Source: Roseovarius sp. (lineage in GTDB: Bacteria > Pseudomonadota > Alphaproteobacteria > Rhodobacterales > Rhodobacteraceae). Taken from it: a DNA stretch of 64,000 nucleotides. The notes beneath the pieces are model-generated. The model was not told the origin of the DNA. It saw nothing but the letters and a program-made list of their open reading frames with translations, and searched no databases. Location: the NCBI RefSeq assembly GCF_027019125.1, contig NZ_JALUXE010000027.1, positions 62,001-126,000 of the forward strand, given 5' to 3'. Of this stretch, positions 1 through 64,000 are shown in pieces; within the stretch, counting starts at the first letter, position 1; the number at the start of each line of letters is the position of its first letter. The translations under genes and the position numbers were made by a program.

Positions 1-1044
1 GGGCTGTTCGCGGCAATCTCGGGGTCCAACTCGGCCACGACGGCGACCATCGGCTCGATGCTGCACCCCGAGATGGTCAAGGGTGGCTATGATGCGCGCT
101 TTTCGGCTGCGACAGCGGCGGCGGGCGGCACGGTGGGCATCATCATCCCGCCCTCGATCATCTTCATCGTCTATGGTTTCTTGCTCAACCTGCCGATTTC
201 CGAACTCTTTGTCGCGGGCATCATTCCGGGCACACTGATGGTGTTGGCCATGATGCTGGCGGCCTTCCTGATCTGCTGGCGCAATGGCTGGGGTTTCCTC
301 ATCCCGCTCAGCCCGCTGCGCGTCTTCAAGACCGCCATCGGCGCTTGGTTGGGCTTTTTTGCCATCGGCCTCGTGCTCTGGGGCATCTACACCGGCAAAT
401 TCTCACCTACTGAGGCGGCGGGTGTGACGGTGGGGTTTTGCGTTATTGTGGGCTTTCTTAGCCTGCCGCTCTACAAGCTGATGGGCGGTGCCAAGGGGCG
501 GGACGTCAGCGAAAAGAAGATCTCGGAAATGCTGGTGGTCGAAGGTTTCAGCCCGCTGGAGTTACCCTCGATCACGATGCGCTCGGCGCAGATCACGGGC
601 ATTCTCGCGCCGCTCATCGCGGTCTCGGTGGTGATGCAGCAAATCCTGTCGGTTCTGGGTGCGCAGGAAGTGATCGGAAATTTCGTGACCTCAATGGGTG
701 GCTATTACGCGGTGCTCTTTACCTCGATGGCCATCGTCTTTGTCTGCGGCATGGTGCTCGAGAGCCTGCCGGTGACGATCATCCTCGCCCCCATTCTGGC
801 CCCTATCGCCCATTCCGTCGGGGTCGAGCCGGTGCAGTTCGCGGTTATCTTCCTGGTCGGCGCCTCGATCGGGTTTGTCACGCCGCCCTATGGTCTCAAC
901 CTTTATGTGGCCTCCGGGGTGACGGGCGTTCCCTATTTCAAGCTGTTGCGCTACACCGTGCCCTATCTCGTGGCGCTCTTGTCGGTCTGGTTGCTCGTGG
1001 CTCTGGTGCCGGTCCTTTCAACGGCGCTGCTTCCGCAACGGTAG
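1..1044 (+). CDS. TRAP transporter large permease (DctM), 5' end missing
   Basis: Large membrane subunit of a tripartite TRAP transporter, which uses an ion gradient to import a carboxylate-type substrate delivered by a periplasmic binding protein. The reading frame is open from base 1, so the start lies upstream; 347 residues remain of a family usually 420-600 long. The first residues (GLFAAISGSNSATTATIG) are a typical DctM signature, and a second conserved segment, GFVTPPYGLNLYVASG, lies near the C-terminus. Many hydrophobic segments follow throughout. The loop around residues 155-200 between membrane segments is relatively long. An IclR regulator starts 12 bases downstream on the same strand and may control the transporter. 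The substrate cannot be told from this piece. Confidence 0.93.
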   Translation, partial: GLFAAISGSNSATTATIGSMLHPEMVKGGYDARFSAATAAAGGTVGIIIPPSIIFIVYGFLLNLPISELFVAGIIPGTLMVLAMMLAAFLICWRNGWGFLIPLSPLRVFKTAIGAWLGFFAIGLVLWGIYTGKFSPTEAAGVTVGFCVIVGFLSLPLYKLMGGAKGRDVSEKKISEMLVVEGFSPLELPSITMRSAQITGILAPLIAVSVVMQQILSVLGAQEVIGNFVTSMGGYYAVLFTSMAIVFVCGMVLESLPVTIILAPILAPIAHSVGVEPVQFAVIFLVGASIGFVTPPYGLNLYVASGVTGVPYFKLLRYTVPYLVALLSVWLLVALVPVLSTALLPQR

Positions 1045-1056
1045 AAGGGGCTGATC

Positions 1057-1821
1057 ATGGATGGCGACGACGCAGGAACGATCCCAACCAATCTGCGGCT
1101 TTTGCTCGTGCTTGAGGAAATTGCGCGTGTGGGCGTGCCGGTGACGCCCACAGAGATCAATGCAACGCTCGGGCTGCCCAAGCCAACCATCCATCGCCTC
1201 TTTTCCACGCTGGAAGGAGAAGGATTTCTCCAGCGCGACATGGATGGGCGCACCTATTCGCCGGGACCGCGCCTGCGCACGATGGCGGGCGGCATCCTTT
1301 CGTCGCTGCGCATTCGTACGGCGCGGCAGGCGATCCTCAAACGGTTGAGCGGAGAGATCGGCGAGACCTGCAACATCGCCCTGCCGGATCGGGACGCGAT
1401 GATCTATCTCGAACGGGTCGAGACGCAATGGCCGCTGCGGATACAGCTGCCCATCGGTACGCGCGTGCCGTTCTATTGTACCGCAAGCGGCAAGATGTAT
1501 CTCAGCACGCTGGCGCGCAGCCATCTTGTGCGCTACCTGTCGGCCACTGATCTTGTGGCCCGCACCCCGAATACTCTGACCGATCCCGACGCGCTCTTGG
1601 CAGAAATTCAGCTTGTGCGTGATCAGGGCTATTCGCTCGACCGAGAAGAGTTCATGGAGGATATGATTGCCCTCGCTGTGCCGATCCTCGATGTCAATGA
1701 CCGGTTGATGGCGACGCTCGCCTTTCATGCGCCAACGCAACGCTTCAGCATCGCGCAGGCGCTGGAATTCTTGGATGCAATGCGCGCGGCGGCGGCGGAT
1801 TTGTCGAAACTGGTCGCCTGA
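1057..1821 (+). CDS. IclR-family transcriptional regulator
   Basis: A 254-residue protein of standard IclR length. The N-terminal winged helix-turn-helix (about residues 8-75) contains TEINATLGLPKPTIHRLFSTLEGEGFL, the family's recognition helix pattern. The C-terminal effector-binding domain (about 85-250) includes RVPFYCTASGKMYLS and YSLDREEFMEDMIALAVPI, both typical. These proteins are dimeric repressors or activators that sense small aromatic or carboxylic acids. The gene follows the TRAP permease by 12 bases on the same strand, which suggests local control of that transporter. The effector is unknown. Confidence 0.93.
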   Translation: MDGDDAGTIPTNLRLLLVLEEIARVGVPVTPTEINATLGLPKPTIHRLFSTLEGEGFLQRDMDGRTYSPGPRLRTMAGGILSSLRIRTARQAILKRLSGEIGETCNIALPDRDAMIYLERVETQWPLRIQLPIGTRVPFYCTASGKMYLSTLARSHLVRYLSATDLVARTPNTLTDPDALLAEIQLVRDQGYSLDREEFMEDMIALAVPILDVNDRLMATLAFHAPTQRFSIAQALEFLDAMRAAAADLSKLVA

Positions 1822-1828
1822 GACGCGC

Positions 1829-2719
1829 TCAGACCCATTTTGCCAGAGGTGGCAGGCTCATCAACACGGCGTTGGCATCGTGTCCCGTGGCCAGCCCGAA
1901 TTTGGTGCCCCGGTCATAGACGAGGTTGTATTCGGCGTAGAGGCCGCGATGCAGAAGCTGCGTGTCCTTGTCCGCGTCCGACCACGGCTGACTCCTGCGC
2001 TTTTCCACCAGCGGCACATAGGCGGGCAGAAAGGCGCGCCCGATGTCCTGCGTCAGCGCAAAATCGGCTTCCCAATCGCCTGTGTTGCGGTCATCCATGA
2101 AAATTCCGCCCACGCCGCGCGCCCGGTTGCGATGCGGCACATAGAAATACTCATCAGCCCAGGCTTTGAGCTTGGGATAGAGATCCGACCCGTGCGGGTC
2201 GAGATGCGCCTGCTGCTGTGCATGGAAATGCGCCGTATCCTCGGGATACTCGATGCAAGGATTGAGATCAGAGCCACCACCGAACCACCACGCATGAGGG
2301 GTCCAGAACATGCGGGTGTTCATATGCACGGCCGGGCAGTGCGGATTTTGCATATGCGCAACAAGGCTGATGCCAGAAGCCCAGAACCGCGGGTCGCTGT
2401 CCATGCCTGGCACGCCCCGCGCGGCCATCGCACGCTGGGCCGCTTCGCCCAAGGTGCCGTACACTTCGGAGACATTGACGCCGACCTTTTCAAACACACG
2501 GCCGCCACGCATCACGCTCATGAGCCCACCGCCGGCGTCCGATCCGTCATCGCTGTGGCGGCGGGTCTCGCTGACCTCGAACCGTCCGGGCGCCGCCTCT
2601 GACATCGGTCCGGTGGCATGGCTGTCTTCCAACCCCTCGAAAGCGGCGACGATGTCGTTGCGCAATTGGCGGAACCATGCGGCGGCGCGGGTCTTCTGCT
2701 GGGTGAAATCGTCGGTCAT
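1829..2719 (-). CDS. hemF: Coproporphyrinogen III oxidase, oxygen-dependent
   Basis: Catalyses the O2-dependent oxidative decarboxylation of coproporphyrinogen III to protoporphyrinogen IX, a step shared by heme and bacteriochlorophyll synthesis. The 296 residues match the family. Recognisable blocks are GGRVFEKVGVNVSEVYG, NPHCPAVHMNTRMFW, WWFGGGSDLNPCI, HRNRARGVGGIFMDD and YNLVYDRGTKFGLATG. The start chosen is MTDDFTQQK; the frame is open further upstream, but those residues are basic and not family-like. The gene ends 7 bases from the convergent IclR gene. Demand for this enzyme would fit the bchE/bchJ genes elsewhere in the window. Confidence 0.96.
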   Translation of the reverse strand: MTDDFTQQKTRAAAWFRQLRNDIVAAFEGLEDSHATGPMSEAAPGRFEVSETRRHSDDGSDAGGGLMSVMRGGRVFEKVGVNVSEVYGTLGEAAQRAMAARGVPGMDSDPRFWASGISLVAHMQNPHCPAVHMNTRMFWTPHAWWFGGGSDLNPCIEYPEDTAHFHAQQQAHLDPHGSDLYPKLKAWADEYFYVPHRNRARGVGGIFMDDRNTGDWEADFALTQDIGRAFLPAYVPLVEKRRSQPWSDADKDTQLLHRGLYAEYNLVYDRGTKFGLATGHDANAVLMSLPPLAKWV

Positions 2720-2747
2720 TCGTTTAGTCCTAGGGCCATGATGCCTA

Positions 2748-3548
2748 TTAGTGCGCCGGGGCCGCACAGGGGTCAAGCAGGGTGCGTCCGCCATCCACCG
2801 TCATGATTTGCCCGGTCATGAATGCCGACCCATCGCAGGCCAGATAATGCACCGCCTCGGCTAGTTCCGCCGCCGAGGCAATCCGCCCCAGAGGAGTGTG
2901 ACACTCGATGTCAGAGCGGTAATCGCTGTGTTCCCTCAGCGTCTCCTTGAGCGATGCGCTCATGACCGAGCCAAAGGCCAGAGCGTTGACGCGAATACGG
3001 TGCGGTGCCAGAGCAAGGGCGAGGCTACGTGTCATCTGATCGAGGGCGGCTGAGGAAACCGAATACGCCAAGAGATCCGGATGCGTGCAGCGCGCGGCGA
3101 TGGATGAGAGATTGACGATGGTTCCCGCGCTGCCCTCGGTCTGACCCTCGGATTGCTTGATCATTCGGCGCGCGACTTGCTGGCTCATGCGCAGGGCGGT
3201 CAAGAGGTTCTGTTCCAGCAGCATCTCGACCGCATCGTCATCCGGGTTGAGCGCGTCTGACGGTACGATCTGGCGGCAGGCGTTGACAAGGATATCCACC
3301 TGTTCGAAAGCGTCGATCGTCGCTGACAGGAGATTGGCCTGCGTCAGCTTTTGCCGCAGGTCGCCCGCAAAATATCTGATGTTGCTGCTGTCGTCATTCT
3401 CGCCCAATTCCTTGACCAGGCGTGCCTCATCCATATCGGCAAAGACGACATTGGCGCCCTTGTCCGCGAAATGGCGCCCGATGGCGAGCCCGATACCATT
3501 GGCTCCCCCGGTGACGATGGCGGTTTTTCCGGTGATCGAGAAGGACAT
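2748..3548 (-). CDS. Short-chain dehydrogenase/reductase lacking the catalytic lysine
   Basis: A classical SDR of 266 residues with the NAD(P)-binding motif TGGANGIG (about residues 13-20), a serine segment (VNLSS) and a C-terminal GQIMTVDGG. The active-site YxxxK reads YSVSS: Tyr162 is present but position 166 is Ser (codon TCA at 3051-3053) instead of Lys. That Lys lowers the Tyr pKa and holds the nicotinamide ribose, so activity is expected to be poor or altered. Start MSFSITGKTAIVTGG is chosen by homology; the upstream extension is low-complexity and basic. It lies between hemF and an rRNA methyltransferase-like gene on the same strand. The substrate is unknown. Confidence 0.88.
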   Translation of the reverse strand: MSFSITGKTAIVTGGANGIGLAIGRHFADKGANVVFADMDEARLVKELGENDDSSNIRYFAGDLRQKLTQANLLSATIDAFEQVDILVNACRQIVPSDALNPDDDAVEMLLEQNLLTALRMSQQVARRMIKQSEGQTEGSAGTIVNLSSIAARCTHPDLLAYSVSSAALDQMTRSLALALAPHRIRVNALAFGSVMSASLKETLREHSDYRSDIECHTPLGRIASAAELAEAVHYLACDGSAFMTGQIMTVDGGRTLLDPCAAPAH

Positions 3549-3588
3549 GTCTGGCCTTTCAAGCTGGGTCCATGGCGTACGGGCGGTG

Positions 3589-4581
3589 CTATCTGCCCTG
3601 TCGCATCGGACGGCTGGCGTGGAGGATCTTGAAGCGCGTATCGCCCGCAACCTCGAGGACCGAGGTAAAGGCCTGCGCAAGCGTGGTTTCATAAGGCAGG
3701 TGGCGGTTCGCGACCATCCAAACGCTGCCCGAGGGTTTGAGCATGCCCGCTGCCGCGCGGATGAAGGCGCGGCCAAGATCGGGATCGGCACTGCGGCTTT
3801 CGTGAAAGGGCGGATTCATGATGACGGTGTCGGCACGCGTCTCGGGCTGCCAGACGGTTGCATCGGCCCAGTGGAACTGTGCGCGTGGATCCGTCACATT
3901 CTGCCGTGCGCAGGCGAGTGCGGCGTGATCCGCCTCGACCAGATCAAGGCGCGTGATGCTTGCGCGCTCCAGTGCGCGTGCACTCAGATAGCCCCAACCC
4001 GCGCCCAGATCGACCACATGCGCGCCAAGCGCCTGCGGCAGGGTTTCGGCCAAAAGCTGCGAGGCCGGATCGACGGCATCGGCGGAAAAAACGCCCGGTG
4101 CGGTGACATAACTGCCTGAAATGGGCTGCGGTGCGGTGGCGGCCCAATCGGCAAACTCCGGGCCTGCGGCAAAACTGAAAATCTTGCCATGCGCCTTGGA
4201 CAGTGGCGCGCTGACCGTCACGCGGCGACGGCAATCGCGTAGCACCGATTCGATCCCATCGGTCTTGAGCCCATCCACGATGACCACGCCATCGGTGACA
4301 GCGGCCGCCTCTGCCAGGAGCGCGTGCGCCCGCGCCTTGGCGCGGGGCAGACAGAGAATGGCAACACCATACCGCCCCTCGGGGGCTATGGCACAGTCAT
4401 ATCCCAAGCCGGCAAAGTGATCGTAGTCGGGCTTGAACGCTGTGATCACTTGCACGCGCTCTTTTGGCAGAGCCGACAGATCAGCGCCTGCGCGCGGGGT
4501 GAATACGGCAACGCGTCCTGTCTCGGGCAGGGTCGCAACCCCGTCGGCGAGGGCAAGTGTCAGGCGAGTGGCAAGGGCCAA
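3589..4581 (-). CDS. RsmC-like class I SAM-dependent methyltransferase
   Basis: Resembles 16S rRNA (guanine-N2) methyltransferases of the RsmC/RlmG group. The N-terminal half is a degenerate, non-catalytic Rossmann-like domain. The C-terminal half carries SAM motif I VVDLGAGWGYLSARAL and the catalytic motif IMNPPFHE (an NPPFH signature). About 330 residues, as expected. The start is a TTG codon at 4579-4581, one base after the clpS stop; it gives an N-terminus (LALATRLTLALADG) like related proteins. An in-frame ATG at 4632 would overlap clpS by 50 bases. The tight arrangement suggests coupling to clpS translation. The exact rRNA position is inferred from family only. Confidence 0.85.
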   Translation of the reverse strand: MALATRLTLALADGVATLPETGRVAVFTPRAGADLSALPKERVQVITAFKPDYDHFAGLGYDCAIAPEGRYGVAILCLPRAKARAHALLAEAAAVTDGVVIVDGLKTDGIESVLRDCRRRVTVSAPLSKAHGKIFSFAAGPEFADWAATAPQPISGSYVTAPGVFSADAVDPASQLLAETLPQALGAHVVDLGAGWGYLSARALERASITRLDLVEADHAALACARQNVTDPRAQFHWADATVWQPETRADTVIMNPPFHESRSADPDLGRAFIRAAAGMLKPSGSVWMVANRHLPYETTLAQAFTSVLEVAGDTRFKILHASRPMRQGR

Positions 4582-4582
4582 G

Positions 4583-4921
4583 CTATTCTTTTTCCATGGT
4601 GCATTGCAGCGGATGTTGGTGACGACGGGCAAAGTCCATCACCTGAGCCACTTTGGTTTCGGCGATTTCGTGGCTGAACACACCAACAACCGCCAGCCCC
4701 TTCTTGTGCACGGTCAGCATGATTTCAAAGGCCTGAGCATGTGACATGCCGAAAAATCGCTCGAGCACGGCGACGACGAATTCCATCGGTGTGTAATCGT
4801 CATTCAGTAGCAGAACCTTGTAAAGCGGTGGGCGTTTGGTCTTGGGGCGTGTTGCAACGACCACCGCGGGATCGCCCGCGTCTTCCTTGGGCCCGGTCAG
4901 TGTCATCGGATGCTGGATCAT
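4583..4921 (-). CDS. clpS: ATP-dependent Clp protease adaptor ClpS
   Basis: Small cytosolic adaptor that delivers N-degron substrates to the ClpAP protease. The 112 residues include a flexible N-terminus followed by the ClpS core: [47 protein letters not shown] and a final amphipathic segment. The NDDYTPM sequence lines the N-degron pocket in characterised ClpS. It is first in a likely two-gene unit with the methyltransferase whose TTG start follows directly. An AT-rich stretch (around 4974-4982, ATATATCG) upstream could hold its promoter. No clpA gene is in the window. Confidence 0.95.
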
Positions 4922-5024
4922 TTCAGTCGCACACTCGGATCATTGCCATGTGACAGGGTCTCTTTCATGACGTCTATATATCGTTTGACCGGGGTTAGAA
5001 AAGGGTCCCAGTGAAAGAAGCCAT

Positions 5025-5699
5025 TCAATCCGCCGTGTCGGGGATCGGCGCGATCAGGTCCGGGCCGTGCGCACGGTTGGAATTTACCGCAGGGGTGACG
5101 CGCCACATCTCCAGACAGTCCTCGGGCGCAGGGCGCATCAGCCGCGCCGCGCCATGCCCCGCCTCGCCCAGCCAGAGCGGCCAGTCCTTTGGCTCGAGTA
5201 TCACGGGCATGCGATGATGCAGCCGCGCCATGGTGTCATTGGCGGCGCAGGTCACAATCGCGCAGGTCTCGATCCGCTCGGTGCCGCGCGTCCAGCTTTG
5301 CCAGATTCCGGCCATGACCAGCGGTGCGCCATCCCGCCGCCGTATGAACCACGGCAGGCGGCTGTCGCCGTTGCGGGTCCATTCGTAGAAACCCGTGCAT
5401 GGGATCAGGCAGCGGCGCGTGCGCGCCGCCTCGCGAAAGGCGGGCTTGTCGGCGATGGTTTCGGCGCGGGCATTGATCAAGAGCGGTCCGGCAGTCAGGC
5501 TGTCATACCAGGAGGGCAGGAATCCCCACCGCAGGGCCGACAGCCGCCGAGCGCTGCTCTCTCCCATGCGGACGGCGGCAATCCGCGCTGTAGGACAGAC
5601 GTTGTAATCAGGGGGCTGAGGCAGGTCATTGTCGGGAGCCGCGCCAAAGAGTTGCGCCATCGCGTCATTGGGCAGGGTGATGACAAAGCGCCCGCACAT
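5025..5699 (-). CDS. SOS response-associated peptidase (SRAP/HMCES family)
   Basis: A YedK/HMCES-family protein that forms a covalent thiazolidine crosslink with abasic sites in single-stranded DNA and shields them. The 224 residues start with MCGRF, placing the reactive Cys at position 2 after Met removal. Other active-site elements are visible: NARAET, PCTGFYEW (Glu) and HHRMPVIL (His). The start is fixed by the requirement for Cys2. It stands between clpS and the nitrile hydratase genes on the same strand, 13 bases after the alpha-subunit gene. No LexA-like box was found directly upstream. Confidence 0.95.
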   Translation of the reverse strand: MCGRFVITLPNDAMAQLFGAAPDNDLPQPPDYNVCPTARIAAVRMGESSARRLSALRWGFLPSWYDSLTAGPLLINARAETIADKPAFREAARTRRCLIPCTGFYEWTRNGDSRLPWFIRRRDGAPLVMAGIWQSWTRGTERIETCAIVTCAANDTMARLHHRMPVILEPKDWPLWLGEAGHGAARLMRPAPEDCLEMWRVTPAVNSNRAHGPDLIAPIPDTAD

Positions 5700-5712
5700 G
5701 CCTGTCGTCGGG

Positions 5713-6369
5713 TCAGGGTTGACGGGGCAGGCCGGTGCCGATCATCGAATCGCGCGTGACGAGACTGGCCAATTGCGCCTCGTCCAGACCCTCTGTGCCT
5801 TCGGGGCGTGCCGGTAGCACGATATAGCGCATGTCGGCGGTGCTGTCGTGGACGCGCACTGTGACATCATCGGGCAGATCGAGGCCGAATTCGCGCAGGA
5901 CCGCGCGCGGTTCGCGCACTGCGCGGCTGCGATATTCCCGCGTCTTGTACCAATCGGGTGGCAGGCCCAAGAGATTGCGCGGATAGCAGGAGCAGAGCGT
6001 GCAGACGATGAGATTATGGGTCTGCGCGGTATTCTCGACCGCGATCAAATGGAGTGGACCGATATCGAACCCCATCTCGCGGCTCGCCGCAGAGGCATCG
6101 GCCAAGAGCCGCGTCTTGAAGTCGGGATCAACCCAAGCGCGCGCCACCACCGCCGCGCCATTGGCCGGGGAGCGGGCATCCATCGCCTCGATCTGTGCGG
6201 CAATCTCGGTGGGGGTAAGATGGCCCTTTTCCAGCAGCAACTCGCGCACCGCGATTTCCATGCGCTGCCAATAGGTCAGTGGGCCATCATTATCGGTGCG
6301 GTAAGGGTGTCCAGAGGGGCTCATTCCCTCGTGGTGGAAATGGTCGTGATCGTGGTGGTCATGAGGCAT
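5713..6369 (-). CDS. nthA: Nitrile hydratase alpha subunit (cobalt type)
   Basis: Catalytic subunit of nitrile hydratase, or of the homologous thiocyanate hydrolase gamma subunit. The metal claw is VCTLCSCY, with Cys123, Cys126 and Cys128; Thr in CTLCSC marks the non-corrin cobalt class, whereas iron enzymes have CSLCSC. The protein is 218 residues, with a His-rich N-terminus (HDHHDHDHFHHEG) that could hold metal during loading. Other family blocks: WVDPDFKTRLLADA, LPPDWYKTREYRSRAVREPR and DSTADMRYIVLPARPEGT. It overlaps the preceding gene by 11 bases and is last in a three-gene unit with the two halves of the beta subunit. The substrate is unresolved between nitriles and thiocyanate-like compounds. 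Confidence 0.92.
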   Translation of the reverse strand: MPHDHHDHDHFHHEGMSPSGHPYRTDNDGPLTYWQRMEIAVRELLLEKGHLTPTEIAAQIEAMDARSPANGAAVVARAWVDPDFKTRLLADASAASREMGFDIGPLHLIAVENTAQTHNLIVCTLCSCYPRNLLGLPPDWYKTREYRSRAVREPRAVLREFGLDLPDDVTVRVHDSTADMRYIVLPARPEGTEGLDEAQLASLVTRDSMIGTGLPRQP

Positions 6370-6637
6370 GGTGATCCACCTTTTCGAGCCAATGCGCGTA
6401 GAGTTCGGCATCGAGCGTGTCGTCAGGGTTCTCGGCCGCCTCACCCCAGATGTCGCGCATCGAAAAACGCACGCGAAAAAGCGGTTTTTCCTCGGCGGGC
6501 AGGCCATAGGCCAATTGCTCGGGATTGCGGAACGCCCCCAAGGGCCGCTCGATCACGCCCACCTTGCCGCGCAGATACCACGGCGCGCGAACATGGCCCG
6601 GCGGCGTGAGAGCCTTGACCCGCACCCGCTCAGCCAT
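6359..6637 (-). CDS. Nitrile hydratase beta subunit, C-terminal half as a separate protein
   Basis: 92 residues matching the SH3-like C-terminal domain of nitrile hydratase beta, or the thiocyanate hydrolase alpha subunit. Family-like segments are FRVRFSMRDIWGEAAENPDDTLDAELYAHWLE and the early VRVKAL...HVRAPWYLRGKVGVIER. The chosen ATG (6637) sits inside the stop region of the upstream gene (ATGGCTGA, 8-base overlap); an ATG 15 bases earlier is possible. The reading frame has no sign of a frameshift relic, because both halves have their own start and stop in the overlap pattern of an operon. It must assemble with the other two subunits. Confidence 0.88.
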   Translation of the reverse strand: MAERVRVKALTPPGHVRAPWYLRGKVGVIERPLGAFRNPEQLAYGLPAEEKPLFRVRFSMRDIWGEAAENPDDTLDAELYAHWLEKVDHHAS

Positions 6638-6968
6638 CTTGCGCCTCGGCATAGGTGGGGCCGCGGGCCGCGACCGCGTCCATCCGGGCGGCCAGTTCTT
6701 CCAGCGAATAGACTCCGGCTTCCAGCAGGTTCTGGTTCACGGCGGCGATCCAGCGTTCGTAATAGGAGTATTTCTCGAAGGCGTCCTCGCCCATATCCTC
6801 GAGCGCGCGGCGCAGCCCGTCGACGGTAAACAGTCCCTTTTGCCCGCAGAGCACCATCAGCGCGTCGATACGCTTCTCCCAAAGGGCGAAGTCATGCCCT
6901 TCCATCGGCACAGGCCCGGCAGCCTGTCCGCCCATGTCATGCCAACGGCGTCCATTCCAATCGCTCAT
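6630..6968 (-). CDS. Nitrile hydratase beta subunit, N-terminal half as a separate protein
   Basis: 112 residues like the N-terminal half of nitrile hydratase beta, or the thiocyanate hydrolase beta subunit. It begins MSDWNGRRWHDMGG; the HDMGG near the start is the beta-subunit hallmark, and FEKYSYYERWIAAVNQNLLEAGVYSLEELAARM is the helical core. The related P14K-type accessory protein lacks HDMGG, so a subunit is the better reading. First gene of the three-gene unit, in the order beta-N, beta-C, alpha, which is the order of scnB, scnA, scnC in Thiobacillus. No separate activator gene was recognised nearby, so cobalt insertion may use this or another protein. Confidence 0.85.
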   Translation of the reverse strand: MSDWNGRRWHDMGGQAAGPVPMEGHDFALWEKRIDALMVLCGQKGLFTVDGLRRALEDMGEDAFEKYSYYERWIAAVNQNLLEAGVYSLEELAARMDAVAARGPTYAEAQDG

Positions 6969-7008
6969 GACAAGAAGCGTAGGAGGGAAGGCAGGGCTTG
7001 TCCAGAGG

Positions 7009-8073
7009 TCACGCGCCATCGTCCTCAGGGGCGGTGACATAGGCGATCTCGCCTGCCGCCTCGAGGGTGCGCACGGCGTTGACCACCGCGGTCATTGCCT
7101 CTTCGGCATCGCGCAGGCGTACGCGGCCGCGCTCTTGGATCTCCTCTCGCATGGCCTCGGCCATACGTTTACCCATGTTGTTGAGGATGAACTCGGCCAC
7201 CGGTGCCAGATCGCCCGAGGCAGCGCCGGCCAGCGCCGTGACCAGCACTGCCTGATCCACTTCGCGGGTGATACGGGGAATATCCGTTGGCTTCACGCGC
7301 TCGGGAATATGCACGAAGGTAAATATCGCGCGGCGCACAAGGGCCGCGAATTCCTGATCGGCTTCGTCCAGCCCGGTCAGCACGTCATCGCGCGTCGCGG
7401 CGGGGGAGAAGTTGAGGATTGCGCCGACACGCTCGACCGCCCCTTGGGCAAAGGCGGTCTCTGGAATGTCATGCAGTTCCGCCGCGAGCGCCAGACCGAT
7501 CCTGTCCACCGCTTCCGGGCTGACCACGCCGGTTTGCGACACTGCATAGGTGATCCGCCGCGCCAGTTCACCGGGCAGTTTGCCCAAGAGATCCGCCGCG
7601 CGCGCCACGTCGAGCTTGGACAACAGCACCGCCGCGACCTCGGTGCTCTCGCGTTCGACAATCGGGATGAGCGCGTCGAGATCGGCCTTTTTGACCTGTT
7701 CCCAGGGATCGCCCTGCTGACGCACGCCTGCCTCTTTGCGCAGGCGCGCGGCGGTTTGAGGACTGATCCGACCATCAAGCGCGCTGAGCGCCCCCGCCAC
7801 CCCGCGTGGAAAGGTCAGGCCCATGCCCTCCAACTCCTGCGCGAACTCCGCGACCACATCGGCGAGCGTGCCGCGATCGACATAGCGCATCGATCCCATC
7901 TGTGTGGTCAACCGAGCCTGGAGCACATCCGGCAGGTCGGTCAACGCGATGTCCGCCCCCTCATTGATCAGAAACCGGACGATGATCGCTGCCTTTTGTG
8001 ACCGCGTGAGATGGGCCGTCACCCCGCCACGATGGGGCGGGGCCAGACGGGCCAGTGGAGTTGGTGCTTTCAT
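7009..8073 (-). CDS. FliG-like flagellar motor switch protein (isolated copy)
   Basis: 354 residues with FliG organisation: an N-terminal domain (LTRSQKAAIIVRFLINEGADIAL...), a middle domain (about 130-215) and a C-terminal domain (about 240-335) carrying FIPRERVKP-like FVHIPERVKPTDIPRITREVDQAVLVTALAGA and ILNNMGKRMAEAMREEIQERGRVRLRDAEEAM. The last matches the torque-generating helix region of FliG. FliG forms the cytoplasmic rotor ring. No other flagellar gene is adjacent; the neighbours are nitrile hydratase and divergent rnr. It may serve a flagellum encoded elsewhere or be a diverged paralogue. Confidence 0.82.
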   Translation of the reverse strand: MKAPTPLARLAPPHRGGVTAHLTRSQKAAIIVRFLINEGADIALTDLPDVLQARLTTQMGSMRYVDRGTLADVVAEFAQELEGMGLTFPRGVAGALSALDGRISPQTAARLRKEAGVRQQGDPWEQVKKADLDALIPIVERESTEVAAVLLSKLDVARAADLLGKLPGELARRITYAVSQTGVVSPEAVDRIGLALAAELHDIPETAFAQGAVERVGAILNFSPAATRDDVLTGLDEADQEFAALVRRAIFTFVHIPERVKPTDIPRITREVDQAVLVTALAGAASGDLAPVAEFILNNMGKRMAEAMREEIQERGRVRLRDAEEAMTAVVNAVRTLEAAGEIAYVTAPEDDGA

Positions 8074-8198
8074 CGTGCGCCTTTCTGCGGGTCAGGGCTG
8101 AGCTTAGAGGCCAAAGGGTGAAGAATTCTCTAAACATGACGCGGGATTTCAGTGGTTTCCCGGATGACGCCGCCCGTGCTTCGTGCTAGGGCCGATCC

Positions 8199-10454
8199 AT
8201 GAGCCAGATGCCCAGCAAGATCGAAGTCCTGCAATGGATTTCGGAGAACCCGACCCTCACCGCGAAACGCGATATTGCCAAGGCCTTTGGCATCAAGGGG
8301 GCTGCGCGGATCGACCTCAAGCGCCTGCTCAAGGAACTGGAGGACGAGGGCCATCTGGAAAAGCGTAAAAAGACCTATCGCGATCCCGATCGCCTGCCAC
8401 CGGTGAGCGTCTTGCAAGTGACGGGGCCAGCCTCGGACGGTGAATTGCTGGCGCGCCCGTTGGAGTGGGCGGGCGAGGGGCTGGAGCCTGTGGTGCTGCT
8501 GATCCCGCGCGCCACTGATCCCGCGATGGGGGCAGGCGACCGTATTCTGGCGCGTCTGCAAGAGGTCAAGGGCGAGACCCACCATTACGAGGCGCGACTG
8601 ATCCGTCGCATCGGCACCAATCCACGCAAGGTCTTGGGGATTTTCCGCAAGGGGGCCGAGGGGGGGCGTATCCTGCCCATCGACAAGGGCGACGGCAAGG
8701 AATGGCTGGTGGCGGCGGATGCCACGGGCGGTGCGCATGATGGTGAGCTTGTCGAAGGGGAACAGGCGGGGCCGGTGGGACGCATGGGCCTGCCGCGGGC
8801 GCGGGTGCTCGACCGGCTGGGCGATCCCTCGGCACCCAAGGCCGTGTCGCTGATTGCGATCCATCAGCACGGAATCCCCGATACCTTTCCCGATGCGGTG
8901 ATCGCCGAGGCGGATGCGATGAAACCTGCGGGCCTCAAGGGGCGCGAGGATCTGCGCGACATGCCGCTGATTACCATCGACCCATGGGATGCGCGCGATC
9001 ATGACGATGCGGTCTGGGCCCATGCCGATGACGATCCCAAGAACCCAGGCGGGCATGTGATCTGGGTCGCGATTGCCGATGTGGCGCATTACGTGCGCCC
9101 CGGCACGGCGCTGGACCACGAAGCGCGCAAGCGCGGCAACTCGAGCTATTTTCCCGACCGTGTCGTGCCGATGTTGCCCGACCGGCTGTCGGGCGATCTG
9201 TGTTCGCTGCACGAAGGGGTGCCGCGCGCCTGTATCGCCGTGCGGATGCAGATCACCGAGACTGGCGACAAGATCGGGCATCGGTTTGTGCGCGGTCTCA
9301 TGCGCTCTGCCGCCTCGCTGACCTATCAACAGGTGCAAGCGGCGCAGGATGGCGCGCCAGATGACAAATGCGCGCCACTCATGGAGGAGGTGATCAAGCC
9401 GCTTTATGCTGCCTATGCCGCCCTTGAAGAGGCGCGGCGGCGGCGTCAGCCGCTCGATCTCGACCTGCCCGAGCGCAAGGTTGTGCTGAGCGATGCGGGC
9501 AAGGTTCTGTCGGTGAATTTCACCGAACGACTGGAGGCCCACCGGCTGATCGAGGAGTGTATGGTGCTGGCCAATGTGGCCGCAGCTGAAACGCTGGTCG
9601 CGCGCAAATCGGCGCTCTTGTTTCGGGTGCATGAGGAACCAAGCCCCGAAAAACTCGATGCGCTGCGCGACGTGGCGGCGGCGGCGGGGATGGTGCTGGC
9701 CAAGGGGCAGGTGCTCAAGACCGCGCATCTCAACGCGCTTTTGCATGCCGCGCGCGATACGGATCATTCCGAGGTCATCAACATGTCCACCCTGCGGGCG
9801 ATGACGCAGGCCTATTATGCGCCGCAGAATTTCGGGCATTTCGGATTGGCCCTGCAGGCCTATGCGCATTTCACCTCGCCCATTCGGCGCTATTCCGATC
9901 TGGTGGTCCACCGGGCACTGATTTCGGCGCATGGCTGGGGCAAAGATGGCCTCAGCCACGAAGAAGAAGCGCAGCTTGAGGCCACAGCGCAGCATATCTC
10001 CGACACCGAGCGCCGGTCGATGATGGCCGAGCGTGACACCAATGACCGCTATCTGGCGGCGTTTCTGTCGGAACGTCTGGGCGAGGAATTCACCGGACGG
10101 ATCAGCGGCATCGCCAAGTTTGGCGTCTTTGTGAAACTGGACGAGACCGGGGCGGATGGCCTGATCCCTGTGCGCTCATTGGGGCGCGAGTATTTTCATT
10201 TCGACCGTGAAGCAGGGACACTGATGGGGTCTGACACCGGTCTTTTGATCGGGTTGGGGCAGCGCGTCACGGTCAAGCTGGCCGAGGCCGCGCCGGTGAC
10301 AGGGGGCATCGCGCTGGAACTCGTGAGCCTTGATGGCGAGACTTTGCCCAAAGGTCCACGCGCCACCCGCGGCAAACCACCCAAACGCAAACTGGGCAGC
10401 GCCAAGCGCAAAGCGGCGGTTGAACGCCGCAAGGCGGAACGTAAGCGGCGGTAA
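8199..10454 (+). CDS. rnr: Ribonuclease R
   Basis: Processive 3'-5' exoribonuclease that degrades structured RNA, including rRNA and mRNA decay intermediates. 751 residues in the family order: N-terminal helix-turn-helix and cold-shock domains, the RNB catalytic domain (TIDPWDARDHDDAVWA, around residue 265, with the Asp cluster that binds Mg), and a C-terminal S1 domain (EEFTGRISGIAKFGVFVKLDETGADGLIPV). The tail is a Lys/Arg-rich stretch (RKLGSAKRKAAVERRKAERKRR region) as in other RNase R proteins. Divergent from the fliG-like gene and convergent with the pqi operon, ending 8 bases from pqiC. Confidence 0.97.
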   Translation: MSQMPSKIEVLQWISENPTLTAKRDIAKAFGIKGAARIDLKRLLKELEDEGHLEKRKKTYRDPDRLPPVSVLQVTGPASDGELLARPLEWAGEGLEPVVLLIPRATDPAMGAGDRILARLQEVKGETHHYEARLIRRIGTNPRKVLGIFRKGAEGGRILPIDKGDGKEWLVAADATGGAHDGELVEGEQAGPVGRMGLPRARVLDRLGDPSAPKAVSLIAIHQHGIPDTFPDAVIAEADAMKPAGLKGREDLRDMPLITIDPWDARDHDDAVWAHADDDPKNPGGHVIWVAIADVAHYVRPGTALDHEARKRGNSSYFPDRVVPMLPDRLSGDLCSLHEGVPRACIAVRMQITETGDKIGHRFVRGLMRSAASLTYQQVQAAQDGAPDDKCAPLMEEVIKPLYAAYAALEEARRRRQPLDLDLPERKVVLSDAGKVLSVNFTERLEAHRLIEECMVLANVAAAETLVARKSALLFRVHEEPSPEKLDALRDVAAAAGMVLAKGQVLKTAHLNALLHAARDTDHSEVINMSTLRAMTQAYYAPQNFGHFGLALQAYAHFTSPIRRYSDLVVHRALISAHGWGKDGLSHEEEAQLEATAQHISDTERRSMMAERDTNDRYLAAFLSERLGEEFTGRISGIAKFGVFVKLDETGADGLIPVRSLGREYFHFDREAGTLMGSDTGLLIGLGQRVTVKLAEAAPVTGGIALELVSLDGETLPKGPRATRGKPPKRKLGSAKRKAAVERRKAERKRR

Positions 10455-10461
10455 CGCAGGT

Positions 10462-11019
10462 CTATCGCAGCCCGTCGCGGGCGATTGCAACCGCAAGATC
10501 CCGCACCGCCTGGGAGCGCGCGGCTGCGATGGCGGTGGCCCCCGCTTCAAGCGGCACCGGCACGCTCAGATCAAAGAGTTGCGCCCTTGCCCGGCCGGTC
10601 TCGGACGACACGAAATATTGCCCGGCAAGGCGGAATACACCGCTCTCCTGTGCCAGCATGTCTTCGACCCGCACCTCGACCTGCGCCTCGGGAAATCCGC
10701 CAAATGGCCAAGGCTCTGCCGCGATCCTGGCACCCGTGATCTGCGCCAGATGGCGGCTGAGTTCCAGCGTGATGGCGCGGCTTGGGTCATCTGCCCAGAA
10801 GAGGCCCGGTTGGGTGCGCAATACGCCCGCCGCATCCGAGAGATAGATGTCCTCGCCCGCCGCGTAACCCGGCAAGGACACTTCGCGCAGCGCGACCGAC
10901 GCAAAGGCGATCCGCTGCTTGGTCTCGACCGGCGCGCGCGGCACGGTCAGGCGCTGTTCGGGGACCGATGCACAAGCCGCGAGAGCGGCCAACATGAGAA
11001 GGGCGGAAAATCTCTTCAT
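10462..11019 (-). CDS. pqiC: PqiC-type outer-membrane lipoprotein of an MCE transport system
   Basis: 185 residues with a lipoprotein signal peptide ending at a lipobox (LLMLAALAAC; Cys15 or Cys16 region), then an ABC-transport auxiliary domain (IAFASVALREVSLPGYAAGEDIYL...). PqiC anchors the periplasmic PqiB tunnel at the outer membrane in the Pqi lipid transport pathway. It follows pqiB by 5 bases and is last in the operon. The identification rests on operon position plus the PqiC/YmbA-like fold pattern; sequence conservation in this family is low. Confidence 0.85.
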   Translation of the reverse strand: MKRFSALLMLAALAACASVPEQRLTVPRAPVETKQRIAFASVALREVSLPGYAAGEDIYLSDAAGVLRTQPGLFWADDPSRAITLELSRHLAQITGARIAAEPWPFGGFPEAQVEVRVEDMLAQESGVFRLAGQYFVSSETGRARAQLFDLSVPVPLEAGATAIAAARSQAVRDLAVAIARDGLR

Positions 11020-11024
11020 TCTTT

Positions 11025-13118
11025 CTATCGTCCCAACAGCAAGGAATTCGGATTGCGTTCAATCGCGCGGGCCAAGGATGACACGGCGCGGGCGGCACGT
11101 TCAACCTCGCGCATTGCCGCGCGGGCGTCGCGGCCCACGCCGTTGTCCGCAGCATAGCCTGCCAATGTGCCGCGCGCCTGTTCCAGCACCGCTTGGGCCT
11201 CGGCAATGAGGCCTGGCAGATCGCGACCGGCTTCGGCAAAGGTATCCGCCGCGTCGCGGGCCGAGCCGAGGGCCGCCGTGGCATTCTCGACTACGCCACC
11301 TTCGCGCAACTGCGCGAGCACATGACGCAACTCTTCAAGGGTCGTATTGAGCGTGCCGGGCAGCGCCTGCGCCCCCTCTCCCGCGATCAACGCGTCCGCG
11401 CTGCGAATGAGGGCGGTCAGCTCTGCGGCGAGGGCGTCAATCTCGACACTCTCGGCTTTTTGCGCCACGGCATCCAGCCGCGCGACAAGATCGGGTACGC
11501 CGCTGACCGCGTCGCTTACGCCCTGCGAGGCCGCGGAGGCATCGCTGAGCGCGGCACTCAGCTTGCTTGCCAGTGCCTCTTGCGCGATTTGCGCGACCAG
11601 CGTTTCCATTTCGGTCAACACCGCGTCAAGCCGCGCGGGCAGGGCCTGAACCTCTGGTGCACCGATCACGCCGCGTGTCTCATCCAAAAGCGCGTTGACG
11701 CTGCCCGGTATGTCGCGGGTCTCGCTACTCGAGACCAGAGCATTGGCGTTTTGCATGAGCGTGATCGCCTCGGCCATCACCTCTTCGATGGGCAGGGCGT
11801 TGATCCGCTCGAAGACGCCCGTCGCGGTGGCGGACACATCGGCGATCTCGCTTTCGGTGGTAGGCAGGAGCAGGTCGCCGCCCTCTATCGTTTCGATCTC
11901 GGCCGGGGGGGCATCGGGGACATCGACCAGTTCGATCTTGAGCCCGCCCGTCAGAAGCGAGGCCGAGGCGAGGCGCGCGCGCAGCCCCCGCGCGACGCTT
12001 TCGTGCAGATATTCCAATGCCGTGTCGCGCCCTGCGCCCCCCTCCAGCCCCAGCCGTCCGGGGCGTATCGCGAGATCAACCAAGAGCCGCACGCGCCCGT
12101 CGCCAAACCTGTCCTCGTCCACCACGCCGTTGAGAGCGCTCACCTGACCGATGCGCAGCCCGTTCCATTCCACCGGAGCATCGACGGTGAGGCCAGCAAT
12201 ATTGTCCTCGAACACGGCGGACAGCGTCAGGATCTCGCTATCGTCCCCGCGAAAGAGGCTGGCGCGGGCAGCGGATTCCTCGGGGTAGACCGTGTAGTCG
12301 TCCCCGGCGCGCGCGGCGGTGCCACCTGAAATCATCGTCTCGAACGTCACGCCACCCGACACAAGGGCTGCCACGGACGAAAAGTCGAGTTGCGCGCCAG
12401 CGGGCCCCAGAGAAAAGGAAAAGCCGGACGTGTCCCAAAACCGCGTGGCGCTGTTGATCAGCCGATCATGCGGGGCAAAGATCAGCGCCTCCGCTTCTGC
12501 CGAGGCCCCATCGGCAGTGATCCGCGGCCGCCCGATGCGCCCCACCTCGATACCGCGATAGACCACCGGCGCGCCCTCGACCAGCGAGGCACGTCCCTGC
12601 GCGCGCAGCATGAGGCGCAGACCGTCTTGTCCCACACGTTCCAGCGGCGCATCTGGCAGGCCGGTGATCTGCGTGACCGCGGCACCGGGGCTATTATCCC
12701 ACAGACCCTCGATATACACGCCCGACAGCACCGTCCCGAGACCCGTCACCCCCCGCGCCGTGACTTGGGGGCGCACGACCCAGAATTGGGCATCCCCGTC
12801 GATATAGGGGGCTACCTCTTGATCCACGCGCACCTTGACCAGCACGCGGTCCAGCCCGGGCGCAAAGCTTACATCCTCAACCATCCCGACGGTGACATCG
12901 CGATAGCGCAATTCGGTCGTTCCCGCGCGCACGCCGGACGCGTTATCAAAAGCGATCTCGAGAAGTGGCCCACGTTCGGAATAGGCCTGCCATGCAACAC
13001 CCAACACGACAAGCAGAGCCGCCAAGGGCACAAGCCAGATCACCGAGATGCGGTCGATCAGGTTGCGCCCTGCTGGGGTGACGGGGGGCTCTGGCGGCGG
13101 CGTGGCGGTTTGGGTCAC
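11025..13118 (-). CDS. pqiB: PqiB-type MCE protein (MlaD-domain intermembrane lipid transport)
   Basis: 697 residues with one N-terminal membrane helix (about 25-45) followed by repeated MCE/MlaD domains. The first starts LLEIAFDNASGVRAGTTELRYRDVTVGMVEDV, the second GLRLMLRAQGRASLVEGAPVVYRGIEVGRIG and the third TLSAVFEDNIAGLTVDAPVEWNGLRIGQV. The C-terminal third is Ala-rich and helical, as in PqiB, where it forms a long tunnel across the periplasm. It overlaps the upstream pqiA gene by ATGA. It likely moves phospholipids between membranes as part of the envelope-integrity system. Confidence 0.93.
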   Translation of the reverse strand: MTQTATPPPEPPVTPAGRNLIDRISVIWLVPLAALLVVLGVAWQAYSERGPLLEIAFDNASGVRAGTTELRYRDVTVGMVEDVSFAPGLDRVLVKVRVDQEVAPYIDGDAQFWVVRPQVTARGVTGLGTVLSGVYIEGLWDNSPGAAVTQITGLPDAPLERVGQDGLRLMLRAQGRASLVEGAPVVYRGIEVGRIGRPRITADGASAEAEALIFAPHDRLINSATRFWDTSGFSFSLGPAGAQLDFSSVAALVSGGVTFETMISGGTAARAGDDYTVYPEESAARASLFRGDDSEILTLSAVFEDNIAGLTVDAPVEWNGLRIGQVSALNGVVDEDRFGDGRVRLLVDLAIRPGRLGLEGGAGRDTALEYLHESVARGLRARLASASLLTGGLKIELVDVPDAPPAEIETIEGGDLLLPTTESEIADVSATATGVFERINALPIEEVMAEAITLMQNANALVSSSETRDIPGSVNALLDETRGVIGAPEVQALPARLDAVLTEMETLVAQIAQEALASKLSAALSDASAASQGVSDAVSGVPDLVARLDAVAQKAESVEIDALAAELTALIRSADALIAGEGAQALPGTLNTTLEELRHVLAQLREGGVVENATAALGSARDAADTFAEAGRDLPGLIAEAQAVLEQARGTLAGYAADNGVGRDARAAMREVERAARAVSSLARAIERNPNSLLLGR

Positions 13119-13741
13119 GGTTGGCGGTCCTCTTGATCGTCAGGCGGGCGGGCGCTGTCCCAGATCATGCGGCTATCAAAACTCTGGGCTGAAAGCATGG
13201 TGAAAATCACCGAAAGGGCGAAAAACAGGCTGGCGCGCCCCGGCGTGATCGTGGCCAAGGCCTGCAATTGCACCAGAGATGACAGAATAGCCACAACGAA
13301 GACGTCGATCATGGACCAGCGGCCGATATATTCCACAATCTCGTAAAGCAGATGTTGCCGCGCCTGTGACAGGCGCGTGCCACGCCAGACGCCAAAGGCA
13401 AGGCCGGCCAACACGAGGAATTTGGCCACCGGGATCACCACACTGGCCACCAGAATGATCAGGGCCACGCCCCAGTTGCCATGCTGCGCCAATGTCACGG
13501 CACCGCCCACGATTGTGTCGGACTGCGTGCTGACCAATGTCCGCGTTTCTAGCATAGGGTAGAGGTTGGCGGGAATGTAACAGCCAAGACCCAACAACCA
13601 CCATGCCCAGACCTTTTGCAGGGCCATGGGATCGCGGGAGTGCAAGATGCTGCCGCAGCGCGGACAAAGGGCCGTGCCGAGCGGGGCAACTCTCATACAA
13701 CGGGTGCAGCCGACCAGGCCCATGTCGCGCGCGGTTCTCAT
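13115..13741 (-). CDS. pqiA: Half-size PqiA-like inner-membrane protein (second)
   Basis: 208 residues beginning MRTARDMGLVGCTRCMRV. The N-terminus has two CxxC pairs (CTRC and CPRC) forming a rubredoxin-like zinc ribbon, followed by about four membrane helices (QKVWAWWLLGLGCYIPANLYPML, NWGVALIILVASVVIPVAKFLVL and others). E. coli PqiA holds two such halves in one chain; here each half is its own gene. ATGA overlaps join it to the first half (stop at 13738) and to pqiB (start 13118). Likely the inner-membrane partner of PqiB. Confidence 0.88.
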   Translation of the reverse strand: MRTARDMGLVGCTRCMRVAPLGTALCPRCGSILHSRDPMALQKVWAWWLLGLGCYIPANLYPMLETRTLVSTQSDTIVGGAVTLAQHGNWGVALIILVASVVIPVAKFLVLAGLAFGVWRGTRLSQARQHLLYEIVEYIGRWSMIDVFVVAILSSLVQLQALATITPGRASLFFALSVIFTMLSAQSFDSRMIWDSARPPDDQEDRQP

Positions 13742-14364
13742 TGATCCAGCGAGGCCCAGATCGAATAGCGGCACATCAGGCTGTCTGTCGCCACGACGAG
13801 CACCACAAGTATCGCGAACATCCACGCGGCCGGACCAAAGGCCACATCGGCCAAATCGCTCAGCTTGACCAAGGCAACCGCGCAGCCGATGGCGAAAATC
13901 TCGGCCATGGACCAAGGCACGAGCGCCTCGGAGAGGCGAAAGGCGGGGCGCGCAAGGGGCGCAGGCGGGCGGTCACGGATGATGGGGGCGAGCACATAGA
14001 TCAACAAAAGCAGGCGCAGCGCCGGGATCACCACGATAAAGAAAAGCACGGCCACCGCCAGCACCGACAGCCCGCCCTCGAACACGAAAGCCGCCTGCAG
14101 GATGGATGCGTCATGATGCATCCCGCCCGCCCCGATGGACAGGAACGGAAAGAGCACCGCCGCCACGATGAGAATGAGCACCGTCAGCGCGAGGGAAATC
14201 AACTGTTTGCCCGCCTTGCGCCGGGGCGCGATCAGCACCGTATGGCAGCGTGCGCAAACTGCGCGTTGCCGCATCGCCACCTCTGGCGCTGTATAAACCA
14301 GATCGCAGGTCGGGCAGCAGATGAGGCCCGCCAGAGCGCCGCTGTCCGCCTCGCAGGCGCTCAC
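13738..14364 (-). CDS. pqiA: Half-size PqiA-like inner-membrane protein (first)
   Basis: 208 residues with an N-terminal zinc ribbon (CCPTCDLVY and CARCHTVL) and about four membrane helices (ISLALTVLILIVAAVLFPFLSIGAGG and others), matching one half of PqiA. The start is GTG at 14364, overlapping the stop of the transglycosylase gene as GTGA, so translation is probably coupled. Its partner half follows with a further ATGA overlap. The YFPFLS-like LFPFLSIG segment is the family signature after the first helix. Confidence 0.87.
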   Translation of the reverse strand: MSACEADSGALAGLICCPTCDLVYTAPEVAMRQRAVCARCHTVLIAPRRKAGKQLISLALTVLILIVAAVLFPFLSIGAGGMHHDASILQAAFVFEGGLSVLAVAVLFFIVVIPALRLLLLIYVLAPIIRDRPPAPLARPAFRLSEALVPWSMAEIFAIGCAVALVKLSDLADVAFGPAAWMFAILVVLVVATDSLMCRYSIWASLDQ

Positions 14365-15695
14365 GAGCGTTTCAGCAGCGCCAGCAGTTCCTGCGACGGC
14401 AGGCCATCTGGCGTCGCCCCCACGGATTGCTGAAAGGCGCGAATTGCGTTGATCGTGTTGGGGCCGATGATGCCGTCGATCTTTTCGATGGCGAAACCCT
14501 TGCGTTGCAGACGGCGCTGCATCTCCATCCTTTCCTCAAAGGACAGGGGGTTATAGCCGCGAGGCCAGGCCCCACGGATTTCAGGCCCTCCGCCGATCCG
14601 GTCCGACAGATGCCCGACGCCAAGCGCATAGGCATCAGAATTGTTGTAGCGCTTGATCACACCGAAGTTGTCAAAGACCATGAAGGCTGGCCCCTGAAGC
14701 CCCGCAGGCAAGAATATCGAGGCATTGCCGTAGTCGCGGACCGCGCGCCCATCCATGCCGACGACGCCTTGCGCCGCCCATTGCGACGGCAGGCGCTTGG
14801 CCTTGGCCGCCCCGGCGCTGAAGCCACGCGGCACTTGCACCTCGACACCCCAGGGCTGACCCTTGGTCCAGCCAAAGCGTTTGAGATAGGCTGCGGTCGA
14901 GGCGAGCGCATCGGTGGGGTTGTCCGACCATATGTCGCGCTTGCCGTCGCCCGTGAAATCCACCGCATAGGCAAGGTAAGAGGTGGGCATGAACTGCGTA
15001 TGTCCCATGGCCCCGGCCCAAGAGCCCTTCATGTTCTCGGGCGTCACATCACCGGATTGCAGGATCTGCAAGGCGGCGATGAGCTGTTTTTCAAAGAATG
15101 CCCCGCGCCGCCCGTCATAGGCCAGCGTTGCCAACGATTGAATCAGCGGCAGATCGCCCAGCCGTTCGCCATAGGTGCTCTCCATGCCCCAGACGGCGGC
15201 AACAACCTCTTTTTCCACGCCGTAATGCGCCTCGATCCGTTCCAGCGCGCGACGTTGCTTGCGCAGCGCCTCTTGCCCGTTCTTGACCCGGACGGGTGAG
15301 ATCGCGCTGTCGAGATAATCCCATATCTCGCGTTTGAACTCCGATTGGTTGCGGTCCTTGGACACGATCTCGGCATTGAAGGTCACGCCGCGAAAGGCGC
15401 GGTCAAACACCTGACCGCTGATCCCCTGCGACAGGGCGCGATTCCGGAAACCGGCAACCCAACTGTCGAAACGGGGATTCGCGTTGACCGGCACGATGGC
15501 GCTCTCTGACACGCCAGGGGGACGGATCTGGGGACGGAGGCTGCGTATCGGCACGTCACTGGCAACAATCACCGCCGCCGTGATGAGACCTGAACCGGGC
15601 CGCATCTGGGGGCGCAACGATTGCTCAACGGCCTGGGCCAACCCTGGGGATGCCCCGATCAGAACGCTCAGTAATCCTAGATATGCTGCTCGCAT
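14361..15695 (-). CDS. Lytic murein transglycosylase (MltB-type) with peptidoglycan-binding domain
   Basis: 444 residues: a signal peptide (MRAAYLGLLSVLIGASPGLAQA), a short linker with two copies of SLRPQxRP (residues 26-33 and 52-59), an SLT_2/MltB catalytic domain (VVAAVWGMESTYGERLG with the catalytic Glu; GAMGHTQFMPTSYLAYAVDFTGDGKRDIW), and a C-terminal PG_binding_1 domain (LQRKGFAIEKIDGIIGPNTINAIRAFQQSVG). It cleaves peptidoglycan glycan strands with formation of 1,6-anhydroMurNAc in the periplasm. Start chosen at the signal peptide. First gene of the operon with two pqiA halves, pqiB and pqiC, linking wall turnover with lipid transport. Confidence 0.94.
   Translation of the reverse strand: MRAAYLGLLSVLIGASPGLAQAVEQSLRPQMRPGSGLITAAVIVASDVPIRSLRPQIRPPGVSESAIVPVNANPRFDSWVAGFRNRALSQGISGQVFDRAFRGVTFNAEIVSKDRNQSEFKREIWDYLDSAISPVRVKNGQEALRKQRRALERIEAHYGVEKEVVAAVWGMESTYGERLGDLPLIQSLATLAYDGRRGAFFEKQLIAALQILQSGDVTPENMKGSWAGAMGHTQFMPTSYLAYAVDFTGDGKRDIWSDNPTDALASTAAYLKRFGWTKGQPWGVEVQVPRGFSAGAAKAKRLPSQWAAQGVVGMDGRAVRDYGNASIFLPAGLQGPAFMVFDNFGVIKRYNNSDAYALGVGHLSDRIGGGPEIRGAWPRGYNPLSFEERMEMQRRLQRKGFAIEKIDGIIGPNTINAIRAFQQSVGATPDGLPSQELLALLKRS
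15519..15620 (-). repeat. Duplicated SLRPQxRP-coding segment in the transglycosylase linker
   Basis: The region just after the signal peptide encodes SLRPQMRP and, 26 residues later, SLRPQIRP. The two units are nearly identical and basic/proline-rich. They may tether the enzyme to the wall or envelope, or be a flexible spacer; function is not known. Confidence 0.6.
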
Positions 15696-15809
15696 GGCCC
15701 GGCCTCTTTGTTGTGTGGCTCTGGTCTCAAGATAGCTCGATTGTTTCCGAATCAAAAGCGATCTCAGGATGTGCGCGCGCCGGATTGCCGATGACCCGGG
15801 TGCGAAACG

Positions 15810-15837
15810 AAAAGGCGCGGCGATGCCTCGCCGCGCC
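15810..15837 (-). terminator. Rho-independent terminator of katG
   Basis: On the minus strand, 26 bases after the katG stop, a perfect 10-bp stem (GGCGCGGCGA pairing with TCGCCGCGCC, 4-base loop) is followed by TTTTCGTTTCG. The T-run is short but correctly placed. Confidence 0.75.
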
Positions 15838-15862
15838 GTTCTATTTTCATCAAGGGAAGCGA

Positions 15863-18037
<2,175 letters not shown>

Positions 18038-18171
18038 CTACCTGGTGCGTTGTCGTTGGTGGGTGGTCTGGATGCGCCGCTGAGAGTGCGACCGATTTCA
18101 TGGGCCACGCGCGTTATCCTCGGGCGGTGTAACAGATGCTTTTAATAATTAATAATTGGATTTGCTAAACG

Positions 18172-18190
18172 TAATCATAATTCAAGATTA
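18172..18190. promoter_or_regulatory. Possible OxyR/LysR-type operator upstream of katG
   Basis: TAATC-N9-GATTA is a perfect inverted repeat with the T-N11-A core typical of LysR-type regulators, about 145 bases upstream of katG. OxyR controls katG in many alphaproteobacteria. The distance is rather long and the region is AT-rich, so chance is possible. It also touches the last codons of the thioesterase gene. Confidence 0.35.
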
Positions 18191-18607
18191 TTGTGTGTGG
18201 TCTCGCCGCAGTCGAAATACGCCAGAACCAGTGGCGATGAGAGTGCCGTCATCATCCCACACCTTGCCTTCAGCGAAATAGGTGGATTTGCCGCCGCCCG
18301 TCCGCCGTGCCTCGGCCATCAGCTTTGTTCCGGTGGCCTGACCCAGATAGCTGACCGTCAGCGACAGGGTGAGCGCCATCTGCTGCCGCGCGGGATCGCC
18401 GGTATAGCACCCTGAAAACCCCATCGCGGTATCGAGCAGCGTGGCGTGAATGCCGCCATGGGGCAAGCCTTGGCGGTTCATCAGGAACGGTTCCAGCGGC
18501 AATTCCAGCCGCGCAAAGTCCTTGGACCAGGCAATCAGGCGATATCCAAGATGGGTTTGCAGCGCCGAGGGCGGTTCGAGCAGGTTCGGGTCGAGGTCTT
18601 GGGTCAT
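18188..18607 (-). CDS. PaaI-family hotdog thioesterase
   Basis: 139 residues of the hotdog fold. The motif GLPHGGIHATLLDTAMGFSG (HGG with following Asp) is the acyl-CoA thioesterase signature of the PaaI group, and TVSYLGQATGTKLMAEARRTGGGKSTYFAEGKVWDDDGTLIATGSGVFR completes the fold. Such enzymes hydrolyse aromatic or short acyl-CoA thioesters. It overlaps the phosphotransferase gene by ATGA and is the last of a three-gene unit beginning with an acyl-CoA ligase, so it may clear CoA esters made by that ligase. Confidence 0.9.
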   Translation of the reverse strand: MTQDLDPNLLEPPSALQTHLGYRLIAWSKDFARLELPLEPFLMNRQGLPHGGIHATLLDTAMGFSGCYTGDPARQQMALTLSLTVSYLGQATGTKLMAEARRTGGGKSTYFAEGKVWDDDGTLIATGSGVFRLRRDHTQ

Positions 18608-19626
18608 GACTTGTCCTTGGTGGCGCTCAGGCCCGCGCGGGCGAATTCCGGCACATAGTCCCCAAGCCGCAGGCCGCGTGCGGGGTCAGAGGCATTGCCA
18701 TCCAACGCGCGTTTCTTGACGCCTTGCAGAATGGCCGCCATGCGGAAATAGCTGAAGGCGAGGTAGAAATGGAACCCCTCGATGGGTGCAATCCCGCGCC
18801 GTTCGCAATAGCGGGCGATAAATTCCGCATCCGACCAGAGACCAAGTGCTGCGCGGTCCACACCTGATAGGCCGCGCCCCTCTGCGGTGGCGGGCATCGA
18901 CCATTGCATGATCACGGCAGCAAGGTCGGCGTAGGGGTGGCCGAGCGTGGATAACTCCCAGTCCAACACAGCAACACAGCCAGTGCCCTCGGGTTCAAAG
19001 AGCAGATTGTCGAGCCGGTAGTCGCCATGCACCAGAGTGCGTTGCCCGTCGTCGTCGGGAATATGCGCATCGAGCCATGCCATGAGGGCGGTCATGTCGG
19101 GCAGGTCTTCGGTGGCGGTCGCAGTATATTGCGCGCACCAGCGATCCACCTGACGGCGATAGTAATTACCGGAGGGGCCATAATCCGTGAGGCCCGTCGC
19201 CAGGAGGTCCACCTCGTGTATGGCGGCCAGAACGCGGTTCATCTCGTCGATGATGGCGTGGCGTTCGGGCGGGTTGAGGCCGGGCATCGATGGGGCGTCA
19301 AAGGTGCGGCCCTTGACCTCGTCCATGATGTAAAAGGGTGTGCCGATGACACGCTCATCCTCGCAAAGAATATGCATGTGCGCCACGGGAACCGATGTGC
19401 CTTGGAGCGCCCGCTGCACGCGGAATTCCCGCTCGACCGCATGGGCGGATTTCAAGAGCACGCCGGGCGGTTTGCGGCGCAGGACGTAGCTGCATTTGGG
19501 CGTGGTCAGGCGGTAGGTCGGGTTGGATTGTCCGCCGCTGAATTTCTGTGCCGTCAGCGGCCCTTCGAAGCCGGGCAGATGCGCGGCAAGCCATGTCGCG
19601 ACGGCATCGGTATCAAGCGTGCTCAT
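18604..19626 (-). CDS. APH-family phosphotransferase (ACAD10-like)
   Basis: 340 residues with the aminoglycoside-phosphotransferase/choline-kinase fold. Visible: KFSGGQSNPTYRLTT (nucleotide loop), LRRKPPGVLLKSAHAVEREFRVQRAL, the catalytic loop LVHGDYRLDNLLFEPEG and the metal-binding AVLDWELSTLGHPYADLA. Close relatives with this pattern occur beside acyl-CoA dehydrogenases and ligases (the ACAD10 N-terminal type), where they are thought to phosphorylate hydroxyacyl-CoA, rather than give antibiotic resistance. ATGA overlaps link it to the ligase upstream and the thioesterase downstream. The substrate is inferred from context. Confidence 0.88.
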   Translation of the reverse strand: MSTLDTDAVATWLAAHLPGFEGPLTAQKFSGGQSNPTYRLTTPKCSYVLRRKPPGVLLKSAHAVEREFRVQRALQGTSVPVAHMHILCEDERVIGTPFYIMDEVKGRTFDAPSMPGLNPPERHAIIDEMNRVLAAIHEVDLLATGLTDYGPSGNYYRRQVDRWCAQYTATATEDLPDMTALMAWLDAHIPDDDGQRTLVHGDYRLDNLLFEPEGTGCVAVLDWELSTLGHPYADLAAVIMQWSMPATAEGRGLSGVDRAALGLWSDAEFIARYCERRGIAPIEGFHFYLAFSYFRMAAILQGVKKRALDGNASDPARGLRLGDYVPEFARAGLSATKDKS

Positions 19627-21266
19627 GCACCGTCCCCGCGTAGGTCGGGGTGGATGTAGTCCCCAAACTGCTCGCGCAACGTGAGCTTCGAGACCTTGCC
19701 CGTGGCGGTCAACGGCAGCGCCTCGACCCAAAGCAGATCGTCAGGCAATTGCCATTTGGCGAAATGCGTTTCCATATGGGTGCAGACCTCTGCCAGCGTC
19801 GGGCGCTCTGCCCCTGCGGCCACCGCCACAAGCACCGGGCGTTCATCCCATTTCGGATGCGGCACGGCGATCACCGCGCAGGCGGCAATGCCGGGATGCG
19901 AGAGGGCGGCGTTTTCCAGATCAATCGAGCTGATCCATTCGCCCCCTGATTTCACCAGATCCTTGGAACGGTCTCGGATCGTGAGCCGGCCTTCGGGGCT
20001 GACCGAGGCGACATCGCCAGTGCCAAACCAGCCCTCGGCATCCATCGCGGCGCGCGTGGCCTCGGGGTTCTCGAAATATCCGCTGATGACGGTATTGCCG
20101 CGAATGAAGAGTTCGCCCGCCGACTGTCCGTCATGCGGCAGGCGTTGGCCCGCGTCATCGACGATCTTGTACTCCACTCCAAAGAGGCGTCGCCCGGCGC
20201 AGCATTTGGCGGCGATACGCTCTGCCAGCGGTGCCGCCTGCAGCTCTGGCGAAAGAACGCCATAAGCGCCGATCGGACTGGTTTCGGTCATGCCCCAGGC
20301 CTGCGAAACCACGACGCCGCGCGTCTCATAGGCCTCTATCATCACGCGCGGCATGGCCGAGCCGCCGACCACCAGATCGGCAAATCCTGATGGAACGCGC
20401 CCCTGTGCCTTGATTTCCGCCAGCAGCCCCGCCCAGACCGTGGGCACGCCCCAGGCGGAATAGACCCCCTCCGCGTCCATCAGACGAAAGAGGCTTGTCC
20501 CGTCAAGATTGGGCCCTGGCATCACCAGCGTCATTCCGGTGAGCGGCGCGACATAGGGCAGTCCCCACGCGTTGACGTGAAAAAGCGGCACCACGGGCAG
20601 CGCTCGCGCCCCGGCGCGAAAGCTCGAGGTCTGGCAGAGCGGCACTTGCAGCGCATGCAAGAGCGTGGAGCGGTGGGTGTAGAGCGCGCCCTTGGGGTTG
20701 CCGGTCGTGCCGGAGGTGTAGCAAAGACCAGCGGCGGTATCTTCGGGAAAGCTGGGCCAGTCAAAATCGGGGGACTGCGCCGCCAGCAACTCTTCGTAGC
20801 AGAGCGCGTCAAAGGCGCAGTCGGGCATGTGCCCGCGGTCGGTCAGGATGACAAAGCGCAGGTCGGGTGGCAAGTCGGACAAGAGCGCCTCGATCAGCGG
20901 CACAAAGGTGAGATCGAGAAACAAGATCCGGTCGCCGGCATGGGCGATGATATAGAGCAATTGCTCGCGTGACAGCCGCGGATTGAGAGTGTGGCACACC
21001 GCACCGATGCCCGAAATCCCGTAATACAGCTCGAAATGCCGGTGTCCGTTCCATGCCAGCGTGCCGATCCGGTCGCCCGGTTCTACACCCAGTGATGTAA
21101 GCGCCTGCGCCAGCTGCGCCGCCCGCGCCAGCGTTTGCGGGTAGGTCTGGCGGTGCAGATCGCCCTCGACCCGCGCGGACACGATGCCTTCGGTGGCATG
21201 TGCCTCGGCGGCGTGCAACAGGATGTCGATGATCCTGAGCGGCCGATGCATCATCTGGCCCTGCAT
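19623..21266 (-). CDS. Long-chain fatty-acid-CoA ligase-like AMP-forming enzyme
   Basis: 547 residues of the ANL superfamily; activates a carboxylic acid to its acyl-AMP and then acyl-CoA. Motifs: LCYTSGTTGNPKGALYTHR (P-loop-like), QAWGMTETSPIG, GWFGTGDVASVSPEGRLTIRDRSKDLVKSGGEWISSIDLE and a C-terminal Lys in TATGKVSKLTLR. The start ATG follows a GGAGGGAAA-like ribosome site. It leads the operon with the phosphotransferase and thioesterase. Medium/long-chain or aromatic acids are possible substrates. Confidence 0.92.
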   Translation of the reverse strand: MQGQMMHRPLRIIDILLHAAEAHATEGIVSARVEGDLHRQTYPQTLARAAQLAQALTSLGVEPGDRIGTLAWNGHRHFELYYGISGIGAVCHTLNPRLSREQLLYIIAHAGDRILFLDLTFVPLIEALLSDLPPDLRFVILTDRGHMPDCAFDALCYEELLAAQSPDFDWPSFPEDTAAGLCYTSGTTGNPKGALYTHRSTLLHALQVPLCQTSSFRAGARALPVVPLFHVNAWGLPYVAPLTGMTLVMPGPNLDGTSLFRLMDAEGVYSAWGVPTVWAGLLAEIKAQGRVPSGFADLVVGGSAMPRVMIEAYETRGVVVSQAWGMTETSPIGAYGVLSPELQAAPLAERIAAKCCAGRRLFGVEYKIVDDAGQRLPHDGQSAGELFIRGNTVISGYFENPEATRAAMDAEGWFGTGDVASVSPEGRLTIRDRSKDLVKSGGEWISSIDLENAALSHPGIAACAVIAVPHPKWDERPVLVAVAAGAERPTLAEVCTHMETHFAKWQLPDDLLWVEALPLTATGKVSKLTLREQFGDYIHPDLRGDGA

Positions 21267-21342
21267 GGTGTTTCCCTCCCTCGTGCCTCGACCGCGACGG
21301 TGGCATGAAAGTGGAGGGGGATCAATCGGGGTGGAGGAGGCC

Positions 21343-21371
21343 TTGACTTGTTGCGAATAATTCTCATATTC
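21343..21371 (+). promoter_or_regulatory. sitA promoter overlapped by a Fur-family (Mur/Fur-like) box
   Basis: A -35 candidate TTGACT (21343-21348) and a -10 candidate CATATT/ATATTC (21365-21371) flank a 7-1-7 inverted repeat TGCGAAT-A-ATTCTCA (21352-21366) of the kind bound by Fur-family regulators; a second ATTCTCAT copy follows at 21373-21379. Binding would block RNA polymerase. With this -10, transcription would begin at or next to the sitA ATG (21378), giving a leaderless mRNA; no Shine-Dalgarno sequence is visible. Confidence 0.6.
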
Positions 21372-21377
21372 ATTCTC

Positions 21378-22367
21378 ATGTTACATCGCATCGCAACTTC
21401 TTCCCCTCTGACCCGTCGCCGTGCGCTTGGCCTTGCGCTGGGTGCCGTGGCCCTTACCTCGCGGCCATCCCTTGCCCAAACCGCCCCGTTAGAGGTGGTC
21501 GCCACCACCGGCATGATTGCGGATGCGGCCCGCGTTGTGGGCGGCGACCACGTGCAGGTGCGCGCCCTCATGGGGCCGGGGATTGATCCGCACTCCTATC
21601 GTCAGACCCGCAGCGACATTGCAGCGCTTGCGCGAGCCGATCTGGTGCTCTGGCACGGGCTCTATCTCGAGGCGCAGATGGAGGAGTTTCTCCTCAAGCT
21701 GGCGGCGCGGTCGCCGGTCGTTGCCGTTGGCGAGGCGGTGCCGGAGAGCGCGCGCATCGCGCATGAGGATTACGAGGGGCGGTATGATCCTCACGTCTGG
21801 ATGGTGCCGGAGCTATGGGGCGCGGTGGTGGACCGCATCACCGAAGCGCTGAGTGCCGCAAGACCGGAGAGTGCGCAGCTCTTTGTCGCCAATGCCGCGC
21901 GCTACAAGGACGATTTGGCGCGGCTGAACATCTATGCAAAGGATGTTTTGGCCTCTGTGCCTGAACCGGCCCGCGTGCTGGTCACGGCGCATGATGCCTT
22001 TGGCTATTTTGGCCGTGCTTATGGCTACCGCGTCGAGGGTATCCAGGGGTTGTCCACGGAATCCGAGGCCGGTCTCGCGCGTATCCGTGATCTCGTTGAT
22101 CTGTTGGTCAGCCGTCAAATCAAGGCGGTTTTTGTCGAAAGCACCGTTTCGGATCGCAATATCCGCGCGCTGATCGAGGGGGCGGCAGCACAGGGCCATG
22201 AGGTGATCGTCGGCGGCGAGCTGTTCTCGGATGCCATGGGCACGCCCGGCACCTATGAGGGTAGCTATCTGGGCATGATCGACCATAATGTAACCACCAT
22301 CGCCGCTGCATTGGGCGGCACCGCCCCGTCGCGGGGCATGGATGGCAACCTGTCAGCAGGGGGATGA
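21378..22367 (+). CDS. sitA: Mn/Fe ABC transporter substrate-binding protein (SitA/MntA-type)
   Basis: 329 residues of the cluster A-I metal-binding family. Signal sequence has a twin-Arg-like stretch LTRRRALGLALGAVALTSRPSLAQ. Metal ligands can be read as His72 (DPHSY), His139 (DPHVW), a Glu in STESEAG and Asp302 (MIDHN). The two-His, Glu, Asp set and lack of a His-rich loop favour Mn or Fe over Zn. The start is the ATG at 21378, just after a Fur-family box. First gene of a four-gene importer operon. Confidence 0.9.
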   Translation: MLHRIATSSPLTRRRALGLALGAVALTSRPSLAQTAPLEVVATTGMIADAARVVGGDHVQVRALMGPGIDPHSYRQTRSDIAALARADLVLWHGLYLEAQMEEFLLKLAARSPVVAVGEAVPESARIAHEDYEGRYDPHVWMVPELWGAVVDRITEALSAARPESAQLFVANAARYKDDLARLNIYAKDVLASVPEPARVLVTAHDAFGYFGRAYGYRVEGIQGLSTESEAGLARIRDLVDLLVSRQIKAVFVESTVSDRNIRALIEGAAAQGHEVIVGGELFSDAMGTPGTYEGSYLGMIDHNVTTIAAALGGTAPSRGMDGNLSAGG

Positions 22368-23155
22368 GAATGCCATTGGAACTGGTCGGATCACGGCCCG
22401 CACCCGACACCGACAGTCCCCTGTCGATCCGGGGTCTGACAGTGTCCTATGGTGAAAAGCCAGCGGTTTTTTCCGTTGATGTCAGCTTTCGCCCCGGTCA
22501 GATGACGGCCATTGTCGGCCCGAATGGCGCGGGCAAATCGACGCTTCTCAAGGCCGCACTCGGGATCATCCGGCCCCTGTCCGGGCAGGTCACAAGCCTG
22601 GGCCGTCCGCTGAACGAGCGGCGCGCGCGGATTGCCTATGTGCCACAGCGCGCCAGTGTGGATTGGGATTTCCCGGCTCGCGTGCTCGATGTCGTGATGA
22701 TGGGTCTCTCCCGCGAATTGGGCCTCTTGGGGCGGATCCGGGCGAGCCACCGCGCCCGCGCCGTGGCCAGTCTCGAGCGGGTCGGGATGGCGGGCTTCGC
22801 CCATCGCCAGATCGGGCAGCTTTCGGGCGGGCAGCAACAGCGCGTGTTTCTGGCGCGGGCCTTGGCGCAAGAGGCGGATCTGTATCTCTTGGACGAGCCC
22901 TTTGCCGGGGTCGATGCGGCCACGGAAAAGGCAATCATCGCGGTGCTGCACGAGCTTCGGGCCGAGGGCAAGACGGTGATTGCCGTGCATCACGATCTGG
23001 CCACGGTGGCAGATTATTTCGACCGTGTGTTTCTCATCAACACCACCGCAATTGCCGAAGGACCGGTGGCCGAGGTGTTTACCCCGGACCATTTGCAAAC
23101 CGCCTATGGCGGTCGGCTGGCGCTCGCGCAAATGGGTGGCGCGGCGGCGGGCTGA
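22364..23155 (+). CDS. sitB: Mn/Fe ABC transporter ATP-binding protein (SitB-type)
   Basis: 263 residues with a complete ABC ATPase set: Walker A IVGPNGAGKSTLLK, signature LSGGQQQRVFLARAL, Walker B DLYLLDEPFAGVDAAT and the switch His in AVHHDLAT. Starts with ATG overlapping the sitA stop (ATGA), and ends two bases before the first permease. It energises metal import by the two permeases. Confidence 0.93.
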   Translation: MRMPLELVGSRPAPDTDSPLSIRGLTVSYGEKPAVFSVDVSFRPGQMTAIVGPNGAGKSTLLKAALGIIRPLSGQVTSLGRPLNERRARIAYVPQRASVDWDFPARVLDVVMMGLSRELGLLGRIRASHRARAVASLERVGMAGFAHRQIGQLSGGQQQRVFLARALAQEADLYLLDEPFAGVDAATEKAIIAVLHELRAEGKTVIAVHHDLATVADYFDRVFLINTTAIAEGPVAEVFTPDHLQTAYGGRLALAQMGGAAAG

Positions 23156-23157
23156 GC

Positions 23158-24357
23158 ATGCTTTGGGACGCGCTCACCCTGCAACTGGGATACAACGCCA
23201 CGCTGGTCACGCTGGGGGCCATGATGCTGGGCGTGGGCGCAGGGGCCACGGGCACTTATCTCTATCTGGGCAAGCGTGCGCTGGTGTCGGATGCCATCAG
23301 CCATGCCACTCTGCCGGGCGTCGTTCTGGGATTCATGCTGATGGTAGCGCTTGGCGGCGAAGGTCGGTTTCTGCCCGGCCTCATGCTGGGGGCGGCGCTG
23401 TCGGCGGGGCTTGGCCTACTCGCCGTCACATGGCTGACAACGCGCACGCGGTTGCATGAAGATGCAGCGATTGGCGCGGTCCTGTCGGTATTCTTCGGCT
23501 TCGGCGTTGTCCTGCTGACAGTGGTGCAGGTCATGGATGCCGGGCGTCAGGCAGGGCTTGAGACCTTTCTTCTCGGGGCCACGGCGGGGATGCTGCGCGA
23601 TGAGGCGCTGACCATTGCCTTGGGTGGCGCTGCGGTGCTCGCGCTGGTGCGTCTCTTGCATCGGCCCATGATCCTCGTGGCTTTTGACCCCGAATATGCG
23701 GTGGGGCAGGGGATGCGGCTGGCACGTGTCGATCTGGCGATGATGGGGTTGGCATTGGCCATCACCGTGACGGGGCTCAAGGTGGTGGGCCTCGTCCTTA
23801 TCGTCGCGCTCTTGATCATCCCGCCGGTGGCGGCGCGGTTCTGGTCCGAACGTGCAGGCCATGTGGTGATGATCGCGGGCGCAATAGGCGGTGTCGCGGG
23901 CTATCTGGGGGCTGCGATTTCGGCCACGGCACCCGACCTGCCGACCGGGCCTCTAATCGTGCTGGCGGCCTTTGCGCTGTTCGTTCTGTCGCTTCTAATG
24001 GCGCCCGGTCGGGGTGTGCTGGCCGCGGCGGTGCGGCATCTGCGGTTTCAGCGACGGGTGCATCTGCGTCAGGGGCTGTTGGCATTGGCGGCAGGGCAAC
24101 CGGTCTATGAGCCGCTGACCCTGCGCCTGATGCGCCACGCCGGTCTGGCGCGGGCGGATGGCGTCGCGACCGAGGCAGGGCGCGCCATGGCGGCACGTGC
24201 CCGACTGGACGAGCGGCGCTGGCAAATCCTGCGCTCGGACCCGGCGTTCGAGGCGGCGGCGGCGCGCTATGACGGGCTGACCCCCTTGGAGGAGGTGCTG
24301 ACAGACGATCAGATTGCAGCCCTTGACCGGGGGCTTGGGCCGGAGGGAACGGTGTGA
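23158..24357 (+). CDS. sitC: Mn/Fe ABC transporter permease with cytoplasmic C-terminal extension (SitC-type)
   Basis: 399 residues, clearly longer than the usual 280. Residues 1-290 form the multi-helix ABC-3 permease (LVSDAISHATLPGVVLGFML; VVGLVLIVALLIIPPVAARFW). The last ~110 residues are soluble and resemble a winged-helix/DtxR-like fold (RHLRFQRRVHLRQGLLALAAG...YEPLTLRLMRHAGLARADGVATEAGRAMAARARLDERRWQ). Similar tails occur in some metal permeases of the TroC/MntC group; their role may be to sense metal. The start ATG is two bases after the sitB stop. Confidence 0.9.
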   Translation: MLWDALTLQLGYNATLVTLGAMMLGVGAGATGTYLYLGKRALVSDAISHATLPGVVLGFMLMVALGGEGRFLPGLMLGAALSAGLGLLAVTWLTTRTRLHEDAAIGAVLSVFFGFGVVLLTVVQVMDAGRQAGLETFLLGATAGMLRDEALTIALGGAAVLALVRLLHRPMILVAFDPEYAVGQGMRLARVDLAMMGLALAITVTGLKVVGLVLIVALLIIPPVAARFWSERAGHVVMIAGAIGGVAGYLGAAISATAPDLPTGPLIVLAAFALFVLSLLMAPGRGVLAAAVRHLRFQRRVHLRQGLLALAAGQPVYEPLTLRLMRHAGLARADGVATEAGRAMAARARLDERRWQILRSDPAFEAAAARYDGLTPLEEVLTDDQIAALDRGLGPEGTV

Positions 24358-25307
24358 TGGGACAGGATTTTGTCATGCTGTCGCTCACGCCGCTGCTGAT
24401 TGGCATTGCAGCGGCGGTGGCCTGTGCGCTGCCGGGCAACTTCCTGCTGTTGCGGCGGCAGGCGTTGATCGGGGATGCGATCAGCCATGTGGTTCTGCCG
24501 GGTATCGTGGCGGGATTCCTTGTTACCGGTATGGTCGCCACCGGGCCGATGATGCTGGGGGCGGCAACGGCGGCGCTGATAGCCGTTATCCTGATCGAGG
24601 CAATCCGCCGTCTGGGCCGGATCGAGCCGGGGGCGGCGATGGGCGTGGTCTTTACCGCCATGTTTGCGGGTGGTGTGCTGCTCTTGGAACAAAGTGCTGC
24701 GTCCGGCGTGCATCTTGATGTGCAACATGCGCTGTATGGCAATCTTGAAAGCCTGATCTGGCTGGATGGTTACGGCTGGGGAGCGCTGACTGATCCGGCG
24801 GCCTTGGCGGGATTGCCGCCGGAATTGGGGCGCATGGGCGCTGTGCTGGCCTTCACCGCGCTCTTTGTTGTGTTGCTTTGGCGGCCGCTCGTGATGGCCA
24901 CCTTTGACGAGGGGTTCGCCCGCGCCATGGGCATTCCAACGGCCATTTTAGGGTTGGCATTGGTGGCGGTGGCGGCTGTGTCGGCAGTGGCGGCCTTTGA
25001 TGCGGTGGGGTCGATCATCGTGATCGCGATGTTCATCTGCCCGCCTGCAACTGCCCGGCTGATGACGGACCGCTTGGGGCGTCAGGTGGCGTGGAGCGTT
25101 GTTTTTGCCACGCTGTCGGCGGTCTTGGGCTATGTACTGGCGGGCTATGGTCCGCTCTGGCTGGGCTATGACAATGCAGTCAGCGCGGCCGGCATGATCG
25201 CTACGGTGTCAGGCGTGATCCTCGGCCTTGCGGCGCTGTTTGGTCTGCGTCGGCAGAGCGTCAGCCGCGCAGACGCCACGCCGCAATTATCAAGCCCGGC
25301 AGAATAA
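24357..25307 (+). CDS. sitD: Mn/Fe ABC transporter permease (SitD-type)
   Basis: 316 residues, an ABC-3 permease with about eight membrane helices (FLLLRRQALIGDAISHVVLPGIVAGFLV; VAAFDAVGSIIVIAMFICPPATARLM). The start ATG shares one base with the sitC stop (TGATG); a GTG one codon earlier is also possible. Pairs with SitC as the second transmembrane subunit. Its 3' end overlaps the convergent glycosyltransferase gene by 47 bases. Confidence 0.92.
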   Translation: MGQDFVMLSLTPLLIGIAAAVACALPGNFLLLRRQALIGDAISHVVLPGIVAGFLVTGMVATGPMMLGAATAALIAVILIEAIRRLGRIEPGAAMGVVFTAMFAGGVLLLEQSAASGVHLDVQHALYGNLESLIWLDGYGWGALTDPAALAGLPPELGRMGAVLAFTALFVVLLWRPLVMATFDEGFARAMGIPTAILGLALVAVAAVSAVAAFDAVGSIIVIAMFICPPATARLMTDRLGRQVAWSVVFATLSAVLGYVLAGYGPLWLGYDNAVSAAGMIATVSGVILGLAALFGLRRQSVSRADATPQLSSPAE

Positions 25308-26010
25308 CCGCACAGCGCGCATAGCGCGGCAGCATCCGACGCGGGCTTGTGAGCGCGCGCCAAAGCCATTCAAGCGCCAGACGTCGCATCCAAAGAGGTG
25401 CACGCGACTGTACCCCTGCGATGAAATCGAGCCCGGCCCCGATACTGGCAAAGCCCATTTGCGGGAGAGCGGTATGGGCGCGCGCGGCGAGAATCTCTTG
25501 CCTGGGCGCGCCAAGCGCCAAAAGGCAGAGCCCCGCGCCAGAGGCGCGCAGCGCGGCGATCACCTCGGCCCCCTGTTGGCTCGCCGGATCGAACCCCATG
25601 GGCGGCGCGACCCGCGCGGCGATCACCAGCCCCGGCACGCGGGCGCAGAGCCCCTCGCCTGCGGCGCGCAGGGCATCTTCGGTGCTCCCCACAAGGGCCA
25701 CGCTGACCCCCGCCTCAGCCGCCAGGCGTGCAATTGGCACCACCATATCCGCCCCCGGCACCAGCCCCACTGGACGCCCGGCAATGCGCGAGAGCCAAAC
25801 CACCGGGTTCCCATCCGCAACCACCAGATCATGCTGCATATAGGCCGCCAGAAACGCAGGATCGTGACGCAACTTCACCAGATGGTCGAGATTGAGCGTT
25901 GCCAAGGCAAAGCCACGCCGCGCGCGCAACCGCTCGCTCAGGACAGACAGCAGGCGTGGGGTATCGCGGGGTGCAACCCGTATCACCTGATCCTGAATGT
26001 GAAATTTCAC
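25261..26010 (-). CDS. WecG/TagA/CpsF-family glycosyltransferase
   Basis: 249 residues of the GT26 family, which transfer N-acetylmannosamine(uronate)- or similar sugars to lipid-linked acceptors at the inner membrane. Signatures: FALATLNLDHLVKLR, VVADGNPVVWLSRIAGRP, VALVGS, GLCLLALGAPRQEILAAR and ASIGAGLDFIAGVQSRAPLWMRRLALEWLWRAL. The basic, aromatic C-terminus is a likely membrane-association region. It stands divergent from the polysaccharide operon starting at 26220, so it is probably part of the same surface-glycan pathway. Confidence 0.93.
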   Translation of the reverse strand: MKFHIQDQVIRVAPRDTPRLLSVLSERLRARRGFALATLNLDHLVKLRHDPAFLAAYMQHDLVVADGNPVVWLSRIAGRPVGLVPGADMVVPIARLAAEAGVSVALVGSTEDALRAAGEGLCARVPGLVIAARVAPPMGFDPASQQGAEVIAALRASGAGLCLLALGAPRQEILAARAHTALPQMGFASIGAGLDFIAGVQSRAPLWMRRLALEWLWRALTSPRRMLPRYARCAVILPGLIIAAWRLRG

Positions 26011-26219
26011 CCGAACCCCCTGCGACAGTCGCGGCCTTTAATGCTATATCAACTGTGACCCGTGGTGACACTAGGGCGAAATTGCGCGGCTTTCACGGCA
26101 CTGCGGCCAGTACCTGTGCCCGCGTTCCGTCGGGCGCGTGCAAAGGCTTGAAACTGTAGGGAAATGGTCAGATTCTCGCCATGATCCTGTGATTATCCAG
26201 AGGGCGAGACACAGGGGCA

Positions 26220-27374
26220 ATGATGCAGGCAGAGGGCAAAGGGAACAGCAGCCGAGAGGCGAGGCTGGGGCGCGTGGCGCTGGTAGGCTGCGGATTCGTG
26301 GCCGATCTCTACATGCGGTCGCTCGCGGCCCATCCCGAGATTACCGTGATCGCCGCCCATGACCACGACCCGGCGCGACTGGCTGCCTTTGCGGCGCATT
26401 GGGGTCTTGTGGCAGAACCGACGCTTGCGGCGCTTTTGGCGCGGCTTGGCCCCGACGATGTCGTGCTGAACCTGACCAACCCCTCGGCGCATTATGCCGT
26501 GAGCCGCGCCTGTCTGGAGGCAGGGCATCATGTGTGGTGCGAAAAACCCCTGACGCTGGAGCTGTCGCAGGCCCGCGCCCTGCATGATCTGGCAGAGGTG
26601 CGCGGGTTGATGCTGGCGTCGGCGCCTTCATCTGTGTTGGGCGAGGCGGCGCAGGTGCTGATCGGTGCGGTGCGGCGCGGGGTGGCGGGCACGCCGCGGC
26701 TGATCTATGCCGAGATGGACGACGGGTTCATCCCCCAAGCCCCCTACGTCAAATGGCAGAGCGAGAGCGGAGCACCCTGGCCTCATGCCGACGAATTCGC
26801 GGTTGGCTGCACGCTGGAGCATGCGGGCTATGTGCTGAGCTGGCTCATTGCCATGTTTGGCAGCGTGACGCGGGTGGTGTCGGCCACTGCCGAGGTTATC
26901 CCGGACAAACCCGGTGACGCGCACGCGCCCGATGTTTCGGTGGCCGCGCTCTATTTCGAGGCAGGCCCGATGGCGCGGCTCACCTGCTCGATCGTGGCCT
27001 CTCATGACCACCGGCTGCGCGTGTTCGGCGACTCTGGCGTTTTGCAGGTGCGCGAGGTGTGGAACAATGCAGCCGCGGTGCGATTTCACCGCCGTTTCAC
27101 GCTGCGGCGCAGGCTGATCGAGCACCCATTCGGGCGGCGCATCCGCGCGCGTGGTCCCTCGCATCCCAAGGTGGGGAGGTGGGGTGCGGCGTCGATGAAT
27201 TTCGCGCTTGGTCCAGCCGAGATGTTGGCGGCACTGGCCGAAGGGCGCGCCTGTCGACTGACCAACGCCATGGCGCTGCACCTGACCGAGGTGACGCTGG
27301 CCCTTCAGGGCCCAAGTGGCGTGGTCGAGATCGAGAGCCGCTGCGACCCTATGGAGGTGGCAACATGGGCCTGA
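26220..27374 (+). CDS. Gfo/Idh/MocA-family oxidoreductase
   Basis: 384 residues with an N-terminal NAD(P)-binding Rossmann fold (RVALVGCGFVADLYMRSL) and the EKP signature (HHVWCEKPLTLELSQA), followed by the alpha/beta dimerisation domain. Family members oxidise or reduce sugars, often nucleotide sugars. First gene in a likely operon; the next gene, a nucleotide-sugar epimerase-like protein, starts 10 bases before this one stops. Its sugar substrate is unknown. Confidence 0.92.
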   Translation: MMQAEGKGNSSREARLGRVALVGCGFVADLYMRSLAAHPEITVIAAHDHDPARLAAFAAHWGLVAEPTLAALLARLGPDDVVLNLTNPSAHYAVSRACLEAGHHVWCEKPLTLELSQARALHDLAEVRGLMLASAPSSVLGEAAQVLIGAVRRGVAGTPRLIYAEMDDGFIPQAPYVKWQSESGAPWPHADEFAVGCTLEHAGYVLSWLIAMFGSVTRVVSATAEVIPDKPGDAHAPDVSVAALYFEAGPMARLTCSIVASHDHRLRVFGDSGVLQVREVWNNAAAVRFHRRFTLRRRLIEHPFGRRIRARGPSHPKVGRWGAASMNFALGPAEMLAALAEGRACRLTNAMALHLTEVTLALQGPSGVVEIESRCDPMEVATWA

Positions 27375-28264
27375 ACCTACTTGTCACCGGGGCCGGTGGG
27401 TTTCTGGGCCGCGCTGTGGTTGCAGAAGCCCGCGCGCGCGGGCACACGGTGCGCCCAGTGACGCGCGCCGAAGTCGATCTGGCATCAGGGGATCTGAGTG
27501 GGCTTCTGGACGGGATAGAGTGCGTGATCCATTTGGCGGGGTCTCTTTCGGGGGATTGGGCCGTGCAGACGCGCGATACGCTTAGTGCCACGCGGCGCCT
27601 CATTGCCGCCATGCAGGCGCAGACCCTTCCGCCACGTCTGGTGCTGGCCAGCTCCATTGCCGTCTACAGCGCCGATGCATCGGGCGTTGTCACCGAGGCC
27701 ACGCCGCTCGAGGATCGACCGGAGCGGCGCGATGCCTATGCCCGCGCCAAGCTCGCACAGGAAGACTTGATGCGTGACAGCGGCCTTCGCCATACGATCC
27801 TGCGTCCCGGCGCGATCCTTAGGCCGGATCGGGTGATGACCGCGCATCTGGGGCCGAGGATGGGTCGCACGCTTATCCTGATGGAGCGGGGGGGTGAGGT
27901 GCCGGTGGTGTCGCTCAGAGATTGCGCGCGTGCCTTTGTTCTGGGGGCAGAGGCATCGGGCGAGGGGCGGGCGTTGAATATTCTCGGGGCGGATCGGCCT
28001 TCGCGGGCGCGATACGTCGCGGCGCTGCGGCGCACAGGCTGGCCCCACCATGTACTTCCGCTCAACTGGCGGATGGTAGCACCCTTGGCATGGCTTCTCT
28101 CACCACTTGGCGCGCGTGTGCCGGGCCTCTTGCGCCCTGCCGTTTTGCGCGCACGGATGCGACCGGTTCGCTATGACATCACGGCGGCGGAGTTGGCGCT
28201 TGGCTGGGTGCCGCAGGATGATTTCGACACCGCCCTCGCGCGGGCGCAGGAGGGGGCGGCATGA
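27365..28264 (+). CDS. NAD-dependent epimerase/dehydratase
   Basis: 299 residues of the extended SDR family. Rossmann motif LLVTGAGGFLGRAVV at the N-terminus; catalytic pair YARAK (AYARAKLAQEDLM); substrate loop LRPGAILRPD. Probably modifies a nucleotide-linked sugar for the surface polysaccharide. Start at ATG 27365 inside the end of the Gfo/Idh gene. Overlaps the GT4 gene by 4 bases (ATGA). Confidence 0.91.
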   Translation: MGLNLLVTGAGGFLGRAVVAEARARGHTVRPVTRAEVDLASGDLSGLLDGIECVIHLAGSLSGDWAVQTRDTLSATRRLIAAMQAQTLPPRLVLASSIAVYSADASGVVTEATPLEDRPERRDAYARAKLAQEDLMRDSGLRHTILRPGAILRPDRVMTAHLGPRMGRTLILMERGGEVPVVSLRDCARAFVLGAEASGEGRALNILGADRPSRARYVAALRRTGWPHHVLPLNWRMVAPLAWLLSPLGARVPGLLRPAVLRARMRPVRYDITAAELALGWVPQDDFDTALARAQEGAA

Positions 28265-29508
28265 GCCTGCGCATCGCGTATCTGACCGGCGAGTATCCGC
28301 GCGCCACCGATACCTTCATCCAGCGCGAGGTGGCGGCGCTGCGCGCGCGGGGGCTCATGGTCGAAACATGTTCGATCCGCCGCACCGGGGCCGAACATCA
28401 CACCGGACCCGAGCAACGGGCCGAGGCGGCGGGGACATTTCACGTGTTGGAAACCGCCCTTTCGCCCCGCCACCTGATCGCGGCGCATCTGGCGGCGTGG
28501 CGCAGGCCGGGGGCGTGGCTGCGCGCCTTGCGTCTGGCGTGGCGCACCAGCCCCGGGGGTATCAAGGCGACGCTATACCAGTTCATCTATCTCGCCGAGG
28601 CTGCGGTTCTGGCGCAACACCTGCGCGCGAAGGGCCTGACCCATTTGCATAATCACATCGCCAAATCGAGCTGCACGGTGGCGATGCTCATGTCCGAAAT
28701 GTCAGGTATTCCCTACAGCTTCACGCTGCACGGGCCGGATATCTTCTACGAACCCTATCGCTGGCGGTTGGATGAAAAGATTGCCCGCGCGCGCTTTGTC
28801 GCCTGTATCAGCCATTTTGCCCGCTCGCAGGCGATGGCCTTTTCCGATCCCCGGCATTGGCACAAGTTGCATATCGTGCATTGCGGGGTGGATCCTGCAC
28901 GCTATGCCCCCCCTGCCACGCCCGCGCCCGCGCATCTGCTCTTTGTGGGCCGTCTGGCGGCGGTCAAGGGCGTGCCGATGCTCTTTGATGCCCTGCGCGA
29001 CCTGAGCCCGAAGCATCCTGCGCTGCACCTGACACTGGTGGGCGATGGACCAGAGCGCGCCATGCTGGAGCGGCGTGCCGGTGAAATGGGCCTCGCGTCG
29101 CGGATCACCTTTGCGGGCTACAAATCTCAGGCCGAGGTGGCGGATCTGCTGCGCACGGCGACGGCTCTTGTCCTGCCAAGCTTTGCCGAAGGCGTGCCAG
29201 TCGTGCTGATGGAAGCGATGGCGGCGCGGGTGCCGGTCGTGACAACGCGTATCGCGGGCGTGCCGGAACTGGTCGAAGATGGGGTGAGCGGTCTCTTGGT
29301 GCCCCCCGGTGATGCCCATGCCCTCCAGGTGGCAATTGGGCGTTTGCTCTACGATAGGCATCTGTGCCGGGATATGGGCGAGGCGGGGCGGCTGCGGGTT
29401 GAGGCCGAATTTGCCTCGGATCACGAGGCGGCATGGCTTGCCGCGCTCTTTTCAGGATACTCTACCGGTGTTCCGCCTGAATCCCTCCGGCCAAAGGACA
29501 GCCCATGA
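28261..29508 (+). CDS. Glycosyltransferase family 4 protein
   Basis: 415 residues, GT-B fold. N-terminal acceptor domain includes YLTGEYPRATDTFIQREVAAL. The C-terminal donor domain has LLFVGRLAAVKGVPMLFDAL, LVGDGPERAMLERRA and the E-x7-E-type segment PSFAEGVPVVLMEAMAARVPVVTTRIAGVPELVEDGVSGLLVPP. Transfers a sugar from a nucleotide donor to a growing glycan in the cytoplasm. ATGA overlaps on both sides. Confidence 0.94.
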   Translation: MSLRIAYLTGEYPRATDTFIQREVAALRARGLMVETCSIRRTGAEHHTGPEQRAEAAGTFHVLETALSPRHLIAAHLAAWRRPGAWLRALRLAWRTSPGGIKATLYQFIYLAEAAVLAQHLRAKGLTHLHNHIAKSSCTVAMLMSEMSGIPYSFTLHGPDIFYEPYRWRLDEKIARARFVACISHFARSQAMAFSDPRHWHKLHIVHCGVDPARYAPPATPAPAHLLFVGRLAAVKGVPMLFDALRDLSPKHPALHLTLVGDGPERAMLERRAGEMGLASRITFAGYKSQAEVADLLRTATALVLPSFAEGVPVVLMEAMAARVPVVTTRIAGVPELVEDGVSGLLVPPGDAHALQVAIGRLLYDRHLCRDMGEAGRLRVEAEFASDHEAAWLAALFSGYSTGVPPESLRPKDSP

Positions 29509-30470
29509 CCCTGCGCATTGCGGTTGTTCTGATCGGACGAAATGAGGGTGCGCGTCTCGTCGCAAGCTTGGACTCGCTCAACGGGCGGGGCGTGCGGGTG
29601 GTCTATGTCGATAGCGGATCGAGCGACGGCAGCGTGGCGGCGGCGCAGGCGGCGGGGGCCGAGGTGGTGGAGTTGGACACATCCACGCCCTTCACCGCCG
29701 CGCGCGCGCGCAACGCGGGTTTTGCCGCCCTGGCCCCGGATTGGCCCGATGCGGTGCAATTCATCGACGGTGATTGCATCGTGGTGCCAGACTGGATCGA
29801 CCGGGCGGCGGCGGCGCTGATGGCGGATGATGGGATCGGCCTTGTGACCGGCTGGCGCTCGGAAATCTATCCCGCGGCGTCGGTCTACAATGCGCTCTGC
29901 GATCACGAGTGGCACCGGCCAGCGGGCGAGATCACGGCCTGTGGCGGCGACATGATGCTGCGGGTCGCAGCCTATCAAGAGGTCGGAGGCTTTGATGCGT
30001 CGGTCATCGCCGCCGAAGATGACGAGTTGTGTCAACGGCTGCGCAAGGCAGGCTGGCGCCTGATCCGTTTGCCGCATCCGATGACCCGGCACGATGCCGC
30101 GATGCGGACTTTTGGGCAATGGTGGCGGCGCGCGGTGCGGACGGGGCATGGGTTTGCACAAGTTGGGGATTTGCACCCCGGCTATTTTACGCGAGAGAGG
30201 GCGCGGGCCTGGCTCTATGGTCTGGTCTTGCCTCTGTTGGCTTTCGCGGGGTTCTTCTGGTTTCCGCTTTTGGTGGCCGTGGTGGCTACTTACGCGATGT
30301 CCTATGTCAAGACGGCGCAGGGATTGCGCAAGTCTGGAATGGGCACGCGGGCGGCGCTGCATCAGGCGGTCTTTCTCAGCCTGTCCAAATTTCCAAACCT
30401 GATTGGCATGCTGACCTATCGCTTGCGCAAGCGGCGGGGTGCGGCAATGCGGATCATCGAATACAAGTGA
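29505..30470 (+). CDS. Glycosyltransferase family 2 protein
   Basis: 321 residues, GT-A fold. Motifs: AVVLIGRNEGARLVASLDSL, VVYVDSGSSDGS, FIDGDCIVVPDW (DxD-like metal site) and EDDELCQRLRKAGWRLIRLPHPMTRHD. The C-terminal part has a hydrophobic stretch (LYGLVLPLLAFAGFFWFPLLVAVVATYAMSY), so it is probably membrane-anchored. Overlaps GT4 by 4 bases and precedes the fusion gene by 9 bases. Confidence 0.93.
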   Translation: MTLRIAVVLIGRNEGARLVASLDSLNGRGVRVVYVDSGSSDGSVAAAQAAGAEVVELDTSTPFTAARARNAGFAALAPDWPDAVQFIDGDCIVVPDWIDRAAAALMADDGIGLVTGWRSEIYPAASVYNALCDHEWHRPAGEITACGGDMMLRVAAYQEVGGFDASVIAAEDDELCQRLRKAGWRLIRLPHPMTRHDAAMRTFGQWWRRAVRTGHGFAQVGDLHPGYFTRERARAWLYGLVLPLLAFAGFFWFPLLVAVVATYAMSYVKTAQGLRKSGMGTRAALHQAVFLSLSKFPNLIGMLTYRLRKRRGAAMRIIEYK

Positions 30471-30479
30471 GCAATTTTC

Positions 30480-32588
30480 ATGGTGGATAAACGGATCAAC
30501 GTGGGTCTCATCGGTGCGGGCTATATCGCGGGCTGGCACGCGGGGGCGTTAAAGCTGACGCCGGGCGCGCGTTTGTCGGCGGTTTGCGATCTGTCGGCCT
30601 CTGCCGCCGAAGCGTTAGCGGTGGCGCATGGAGCACAGGCGTTCTCCGCGCTCGACGATATGATCGCGAGCGGCACGATCGAGGCGGTGCATATCCTGAC
30701 GCCCCCAAATAGCCACGCGGTTTTGGCGCGTAAATGTCTGGCGGCGGGGCTTCATGTATTGGTGGAAAAGCCGGTGGCTCTCTCGGGGGACGAAACCGCC
30801 GGAATTGCCAATGCAGCGCGGGCGGCAGATCGCCATTTTGCCGCCGGTCACAATTTCCTCGGGCTGCCCAGCTATCAACGGCTCAAGCAGCAGATGGCGC
30901 GCGGTGATTTGGGGCGCATTTCCAGTGCCGAGATCACATGGGCCTTGCCCCTTTCCCCCTTGCGTTCCGGTCCCTATGGCCTCTGGCTTTTGCGTGAGTC
31001 GCGGAATCTTTTGTTGGAGCTTGGACCGCATCTTTTTGCCTTTGCCCATGACCTCTTTGGTCCTGTCACAGTGACCGGGCTCTATCTGGGCAAGCCGGTG
31101 GCGCTGCCGGGTGCGGGGACGCGGCCGCAAAGCTGGCGGATCACCGCAGAGGCGGGCGGCGTCGATATCGCATTCAACATGCAATTGGTCGAAACGATCG
31201 ATGACCGCTCTGTTACGCTGCGCGGGTCCTCGGGGTTGGCACGGCTGGATTATGCCGCCGATGTGCTGAGCGTCAGCCATGAGAACACCGCTGATCTGGT
31301 CCTCAACCCTTTTCTGCGCCAAATGGGCGGGGCATGGGGGCATCTGCGCGATGGCATCGGCAATGCCGTGCGGCAAATTGGATCGCTGAACAGAAAATCG
31401 CCCTATGCCCTAGGCTTTGCCGGGACATTCGAAGCGTTTTATGGTGCCATTCGCGACGGCAAGCCGCTGGATACGCGGTTTGACGGGGCGGCCGCAGAGG
31501 GGGTGATGCGTGCGATTGACGCGGCGATTGCCCTTATGCCCGATCAGGGCCGCGAGACCTGGACCCCGCCCAAGCCCCGGCGCAGGCCCAATCCCACCGC
31601 CCTTGTCATCGGAGGCACCGGGTTTCTGGGTCGTGACCTCACGCGCAGGCTCGTCGCGCGGGGACAGGATGTGCGCGTTCTTTCGCGGGGGGCGCATGGC
31701 CCGTTTGACGACCTGCCCGAGAGCGTCGATACCTGCGCAGTCAGCCTGCGTGACGAGGAAGGGCTACGCCATGCGATGCAGGGCATAGAGGTTGTCTACA
31801 ACCTTGCCCGTGCTTTGGGCACGACATGGGAGGATTGTCTGGAAAACGATGTGGCCGTGTCCGACCGCATCGCGCGGGCAGCACAGGCGGCCGGGGTCAA
31901 GCGTTTTGTCTATACCGGCACGATTGCGTCTTATGACATGTCCAACCCGCAAACGGTGATCACTGAATCGACGCCCTTCGCGCAGGATATGACCGACCGC
32001 AATCTCTACGCCCGCTCCAAGGCGGAATGCGAGCGGCGGCTCTGGCAGATGGCGCGTGACCATGGCCTGCCGCTGACCATCGCGCGGCCCGGCATTGTGG
32101 TCGGGCAAGGAGGGCCGTTGCAGCATTGGGGCATCGGGCGATGGCACGGGGCGGGGGCGGTGCGTCTTTGGGGGACAGGGGACAACCCGCTGCCCTTCGT
32201 GCTGATCGGGGATGTCTCCGACGGGCTTATCCGCATGGGCGAGAGCGGGGCCGCGCCGGGCCAATCCTTTAACCTTGTGGGCGATGTGCCCCTGACGGCG
32301 CGCAGTTACTTCAACGCGATCCACATGCGGTTGGGTGCAGGCATCCGCGTGAGTTCCGGCAACCTGACGGCAATGTGGGCGGCGGATGCGGTCAAATCCG
32401 TGCTCAAGACCCATGCCCTGCGCCGCTCCGGCGTGATCCGCGCCTCGCTCCGGGACTGGCAGTCGCGGGCGCATTACGCTCAGTTCGACAATACCAAACC
32501 CAAGGCCTTGTTGGGCTGGACGCCGGTGTCGAACCGTGAGGAATTCCTGCAAGAGGCCGTGGATCGCGCCGGGTTGCTTGGCTTTTGA
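30480..32588 (+). CDS. Gfo/Idh/MocA oxidoreductase fused to NAD-dependent epimerase/dehydratase
   Basis: 702 residues containing two full enzymes. Residues 1-365: Gfo/Idh/MocA fold with NVGLIGAGYIAGWHAGAL and the EKP motif (E96-P98). Residues 370-702: extended SDR with ALVIGGTGFLGRDL (glycines from 378) and catalytic Tyr510/Lys514 (LYARSK). The linker is a short basic Pro-rich stretch (PPKPRRRPNP). No frameshift or internal stop is visible. Two unfused relatives of the same families lie 3-4 kb upstream in this operon. It probably carries out two successive redox/epimerase steps on one sugar. Confidence 0.92.
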   Translation: MVDKRINVGLIGAGYIAGWHAGALKLTPGARLSAVCDLSASAAEALAVAHGAQAFSALDDMIASGTIEAVHILTPPNSHAVLARKCLAAGLHVLVEKPVALSGDETAGIANAARAADRHFAAGHNFLGLPSYQRLKQQMARGDLGRISSAEITWALPLSPLRSGPYGLWLLRESRNLLLELGPHLFAFAHDLFGPVTVTGLYLGKPVALPGAGTRPQSWRITAEAGGVDIAFNMQLVETIDDRSVTLRGSSGLARLDYAADVLSVSHENTADLVLNPFLRQMGGAWGHLRDGIGNAVRQIGSLNRKSPYALGFAGTFEAFYGAIRDGKPLDTRFDGAAAEGVMRAIDAAIALMPDQGRETWTPPKPRRRPNPTALVIGGTGFLGRDLTRRLVARGQDVRVLSRGAHGPFDDLPESVDTCAVSLRDEEGLRHAMQGIEVVYNLARALGTTWEDCLENDVAVSDRIARAAQAAGVKRFVYTGTIASYDMSNPQTVITESTPFAQDMTDRNLYARSKAECERRLWQMARDHGLPLTIARPGIVVGQGGPLQHWGIGRWHGAGAVRLWGTGDNPLPFVLIGDVSDGLIRMGESGAAPGQSFNLVGDVPLTARSYFNAIHMRLGAGIRVSSGNLTAMWAADAVKSVLKTHALRRSGVIRASLRDWQSRAHYAQFDNTKPKALLGWTPVSNREEFLQEAVDRAGLLGF

Positions 32589-32681
32589 GATATGGGTCGG
32601 CGGCATACAATCCCTAAGTTTTGGTCGCATTGTTGCCGGAATTGCCGGGCATATCTGTGCCAACAGGCAGGAGACCTTGCA

Positions 32682-32755
32682 ATGGCAGGACAGGCCACCC
32701 CCGGCAGATCCACAGGCACGCGCCCCGGCGCGGGGCTGTGTCATGGGGTGCTGTC

Positions 32756-32759
<4 letters not shown>
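32682..32759 (+). CDS. Possible 25-residue coupled leader ORF before the kinase gene
   Basis: A small frame, ATG at 32682 to TGA at 32757-32759, with a good AGGAG site 8 bases upstream (32669-32673). Its stop overlaps the kinase start as ATGA, the same coupling seen between the other genes of this cluster. The peptide ([20 protein letters not shown]...) matches no family I know. It could be a leader that couples translation, or chance. Confidence 0.35.
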
Positions 32760-33766
<1,007 letters not shown>

Positions 33767-33777
33767 CGCGGATCACC

Positions 33778-33791
33778 TGACGCGCGCGTCA
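33778..33791. other. Perfect 14-bp palindrome between kinase gene and xerC
   Basis: TGACGCGCGCGTCA lies in the 22-base gap between the two convergent genes and includes the xerC stop. No T-run follows. It could be a weak bidirectional stop or a protein site; no function is established. Confidence 0.4.
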
Positions 33792-34709
33792 TCCGCCCCC
33801 TTGCGGATGGGCGCGGGCATAGACCTCCATCAAGCGGGCGGTATCGACGCCCGTATAGGCCTGCGTTGTCGAAAGCGAAGCATGACCCAGAAGCTCCTGA
33901 ATGGCGCGCAGGTCGCCGCCTGCGTTCAAGAGATGCGTGGCAAAGCTGTGGCGCATGGCATGGGGCGTTGCCGTCGCGGGCAGGCCAAGCTGTGCGCGGG
34001 TCTTTTCCATCACCTTCTGGATCAGACGCGGACTGAGCGCACCGCCGCGTGCCCCCAGGAAAAGCGGACTGTTGCGGGATATGTCATAGGGGCAAAGACG
34101 GACATAGTGCGCCACCGCTGCGCGGGCCGGCTCGATCACCGGCACCAGCCGTTCCTTGCCACCCTTGCCGATGATGCGCAACGCCGGACCAAGCGGAAGA
34201 TCGGCGCCAGTCAGGCTGAGCGCCTCGGAAATGCGCAGCCCGCACCCATAGAGCAGGGTGACGACCGCTTGATCCCGCGCAGCGATCCAGGGCGTGAGGC
34301 TCTGTGCGTCGAGCGTCTCGATCATCTCCGATGCCGCTTCGGGCGACAGGGGGCGGGGCAGCTTGCGCTGAAACTTGGGGGACCGGGTGGAGAGCACGGC
34401 AGTCGGCTCGAAGCCTTCGCGCTCGGACAGCCAGCGGTAGAAACTTTTGACCGCCGAGAGTTTGCGCGCAAGCGACCGGGGGCCGACATCGCCGCCTCGG
34501 GTATGGGCCATCCAGGCACGCATATCCGCGGTGGTGATGCGTGACAGCGCGCCCAGGCCCTGGGTCTCGCCGTAGTGCTGCGTGATGAAGCGGAGGAAAT
34601 CACCGACATCGCGGGCGTAGGCGTCGATCGTGTTTGCGGCGGCCCCCTTGAGGGCCTTCTGCGTGGCCAGCCACGCCGACAGGGCGTCGCGGGCGGCCTC
34701 TGAAATCAT
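33789..34709 (-). CDS. xerC: Tyrosine recombinase XerC
   Basis: 306 residues, the housekeeping recombinase acting with XerD at the chromosomal dif site. Core-binding N-terminal domain (about 8-95), catalytic domain with the expected residues: Arg in YGCGLRISEAL, Lys in IIGKGGKERLVPV, HAMRHSF (HxxR), LLGHASLSTTQAYT (His and nucleophilic Tyr). It overlaps the DUF484 gene upstream by 4 bases, the arrangement found in many proteobacteria. No sign that it belongs to a mobile element. Confidence 0.95.
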   Translation of the reverse strand: MISEAARDALSAWLATQKALKGAAANTIDAYARDVGDFLRFITQHYGETQGLGALSRITTADMRAWMAHTRGGDVGPRSLARKLSAVKSFYRWLSEREGFEPTAVLSTRSPKFQRKLPRPLSPEAASEMIETLDAQSLTPWIAARDQAVVTLLYGCGLRISEALSLTGADLPLGPALRIIGKGGKERLVPVIEPARAAVAHYVRLCPYDISRNSPLFLGARGGALSPRLIQKVMEKTRAQLGLPATATPHAMRHSFATHLLNAGGDLRAIQELLGHASLSTTQAYTGVDTARLMEVYARAHPQGGG

Positions 34710-35413
34710 GACAGCCAGCGGCGCATGGTGCGCTCGAAGACTCCTGCGAAAAAGGCCAAAAGATCAGTCCCCTGTTGCGGGCTGAACTGATGCGGGTCTT
34801 CGGCCCCCATGGCCAGCATGCCGGGCAGTCGATCCGAGCCGAAATCGAGCAAAAGACACGCCTCGGAGCGCAGATAGGGCGCTTCGCGGCCATAGACGCG
34901 CATGTCGCCTTCGTCGATCTGGCGCAGGGTAACTTGGCGGGCGGGCACATCGCGTGTGCCGGTGAGATAGGATTTGATGAAACCGGGCTCCGCGACCGAG
35001 AGCACGTCGCCCAGGCGGCGCACGGCCGGATCACTATCGTTCTGCACTGATTCAAGCACCAATCGCACGGCATCCACCCGCAGGATATGCGCCACCTCGC
35101 CCCCCAGATCCCGCAGGAAGGTCTCGAACTCGATGGGATCGAGCATGCGCAAAATCGCACGATGCACCTGATTGGTGCCTGCAAGGTTTTCATAGGCCGC
35201 CGCGATCACCGAGCGATGCGTGTCCTCGAGCCGGTCCAGACGCGCCTCGAGCCGGTCCATGGCGATGCCGCGCAGGTCCACGATATTGCCGCCCATGGCG
35301 CGCTCGTTGGCCGCGATCAGCGCGCGCATCAGGTCTTGATCTTCAAGGATCAGATCGGGTTGCGCGATGATATGTTCGCGCAGCGCATCGTTCATTTCAG
35401 GCTTGCTGCTCAT
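34706..35413 (-). CDS. DUF484 family protein
   Basis: 235 residues with the family's pattern: N-terminal LREHIIAQPDLILEDQDLMRALIAAN, an amphipathic helix (DRLEARLDRLEDTHRSVIAAAYENLAGTNQVHRAILRML) likely to form a coiled coil, then a GAF-like domain ending in FGSDRLPGMLAMGAEDPHQFSPQQGTDLLAFFAGVFERTMRRWL. Commonly encoded directly before xerC; function unknown. The stop overlaps the xerC start by ATGA. Confidence 0.93.
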   Translation of the reverse strand: MSSKPEMNDALREHIIAQPDLILEDQDLMRALIAANERAMGGNIVDLRGIAMDRLEARLDRLEDTHRSVIAAAYENLAGTNQVHRAILRMLDPIEFETFLRDLGGEVAHILRVDAVRLVLESVQNDSDPAVRRLGDVLSVAEPGFIKSYLTGTRDVPARQVTLRQIDEGDMRVYGREAPYLRSEACLLLDFGSDRLPGMLAMGAEDPHQFSPQQGTDLLAFFAGVFERTMRRWLS

Positions 35414-35488
35414 TCCGACCTCTTTCGGGTTTGCGGCACCTTAGCAGATGCAAAAATATTATGCCGCAAGAAAATGCAGCCGTGTCGC

Positions 35489-36160
35489 TCAGCGAAGCGG
35501 CTGCGCGGTGTAGAGCACCTGACCGCGCGGTAGGCGCAGGGGGCTGCGCAGCGCCTGCCAGCCGGTTATCTGCGCCATGTGGTCCACATCCTCGGGAAGA
35601 ATGTGATAAGGTGGGCGAATGTCGTGGGTGACAACCCCATCGGGCTGTCGATAGGCGGTGGTTGCCTCGGTAGCGTTTGGAGCGAGAAAGACGGTAAAGA
35701 AAAACGCCTCGAGGTGGTCGAAGCGGCGCAGGTTGGTCAGCGCGCGACGCAGATGCGCCATGGGCAGATGCGGAAAGACGGCAAAGGCGATCGCATGGGT
35801 GATGCAGTCCGGCACGCCGGTATAGTCGAACCGCGCATCCTCGATCAGGTGATCGGGGTTTAGGCGCGCAGGCTCTGACAGCTCAGCGGCATGACCTGCG
35901 AGCATGAGGGCCCGCGAGGCGTCGGTGGCCCAGTAATGCCCCGGCTCCAGATAGGCCACCGCCTTGCACCCCAGCCGCAATGAACCCGCGCCGATGTCCA
36001 GCAAGTGATGATGCGGCAAGAGTCCCGCCTCGCGCAGGAGGGCGATCTGAACCCGTCCGGTTTCTTCCCACCGCCCGCCCACGACGTCACGATGCCGTCC
36101 GGCGGCGATCGCCTCGGCGTGAAAGCCGTCCACCTCATAGGGGTTTTGCGGCGTTTTCAT
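35489..36160 (-). CDS. Class I SAM-dependent methyltransferase
   Basis: 223 residues; Rossmann methyltransferase with motif I HHLLDIGAGSLRLGCKAVAYLEPGHYWATDAS. The N-terminus (NPYEVDGFHAEAIAAGRHRDVVGGRWEETGRVQIALLREAGLL) has no extra domain. The substrate is not recognisable. The ATG shares one base with the TRAP permease stop (TGATG), so it is probably co-transcribed with the TAXI-TRAP genes. Confidence 0.86.
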   Translation of the reverse strand: MKTPQNPYEVDGFHAEAIAAGRHRDVVGGRWEETGRVQIALLREAGLLPHHHLLDIGAGSLRLGCKAVAYLEPGHYWATDASRALMLAGHAAELSEPARLNPDHLIEDARFDYTGVPDCITHAIAFAVFPHLPMAHLRRALTNLRRFDHLEAFFFTVFLAPNATEATTAYRQPDGVVTHDIRPPYHILPEDVDHMAQITGWQALRSPLRLPRGQVLYTAQPLR

Positions 36161-38190
36161 CAGCGTGAATCCGCACCGCGTCGCGCCTTCCGCCATTGCA
36201 AGAAGAGAATCGGCGACCAGAGCAAAAGGCCGATTGCCATCGTGGTCAGTCCAGGCGCGATGAAGAGAAGCGAGGTCAACCCCACCGCCCATCGCTCCCA
36301 CCTGCGCATCGGGGCCAGAAGATAGCCGGAGAAGGCGGCACCCAGCCCGCCGATGCCCAGCATCGCGCCTGTGAGCGTGATGGTGAAGGCAGACCATGTG
36401 AACCCGTCCGTCACCAGCAGGAGGGACGGGGAATAGACAAAGACGAAGGGCACCAGCGCCTTGGCGATGCCGAGGCGAAAGGCGGTGTTCCCGGTGCGAA
36501 AGGGATTTGCCCCGGCGATGCCGGCTGCCGCATAGGCCGCAAGCGCCACTGGCGGCGTGATGTCGGCCAGAACGCCATAATAAAAGACGAAGAAATGCGC
36601 CACCAACGGCTCGACCTGCAACTGGGCAAGAGCAGGAGCTGCGACCGCGACAAGGATGATATAGGTCGCGGTCGTCGGAATACCTGCGCCCATGATGATG
36701 CAGGATACCGCAATCAGGCCGAGCGAGACAAAGAGCGCCCATTGTTGCAGGGCGAAATAACTCAGAAGCCACATTTCGCTGAGCATGCCACCCATGTCGG
36801 TCGCGGTCTGCACCACCACATAGCCCAGGCGAAAGCCCACCCCGGTCAGGGTGACAACGCCCACGACCACGCCCACCGTCGCAGCAGCGGCCCCCACTGC
36901 CAGCGTGTTGCGCGCACCGTCCGCCAAGGCCTGCCAGAGGTCGCCCAGAGTGAGACGATTCACCGGGTTGAGAAAACCGACGACGACACAAGCGATGATG
37001 CCGTAGACGGCGGCGAAATCGGGGGTCTTGCCGCTGAGGATGAGGTAGACGAGGATCACGAGCGGGATGATCGACAGCCAGTGCTGCCGCAAGACAAGCC
37101 CCGCGCGTGGCAGTTCATCCGCTCGGAGACCGCGCAGGCCCAGCTTGCGCGCCTCCAGATGCACCATGATGAAAATGCCGAAATAATGCAGCATGGCCGG
37201 GAAAAGCGCCGCCGCCAGAATGTCGCGCAGCGGGATTTCCAGATATTCCACCATGATGAAGGCCGCAGCACCCAAAATCGGCGGTGTGATCTGGCCGCCG
37301 GTCGAGGACGTTGCCTCGACCGCGCCGGCGAAATGCGGCGGATAACCGACCCGTTTCATCGCCGGGATGGTTAGCGCGCCGGTGGTCACGGTATTCGCGA
37401 TGGACGAGCCCGAGATGGTCCCCATGAAGGCTGAGGAAAAGATCGCGACCTTGGCCGGGCCGCCTGCGTAGCGGCCCGCGATGACCATGGCGAGGTCGAT
37501 GAAAAGCTGGCCAAGACCGATGCGGGTGGCCAATACGCCAAAGAGGATGAACAGAAACACATATTGCGCCATGACGCCGATGGCGATGCCGTAGATACCT
37601 TGGTTGGTCATGTAGAGATGATTGATCAGCCCGCCCCAACTGGCCCCGCCGTGCTTCAGGGCGCCGGGAGCGTAGGGGCCGAAAATGGCAAAAGCCACAA
37701 AAATGAGGGCAATGATCGGCAGCGTGGGACCGACCGAACGCCGCGTCGCTTCGAGTGTCAGCACAAAAAGCGCCGTGCCCATGAGGATGTCGAGTTCCGA
37801 AGGGTTGCCGACCCGGACCGAGAGTGCCGCAGGGGGCAGGAGCGGTAGATACATCGCGGCCGCCACCGCCATGATGGCAAAGACAAGGTCGAGAATAGGC
37901 ACACCGGAGAGCCGAAACCAAGCCGGCGCGGGCAGGGAGGTGCTGGTGCTGCGCCGCCATGAAAAGAGCAGGAAGACGAGGCCCAGAACAAAGGAGAGGT
38001 GAATTCCTCGATGCAGCAGTTCGCGCACGAGGCCAAAGCCCGAGGCGTAGAAATGATAGGCCGACATGGCGACAAGGCAGATCGAGACCAGCACGGCAAT
38101 ACTGCGCCCGGTCGGACGAAAGGCCAGTTCGGGATCGTATTTCCGCTCGATCTCGTGCAGCTCTTCGGCGGTCAGTTCGGGATCGGCCAT
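36160..38190 (-). CDS. TAXI-TRAP transporter fused permease (DctQM-type)
   Basis: 676 residues combining the small (about first 170 residues, four helices) and large (remaining ~12 helices) membrane subunits in one chain, typical of TAXI-type TRAP systems. Large-subunit signatures: FSSAFMGTISGSSIANTVTTGALTIPAMKRVGYPPHFAGAVEATSSTGGQITPPILGAAAFIMVEY and a related second copy GAGIPTTATYIILVAVAAPAL. It imports substrate delivered by the TAXI protein encoded 83 bases upstream. Confidence 0.95.
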   Translation of the reverse strand: MADPELTAEELHEIERKYDPELAFRPTGRSIAVLVSICLVAMSAYHFYASGFGLVRELLHRGIHLSFVLGLVFLLFSWRRSTSTSLPAPAWFRLSGVPILDLVFAIMAVAAAMYLPLLPPAALSVRVGNPSELDILMGTALFVLTLEATRRSVGPTLPIIALIFVAFAIFGPYAPGALKHGGASWGGLINHLYMTNQGIYGIAIGVMAQYVFLFILFGVLATRIGLGQLFIDLAMVIAGRYAGGPAKVAIFSSAFMGTISGSSIANTVTTGALTIPAMKRVGYPPHFAGAVEATSSTGGQITPPILGAAAFIMVEYLEIPLRDILAAALFPAMLHYFGIFIMVHLEARKLGLRGLRADELPRAGLVLRQHWLSIIPLVILVYLILSGKTPDFAAVYGIIACVVVGFLNPVNRLTLGDLWQALADGARNTLAVGAAAATVGVVVGVVTLTGVGFRLGYVVVQTATDMGGMLSEMWLLSYFALQQWALFVSLGLIAVSCIIMGAGIPTTATYIILVAVAAPALAQLQVEPLVAHFFVFYYGVLADITPPVALAAYAAAGIAGANPFRTGNTAFRLGIAKALVPFVFVYSPSLLLVTDGFTWSAFTITLTGAMLGIGGLGAAFSGYLLAPMRRWERWAVGLTSLLFIAPGLTTMAIGLLLWSPILFLQWRKARRGADSR

Positions 38191-38273
38191 GGGGTTGTCC
38201 TGCGTGGAAATGATAAAAGCAAAACCCGGCCACCGGGGTGCGGCGGCCGGGATCAGATGTCAGGTGGAGCCGG

Positions 38274-39287
38274 TCACTTGATCAGCCCGGCCTCTTTGTA
38301 AAAGCGTTCGGCCCCCTCGTGCAGCGGCACGCCCACGCCACTCAGCGCCGTCTCGAGCGTGATCGTGGCACCCTTGGCATGGCCGACATCCAGCAGCTTG
38401 CGGGAGTTTTCGTTCCAGAGCGCTTTGGTGATCTCGTAGATCAGCTCGGCGTCCTCATCGGCTGAGGTGAACCACTGTGCGCCCACCGACACGGTTTCTG
38501 TGGCGCCAACCCCTTCGTAGACGCCTTCGGGGATCGCGCTTTGCGAGAAAAAGTTGTACTTCTCGGTCAGCGTTGCTGCGCCGTCGCCCGAGATGGGCAC
38601 AAGCTTGATATCGGCGGCAGAGGCCAGTTCCACGAGGGAGCCTGCCGGATAGCCCGCGACAACAAAGAAGGCGTCGATCTTGCCATTGCGCAGCGCCTCT
38701 GAGGCGGCATCGCCCTTGAGCGCCTCGGCGGTCACGTCCTCAACAGAGAGGCCATTGGCCTCGAGGATGAGGCCTGCATCCACATAGGTGCCCGAGCCCG
38801 GCTCATCGAGCGAGACGCGCCTGCCCGCCAGATCCTTGACGCTTTCGATGCCGCTGTCGGCCAGAGCGACAAGGTGGATGTGTTCGTCAAAGAGTGCCGC
38901 GATGGTGCGCAATTTCTCGGCAGGGGGTTGGCCCGCCATCGTGCCTGTGCCGGTATAGGCCCAATAGGCCACGTCAGATTGCGCAAAGCCCGAGTTGCGC
39001 AGGCCCGACATAATTGCGTTGACGTTGTCGACCGATCCGCGAGACGACACGGCAGAAGCGATGAGGCCTGCGACGCCACAGCTTCCGCCCTCTTCGCACG
39101 GACGCGAGCCGGGCGGGTTGGAAATGGCGTTGGCGATCACCCCGCCCACCGGATAATAGGTATAGGCGGTGCCACCGGTCCCGATGGTAAAGAACTTGAG
39201 GTCCTGTGCGAGCGCGCCCGTGGCCATTCCGACCACCAGCGCCGCCCCGACGATGAGGCCGCGAGCACCCCTGACAAGCTGTTGCAT
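38274..39287 (-). CDS. TAXI-family TRAP solute-binding protein
   Basis: 337 residues with a signal peptide (MQQLVRGARGLIVGAALVVGMATGALA) and the TAXI-type core: FFTIGTGGTAYTYYPVGGVIANAIS near the N-terminus, GSVDNVNAIMSGLRNSGFAQSDVAYWAYTG and AGRRVSLDEPGSGTYVDAGLIL. An AGGGAGA ribosome site is placed correctly before the start. It binds substrate in the periplasm for the fused permease. Substrates of TAXI systems are often glutamate or other dicarboxylates; not resolved here. Confidence 0.95.
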   Translation of the reverse strand: MQQLVRGARGLIVGAALVVGMATGALAQDLKFFTIGTGGTAYTYYPVGGVIANAISNPPGSRPCEEGGSCGVAGLIASAVSSRGSVDNVNAIMSGLRNSGFAQSDVAYWAYTGTGTMAGQPPAEKLRTIAALFDEHIHLVALADSGIESVKDLAGRRVSLDEPGSGTYVDAGLILEANGLSVEDVTAEALKGDAASEALRNGKIDAFFVVAGYPAGSLVELASAADIKLVPISGDGAATLTEKYNFFSQSAIPEGVYEGVGATETVSVGAQWFTSADEDAELIYEITKALWNENSRKLLDVGHAKGATITLETALSGVGVPLHEGAERFYKEAGLIK

Positions 39288-39403
39288 CTGTTTCTCCCTG
39301 ATTAGGCAAGGGTGCAGTCTTTCGAATGCCCCGTTTTTTGTCCGGCATCCCTGTGGGATACCCCCGCAGAGGCTATGCAAACCGCTCTGTCATGGCAAGA
39401 CCG

Positions 39404-40207
39404 TTACCGGCAGAGATCAAGCGCCGCGATGGCGCGCAGCATCGGGCCGAGCACGGCGCGCAGCCGTGTGGCGCGGTCGGGAATATAGGCCCAAGGGGGT
39501 GTTTCCTGCATGTAGGTGGCTTGTGCCAGTTCCATCTGGATGGCGTGCAAGCCCTCTTGCGGGCGGCCATAGTGCCGGGTGGTCCAGCCGCCGCGAAACC
39601 GCCCGTTGGTGACGGTGCTATAGCCGCTTGCCGCGCGGCAATGGCGCTCTGTCAGGGCTGCGAGCGCCGGGGCGCAGGTAGTGCCGTCGTTTGTGCCGAT
39701 GTTGAAATCCGGCAGCCGCCCGTCAAAGAGAAACGGGATTTCCGAGCGGATCGAGTGGCAATCATAGAGGATGGCAAAGCCGTGGCGGGCGCGTACCCGA
39801 TCCAGTTCGGCGCTGAGTGCGGCGTGATAGGGGGCGTGATAGCGCGCAAGACGTTCTGTCGTGTCGGTCTCTGTCGGGGGTGTTGCCCAGAGAGGCACGC
39901 CGTCGAAATCCGTGAGAGGCACCAGCGTGGTGGTGTTTTGACCAGGATAGAGGCTAGCCCCCGAGGGATCGCGATTGGCGTCGATGACATAGCGATGAAA
40001 CCGGGCCGCAACCACGCTCGCCCCCGGCACAAGACCATCGTAGAGCCGGTCGATATGCCAGTCGGTATCGCTGAGCCCGCGCCCGGTGTCGTTGAGCCGT
40101 GCGGCAATTTCGGGCGGCAGGTCGGTGCCTGCGTGCGGCATGGCCAGCACAAGGGGGCTCTCGCCCGACTGGACCGAGACAACGCTGTCGGCGGCGGCAT
40201 CCTGCAC
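39404..40207 (-). CDS. hutG: N-formylglutamate deformylase (HutG-type amidohydrolase)
   Basis: Hydrolyses N-formyl-L-glutamate to glutamate and formate, the last step of one histidine breakdown route. 267 residues with LVLAMPHAGTDLPPEIAARL, DWHIDRLYD, RYVIDANRDPSGASLYPGQNTT, CHSIRSEIPFLFDGRLPDFNIGTNDG and ALMEINRxLYM-like QMELAQATYMQE. The start is GTG at 40207 with a GGAAAG site upstream. It faces away from hutF, whose product supplies its substrate. Confidence 0.93.
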   Translation of the reverse strand: MQDAAADSVVSVQSGESPLVLAMPHAGTDLPPEIAARLNDTGRGLSDTDWHIDRLYDGLVPGASVVAARFHRYVIDANRDPSGASLYPGQNTTTLVPLTDFDGVPLWATPPTETDTTERLARYHAPYHAALSAELDRVRARHGFAILYDCHSIRSEIPFLFDGRLPDFNIGTNDGTTCAPALAALTERHCRAASGYSTVTNGRFRGGWTTRHYGRPQEGLHAIQMELAQATYMQETPPWAYIPDRATRLRAVLGPMLRAIAALDLCR

Positions 40208-40243
40208 TTGCGTCTTTCCTTTCAAACCGGGGCGTGGCAATAA

Positions 40244-40257
40244 TATGCTTATACATA
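40244..40257. promoter_or_regulatory. Inverted repeat in the hutG/hutF divergent promoter region
   Basis: TATG-CTTATA-CATA lies midway between the divergent hutG and hutF starts, in a small AT-rich patch. HutC repressors bind palindromes of related ATGCTT...TATACA type. The match is partial and no hutC gene is in the window. Confidence 0.3.
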
Positions 40258-40283
40258 ATAATCGAGTCAAGGCGATGAGAGCG

Positions 40284-41651
40284 ATGCAAGGGACACTCTG
40301 GGCGCGGCAGGCACTCTTGCCGGGGGGATGGGCAAACGACGTGCGCGTGACGCTCGATGCGGCGGGGCGCATCGCCGCGGTGACGCCCGATACCGCCCCG
40401 CAGGGGCAGCAGGTCGACACGCTCTTGCCTGCGCCGGTCAACCTCCATTCCCACGCCTTTCAACGCGCCATGGCCGGGATGACCGAGGCGCGCGGCCCTG
40501 ATCCACGCGACACGTTCTGGACATGGCGGCGGCTGATGTTCCGGTTTCTCGACTATCTGACGCCGGACCACGCGCGCGCCATCGCCGCCATGGTGCAGAT
40601 GGAAATGCTCGAGGCCGGGTATGCCGCGGTTGCAGAGTTCCACTATTTGCATCACCAGCCCGACGGTACACCCTATGACGATCTCGCGGAAATGGCGCAG
40701 GGGCATTGCGCGGCGGCGGACGAAACCGGCATCGGTCTCACGCTCTTGCCGGTGCTCTATCGTTACGGCGGGCTTGACCGGCGCGCATTGGTGCCGGGGC
40801 AGCGGCGGTTTGGCAATGACCCGGATCGCTTTGCCGCGCTCTTTGATGCCTCTGCCAAGGTGATCGGAGCACTGCGCGCGGACAGCGCGATCGGGGTCGC
40901 GCCCCACTCCCTGCGCGCGGTGCAGCCCGAGGATCTGGCGTTTTGCGCGGATTTGGCAGGGAACCGGGTGATCCATATGCACCTGGCCGAGCAAGAGGAA
41001 GAGGTGATCGCGGTCGAGGCCGCGCTTGGCGCACGGCCCGTGACATGGCTCTTGGACAATGCGCCGGTGTCCGAGCGGTGGTGCCTGATCCATTGCACAC
41101 AGATGACCCAGCAGGAAACGACGGCACTGGCGCAGAGCGGGGCTGTTGCGGGCCTCTGCCCGATCACCGAGGCCAGCCTGGGCGACGGGATTTTTGACGG
41201 GGCGCAGTATCTCGCGCAAGGCGGACGTTTCGGCGTGGGCAGTGATTCAAACATCCGCATTTCCCTGGTCCAGGAATTGCGCGGGTTTGAATATTCGCAA
41301 CGCTTGCGGGACCGCGGGCGCGCCGTTCTGGCCTCGCCCACACGCTCGACGGGCCGGGTTCTCTGGGACGGGGCCGTAATCGGCGGCGCGCAGGCAGCAG
41401 GGCGTGCGAGCGGGGCGATTGCGCCGGGTTTATGGGCCGATCTGGTGGCCCTCGATGGCCAGCAGCCAGATCTGGCGGGGCGCATGGGCGACATGACCTT
41501 GGATACGTTGATCTTCGCCGGAGATCATCGCGCCATCTGCGATGTCTGGTCAGCGGGGCGGCATGTGGTCCGGGAGGGGGCGCATGTCAACCGTGCGGCG
41601 ATTGTCGCGCGATTTGCAGCGGTTCAGCGGCAGTTGCTGGCGCTGATGTAG
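40284..41651 (+). CDS. hutF: Formimidoylglutamate deiminase
   Basis: Converts N-formimidoyl-L-glutamate to N-formyl-L-glutamate with release of ammonia. 455 residues of the amidohydrolase family: LPAPVNLHSHAFQRAMAGM (metal-binding HxH), EFHYLHHQPDGTPYDD, GVAPHSLRAV, MHLAEQEEEV, HCTQMTQQET and GVGSDSNIRISLVQELR. The start MQGTLWARQALLPGG fits homologues; an ATG 9 bases upstream is also possible. Together with divergent hutG it forms the two-step route from formimidoylglutamate to glutamate; hutH, hutU and hutI are not in the window. Confidence 0.95.
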   Translation: MQGTLWARQALLPGGWANDVRVTLDAAGRIAAVTPDTAPQGQQVDTLLPAPVNLHSHAFQRAMAGMTEARGPDPRDTFWTWRRLMFRFLDYLTPDHARAIAAMVQMEMLEAGYAAVAEFHYLHHQPDGTPYDDLAEMAQGHCAAADETGIGLTLLPVLYRYGGLDRRALVPGQRRFGNDPDRFAALFDASAKVIGALRADSAIGVAPHSLRAVQPEDLAFCADLAGNRVIHMHLAEQEEEVIAVEAALGARPVTWLLDNAPVSERWCLIHCTQMTQQETTALAQSGAVAGLCPITEASLGDGIFDGAQYLAQGGRFGVGSDSNIRISLVQELRGFEYSQRLRDRGRAVLASPTRSTGRVLWDGAVIGGAQAAGRASGAIAPGLWADLVALDGQQPDLAGRMGDMTLDTLIFAGDHRAICDVWSAGRHVVREGAHVNRAAIVARFAAVQRQLLALM

Positions 41652-41767
41652 GCAATCAACCCGACTGGCGCGCAGGATACGGTGTCTTGACATCGCACTC
41701 TTGCGATTGCCCGCCTTGGCCCCGGCGTGCTAGCGTGCCGGAAATAAAGGCAGGCAGCCCCCGGGAC

Positions 41768-42805
41768 ATGAAAAAGACGGCACTGACCAGATATCAGCGG
41801 CTTGAGGCGGCAGGCCTTTGGCGGGCCAATCCGGACGCGCAGCGGGTGGATGTAATCGTCTCGGTTGGCGAGGCTACGCTGACCATCACCGATATGCGCG
41901 AGCGGGTGCAGGCCCATTGGTCGATCGCTGCGGTGGCGCGGGCCAATCCGGGGCAGTACCCCGCCATATATCACCCCGATGGCGATCCCGGCGAGACGCT
42001 GGAACTGGCAGAGGACGAGGCCGAGATGATCGCGGCCATCGAGACGCTGCGCGGCGCTGTCGCGCGGCAACGGCCCAAACCGGGACGGCTGAGGTTGGTT
42101 GGCATGCTGGCGAGTGTGGCGGCGGTCGCGGCACTGGTGCTCTTTTGGCTGCCGGGGGCGGCGCGGAAACACGCGCTGGAGGTGGTTCCCATGGTCAAGC
42201 GCGCCGAGATCGGTGGCGCGCTGCTGGGGCATCTGCAACGGGTGACAGGGCCGGTCTGCGACGGGCCGGGCGGTGCCACGGCTCTCGCGCAATTGGCGCG
42301 TCGCCTGCCGTTGCGTTCGGGCGGCACGCCAAGGTTTCTGGTGGTGCGCGGTGGTATCGAAGGGGCCTTGCGTCTGCCCGGTGGGGCCGTGTTGATCAAT
42401 ACCGATCTGGTCGAGGATCACGACGAGCCCGATGTCGTGGCAGGGCATATCATCGCGGCCTATCTGCGCGCAGAGGCGCATGACCCTCTGTCCAAGCTCC
42501 TGGAAGAGGGCGGGTTGTCGGCGACGCTGCGACTATTGGCAACCGGGCTCTTGCCCGATGACGTGTTGCGCGCGCATGCCGAGAGCCTGATGCGCGATCC
42601 GCCCGAGGCAGTGGCGCCCGAGACAATGTTGGCGGGGTTCGCCCACTGGCAGGTGCGCGCGCGGCCCTATGCCTATGCCGTCGATATCACCGGCGAAACC
42701 ACTGTGGCATTGATCGAGGCCGATCCCTATGCCGACAAAGCCCCGCCGCCGCCCTTGCTGAGCGATGCCGACTGGCTGCGCCTCCAAGAGATTTGCGGCG
42801 GCTGA
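41768..42805 (+). CDS. Membrane protein resembling a degenerate M48 metallopeptidase
   Basis: 345 residues. The N-terminus (about 1-105) is soluble; a single membrane helix follows (LRLVGMLASVAAVAALVLFWLPG). The C-terminal region follows the order of M48 peptidases: PRFLVVRGGIEGALRLPGGAVLINTDLVEDHDEPDVVAGHIIAAYLRAEAHD. Where an active enzyme has HExxH, this has GHIIAAY, so the zinc site and catalytic Glu are missing. Function is unknown; it could be a regulatory or chaperone-like relative. Convergent with uraD. Confidence 0.75.
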   Translation: MKKTALTRYQRLEAAGLWRANPDAQRVDVIVSVGEATLTITDMRERVQAHWSIAAVARANPGQYPAIYHPDGDPGETLELAEDEAEMIAAIETLRGAVARQRPKPGRLRLVGMLASVAAVAALVLFWLPGAARKHALEVVPMVKRAEIGGALLGHLQRVTGPVCDGPGGATALAQLARRLPLRSGGTPRFLVVRGGIEGALRLPGGAVLINTDLVEDHDEPDVVAGHIIAAYLRAEAHDPLSKLLEEGGLSATLRLLATGLLPDDVLRAHAESLMRDPPEAVAPETMLAGFAHWQVRARPYAYAVDITGETTVALIEADPYADKAPPPPLLSDADWLRLQEICGG

Positions 42806-42823
42806 TCCACAAGGTCACAATGA

Positions 42824-42847
42824 ATGCTGTCCGGCTCAGGACAGCAT
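42824..42847. terminator. Hairpin between convergent genes (possible bidirectional terminator)
   Basis: A perfect 9-bp stem ATGCTGTCC / GGACAGCAT with a 6-base loop lies between the ends of the M48-like gene and uraD, running into the last uraD codons. No long T-run follows on either strand. Confidence 0.4.
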
Positions 42848-43348
42848 GTCTTGCAGGCGCAACAGCGCGATACGCTCGACCTGTCGGCAGGCTTCATCCA
42901 GTTCCGTCAAGGTGTGGTTGTTCAGGCGGCGGGTGAACGCTGCCTTGATCCCCGCCTTGTCGTGATCCCGCACCGCGATGATAAAGGGAAAGCCATGGCG
43001 CGCGGTATAGGCGGCGTTGAGGCGCTCGAACGCCGCGCGCTCGGCATCGGTCAGCGCGTCAAGCCCGGCGCTTGCCTGCTCATGGGTCGAGTCGAGCGTC
43101 AGCCGCCGCGCCTGTGCCAGTTTGCCCGCAAGGTCGGGATGGGCGCGCAGCACCGTCAACCGCTCTGCATCTGACGCAGCGCGAAAGACACGGCAGAAGG
43201 CATCATGCAGGCCGGTGGCGCTGTCATGGGCGGGGGCTATGCCGAGATCGAAGGCGCGCTCTGCCACCCATGGTGAATGTTCGAACACCCCACCAAAGCG
43301 GGCGACGAACGGGTCACGATCCATTTGCGAGGGGCGGTCTTGGGCCAC
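42836..43348 (-). CDS. uraD: OHCU decarboxylase
   Basis: 2-oxo-4-hydroxy-4-carboxy-5-ureidoimidazoline decarboxylase, which makes S-allantoin in urate breakdown. 170 residues with FVARFGGVFEHSPWVAERAF (catalytic His in FEHSPW), VLRAHPDLAGKLA and NAAYTARHGFPFIIAVRDHDK. The start chosen is GTG at 43348, preceded by AAGGAAC; ATG at 43324 (MDRDPF) is the alternative. It is divergent from uraH, the preceding pathway step, sharing a 107-base promoter region. Confidence 0.93.
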   Translation of the reverse strand: MAQDRPSQMDRDPFVARFGGVFEHSPWVAERAFDLGIAPAHDSATGLHDAFCRVFRAASDAERLTVLRAHPDLAGKLAQARRLTLDSTHEQASAGLDALTDAERAAFERLNAAYTARHGFPFIIAVRDHDKAGIKAAFTRRLNNHTLTELDEACRQVERIALLRLQDMLS

Positions 43349-43455
43349 GGGCCGTTCCTTGGTCAATGGGGTTGTTGCATTTCTGGGGTTGATCTTGGTG
43401 CAGTTCCGTAAGGAGATACAGAAAACACCCGTCATGTCACGCAAGGAGCCCCGAA

Positions 43456-43800
43456 ATGTCAGGCTATTTGACCACGCATGTGCTGGATACCGCGCGCGGC
43501 TGTCCGGCGGCGGGGCTTTTGATCCGCCTGAGCCGGATTACGGAGACAGGACCCCTGTCGTTGCGTGAGATGCGTACCAATGCGGACGGGCGCACCGATG
43601 GCCCAATTCTGCCCGAGGCAGAGTTTGCACCTGGCCACTACGAGTTGTTGTTCTACGCGGGCGATTACCTGCGCGGGGCGGGACAAGAGGCCGGCTTTCT
43701 CGACCTCATTCCGATCCGCTTCACCCTGGCGGAGAGAATGCATTACCACGTGCCGCTCTTGCTTTCGCCATATGGCTACACAACCTATCGCGGCAGCTGA
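43456..43800 (+). CDS. uraH: 5-hydroxyisourate hydrolase (transthyretin-like)
   Basis: Hydrolyses 5-hydroxyisourate to OHCU. 114 residues, single-domain transthyretin-related protein. Active-site elements: LTTHVLDTARGCPA at the N-terminus (His), the Arg region following, and the C-terminal YHVPLLLSPYGYTTYRGS ending in the diagnostic YRGS. AAGGAG lies upstream of the ATG. Acts just before UraD. Confidence 0.97.
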   Translation: MSGYLTTHVLDTARGCPAAGLLIRLSRITETGPLSLREMRTNADGRTDGPILPEAEFAPGHYELLFYAGDYLRGAGQEAGFLDLIPIRFTLAERMHYHVPLLLSPYGYTTYRGS

Positions 43801-43853
43801 GGGGCTGCATTGGGCCTTGCCCTTGGCGTGACAGGGGCCTAACACCGATACCC

Positions 43854-44666
43854 ATGAAAATACTCTTTCTTGGCGATGTGATGGGGCGCGCAGGGCGTGC
43901 GGCGGTGGCGGAACGGCTTCCCAAACTGCGTGAGGCGTGGAAGCTCGATTTTGTCGTGGTCAATGGCGAAAATGCCTCGGGTGGGATGGGTCTTACGGCG
44001 GCGCATGCCAAGGGCCTGTTCGAGGCGGGGGCGGATTGCGTGACCTTGGGCGATCATGCCTTTGACCAGAAGGATATGATGCAGGCGGTCGAACGTGAAA
44101 GCCGCCTGATCCGCCCGCTCAACTATGCCAAGGCCGCGCCGGGGCGCGGGAACCGGGTGTTTACCGACCGGCGCGGGCGCAAGGTTCTTGTGGCGCAGGT
44201 GTTGGGCAATGTGTTCATGCGTCGCGCCTATGATGATCCGTTTTCGGCGATTGATGCGGTGTTGCGTGTGCATCCCTTGGGTGGCGCGGTGCAGGCAACG
44301 GTGGTCGATGTGCATTGCGAGGCGACGTCAGAGAAAATGGCGATGGGGCATTTCTGTGACGGGCGCGCGAGCCTTGTGGTGGGCACCCACACCCATATAC
44401 CCACGGCGGATGCCCAGATTTTGCCCGGTGGCACGGCGTTCCAGGGGGATGCCGGCATGTGTGGCGATTACCTCAGTGTGATCGGCATGGACAAGGCCGA
44501 GCCGATGCGCCGCTTCGTCACCGGCATGACCAAGGATCGGTTTACCCCTGCCATAGGCGCGGTTACGGTTTCGGGTGTCTATATCGAGACCGACGATGCC
44601 ACGGGTCGCGCCACGCGGATCGAAATGGTGCGTCAGGGCGGGCGGCTGGAACAGTCAGGGCCCTGA
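43854..44666 (+). CDS. YmdB-type metallophosphoesterase (TIGR00282 family)
   Basis: 270 residues with the metal-binding series of this family: LFLGDVMGRAG, VVNGENASGGMG, LGDHAFDQKDM, VDVHCEATSEKMAMG and VGTHTHIPTADAQILPGGTAFQGDAGMCGDY. Bacillus YmdB hydrolyses 2',3'-cAMP and affects RNA turnover. Here it is a single gene between uraH and an SLC13 permease. Confidence 0.95.
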   Translation: MKILFLGDVMGRAGRAAVAERLPKLREAWKLDFVVVNGENASGGMGLTAAHAKGLFEAGADCVTLGDHAFDQKDMMQAVERESRLIRPLNYAKAAPGRGNRVFTDRRGRKVLVAQVLGNVFMRRAYDDPFSAIDAVLRVHPLGGAVQATVVDVHCEATSEKMAMGHFCDGRASLVVGTHTHIPTADAQILPGGTAFQGDAGMCGDYLSVIGMDKAEPMRRFVTGMTKDRFTPAIGAVTVSGVYIETDDATGRATRIEMVRQGGRLEQSGP

Positions 44667-44810
44667 GGCACCTAAAGGTGGCACAAACCCCGCGACAGCC
44701 GGTTGGCGCGGCGCATCCTTTCCCTTCTTTGCGGGAGTGGGGCACATGGTGCTTGCTGCTCCTTGACGGATCGGGGAAACTGGCGCGGGGCCATGAAAGG
44801 GTGTGCTTAC

Positions 44811-46592
44811 GTGATTGAGATGCTCGGGGTATCCCAGACTGGTCAGGCGCTGCTGACCCTTCTGGTCGTGGCGGCGATGTTCGTACTTTTCGTGCGTGAA
44901 ATCTATCCGACCGAGGTGGTCGCGATTGCGGGTGTGGCGGTGTTGCTTGGGCTTGGCGTGCTGCCCTATGGCGCCGCGCTGGAAGTCTTTTCCAACCCGG
45001 CGCCCTGGACCATCGCCGCGATGTTCATCGTGATGGGGGCCTTGGTCCGCACTGGTGCGCTTGACGCCTTTACAACGCTGGCCGACCAGCAGGCCAAGCA
45101 TAATCCGCGCGTTGCGATTGCGATGCTGCTCCTTTCGGTTGTGATCGGGTCTGCCTTCATGAACAATACGCCGGTGGTCGTCGTGATGATCCCCGTGTTC
45201 GTGCAACTGGCGCGGACGCTCAAGATTCCTGCCTCCAAACTGCTGATTCCGCTGAGTTATGCGGCGATCCTTGGGGGCACCACGACGCTGATCGGCACAT
45301 CTACCAATCTCTTGGTTGATGGCGTGGCGCGTTCGGCGGGCATGGCGCCATTCACGATCTTTGAGGTGACGCCGCTTGGTATCATCTTGGTGATCTGGGG
45401 GGCGCTCTACCTGCGATTTTTCGGCCCGTTCTTGTTGCCCGCGCGTGACAGCATGGCGGACCTCTTGTCGGACCGCTCCAAGATGAAATTTTTTACCGAG
45501 GCGGTCATTCCACCCGAGAGCAACCTGATTGGTCGCGACGTGACCGGCGTGCAGCTCTTCAAGCGGGAAGGGGTGCGGTTGATCGATGTGATCCGGGGCG
45601 ATCAATCGCTGCGGCGCAATCTGGCGGATGTCACCTTGCAGGTTGGCGACCGGGTGGTTCTGCGGACGCAGATGACCGAGTTGCTCAGCCTGCAACGCAA
45701 CAAGAGCCTCAAGCGGGTCGATCAGGTCTCGGCGGTCGAGACGACAACGGTCGAGGTGCTGATCACGCCGGGCTGCAAGATGGTAGGCCGGTCGTTGGGC
45801 GCGCTGCGATTGCGGCGGCGCTACGGTGTCTATCCGTTGGCCGTGCATCGTCGCAACCAGAACATCGGGCGGCAACTGGACGAGCTGGTGGTGCGGGTGG
45901 GTGACACTCTGCTGCTGGAGGGGGCCCCCGAAGATATTCAGCGCCTCTCGCGCGAGATGGAGATGGTCGATGTCTCTCACCCCTCGGCACGGGCCTTTCG
46001 CCGTGGGCATGCGCCGCTGGCGGTCATGGCGCTTGCCGGGATCGTGGTGCTTGCAGCGCTCGGCGTGGCCCCCATTCTGGCGCTTGCGGTAATCGCGGTA
46101 GCGATGGTGCTCCTGGCGCGCTGCATTGATGCAGACGAGGCATTTTCCTTTGTCGACGGACAGTTGCTGGCGCTGATCTTTGCCATGCTGGCGATCGGTG
46201 CTGCCTTGCAGACCTCGGGCGCGGTCGAGTTGATGGTGGGCGGGATTGCGCCTGCCCTGTCGGTTTTGCCGGGGTTCGTGGTGGTCTGGGCGATCTACCT
46301 CATAACCTCGCTCCTGACAGAACTTATCAGCAACAACGCCGTTGCCGTGGTGGTCACGCCGATTGCCATCGGCTTGGCGGATGCCATGGGCATCGACGCG
46401 CGACCGCTGGTGGTGGCGGTGATGGTGTCAGCAAGCGCGAGCTTTGCCACGCCCATCGGCTATCAGACCAACACGCTCGTGTATGGCCCCGGCGGGTACA
46501 AGTTCACCGATTTTCTGCGGGTAGGTATTCCGCTTAACCTGAGCATCGGTCTGTTGGCGAGCGCTCTGATCCCGCTGCTCTGGCCGCTCTGA
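44811..46592 (+). CDS. SLC13-family permease with two TrkA-C domains
   Basis: 593 residues: an N-terminal membrane block (about 1-200), two cytoplasmic TrkA-C domains (about 220-300, VIPPESNLIGRDVTGVQLFKREGVRLIDVIRGDQSL; and 315-395, VLITPGCKMVGRSLGALRLRRRYGVYPLAVHRRNQNIG) and a C-terminal membrane block. Conserved transport loops: MNNTPVVVVMIPV, TTTLIGTSTNLLV and SNNAVAVVVTPIA with SASFATPIGYQTNTLVYGPGGY. Probably a Na+-coupled anion (sulfate or carboxylate) importer. The start is a GTG after AAAGG; ATG at 44793 or 44820 are alternatives. Confidence 0.9.
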   Translation: MIEMLGVSQTGQALLTLLVVAAMFVLFVREIYPTEVVAIAGVAVLLGLGVLPYGAALEVFSNPAPWTIAAMFIVMGALVRTGALDAFTTLADQQAKHNPRVAIAMLLLSVVIGSAFMNNTPVVVVMIPVFVQLARTLKIPASKLLIPLSYAAILGGTTTLIGTSTNLLVDGVARSAGMAPFTIFEVTPLGIILVIWGALYLRFFGPFLLPARDSMADLLSDRSKMKFFTEAVIPPESNLIGRDVTGVQLFKREGVRLIDVIRGDQSLRRNLADVTLQVGDRVVLRTQMTELLSLQRNKSLKRVDQVSAVETTTVEVLITPGCKMVGRSLGALRLRRRYGVYPLAVHRRNQNIGRQLDELVVRVGDTLLLEGAPEDIQRLSREMEMVDVSHPSARAFRRGHAPLAVMALAGIVVLAALGVAPILALAVIAVAMVLLARCIDADEAFSFVDGQLLALIFAMLAIGAALQTSGAVELMVGGIAPALSVLPGFVVVWAIYLITSLLTELISNNAVAVVVTPIAIGLADAMGIDARPLVVAVMVSASASFATPIGYQTNTLVYGPGGYKFTDFLRVGIPLNLSIGLLASALIPLLWPL

Positions 46593-46594
46593 GA

Positions 46595-47191
46595 CTAGTT
46601 CCGCCAGTCGATTTCGAACCGGCAGGCCGCGGCCCCGGCGGCGCAGCACGCCCTCTCGATTGCATGCGCGCGCGGGTGGACGAGCCGGGAAAAGAGGCGC
46701 TCGAACACCGCGGCGTGCCAATGACAGAGGGGCGCCGGAGCAAGCTCGCCGCGAATGATCGGATTGTCGGACAGGATAAAGATCACGGGAGGGCCGGATT
46801 TGGCAGTCAAAGCGCCCGTGCCGCAGAATGTCCAACCATGAGCCAGGATGGCACGTGTCAGGATCGGCGCTGCGACCCGCGCGGGCAGGGCACGCAGCAG
46901 GGTTTGTGCCGCGTGTGGAATGCGATGCGCGAGGATATAATCGCCTGTGCCCTGACCCGCGGCGACAAAGATTTCACGCGCATTTTCAGAATGTTGCCTG
47001 CGCAGCGCGCTGTGCAGCGCCGTGACGCGCGCCTCGTCGATCATCGTGCTCGGATCGGGCAGAGGATCAAACCCCAGGGGCGCAAAGAGCGTGCGGCGCG
47101 TCGGCTCGCCGGTCACACGGTCCATCGCCGGGGCCAGTTGCAGCACCGCGTTGGGGCCAACGCGGGCGGCTATGCGGCTGCCGTCAGGCAT
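46595..47191 (-). CDS. bchJ: Bacteriochlorophyll 4-vinyl reductase-type protein BchJ
   Basis: 198 residues containing a V4R domain ([54 protein letters not shown] and a C-terminal [38 protein letters not shown] with the Cys/His pattern). N-terminus has [16 protein letters not shown] as in BchJ. BchJ was named for 8-vinyl (formerly 4-vinyl) reduction, but is now thought to aid rather than catalyse it. Its ATG overlaps the bchE stop by 8 bases, reproducing the bchE-bchJ pair of purple bacteria. Confidence 0.9.
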
Positions 47192-48845
47192 CCATCTGCT
47201 GCGTGCTGCCGCCACAGGCGCGGACTTTGGCCCCATTGGGCATCTTGAAGCCTGCGTTGCGGTCGTTGGCGCGGTCCTTCATCTGGGCGCGCACGGCCTC
47301 GCGGCGTTCCGCCGCGCGGGCGGCACGGTCGGCGCTGGCCTCCCAATCCTCCATCTGTGCCTCTGCGATGGTGCGGGTTGCGTCGAAATCGAAATGAACG
47401 CTGTTTTTTGTTTGTGGCCCCCAATATCCGGCCTTGCCCAGATCATAGAAGGTGCGGCTGACGCCCGCCTTGAGAAATGCCTTGAGACAGCCCAAGAGGT
47501 AACGCCGCCGATAGCCGGTGCCGCGCCACGGATAGTGAAACAGCGCCTTGCGCATGTAGAAACGGCGGTAGTTTTTCATCACCCCGTCAAGCAGTTCTCC
47601 GCGCGTCATGCTGGCAGGCTTCATGATCGGCGTGACAAAGTTATACTTCGAGAAATCATAGACTTCGACTTGATCTCGGAGCTCTTGAAAGAGTGGCGTG
47701 AAGGGCCAGGGCGTATACATCGACCAATTGGCGAGGTCCGGCTGCCAGTCCCAGGCCATCTGAAAGGTTTCTTCCAGTGTTTCGGGGGTCTCGTTGTCGA
47801 GACCGACGATGAACTGTGCCTCGGTGAAGATATCCGCCTCGCGCAGAAGCTGGATCGCCTCCTTGTTCTGGGCGACGGTGGTTTCCTTGTTGAACTGATC
47901 GAGCTTGAGTTGGGCCGCTGCCTCGGTGCCGAGACTGACATGCACGAGGCCCGCCTTGCGATAGAATTTCAGCAGGTCGCGGTCGCGGTAGATGTCGGTG
48001 ACGCGGGTGTTGATGCCCCATTGCACGCGGCGCGGCAGGTCGCGGGCGATCAGTTCCTCGCAAAACTGCACGAATTTCTTTTTGTTTATAGTGGGTTCCT
48101 CGTCCGCGAGGATGAAGAAGCCGACGCCGTGGTCGTTGACGAGGGTTTCGATTTCATCCACCACCTTCTTGGGATCGCGCACGCGGTAGTCGCGCCAGAA
48201 TTTCCACTGGCTACAGAAAGAGCAGGTGAACGGGCAGCCGCGCGCCATGTTGGGGATGGCCACGCGCTTGCCCAAGGGGACGTAGATGTATTTCTCCCAT
48301 TCCAGGAGCGACCAGTCGGGGTTGATGGCGTCGAGGTCCTTGACGGTCGATGCTGCGGGCGTGGCGGTGATGGTTTCCCCGTCGATATAGGCCAAGCCTT
48401 TGATGGATTTACGCTTTTCGAGCCATTCACCGGTGTCGGCGGCGCGGATCAGGTTGAGGAATATTTCCTCGCCTTCGCCGCGCACGATGACATCGACCCA
48501 GGGTGCCTCGGACAGGACCTGCTTGTACATGAAGGTTGCATGCACGCCGCCCAGAACCCGCAGCGCGCCGGGCACCACCTCTTGCGCGCGTTTGAGGATA
48601 GTCTCCGCAACATAGATCGAGGGGGTGATGGCGGTGACGCCCACAACATCTGGGTTGAGATCGCGCAGGCGGTCGCGCAGGGCGTCATCATCGAGATTGT
48701 TGGTCATGGCGTCGATAAAGGTGACATCGGTATAGCCCGCATCGCGCAGGTGGCCCGCCAGATAGGCCACCCAAGCCGGTGGCCAGCTTCCGGCGATTTC
48801 GGCCCCGCCAGAGTGATAATTGGGATGGATCAAGACGATGCGCAT
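47184..48845 (-). CDS. bchE: Anaerobic Mg-protoporphyrin IX monomethyl ester cyclase BchE
   Basis: B12-dependent radical SAM enzyme that forms the isocyclic ring of bacteriochlorophyll using water-derived oxygen. 553 residues: N-terminal cobalamin-binding domain ([35 protein letters not shown]), radical SAM cluster motif [11 protein letters not shown], and a BchE-type C-terminal region ([28 protein letters not shown]). Start at [10 protein letters not shown]. The upstream region has a PpsR box and an FnrL box. The rest of the photosynthesis cluster is not adjacent. Confidence 0.95.
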
Positions 48846-48886
48846 GGCGGGACTCCCTGTGTATCGGTTTAGATTACATTTTAAAG

Positions 48887-48904
48887 TGTCCAAAAAACTT
48901 GACA
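48887..48904. promoter_or_regulatory. PpsR/CrtJ operator upstream of bchE
   Basis: TGTC-N10-GACA fits the consensus for the aerobic repressor of photosynthesis genes (TGTN12ACA with the preferred inner C and G). It lies 42-59 bases upstream of the bchE start and would cover the -35 region of the promoter implied by the FnrL site. Confidence 0.75.
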
Positions 48905-48912
48905 TAAATCAA
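48899..48912. promoter_or_regulatory. FnrL-type site upstream of bchE
   Basis: TTGACATAAATCAA matches the FNR/FnrL consensus TTGAY-N4-RTCAA and overlaps the PpsR box by six bases. If FnrL activates from the usual -41.5 position, transcription of bchE would start near 48864, with TAATCT (48871-48876 on the minus strand) as a -10 element. Confidence 0.7.
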
Positions 48913-48999
48913 ACGACAGCGGGGCCGGGCGGGGCGTTGCCCTAGGTGCGGCAAGCGTATAAAAGGCGGCAGATTCCCGGATATGCAGGAGAAGGCACC

Positions 49000-49740
49000 A
49001 TGGCCGGCCATTCCAAATGGGCAAACATTCAACACCGCAAAGGGCGCCAAGATGCCGTGCGGGCGAAACTTTTTTCCAAGTTTTCCAAAGAGATAACGGT
49101 CGCGGCCAAGATGGGCGACCCTGATCCGGACAAGAACCCGCGCCTGCGTCTGGCCATCAAGGAAGCCAAGGCGCAATCCATGCCCAAGGACAATATCGAA
49201 CGCGCCATCAAGAAAGCGATGGGGGGCGATGCGGAGGATTATGAAGAAATCCGCTATGAAGGGTACGGTCCCAACGGGGTTGCGATCATCGTCGAGGCGA
49301 TGACCGACAACCGCAATCGCACCGCATCGAACGTGCGTTCGACCTTTACCAAGAACGGCGGCAATCTGGGCGAGACCGGCAGCGTCGGTTTCATGTTTGA
49401 GCGCAAGGGCGAGGTTACCTATCCGGCGAGCGTGGGCGATGCGGACACGGTGCTGATGGCCGCGCTGGAAGCCGGGGCAGAGGATGTGGAGTCCGGGGAC
49501 GAGGGCCACACCATCTGGTGTGCCGACACGGATTTGAGTGAGGTTGCGACGGCGCTGGAGGCGGCCTTGGGCGAGAGCACATCGACCAAGCTGGTGTGGA
49601 AGCCCACCACGACGACCGAGATGGACCTTGAGAGCATGCAGAAGCTGATGAAGCTGATCGAGGCGCTCGAGGATGATGACGACGTGCAGCGCGTCACCAC
49701 CAATTTCGAGGCCTCGGACGCGGTGATGGAACAGCTCTGA
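49000..49740 (+). CDS. yebC: YebC/PmpR-family regulatory or translation factor
   Basis: 246 residues, full length, starting [32 protein letters not shown], the family's hallmark. Other blocks: [68 protein letters not shown]. YebC proteins are described as transcription factors and, more recently, as ribosome-associated factors easing polyproline stalls. AGGAGAAGG lies before the start. The ORF is divergent from bchE, sharing a 154-base intergenic region, so the FnrL/PpsR sites could also affect it. Confidence 0.96.
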
Positions 49741-49812
49741 TCCGCAGCGACCTTATGTAAGGTTGGCACGCGCTGTACGCGGATTTCGTACGCCCTGCGC
49801 CAGACGGGATAA

Positions 49813-49833
49813 GGGGGGCTTTGACAGCCCCCC
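49813..49833. terminator. Likely bidirectional terminator between yebC and DUF305 gene
   Basis: An 8-bp G/C-rich stem (GGGGGGCT / AGCCCCCC, 5-base loop) between the two convergent genes, followed by ATTTCAAT on the plus strand. The T-run is poor, so efficiency is uncertain. A separate ACCTTA-TG-TAAGGT inverted repeat lies at 49750-49763. Confidence 0.5.
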
Positions 49834-49836
49834 ATT

Positions 49837-50199
49837 TCAATAGCCCAGGTCCTTGAGGCGTGCGCGCATCCAGGTGATTTCCGCCTCTTGCGCGGCGATC
49901 ACGGCCTCGGCCAATTTGCGGACCTCCGGGTCCTTGCCATGCTCCAGCACGATCCGCGCCATGGCGACCGCGCCCTCGTGATGCGGGATCATGCCGCGCA
50001 GGAAATCTATGTCCGCGTCGCCGGTATAGTCCATGTCCATCCCGCCATGCATTTCGGACGCCGCCTCCATATAGGCGCGAGTCGAGGCGGGCAGGTCGTG
50101 GGACATGTGGGCGGAATGACCGCTATGGTCATGGTTCTCGGCGAGGGCGGGCGAGAGGGTGAGGGCCAGAAGCGTGGCGGTCAGGGGGGCAAGGCGCAT
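49837..50199 (-). CDS. DUF305 family periplasmic protein
   Basis: 120 residues: signal peptide ([20 protein letters not shown]), His/Met-rich segment ([13 protein letters not shown] and MHGGMDMDY), then the DUF305 core [50 protein letters not shown]. This four-helix family often accompanies copper resistance; the His/Met content agrees with metal binding. A single gene convergent with yebC. Confidence 0.92.
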
Positions 50200-50277
50200 G
50201 GGGGTATCCTCGGTTGTTGTCGCAATAGGGAAATAGGAGCTTCCCCCTGCTGGAAGGCAAGGGGGGATGTGCGTGGT

Positions 50278-50580
50278 TCAGCCCGGAGTGCGGGTGCCGA
50301 AATCTTGAAAAGATTTCTGTCCGATTTCTTTTGAAGAAATCGGGTTTGAGGCGGTGAGCCAGCGGATCGGGGCGCGGTTGCAGAAAATCACGATCTGGCC
50401 GGAGTTCTCAACGGCCTGATAGCCCCGCCGGTCAATTTCACGCAGGAAATTCGCCATGCCCGCAAAACGTTCGATGTCGCGGGCCTTGCGCCGGATCACG
50501 GCCCCTTCCTGCACCGATTTCGACGCGAAGAGGTCATGTAGCCAGACCTCGGGCGAGAGGGGAGAGTTGCGGTTTTGCAT
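50278..50580 (-). CDS. Small conserved protein of unknown function
   Basis: 100 residues, basic N-terminal half (VWLHDLFASKSVQEGAVIRRKARDIERFAGMANFLREIDRRGYQAVENSGQIVIFCNRAPIRWL). The compact ERF...FLREIDRRGY...ENSGQIVIFCNR pattern looks like a real folded domain seen in related bacteria, but I cannot assign a function. The final ~20 residues (SSKEIGQKSFQDFGTRTPG) are encoded by two tandem hairpins and may be an added tail. Separate from uvrB by 64 bases. Confidence 0.7.
   Translation of the reverse strand: MQNRNSPLSPEVWLHDLFASKSVQEGAVIRRKARDIERFAGMANFLREIDRRGYQAVENSGQIVIFCNRAPIRWLTASNPISSKEIGQKSFQDFGTRTPG
50299..50343. repeat. Two tandem hairpins at the 3' end of a small gene
   Basis: First stem GAAATCTT/AAGATTTC (8 bp, 3-base loop, 50299-50317), then CCGATTTCTT/AAGAAATCGG (10 bp, 3-base loop, 50321-50343). 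Both perfect and related in sequence. They may be a dispersed palindromic element inserted in the gene end or an mRNA-stabilising structure. No T-run. Confidence 0.7.
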
Positions 50581-50644
50581 GCTGTGATCATGCCGGACGA
50601 GGGGTTAAGGCGGCGTTAAGGCTGGTGCGCAATGACTGCGGACC

Positions 50645-52843
50645 CTACCGCCCCCGCCGCTTCACATTGCCGCCGCGCTGCCCCGGTCTGCCCGCGGTGG
50701 AGCGTCCCCGTCCTTTGACGGCCTCGGCGCTGGCGGCCTCGACGGCGGACTGGCGGGCGAGCGGGTCGTCTGAGATTGCGAGATCCACGGCCTCCAGCCG
50801 CTTGACCTCGTCGCGCAGGCGGGCGGCCTCTTCGAATTCGAGGTTCTCGGCGGCTTTACGCATGTCGGCGCGCAGCCCGTCGAGCACGGCGGCGAGATTG
50901 GAGCCCGCCAGCGGTTTGTCGACCGTCGCGGTCACGCGGGCCATATCGACATCGCCCTTGTAGAGCCCGGCCAGAATATCCTCGACATTCTTGCGCACCG
51001 TGGCGGGGGTGATGCCATGCGCCTCATTATAGGCGATCTGCTTGTCGCGGCGGCGGTTCGTCTCGGCCAGAGCGCGTTCCATCGAGCCGGTGATGCGGTC
51101 GGCATACATGATCACCCGGCCCTCGGCGTTGCGGGCGGCGCGGCCGATGGTCTGGATCAGGGATGTTTCCGAGCGCAGAAAGCCCTCCTTGTCGGCATCC
51201 AGAATGGCGACAAGCCCGCATTCGGGAATATCCAACCCCTCGCGCAGCAGGTTGATGCCGATGAGCACGTCAAAGGCCCCCAAGCGCAGGTCGCGCAGGA
51301 TCTCGATCCGTTCGATCGTGTCGATGTCGGAGTGCATGTAGCGGACACGGATGCCCTGTTCGTGCATGTATTCGGTCAGATCCTCGGCCATGCGTTTCGT
51401 CAGCGTCGTGACAAGCACCCGGTAGCCATCGGCGGCCACGCGGCGCACCTCGTCCAGGAGGTCATCGACCTGGGTTTCCACGGGCCGGATTTCGACCTGA
51501 GGATCAAGAAGGCCGGTGGGGCGGATCACCTGTTCGGTAAAGACGCCGCCCGTTTGCTCCATCTCCCACGCCGCGGGGGTGGCGGAGACAAAGACAGATT
51601 GCGGGCGCATGGCGTCCCATTCCTCGAACTTGAGAGGGCGGTTGTCCATGCAGGAGGGCAGGCGAAAGCCGTGTTCGGCCAGCGTGAACTTGCGCCGGTA
51701 GTCGCCTTTGTACATGCCGCCGATCTGGGGCACCGAGACGTGGGATTCATCGGCAAAGACGATGGCATTGTCGGGGATGAATTCAAAGAGCGTGGGGGGC
51801 GGCTCGCCGGGGGCGCGGCCCGTGAGATAGCGGGAATAATTCTCGATCCCGTTGCAGACTCCGGTGGCTTCGAGCATTTCGAGATCAAAGTTCGTGCGCT
51901 GCTCAAGCCGCTGCGCCTCGAGCAGTTTGCCTTCGTTGACCAGCTGATCAAGGCGCGTGCGCAATTCGCGTTTGATGCCGATGATGGCCTGCTGCATCGT
52001 GGGTTTGGGTGTCACGTAATGCGAATTGGCGTAGACGCGGATTTTCTCGAACGTGTCGGTTTTCTCGCCGGTCAGCGGGTCGAATTCGGTGATCGCCTCA
52101 AGCTCTTCGCCAAAGAAGGACAGGCGCCACGCGCGGTCCTCCAAGTGGGCGGGGAAGATTTCCAGACTGTCGCCGCGCACGCGGAACGAGCCGCGCTGAA
52201 AGGCCTGATCGTTGCGCCGGTATTGTTGCGCCACGAGGTCGGCCATGATGGCGCGCTGGTCGTATTGCGCGCCGACGGTCAGGTCCTGGGTCATGGCCCC
52301 GTAGGTTTCGACCGAGCCGATACCGTAGATGCAGGACACAGAGGCCACGATGATCACGTCGTCGCGTTCCAGAAGCGCGCGGGTGGCGGAGTGGCGCATC
52401 CGGTCGATCTGTTCGTTGATCTGGGATTCCTTCTCGATATAGGTGTCCGAGCGCGGCACATAGGCTTCGGGTTGGTAGTAGTCGTAATAGCTGACGAAAT
52501 ACTCGACGGCGTTCTCGGGGAAAAATCCCTTGAATTCCCCGTAAAGCTGCGCGGCCAGCGTCTTGTTGGGAGCGAGGATGATGGCGGGGCGCTGTGTTTC
52601 CTCGATGATCTTGGCCATGGTGAAGGTCTTGCCGGTTCCGGTGGCGCCCAAGAGCACCTGATTGCGCTCTCCCTCGACAATGCCTTGGGACAGTTCGGCG
52701 ATGGCGGTGGGCTGATCGCCCGCCGGTTCGAATTCCGAAGCCAGCACAAAGCGCTTGCCGCCCTCGAGCTTGGGGCGGGATTTCACATCCGGCGCGGGAT
52801 GGCTGAGCACGGCCGGGGTCTTGTCGGAATGGGCGTAGGGCAT
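50645..52843 (-). CDS. uvrB: Excinuclease ABC subunit B
   Basis: Damage-recognition helicase of nucleotide excision repair. 732 residues with Walker [16 protein letters not shown], the beta-hairpin region [36 protein letters not shown], the Walker B-like IVFADESH, helicase motifs [18 protein letters not shown] and QTIGRAARN, and a C-terminal UVR domain ([24 protein letters not shown]). A basic, Gly/Arg-rich tail ([22 protein letters not shown]) follows. Start MPYAHSDK follows GGAGCG. A partial LexA-like site lies 21 bases upstream. Confidence 0.97.
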
Positions 52844-52863
52844 GGGGCGCTCCGATGGATCAA

Positions 52864-52878
52864 TGTCCACATTTGTTC
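52864..52878 (-). promoter_or_regulatory. Partial LexA-like box upstream of uvrB
   Basis: On the coding strand GAAC-N7-GACA resembles the alphaproteobacterial LexA consensus GAACN7GAAC with two mismatches in the second half, 21 bases from the start codon. SOS control of uvrB is common, but the match is imperfect. Confidence 0.3.
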
Positions 52879-52952
52879 TCTTTGGCGGCGGGTTCAAGCC
52901 CCAAAGCGGATGCCGCGCGCGGACCCGTCTGGGTAGAGCGGGTGCGGGGCGT

Positions 52953-53003
52953 GCGCGAATCGATTTTGCGATTCGTGACGCTGCGTCACGCGATTCGGGC
53001 GCG
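52953..53003. repeat. Cluster of overlapping inverted repeats
   Basis: CGAATCG (52956-52962) can pair with CGATTCG at 52969-52975 or with a second CGATTCG at 52991-52997. Between these lies GTGACGC-T-GCGTCAC (52975-52989), a 15-base palindrome. The mutually exclusive stems could form a cruciform or RNA switch-like fold, or be a dispersed genomic palindrome. Confidence 0.65.
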
Positions 53004-53285
53004 GGTCATAGTGCCGCACCCGTCGGGCGCATGGGGGTTTCGCGAAGGGGCATGTCGCAATTTTCAGCACATAGGTCGTTTCAGGAGGGGCTAAAGGCCA
53101 GAAAAACAGCGCGTGAAAATTTATTTACAAAGTTTCACCCTCTTCAATGCAAGAAATTCACTGATCTTATGGGCGTTTGTCAGGATTTTGTTAATTTCTG
53201 CGCATTTTCGGCTAGGGTATGCCAAGGAATGCGACAGTGCCTGTCACGAGGAGCAGGTGGTCGCTGGGATGGAGGATTTCAAGTC

Positions 53286-55226
<1,941 letters not shown>

Positions 55227-55231
55227 GGGGG

Positions 55232-55927
55232 ATGAGCGTGATGGACGGAAGCGACACGCCCCGCAACGCCGCAAATCTGGTCCTCCTGGGGCCGCCGGGT
55301 GCAGGCAAGGGCACACAGGCGCGCATGCTGGAGGAGCAATTCGGTCTGGTGCAACTCTCGACCGGGGACCTCTTGCGCGCCGCTGTGGCGGCGGGCACCG
55401 AGGCGGGTCGTGCGGCCAAGGCGGTTATGGAAGCGGGCGACCTGGTGTCCGACGAGATCGTCATCGCCATTCTGCGCGACCGACTGGCCGAGCCGGACTG
55501 TGCCAAGGGTGTGATACTGGACGGGTTCCCGCGCACCACGGTGCAGGCCGAGGCGCTCGACGGTCTCTTGGGCGAAATCGGGCAGGGTATCCGGGCGGCG
55601 ATCAGCCTGGAGGTGGATGACGCCGCGATGGTGACGCGGATTTCGGGCCGCTACACCTGCGGCGGCTGCGGTGAAGGCTATCACGACAGCTTCAAGGTGC
55701 CCGCCGTTGAGGGCACCTGTGACAAATGCGGCGGCACCGAGATGAAGCGGCGCGCCGATGACAATGCGGAGACGGTGGAACAGCGGCTGCGCGCCTATCA
55801 CGCGCAGACCGCGCCGCTGATTTCCTATTACGAATCGCGCGGCGTTCTGGCCCGCGTCGATGCGATGGCCGAGATCGAGGCCGTCGCAAGAGAGCTGAAC
55901 GCCATCGTCGCCAAGGCGGTCGCGTAA
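55232..55927 (+). CDS. adk: Adenylate kinase with four-cysteine zinc lid
   Basis: Converts AMP plus ATP into two ADP. 231 residues: P-loop LGPPGAGKGTQ (from Gly20), AMP site LSTGDLLRAAV, DGFPRTTVQAEAL, and a long LID with Cys143, Cys146, Cys163 and Cys166, a structural Zn site. Five bases after acs: placing an AMP-recycling enzyme next to an AMP-producing synthetase makes metabolic sense. The N-terminus is slightly extended (MSVMDGSDTPRNAAN); ATG at 55241 is an alternative. Confidence 0.95.
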   Translation: MSVMDGSDTPRNAANLVLLGPPGAGKGTQARMLEEQFGLVQLSTGDLLRAAVAAGTEAGRAAKAVMEAGDLVSDEIVIAILRDRLAEPDCAKGVILDGFPRTTVQAEALDGLLGEIGQGIRAAISLEVDDAAMVTRISGRYTCGGCGEGYHDSFKVPAVEGTCDKCGGTEMKRRADDNAETVEQRLRAYHAQTAPLISYYESRGVLARVDAMAEIEAVARELNAIVAKAVA

Positions 55928-55995
55928 AGGAGTGCCCGTGCCGGGATGGTCCCGGCGCGGTCTGGAGGACGTCGTTACAAAAGGGAGGGCACGCT

Positions 55996-56256
55996 TTGTC
56001 CGATAAAGAAAGAGCGAACGCTTATTGGAAGGCCAATCTGCGTCTCATCACATGGAGCCTGGTGATCTGGTTCTTCGCCTCGTTTGGCTTTGGCATTCTG
56101 CTGCGGCCGATGCTGTCGGGGATCGCCATTGGCGGCACCGACCTCGGGTTCTGGTTCGCGCAGCAAGGGTCGATCATCGTCTTTCTGATTTTGATCTTCT
56201 TCTACGCCTGGCGGATGAACAAGCTCGATGCCGAACATGGCGTCGGTGAAGAATAA
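55996..56256 (+). CDS. DUF4212 small subunit of a sodium/solute symporter
   Basis: 86 residues with two membrane helices (LITWSLVIWFFASFGFGILL and FWFAQQGSIIVFLILIFFYAWRMNKLDAEHG), preceded by the typical YWKANLRLI. This family is nearly always encoded directly before a VC_2705-type symporter, as here (15 bases). Thought to be an accessory membrane subunit for acetate or related uptake. Confidence 0.95.
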   Translation: MSDKERANAYWKANLRLITWSLVIWFFASFGFGILLRPMLSGIAIGGTDLGFWFAQQGSIIVFLILIFFYAWRMNKLDAEHGVGEE

Positions 56257-56271
56257 GTAGGGGGAGGGACA

Positions 56272-58035
56272 ATGGATCAAACAACACTCAATATCATCGT
56301 CGTGGGTCTCAGCTTTGCGCTCTATTTCGGGATCGCAATCTGGGCCAAGGCGGGATCGACGGCGGAATTCTACGCGGCTGGACGCGGCGTGAACCCGGTC
56401 GTCAACGGGATGGCCACGGCGGCGGACTGGATGTCGGCGGCTTCGTTCATCTCGATGGCAGGCCTTATCGCCTTTGTCGGCTACAACAACTCGACCTTCC
56501 TCATGGGCTGGACGGGCGGTTACGTGCTGATGGCCATGCTGCTTGCGCCCTATCTGCGCAAGTTCGGCAAGTTCACGGTGCCCGAGTTCGTGGGCGACCG
56601 TTTTTACAGCAACAAGGCCCGCGTCGTGGCTGTGATCGCGCTCATCACCATGTCGGTGACCTACGTGATCGGTCAGATGGCGGGTGCCGGTGTGGCCTTC
56701 TCGCGCTTCCTCGAAGTGGACAACACCACCGGCCTGCTGATCGCGTCTGGTGTGGTTTTCGTCTACGCCGTTCTGGGCGGGATGAAGGGCATCACCTATA
56801 CGCAGGTGGCACAGTATTGCGTTCTGATCATCGCCTACACCATTCCGGCGATCTTCATCTCGCTGCAACTGACGGGCAAGGTTCTGCCGCAGTTGGGTCT
56901 GTTCGCCGAGCATACCGCGTCGGGCCAGTATCTGCTTGTTACCCTGGACGGTCTGCTGAACGATCTGGGCTTTAACCAGTACACCACCGGGTCGAGCCCG
57001 TGGCTGATGGCGCTGTTCACCCTGTCGCTGATGATCGGCACCGCCGGTCTGCCGCACGTGATCATCCGCTTCTTCACCGTTCCCAAAGTGTCTGACGCAC
57101 GTTGGTCGGCAGGTTGGGCGCTGGTCTTTATTGCGCTGCTGTATCTCACCGCTCCGGCTGTGGGGGCAATGGCGCGCCTGAACATCATGACCACCATGTG
57201 GCCGAATGGCGTTCAGGGCGAAGCTGTGGCTGTGGACGATCTGCCGGACTGGTTCCGCACCTGGTCGACCACCGGTCTGCTGGCTGTGGAAGACAAGAAC
57301 GGCGACGGCAAGATCCAGTACTACAACGACAAGTCCGAAGCGATGACCGCACTTGCGGCCGAGCGTGGCTGGCAGGGCAACGAGCTTGTGACGTTCAACC
57401 GTGACATCCTCGTGCTGGCCAACCCCGAAATCGCCGGTCTGCCGGGTTGGGTGATCGCGCTTATCGCCGCAGGTGGTATCGCGGCGGCCCTTTCGACGGC
57501 GGCTGGTCTGCTCCTGGCCATTTCCTCGGCCGTGAGCCACGACCTGATCAAATCGACGATCAATCCCAACATCTCGGAAAAAGGCGAGCTTCTGGCCGCC
57601 CGTATCTCGATGGCGGTGGCGATCGTGGTGGCGACCTATCTGGGCCTCAACCCTCCGGGCTTTGCGGCGCAGGTGGTGGCACTGGCCTTTGGTCTGGCGG
57701 CAGCCTCGCTCTTCCCGACGCTGATGATGGGCATCTTCTCGAAGCGCATCAACTCGGCAGGGGCAACCGCGGGCATGCTGGCCGGTCTGCTCTCGACCAC
57801 GCTCTACCTGTTCCTCTACCTGGGCTGGTTCTTCATCCCGGAAACGAACATGCTGACCGCGGATCAGTACCTCTTCGGTATTCCGCCGACCCATTTCGGC
57901 CCGATTGGCGCAGTGCTGAACTTTGCTGTTGCCTATGTCGTGTCGAGCATGACGGCAGAACCGCCGCAGGAGATCCAGGACCTCGTCGAAAGCGTGCGTA
58001 TTCCGCGCGGTGCCGGTGCGGCCACGGGTCACTGA
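56272..58035 (+). CDS. Sodium:solute symporter (VC_2705 family, acetate-type)
   Basis: 587 residues, about 13 membrane helices, SSS family. Conserved: FYAAGRGVNPVVNGMATAADWMSAASFISMAGLIAF, VPEFVGDRFY, GGMKGITYTQVAQYCVLIIAYTIPAIF and AAALSTAAGLLLAISSAVSHDLIK. A soluble insertion (about 315-375) is typical of this subfamily. Location after acs, adk and DUF4212 suggests acetate or another short-chain monocarboxylate as substrate. Confidence 0.93.
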   Translation: MDQTTLNIIVVGLSFALYFGIAIWAKAGSTAEFYAAGRGVNPVVNGMATAADWMSAASFISMAGLIAFVGYNNSTFLMGWTGGYVLMAMLLAPYLRKFGKFTVPEFVGDRFYSNKARVVAVIALITMSVTYVIGQMAGAGVAFSRFLEVDNTTGLLIASGVVFVYAVLGGMKGITYTQVAQYCVLIIAYTIPAIFISLQLTGKVLPQLGLFAEHTASGQYLLVTLDGLLNDLGFNQYTTGSSPWLMALFTLSLMIGTAGLPHVIIRFFTVPKVSDARWSAGWALVFIALLYLTAPAVGAMARLNIMTTMWPNGVQGEAVAVDDLPDWFRTWSTTGLLAVEDKNGDGKIQYYNDKSEAMTALAAERGWQGNELVTFNRDILVLANPEIAGLPGWVIALIAAGGIAAALSTAAGLLLAISSAVSHDLIKSTINPNISEKGELLAARISMAVAIVVATYLGLNPPGFAAQVVALAFGLAAASLFPTLMMGIFSKRINSAGATAGMLAGLLSTTLYLFLYLGWFFIPETNMLTADQYLFGIPPTHFGPIGAVLNFAVAYVVSSMTAEPPQEIQDLVESVRIPRGAGAATGH

Positions 58036-58047
58036 GACCTCAAAGGA

Positions 58048-58077
58048 CAGGGGCGGCGTGTGCCGCCCCTGTTTCCC
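58048..58077 (+). terminator. Terminator after the symporter gene
   Basis: A perfect 10-bp G/C-rich stem (CAGGGGCGGC / GCCGCCCCTG, 4-base loop at 58058-58061) 12 bases after the symporter stop, followed by TTTCCC. The T-run is short; probably partial termination before the signalling genes. Confidence 0.65.
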
Positions 58078-58151
58078 TACCGCCCGCCGATATTCCGGTA
58101 ACCGGGTGCTTTTAGGTGATTTTCCCCCAAGTCCCAGGAGAGCCGCGCCCG

Positions 58152-59990
58152 ATGAGCGACGTCAAACCCGATCCCATTGACAGCCTGACCCGCCATGCGC
58201 CGTTTTCCGGTTTGCCGCATGCGTTGCGCAGTGCGCTGGCCCCCAAGCTGGCGCGGGTGAACTTGGCGCAGGGGGTGGTGCTGTTCGAGAAGGGCGCGCC
58301 GCTGGCCGGGCTTTACGTGGTCGAGACAGGCGGGCTCGATATCGAGACAGGTCATGCCGACCTGGTGTCGCACCGGGGGCCGGGCGACATCATGGGCGAG
58401 CGCGGTCTCTTGCGGGATGGTAACGCGCTCTTGACGGCGCGGGCGTCGGCGCCGTCCGAGTTGATCGTCGTGCCGCGCGAGGCGTTTCTCGACCTGATGG
58501 AGCAGTCGGACGAGATTGCGCGCTGGTTCGCGCGGGCGCGGCCGACGGCGCAGGGCGACGACGGCCCCTATGCCACGGGTCTGACCGCGCTTCAGGTGTC
58601 GGACCTCATGACCGCCACGCCGATCACCTGCGGGCCAGAGGCCACGGTCAAGGATGTGGCGCGGCTGATGCGGGATAACGTGATTTCCTCTGTCGTGGTG
58701 ATGGAGGGCGCGCGCCTGGCGGGGATCATCACGGTGCGCGATCTGGCCAACAAGGTGTTGGCCGAAGGGCTGAGCGGGGATGTCAGCGTGGCGCAGGTGA
58801 TGACGCCGGACCCGGTGACAATCGAGCCTGGGCGGCTGGGCCTTGATGCGCTGATGCTCTTGTCGGACCTCAAGGTCAATCACCTGCCGGTGGCGCAGGG
58901 GGGGCGGGTGCTGGGCATGATCGGCAAGACCGATCTCTTTCGCCAACAGGCCGCCACGGCGAGCCATATGGTGGCCGATATTGCCAGTGCCGAGGCGCCC
59001 GAGGACATGGCGCAGGTCATGGAGCGGGTGCCGATGCTGTTGGTGCAGCTGGTGCAGGCCGGGGTGCGGCCGCAGTCGATCACGCGGCGGATCACCGATA
59101 TTACCGATGCGATCACCCGACGTCTGTTGCGGCTGGCGGAGGTCAAGCTTGGCCCCGCCCCGGTGCCCTATCTCTGGGCGGCCTGCGGCAGCCAGGGGCG
59201 GCGCGAGCAGACGGGGGTGAGCGATCAGGACAATTGCCTGATCCTCGACGACAGTTTCCAGCCCGAGCATGACGCCTATTTCGCGGCGCTGGCCAAGTTT
59301 GTCAGCGACGGGCTGAACACCTGCGGGTTCTTTTATTGCCCTGGCGACATGATGGCGACCAATCCGCGCTGGCGACAGCCGCGCCGGGTGTGGCGCAGCT
59401 ATTTCGCGGGCTGGATCGCGCAGCCGGACACCGAGGCGCAGATGCTGGCGTCGGTCATGTTCGATCTGCGGGCGATTGCGGGGGAGACCGCGCTCTTTGA
59501 CGATTTGCAGGCCGAGGTGCTGGCAAGCGCGCGCAAGAATTCGATCTTTGTCGCGCATATGGTGTCCAATTCTCTCAAGCATACGGTGCCTTTGGGGCTG
59601 TTGCGCGGTTTTGCCCTGATCCGGTCGGGCGAGCACAAGAACACGATTGACCTCAAGCATTCGGGCGTGGTGCCGGTGGTTGATCTGGGGCGGATCTATG
59701 CGCTCTTGGGATCGCTCGAGGTGGCGGGCACGCGCGAGCGGATCACGAGCGCGCGGGCGGGCGCCGTCATTTCCGAGACTGGCGCACGGGATTTGCTGGA
59801 TGCCTATGACCTGATCGCGGAAACGCGCCTGCGGCATCAGGCGGCGCGTATCCGCGCCGGGCGCAGCCCGGACAATTTCATGGCCCCTGCCGATCTGTCG
59901 GACCTTGAGCGCAATCACCTGCGGGATGCGTTCATGGTGGTCAAGACCATGCAATCCGCCATCGGACAATCCAGAGGAGCACCGGGATAA
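58152..59990 (+). CDS. cNMP-binding/CBS/DUF294 putative nucleotidyltransferase
   Basis: 612 residues in three parts: a cyclic-nucleotide-binding-like domain (about 15-130, NLAQGVVLFEKGAPLAGLYVVETGGLDIE), a CBS pair (about 150-275, VSDLMTATPITCGPEATVKDVARLMRDNVISSVVVME; AQVMTPDPVTIEPGRLGLDALMLLSDLKVNHLPVAQGGRVLGMIGKTDL), then DUF294 nucleotidyltransferase with ACGSQGRREQTGVSDQDNCLIL and its C-terminal helical region. Relatives accompany acetate symporters and DnaQ-like exonucleases in gammaproteobacteria. Likely a regulator of uptake, linked to energy state through CBS; its target is unknown. Confidence 0.92.
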   Translation: MSDVKPDPIDSLTRHAPFSGLPHALRSALAPKLARVNLAQGVVLFEKGAPLAGLYVVETGGLDIETGHADLVSHRGPGDIMGERGLLRDGNALLTARASAPSELIVVPREAFLDLMEQSDEIARWFARARPTAQGDDGPYATGLTALQVSDLMTATPITCGPEATVKDVARLMRDNVISSVVVMEGARLAGIITVRDLANKVLAEGLSGDVSVAQVMTPDPVTIEPGRLGLDALMLLSDLKVNHLPVAQGGRVLGMIGKTDLFRQQAATASHMVADIASAEAPEDMAQVMERVPMLLVQLVQAGVRPQSITRRITDITDAITRRLLRLAEVKLGPAPVPYLWAACGSQGRREQTGVSDQDNCLILDDSFQPEHDAYFAALAKFVSDGLNTCGFFYCPGDMMATNPRWRQPRRVWRSYFAGWIAQPDTEAQMLASVMFDLRAIAGETALFDDLQAEVLASARKNSIFVAHMVSNSLKHTVPLGLLRGFALIRSGEHKNTIDLKHSGVVPVVDLGRIYALLGSLEVAGTRERITSARAGAVISETGARDLLDAYDLIAETRLRHQAARIRAGRSPDNFMAPADLSDLERNHLRDAFMVVKTMQSAIGQSRGAPG

Positions 59991-59993
59991 CTT

Positions 59994-60500
59994 ATGTTTT
60001 TGGAATTGATCGCCACTTTCGCTGTTGGCATCGGCGCAGCCGGTATCGCCCTGGTCCTTGGGCATCTCAGCCGGGGCCGTTTGCCGCGCTACACCGCGCC
60101 CTTCGCGGCGGGGATCGCGATGCTGTGCTATGTGGTCTGGTCGGAATACACCTGGGCGGATCGCACGCTCGGCACCCTGCCCGACAGTGTTGAGGTGATC
60201 AGCGCGGTGGAAGAAAGCAAGCCGTGGAGGCCCTGGACCTATGTCGTGCCGCAGGTCACGCGGATGATGGTGCTGGACCGCGCCGGGGTGCAGACCAATC
60301 CGGCAGCCCCCGAGATCCTGTTGGCGGATATTTATCTCTTTGGGCGGTGGGCCGCGCCGATGATGCGCCCGCAACTGGTGGATTGCGCCAAGGCGGCGCG
60401 CGCCGATGTGAGCGAGGCGGCGCTGGCCGATCCGGCACAGGCCGAGTGGCTGGCCGTGGGGTTGGAGGACCCGGTGATCGCGGCGCTCTGCCAAAGCTAA
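59994..60500 (+). CDS. Small membrane protein of unknown function
   Basis: 168 residues with two N-terminal membrane helices (LELIATFAVGIGAAGIALVLGHLS and YTAPFAAGIAMLCYVVWSEYTW) and a periplasmic or cytosolic C-terminal region (WTYVVPQVTRMMVLDRAGVQTNPAAPEILLADIYLFGRWAAPMMRPQLVDCAK). Seen as a conserved companion of the DUF294 and exonuclease genes; otherwise unrecognised. Three bases after the DUF294 gene. Confidence 0.82.
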   Translation: MFLELIATFAVGIGAAGIALVLGHLSRGRLPRYTAPFAAGIAMLCYVVWSEYTWADRTLGTLPDSVEVISAVEESKPWRPWTYVVPQVTRMMVLDRAGVQTNPAAPEILLADIYLFGRWAAPMMRPQLVDCAKAARADVSEAALADPAQAEWLAVGLEDPVIAALCQS

Positions 60501-60530
60501 GTCAGTGGTAACCGGGAGAGGAGGCCCGTC

Positions 60531-60914
60531 ATGCCTGAAAAAACCGTTCTGCTGGTTGAAGACGAGGACAATATCGCGCTCGCGCTCGAACATCTGATCG
60601 GGCGCGCGGGATACCGGCTGCGCCGGGTGGCCACGGGCAATGCCGCGCTGGAGGCGATGGCCGAGGATCGGCCTGATCTGGTGGTGCTGGATGTGATGCT
60701 GCCCGAGCGGTCGGGCTATGAGATTTGCCAGATGATCCGCGCCGATGCCACCCTCAAGGGGACCAAGGTGCTGATGATGACCGCAGGGGGGGGCGAGGTC
60801 GAGCGCCGCAAGGGGCTGGCGGTGGGGGCGGATGCCTTTATGACCAAGCCTTTCGCCACCGCTGATCTGACCGCGCAGATCGGGGCGTTGCTGGCCGGGG
60901 CGGATCATGATTGA
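60531..60914 (+). CDS. CheY-like response regulator without output domain
   Basis: 127 residues, a receiver domain only: acidic pocket in LLVEDEDN, phosphoacceptor Asp54 (VVLDVMLPERSGYE), Thr84 (MMTAGG) and Lys106 (FMTKPFA). All residues for phosphorylation are present. The next gene overlaps it by 8 bases and encodes a degenerate histidine kinase fused to an exonuclease, so the true kinase must be elsewhere. Confidence 0.94.
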   Translation: MPEKTVLLVEDEDNIALALEHLIGRAGYRLRRVATGNAALEAMAEDRPDLVVLDVMLPERSGYEICQMIRADATLKGTKVLMMTAGGGEVERRKGLAVGADAFMTKPFATADLTAQIGALLAGADHD

Positions 60915-62973
60915 GCGCCTGACGGCGCGTTTGGGTCTACGGCTGCGATTTGCGCTCTTCTTTGCCGCGCTTGCGCTGGGGGGCGCCGTGGTTATCGCGG
61001 GCGCGCTGTGGTTTGGTTACACGCGGGCGGGCGGGCCGCTGGATGGGTATGTGATCGGTGGCATGGTTGCGGCGCTGGGCGTGATGGGCTTGGCCGCCTG
61101 GATCGGGCTGCTGTTCGATGAGAACGTGGCCAAGCCCATTCTGGCGCTGGCCTCGGACCTGACGACGCGGGCGCGGGCCGATGTGGACTTGCAGATCGAC
61201 GAGGCGCAGGCCAAGCATCTGAGCACGCTGGCGCCCGCCGCCAATGCGATCAACGCGGCGCTGTCGGAGGCGCGGGCCGCACGGGCGCGGGCGGTCGAGC
61301 GGGAGACCGCACGGATTGCGCGCGAGAAGGCGCTCTTTGAGGCGCTCTTTCGCGATCTGGGCGAAGGGGCGGTGGTGGCCACGCCGGACAACCGCGTCAT
61401 GCTCTATAATCGCATGGCGCAAGAGCTGTTGGGCGAGATTGGTCTTGATCGTCCGCTGTCGAATGTCCTGCGCCCCGAGCCGATCATGGACGCGCTGTCG
61501 CGGATGCAGGAGGCGCGGGTACGCGGCCATATCGGGGCCGAGACATTCCTTGCGGCCTCTGCGAATGGCAAGCGGTTCCTCTTGGGGCGCGTCAGCCCGA
61601 TCCTGTCGGATGAGGAATTGTCGGGGCATGTGTTGATTTTCCGGGACGCGACCGAGGATCTGAGCGCGCATGCGCAGCAGGATCATCTGTTCAACACGCT
61701 CTTGGAGGGGGTGCGCCGACCGGCGGCCACCATTGGCGCGCTGCTGGATGTGTTGCAATCGGCGGATGATCTGCCGCCCGAGACCCGCGCAACGTTTCGC
61801 AAGGGGATCGAGGACGAGGTGGCGCGGCTCTTTGAGTGCCTGCGCGAGATGGGCGCGCAGCATGCCGGGGTCAAATCGCGGCGCTGGCCGATGTCGCCGG
61901 TTGCGGCGGCGCATGTGTTCGACGGGTTGAGCGTGCAGGCGCGGGTGCCGCTGAGCGTGGCGCGCAGCGAGGCGATGTTGAGTTGCGACGGTTTTGCCGT
62001 GACCACGCTCTTGGGCGGGTTGCTTGGGCATCTGGCCGAGGACGGCAGCCGCGACGGATTCAGCCTGAGCGCCGAGCAGGACGGGGCCGAAACGCGGCTG
62101 ATCCTGAGTTGGCAGGGGGAGGCGGTGACGGATGGGCAATTGACCGGCTGGCTCAAGGCGCCGCTGTCCACCGCCTATGGGGACTATTCCGGGCGCGATG
62201 CGCTGAGCGCGCATCAGACGGATGTCTGGGCCGAGGCAAGGGCCGGGGGGCACCGGATCGTGCTGCCGCTTGCCACCGCAGCCCCACCGCTACAGCCCGG
62301 CGATGCGCGGCCCGAGTTCTATGATTTCAACCTGCCAGAGGTGGCGGGCGGAGATCTGGCCGAACGTCCCCTGTCGGACCTGAGTTTCGTGGTGTTCGAC
62401 ACCGAAACCACCGGCCTCTCGCCGCGGGGGGGCGACGAGATCGTGCAGATTGCCGGGTTGCGGATCGTCAACGGGCGCATTCTGCGCGGCGAGAGCTTTG
62501 ACATGCTGGTCAATCCGGGCCGCCCGATTCCGCCTGCCTCGACGCGGGTGCATCATATCAGCGACGAGATGGTGCAGGGTGCTCCGGATATTGTCGAGGC
62601 TGGGCGGCGGTTTCACGATTTCTGTCAGGGCGCGGTGCTGGTGGCGCATAACGCGCCCTTCGATCTGGCGTTTTTGCGGCTCAAGGAAAAGGTCATCGGG
62701 CGGCGGTTCGACAATCCGGTGCTTTGCACCGTGTTGATGTCGGCGGGGCTCTTTGATCACAGCGGTCAGCATACGCTGGATGCGCTCTGCGAGCGGTTCG
62801 GGATCACCATCCCGCCCGAGGCGCGGCATACCGCGATGGGCGATACCGTGGCCACGGCCGAGGTATTCGTGCGGATGCTGGGCCTCTTGCAGGCCAAGGG
62901 TGTGACGACGCTCGGGGGGGCGATTGCCGAAGAGGGGCGCATGACCAAGATCCGCAAGGCGCAGAATTACTAA
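60907..62973 (+). CDS. Membrane pseudo-histidine-kinase fused to DnaQ-like 3'-5' exonuclease
   Basis: 688 residues. Two N-terminal membrane helices (about 14-38 and 46-69), a HAMP-like and coiled-coil stretch (70-140), a PAS-like domain (about 145-255), a DHp-like helix (LEGVRRPAATIGALLDVL, with Glu267 where the phospho-His should be) and a kinase-like region lacking the N-box Asn (FAVTTLLGGLLGHL). The C-terminal third is a complete DEDDh exonuclease: FDTETTGL (Asp498), VAHNAPFD (Asp586), and HTAMGD (His641, Asp646). So kinase activity is probably lost while nuclease activity is probably kept. It overlaps the response regulator gene by 8 bases. Confidence 0.9.
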   Translation: MIERLTARLGLRLRFALFFAALALGGAVVIAGALWFGYTRAGGPLDGYVIGGMVAALGVMGLAAWIGLLFDENVAKPILALASDLTTRARADVDLQIDEAQAKHLSTLAPAANAINAALSEARAARARAVERETARIAREKALFEALFRDLGEGAVVATPDNRVMLYNRMAQELLGEIGLDRPLSNVLRPEPIMDALSRMQEARVRGHIGAETFLAASANGKRFLLGRVSPILSDEELSGHVLIFRDATEDLSAHAQQDHLFNTLLEGVRRPAATIGALLDVLQSADDLPPETRATFRKGIEDEVARLFECLREMGAQHAGVKSRRWPMSPVAAAHVFDGLSVQARVPLSVARSEAMLSCDGFAVTTLLGGLLGHLAEDGSRDGFSLSAEQDGAETRLILSWQGEAVTDGQLTGWLKAPLSTAYGDYSGRDALSAHQTDVWAEARAGGHRIVLPLATAAPPLQPGDARPEFYDFNLPEVAGGDLAERPLSDLSFVVFDTETTGLSPRGGDEIVQIAGLRIVNGRILRGESFDMLVNPGRPIPPASTRVHHISDEMVQGAPDIVEAGRRFHDFCQGAVLVAHNAPFDLAFLRLKEKVIGRRFDNPVLCTVLMSAGLFDHSGQHTLDALCERFGITIPPEARHTAMGDTVATAEVFVRMLGLLQAKGVTTLGGAIAEEGRMTKIRKAQNY

Positions 62974-63045
62974 GAACCGCGTGGCGTTGGGGCATTTTGG
63001 CGCTGAGCCCTTGGCAATCTGTCGTCCCTGACCGATATGGGGCGC

Positions 63046-63345
63046 ATGGGACACAAGATTGCGACCTGTTCATATTGCGGCACGCGGGCGGTTCTGGTGC
63101 TGGACCGGGCCCGGCATGAGCTGGCCTGTTCGCGCTGTGGCGCGCCGCTGCACGAAATGAAGGCGATGCCCGCGCGCGAACGGGGCGCCGCGCGGCCCAA
63201 GGCGCGGCCCATGACGCTGCCCCGGCAGGAGTATGGGCCCGAGCGGCAAGCCCCTGAGCGCGCGCGGAAATCCAAGCCGCGCAAAGGGTTTGGGCGGCGG
63301 ATGCTGGAAGAGATCTGGGACGCGGTCGAGGACATTTTCGACTGA
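63046..63345 (+). CDS. Small zinc-ribbon protein of unknown function
   Basis: 99 residues with an N-terminal zinc ribbon (CSYCGTRA and CSRCGAPL) followed by a basic, proline-rich linker and an acidic helix (RMLEEIWDAVEDIFD). No function recognised. Start ATG 63046 is preferred (TGGGG site); ATG 63037 is an alternative. Reading frame is well conserved in composition with its neighbours. Confidence 0.72.
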   Translation: MGHKIATCSYCGTRAVLVLDRARHELACSRCGAPLHEMKAMPARERGAARPKARPMTLPRQEYGPERQAPERARKSKPRKGFGRRMLEEIWDAVEDIFD

Positions 63346-63409
63346 AGCCGCGGCGATGACGCGCGATCAAGGGCAGTCACAGGTATATTACAAACCCTTT
63401 ATATCCTGA

Positions 63410-63517
63410 GATTCGGACCTACATCTGTCCCAGAGGCGTCGATACGGAACATTGATGCCTTTTATCACTGTCCCTCGTTCCGCGACTTGCGCCCAAGTTT
63501 GACTTGGGCGCTTTTTT
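63410..63517 (+). ncRNA. Possible small RNA ending at a strong terminator
   Basis: A ~105-base stretch without an ORF lies between the zinc-ribbon gene and the CoA-binding gene. A candidate -10 (TATATC, 63400-63405) and weak -35 (GTCACA, 63376-63381, 18-base spacing) precede it. It ends at an excellent intrinsic terminator. It could equally be the 3' untranslated end of the upstream gene. Confidence 0.35.
63489..63517 (+). terminator. Strong rho-independent terminator
   Basis: A perfect 10-bp stem GCGCCCAAGT / ACTTGGGCGC with loop TTG, followed by TTTTTT. The best terminator in the window. It lies 144 bases after the zinc-ribbon gene and before the CoA-binding gene. Confidence 0.9.
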
Positions 63518-63545
63518 CTGCGCGCTATCCGTGGTTCATAGGGGC

Positions 63546-64000
63546 ATGAGCGAAGAGTATAGCGATTCCCATCTGCGCGAGATCCTGACCCGCACCCGGC
63601 GTGTGGCGGTGGTTGGCGTGTCGATGAACCCCGTGCGCCCGAGTTACTATGTGGCGCGTTACCTCAGTCTCAAGAGATACGAGGTGGTGCCGGTCAATCC
63701 GGGCCATGCCGGTGAGCGGCTCTTTGGTCAAACGGTGGTGGCGGGGCTGCGCGATATTGTGGGGCCGGTCGATATGATCGACATTTTCCGCAGGTCCGAG
63801 CATGTCGGCCCTATCGTGGAAGAGGCGCTGGAGGTGCTGCCGGGGCTGCGCACGGTCTGGATGCAGATCGGGGTTGAAAATGCGGAGGCTGCGGCACTGG
63901 CGCGGGCGCGGGGGGTCGATGTGGTGATGAACCGTTGCCCCAAGATCGAATATCAGCGCCTCTTTGGCGAGTTGCGCATGGGCGGGTTCAATACCGGCGT
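63546..64000 (+). CDS. CoA-binding protein, 3' end missing
   Basis: The first 151 residues of a protein cut by the window edge. Pattern of the YccU/CoA_binding family: VAVVGVSMNPVRPSYYVARYL, YEVVPVNPGHAGERLFGQTV, VDMIDIFRRSEHVGPIVEEAL, VWMQIGVENAEAAALARARGVDVVMNRCPKIEYQRL. Related to the CoA-binding part of succinyl-CoA synthetase-like proteins. Role unknown. Confidence 0.92.
   Translation, partial: MSEEYSDSHLREILTRTRRVAVVGVSMNPVRPSYYVARYLSLKRYEVVPVNPGHAGERLFGQTVVAGLRDIVGPVDMIDIFRRSEHVGPIVEEALEVLPGLRTVWMQIGVENAEAAALARARGVDVVMNRCPKIEYQRLFGELRMGGFNTG

Follow-up and report, generated by a model that had tools for sequence, protein, structure and literature searches.

Can a membrane sensor of the two-component type have a nuclease as its output, and which partner would then control it? 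The usual outputs of two-component systems are DNA binding, enzymes of cyclic nucleotides and protein binding. The question is raised by a gene of Roseovarius sp. in the window (the whole stretch of 64,000 nucleotides that was analysed), the product of which joins parts resembling a sensor kinase to a DnaQ-like exonuclease. The features of the locus are collected in Table 1.

Table 1. Features of the locus, with positions in the window.
Feature	Position	Strand	Basis or remark
acs, acetate--CoA ligase	53352..55226	+	TIGR02188 1023.7 bits; start picked by eye within longer frame
adk, directly after acs	55232-55927		
DUF4212 small membrane protein (symporter companion)	55996..56256	+	PF13937 E 1.7e-33
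Sodium/solute symporter, VC_2705 family	56272..58035	+	TIGR03648 805.6 bits
cNMP-binding/CBS/DUF294 nucleotidyltransferase-like protein	58116..59990	+	GSxxR..DxD motif; true start uncertain
168-aa protein without Pfam family; single hydrophobic segment at N terminus	59994..60500	+	
Stand-alone phospho-competent receiver, 127 aa	60531..60914	+	Response_reg E 6e-25
Pseudo-histidine kinase / DEDDh exonuclease fusion	60907..62973	+	688 aa; exact ORF; relatives
Transmembrane helices 1 (residues ~16-36) and 2 (~48-70)	60952..61116	+	Hydropathy peaks; helices in structure model
HAMP-like linker followed by PAS-like domain (residues ~71-250)	61117..61656	+	hhalign to NtrY; Pfam PAS
Pseudo-DHp hairpin, residues 249-323	61651..61875	+	hhalign; Foldseek; position 267 never H
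Glu267 codon (phospho-His replaced)	61705-61707	+	Alignment with kinases
Pseudo-ATPase (CA) domain that has lost its N/G1/G2 boxes (residues 330-457)	61894..62277	+	hhalign; model pLDDT
DEDDh 3'-5' exonuclease domain, residues 490-665	62374..62901	+	RNase_T; catalytic residues

Domain layout and relatives of the fusion protein

The sequence-only reading had described the protein as a membrane pseudo-histidine kinase fused to a DEDDh nuclease with all its catalytic residues, and this description is right. The two membrane helices that it claimed are seen as maxima of hydropathy (residues 11-39 and 45-72), and the five residues of the nuclease (Asp498, Glu500, Asp586, His641, Asp646) are all present and invariant in 102/102 near and 32/32 distant members. 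For the sensing part, hhalign matches the segment from about residue 40 to 260 to HAMP-PAS of a kinase that we named NtrY from its architecture (HAMP-PAS-DHp-CA), with an E value of 4e-13, and the term "HAMP-like" is a fair one. With Pfam, PAS stays below threshold in the window protein (PAS_9 E 0.02, PAS_4 E 0.03) and exceeds the cut-off in one distant member (L129); no HAMP match at E ≤ 0.01 was obtained in the 29 near and 25 distant members scanned.

Relatives with 57-99% identity were aligned from 21 other named loci, and others occur in further families and classes of the phylum Pseudomonadota. The same design is found well outside Roseovarius; plasmid 1 of Paracoccus denitrificans and pBB1 of Cupriavidus necator are two examples. 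The 20 plasmid matches listed are labelled "3'-5' exonuclease", "exonuclease domain-containing protein", "DNA polymerase III subunit epsilon" or "hypothetical protein", or carry no label, which indicates that the kinase half has been overlooked in these annotations.

The kinase half

A DHp+CA profile of 54 sequences was compared by hhalign with one built from 17 kinases that this genome encodes, all 17 with an H-box. The alignment reached an E value of 2.2e-12 over 212 columns (7e-7 for the near members alone, 3.9e-15 for the distant ones alone), DHp alone giving 1.6e-6 and CA alone 1.7e-7, whereas the negative controls gave 0.07-0.88, with 0.14 for the reversed DHp+CA and 0.73-0.88 for five column shuffles. 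NtrY aligns in a collinear manner over PAS-DHp-CA (E 3.8e-9), the signal being carried by HAMP-PAS; against this single sequence DHp (E 0.18), DHp+CA (0.05) and CA (0.03) were not significant, and DHp and CA are resolved only by the 17-kinase profile. NtrY differs from the fusion in keeping the His and the ATP boxes and in its 790-aa frame without a visible nuclease part. In the Pfam tables, neither HisKA nor HATPase_c is listed for the window protein at E values up to 1; HisKA was matched in 7/25 distant members (best E 1.1e-4) and 0/29 near members, and HATPase_c in none of those scanned.

Glu267, proposed earlier to replace the phospho-His in a DHp-like helix, indeed aligns on the phospho-His of the 17 kinases, and this position is Glu/Asp in 78/85 near and 27/32 distant relatives and His in none. 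No working kinase was found among the distant relatives, all 32 being without His at position 267. The ATPase region is degenerate, as had also been claimed: the N-box Asn is replaced by His375, the G1 Asp by Trp402 and the second Gly by Ala406, no G2 is recognisable, and the alignments revealed no intact His or N-box at other positions. A box of the form E/D-x-x-R-x-P is conserved in the pseudo-DHp of near and distant members. Judged on these alignments, the kinase half is homologous to histidine kinases yet disabled.

Sensor kinases (WalK model, 4i5s, LOV-kinases) lead the best 50 of 938 Foldseek matches in the PDB, which include the kinase-receiver complexes ThkA-TrrA and HK853-RR468, with DivL (4q20) at rank 50; the whole-protein superpositions are poor (query TM 0.16-0.22, rmsd 9-25). 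The structure model of the fusion is weak overall (pLDDT 62, pTM 0.31), with a poor exonuclease, an only fair DHp (54-82 in ten-residue blocks) and CA residues 331-460 at pLDDT 68-92 in such blocks. Residues 248-465 folded without alignment gave a poor model (pLDDT 49), which was not used.

Co-occurrence of the receiver gene and the pseudo-DHp

The overlap of the receiver gene with the fusion gene, pointed out before, amounts to 8 bases (60907-60914). The residues of a phosphorylatable receiver are kept among its relatives: D54 and K106 in 103/103, T/S84 in 102/103 and D11 in 100/103. In a sample of 150 distinct relatives, with receiver hits counted from 30 bits up, an upstream receiver accompanies 102/106 relatives with a DHp vs 1/44 with a degenerate or missing one. 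These 44 divide into 1/13 DHp-degenerate forms and 0/31 without kinase part, the upstream sequence of the latter being shorter than 350 bases in four loci and 549-801 bases long in seven more. No receiver was found in the stretches around 22 stand-alone exonucleases. The sequence-only reading took the receiver gene as context; by this comparison it appears as the most informative partner of the fusion.

The short forms retain the membrane, PAS and exonuclease parts and are without DHp-CA; 16 of them form one well-supported clade. Sequence is retained on both sides in the receiver-less loci, and the 168-aa gene, which in Rhodobacteraceae is found next to long as well as short forms, is kept in 13/13 short-form loci read in this family. 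One contiguous deletion removing receiver and DHp together was ruled out, because the short forms retain both the N-terminal part and the 168-aa gene. Gain and loss of receiver and DHp are indistinguishable on this tree. Since the relatives are not independent, independent pairs were drawn on the tree, giving 10 on all branches and 2 on well-supported ones; the latter are too few for significance in a sign test, which takes at least six concordant supported pairs.

Several loci depart from the rule. L187 has an intact box and no upstream receiver, and L096, L204 and L103 have neither a receiver nor an unaltered box. A broken R/P box as the reason for these receiver-less exceptions is weakened by the receiver-bearing forms, 14/102 of which also have Arg270 or Pro272 altered, so that the box alone predicts little. 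On the other side, L097 was scored DHp-degenerate and has a receiver, the degenerate L099 has a receiver-like hit of 26 bits, below the cut-off, and in L123, which lacks the kinase part, a receiver lies 3.4 kb downstream.

These data have to be weighed against another role of the dead core, as no more than a scaffold for dimerisation and PAS signals that places the nuclease at the membrane, the receiver serving an ordinary kinase elsewhere and merely sharing the operon. The short forms, including the 16 of the supported clade, show that DHp-CA is dispensable, and the binding of receiver to DHp is something that we infer from sequence. Yet a scaffold predicts neither the joint presence of receiver and DHp nor the conserved E/D-x-x-R-x-P box, and we regard it as rather unlikely.

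Upstream genes and a possible link to acetate

Both acs and an acetate-type symporter had been placed upstream of the fusion; both genes lie there, but the symporter is not ActP proper, with 805.6 bits for TIGR03648 (VC_2705; cut-off 320.75) against 134.6 for TIGR02711 (ActP; cut-off 1099.25). The same stretch also carries adk and the DUF4212, CBS/DUF294 and 168-aa genes, and relatives share this arrangement of acs, symporter and DUF294. In Paracoccus denitrificans PD1222 the order is acs, DUF4212, symporter, DUF294, a hypothetical gene, receiver and exonuclease. In Pseudomonas putida, the pair PP_0353/PP_0354 consists of a stand-alone RNase_T exonuclease and, in one operon with it, a CBS-domain gene targeted by MxtR/ErdR, the two-component system for acetate; homologs adjoin actP in some Pseudomonas, and the pp_0353 mutant is impaired on pyruvate only (PMC9927547). 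The pair is likened to ours by description, and the available part of that source mentions no membrane, PAS or pseudokinase part (PMC9927547). The acetate link of the fusion gene is supported by the gene order together with this exonuclease/CBS pair, for which the phenotype is on pyruvate (PMC9927547). No phospho-donor was found; an acetate kinase is present in the same genome, so that acetyl phosphate might, as a conjecture, play this part. For a histidine kinase-exonuclease fusion or a DUF294-exonuclease pair, no report was found in the open-licence literature, subscription papers lying outside this search.

An exonuclease-profile match, stand-alone, adjacent and on the same strand, was found in 22/30 DUF294 loci examined, and the window DUF294 protein carries a putative nucleotidyltransferase motif. 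Both are in agreement with an add/remove pair, in which DUF294 would modify the 3' end of an RNA, or else a protein, with a nucleotide and the DEDDh domain would take it off again, receiver and PAS setting the balance. This is nevertheless unlikely in view of the motif pattern, seen in 145/193 DUF294 frames scanned (partial frames included), and of the distant long forms for which 2.5 kb or more of upstream sequence was available, 5/17 of which have no DUF294 hit in that sequence (L186, L188, L190, L192, L204).

Concerning the type of exonuclease, the domain matches RNase_T (Pfam E 2.8e-36), belongs by sequence to the DnaQ/PolC type (103.5 bits for TIGR00573, cut-off 71.5) and has the PolC exonuclease 2p1j as best PDB sequence match. 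It shares the family and the five catalytic residues with DnaQ/PolC-type DEDDh exonucleases and differs from them in being joined to a membrane pseudokinase. Identity with the replicative epsilon was rejected on the dnaQ_proteo equivalog TIGR01406 (115.4 bits, below the curated cut-off of 222.7) and on a separate exonuclease match elsewhere in the same genome (G000:C34:343141-343701, E 3.3e-24). A housekeeping DnaQ-type exonuclease of DNA proofreading or repair, with a pseudokinase tail and no link to carbon metabolism, would fit the sequence type and the PolC match, but is very improbable given these two results, the conserved gene order with acs, symporter and DUF294, and the published regulon and pyruvate link of the comparable pair (PMC9927547).

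Proposed mechanism and comparison with DivL/DivK

Control of a membrane-bound nuclease by a sensor, as first proposed from the sequence, appears as the best reading of the locus. In its explicit form, to which we give a probability of about one half, the protein would be a membrane-anchored nuclease, the activity or localisation of which is set by a dead histidine-kinase core gated by the receiver. The co-occurrence of receiver and pseudo-DHp suggests docking of the former, in itself phosphorylatable, on the latter, and in this way a gating of the nuclease. The protein would form a dimer through DHp, and the receiver would bind around Glu267/Arg270, depending on the phosphorylation of Asp54 by some kinase or small phosphodonor. 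Docking and PAS state could shift CA together with the linker at about 460-490, switching the exonuclease on or off. The nuclease would most likely trim 3' ends of RNA or short oligonucleotides, the substrate being a guess, and trimming may adjust acetate/pyruvate uptake or metabolism together with the DUF294 protein. The pseudokinase would receive its information from the receiver, in the way that DivL does from DivK, with the fused nuclease as output.

DivL acts on another kinase, CckA, whereas in the fusion the nuclease is attached as output, and no DivL orthology is claimed. The likeness to DivL/DivK of Caulobacter, according to the available part of PMC4211667, lies in a phospho-His replaced across the group, a PAS input and a stand-alone phospho-competent receiver as partner. 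It extends to the joint absence of receiver and DHp-CA in some lineages, those without DivK being often also without the DHp-CA of DivL (PMC4211667). DivL has a Tyr and keeps the N/G1/F/G2 boxes (PMC4211667), whereas the fusion has Glu/Asp and broken ATPase boxes. The fusion resembles DivL in having no His at the phospho site and in co-occurring with a single-domain receiver, the latter with few supported independent events.

Significance

If this reading is true, a dead kinase core would relay the state of a receiver to an exonuclease in the same chain, an output out of the ordinary, and metabolism would be a new field for the "reverse" logic of DivL/DivK. The CBS/DUF294 and exonuclease pair of acetate regulons would become easier to approach as well (PMC9927547). 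More tentatively, these proteins could form a receptor class distributed across Pseudomonadota, in which the phosphorylated stand-alone receiver is read by a fused pseudokinase switching a membrane-tethered 3'-5' exonuclease, opposed by the DUF294 nucleotidyltransferase, in a post-transcriptional control of acetate and pyruvate use; this is possible though doubtful. If the receiver is, as it seems, the partner of the fusion protein, bacteria connect nutrient signals and a nuclease by an unusual route.

Architecture of the fusion protein

The open reading frame claimed by the sequence-only reading is a real gene: 21 other named loci, mostly labelled Roseovarius, encode full-length or nearly full-length relatives with 57–99% identity, the nearest being Roseovarius mucosus DSM 17069 (L001, 99% identity). 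As had been proposed, the protein begins with two putative membrane helices (hydrophobic segments at residues 11–39 and 45–72) and a HAMP-PAS-like part, which aligned with the HAMP-PAS of NtrY (hhalign, E 4e-13); a DHp-like hairpin (residues 249–323), a CA-like ATPase domain (330–457) and the exonuclease follow.

Features in and around the fusion locus
Position	Strand	Length	Description
55975-58032	-	685 aa	open frame antisense to the symporter gene
58077-60908	-	943 aa	open frame antisense to the DUF294-to-receiver genes
58116-59990	+		cNMP/CBS/DUF294 protein; nucleotidyltransferase motif GSQGRREQTGVSDQD retained, residue 358
59994-60500	+	168 aa	N-terminal hydrophobic segment; no Pfam family
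60531-60914	+	127 aa	stand-alone receiver (Response_reg)
60907-62973	+	688 aa	pseudo-histidine kinase/DEDDh exonuclease fusion
63037-63345	+	102 aa	zinc-ribbon-like protein, 63 bases past the fusion gene; sub-threshold match to Zn_Ribbon_TF (E 7.5e-6)

Kinase ancestry of the middle region

In the fusion protein, Pfam detected RNase_T (E 2.8e-36), PAS only below threshold, and neither HisKA nor HATPase_c at E up to 1. HisKA was matched in 7 of the 25 distant relatives scanned (best E 1.1e-4) and in none of the 29 near ones, and HATPase_c was absent from both sets at E ≤ 0.01. A profile of residues 245–462 from 54 relatives was then compared with 17 kinases of the same genome, which were chosen from 26 HisKA matches (the other nine had no frame in which the H-box pattern was followed by 180 residues) and carry the H-box in 17/17 and, by simple patterns, the N-box and the G1 box in 15/17 each. 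The match covered 212 columns with an E of 2.2e-12 (near relatives alone 7e-7, distant alone 3.9e-15; DHp alone 1.6e-6, CA alone 1.7e-7), against 0.14 for the reversed profile and 0.73–0.88 for five column shuffles. Comparison with the single NtrY sequence gave no significance alone (DHp 0.18, DHp and CA 0.05, CA 0.03). Overall confidence in the AlphaFold model is modest (pLDDT 62, pTM 0.31): good in the PAS (73–81) and CA (68–92) blocks, fair in the DHp (54–82) and poor in the exonuclease. Among the best 50 of its 938 PDB matches, sensor kinases come first (WalK integrative model 9a5d, E 4.5e-17; 4i5s, 4.7e-14), followed by LOV-kinases, ThkA-TrrA and HK853-RR468, with DivL (4q20) at rank 50 (1.5e-7); whole-chain superposition is poor (query TM 0.16–0.22), as expected for a multidomain model.

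The kinase alignment places Glu267 on the phospho-His, as first read, and bears out the degenerate ATPase: the N-box Asn corresponds to His375, the G1 Asp to Trp402 and the second Gly of G1 to Ala406, and no G2 box is left. None of the aligned relatives has the phospho-His. At position 267, the 85 non-identical near relatives have Glu (43), Asp (35), Ala (3), Gly (2), Arg (1) or Leu (1). The 32 distant long forms, which remained of 58 fetched loci once five near-family or repeat loci and all loci lacking the kinase part were set aside, have Glu (25), Asp (2) or, in single cases, Ser, Thr, Gln, Met or Ala. The neighbouring box residues Arg270 (75/85 near, 31/32 distant) and Pro272 (63/85 and 28/32) are conserved. 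The catalytic residues of the DEDDh nuclease, rightly described as complete, are kept in 102/102 near and 32/32 distant relatives; judged from these residues, the nuclease is under constraint.

Co-occurrence of the receiver and the DHp

The receiver gene shares 8 bases with the fusion gene, in agreement with the overlap noted earlier. To score its co-occurrence with the DHp, 204 loci encoding a frame of at least 430 aa were reduced to 150 distinct ones; a receiver was counted when a same-strand match above 30 bits lay no more than 1.7 kb upstream or 0.7 kb downstream of the open-frame start. The receiver was found in 102 of 106 DHp-present loci, in 1 of 13 DHp-degenerate loci (L097, borderline, with a partly intact box; the 13 include L139, which has no DHp and may be no kinase form) and in 0 of 31 loci without the kinase part. 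Of these 31, 11 form one divergent clade; upstream sequence was below 350 bases in four of the 31 and 549–801 bases in seven more. The DHp-degenerate L099 has a 26-bit receiver-like match, under the cut-off, and L123, without kinase part, a receiver 3.4 kb downstream. The four receiver-less DHp-positive loci comprise L187, with an intact box, and L096, L204 and L103, with an altered Arg270/Pro272 box; since either residue is also altered in 14/102 receiver-bearing forms, box state alone predicts little. Outside this count, the Ciceribacter locus has no receiver and a box altered to FERVGPT, and the Cupriavidus locus has a receiver and a Q..RAT box. The receivers keep Asp54 and Lys106 (103/103 each) and Thr/Ser84 (102/103), with fewer than 30 residues beyond the domain in 101/103.

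On the exonuclease tree (138 rows) the DHp changes state 10 times and the receiver 13 times. The correlation is not statistically secured because only two independent pairs lie on well-supported branches (agreement 1.6 on average), and gain and loss are indistinguishable on the tree. The physical argument from gene retention is stronger: the 168-aa gene is retained in 13/13 of the Rhodobacteraceae short-form loci examined, and the N-terminal part persists in short forms, so that a single deletion removing both receiver and DHp-CA is ruled out.

Distribution and short forms

Matches, exonuclease-only and short forms included, occur in 136/295 genomes of the family (E ≤ 1e-40) and, by profile search, in 29/240 of the class and 46/299 of the phylum (both E ≤ 1e-45); the named distant carriers are plasmids of Ciceribacter and Cupriavidus. 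The short form (17 sequences, 468–542 aa), found even inside the genus, keeps the membrane, PAS-like and exonuclease parts and lacks DHp-CA. A clade of eight long forms (L098, L215, L092, L089, L100, L178, L088, L216) keeps a CA-like stretch with a shortened DHp hairpin and no receiver, and is possibly intermediate between long and short forms.

Metabolic neighbourhood

That the fusion follows acs and an acetate-type symporter holds for position; the symporter belongs to the VC_2705 family and other genes share the stretch, in the order acs, adk, DUF4212, symporter, CBS/DUF294, 168-aa protein, receiver, fusion. Plasmid 1 of Paracoccus denitrificans PD1222 has this order without adk, a hypothetical protein matching the same profile standing in place of the 168-aa gene. 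In the Rhodobacteraceae loci examined, whether long-form or short-form, the 168-aa gene precedes the gene for the receiver or the exonuclease. The antisense frames are presumably by-products of high-GC codon usage and not genes. Of the DHp-positive loci, 51 had 2.5 kb or more of upstream sequence; the available stretch gave a match to DUF294 in 46 of them, to the symporter in 43 and to acs in 34, and DUF294 was absent from it in 5 of the 17 distant loci of this set. Among the 30 best-scoring DUF294 loci from a 120-genome draw, 22 have an adjacent stand-alone exonuclease on the same strand, judged by profile match, catalytic residues aside; none of these 22, a sample separate from the 150 scored loci, had a receiver in the 3.0–3.4 kb of sequence available.

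Likened by published description and not by sequence, Pseudomonas has comparable exonuclease/CBS genes. PMC9927547 places P. putida pp_0353 (RNase_T) in one operon with pp_0354, a CBS gene whose promoter is bound by ErdR; it describes no acetate defect in either mutant and importance of pp_0353 on pyruvate. In P. aeruginosa, PA3232-PA3235 are up about 16-fold on propionate, according to PMC9765439.

Proposed mechanism

The earlier observation was correct, and the architecture it describes is conserved; a literature search of limited coverage found no published description of it. According to PMC4211667, DivL is without kinase and phosphatase activity and uses the docking face of the DHp to bind DivK~P, and its DHp-CA is frequently missing in lineages that have no DivK. 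The receiver/DHp pattern found here is the one reported there for DivL/DivK, and by this analogy the receiver would dock on the pseudo-DHp and, together with the PAS state, gate the fused exonuclease. Since the genome encodes an acetate kinase, acetyl phosphate could, as a conjecture, be the receiver's phospho-donor. On this reading the fusion would be a pseudokinase that reads a receiver as DivL does but has a nuclease as its output, and the DUF294-exonuclease pair would be the base on which it is built.
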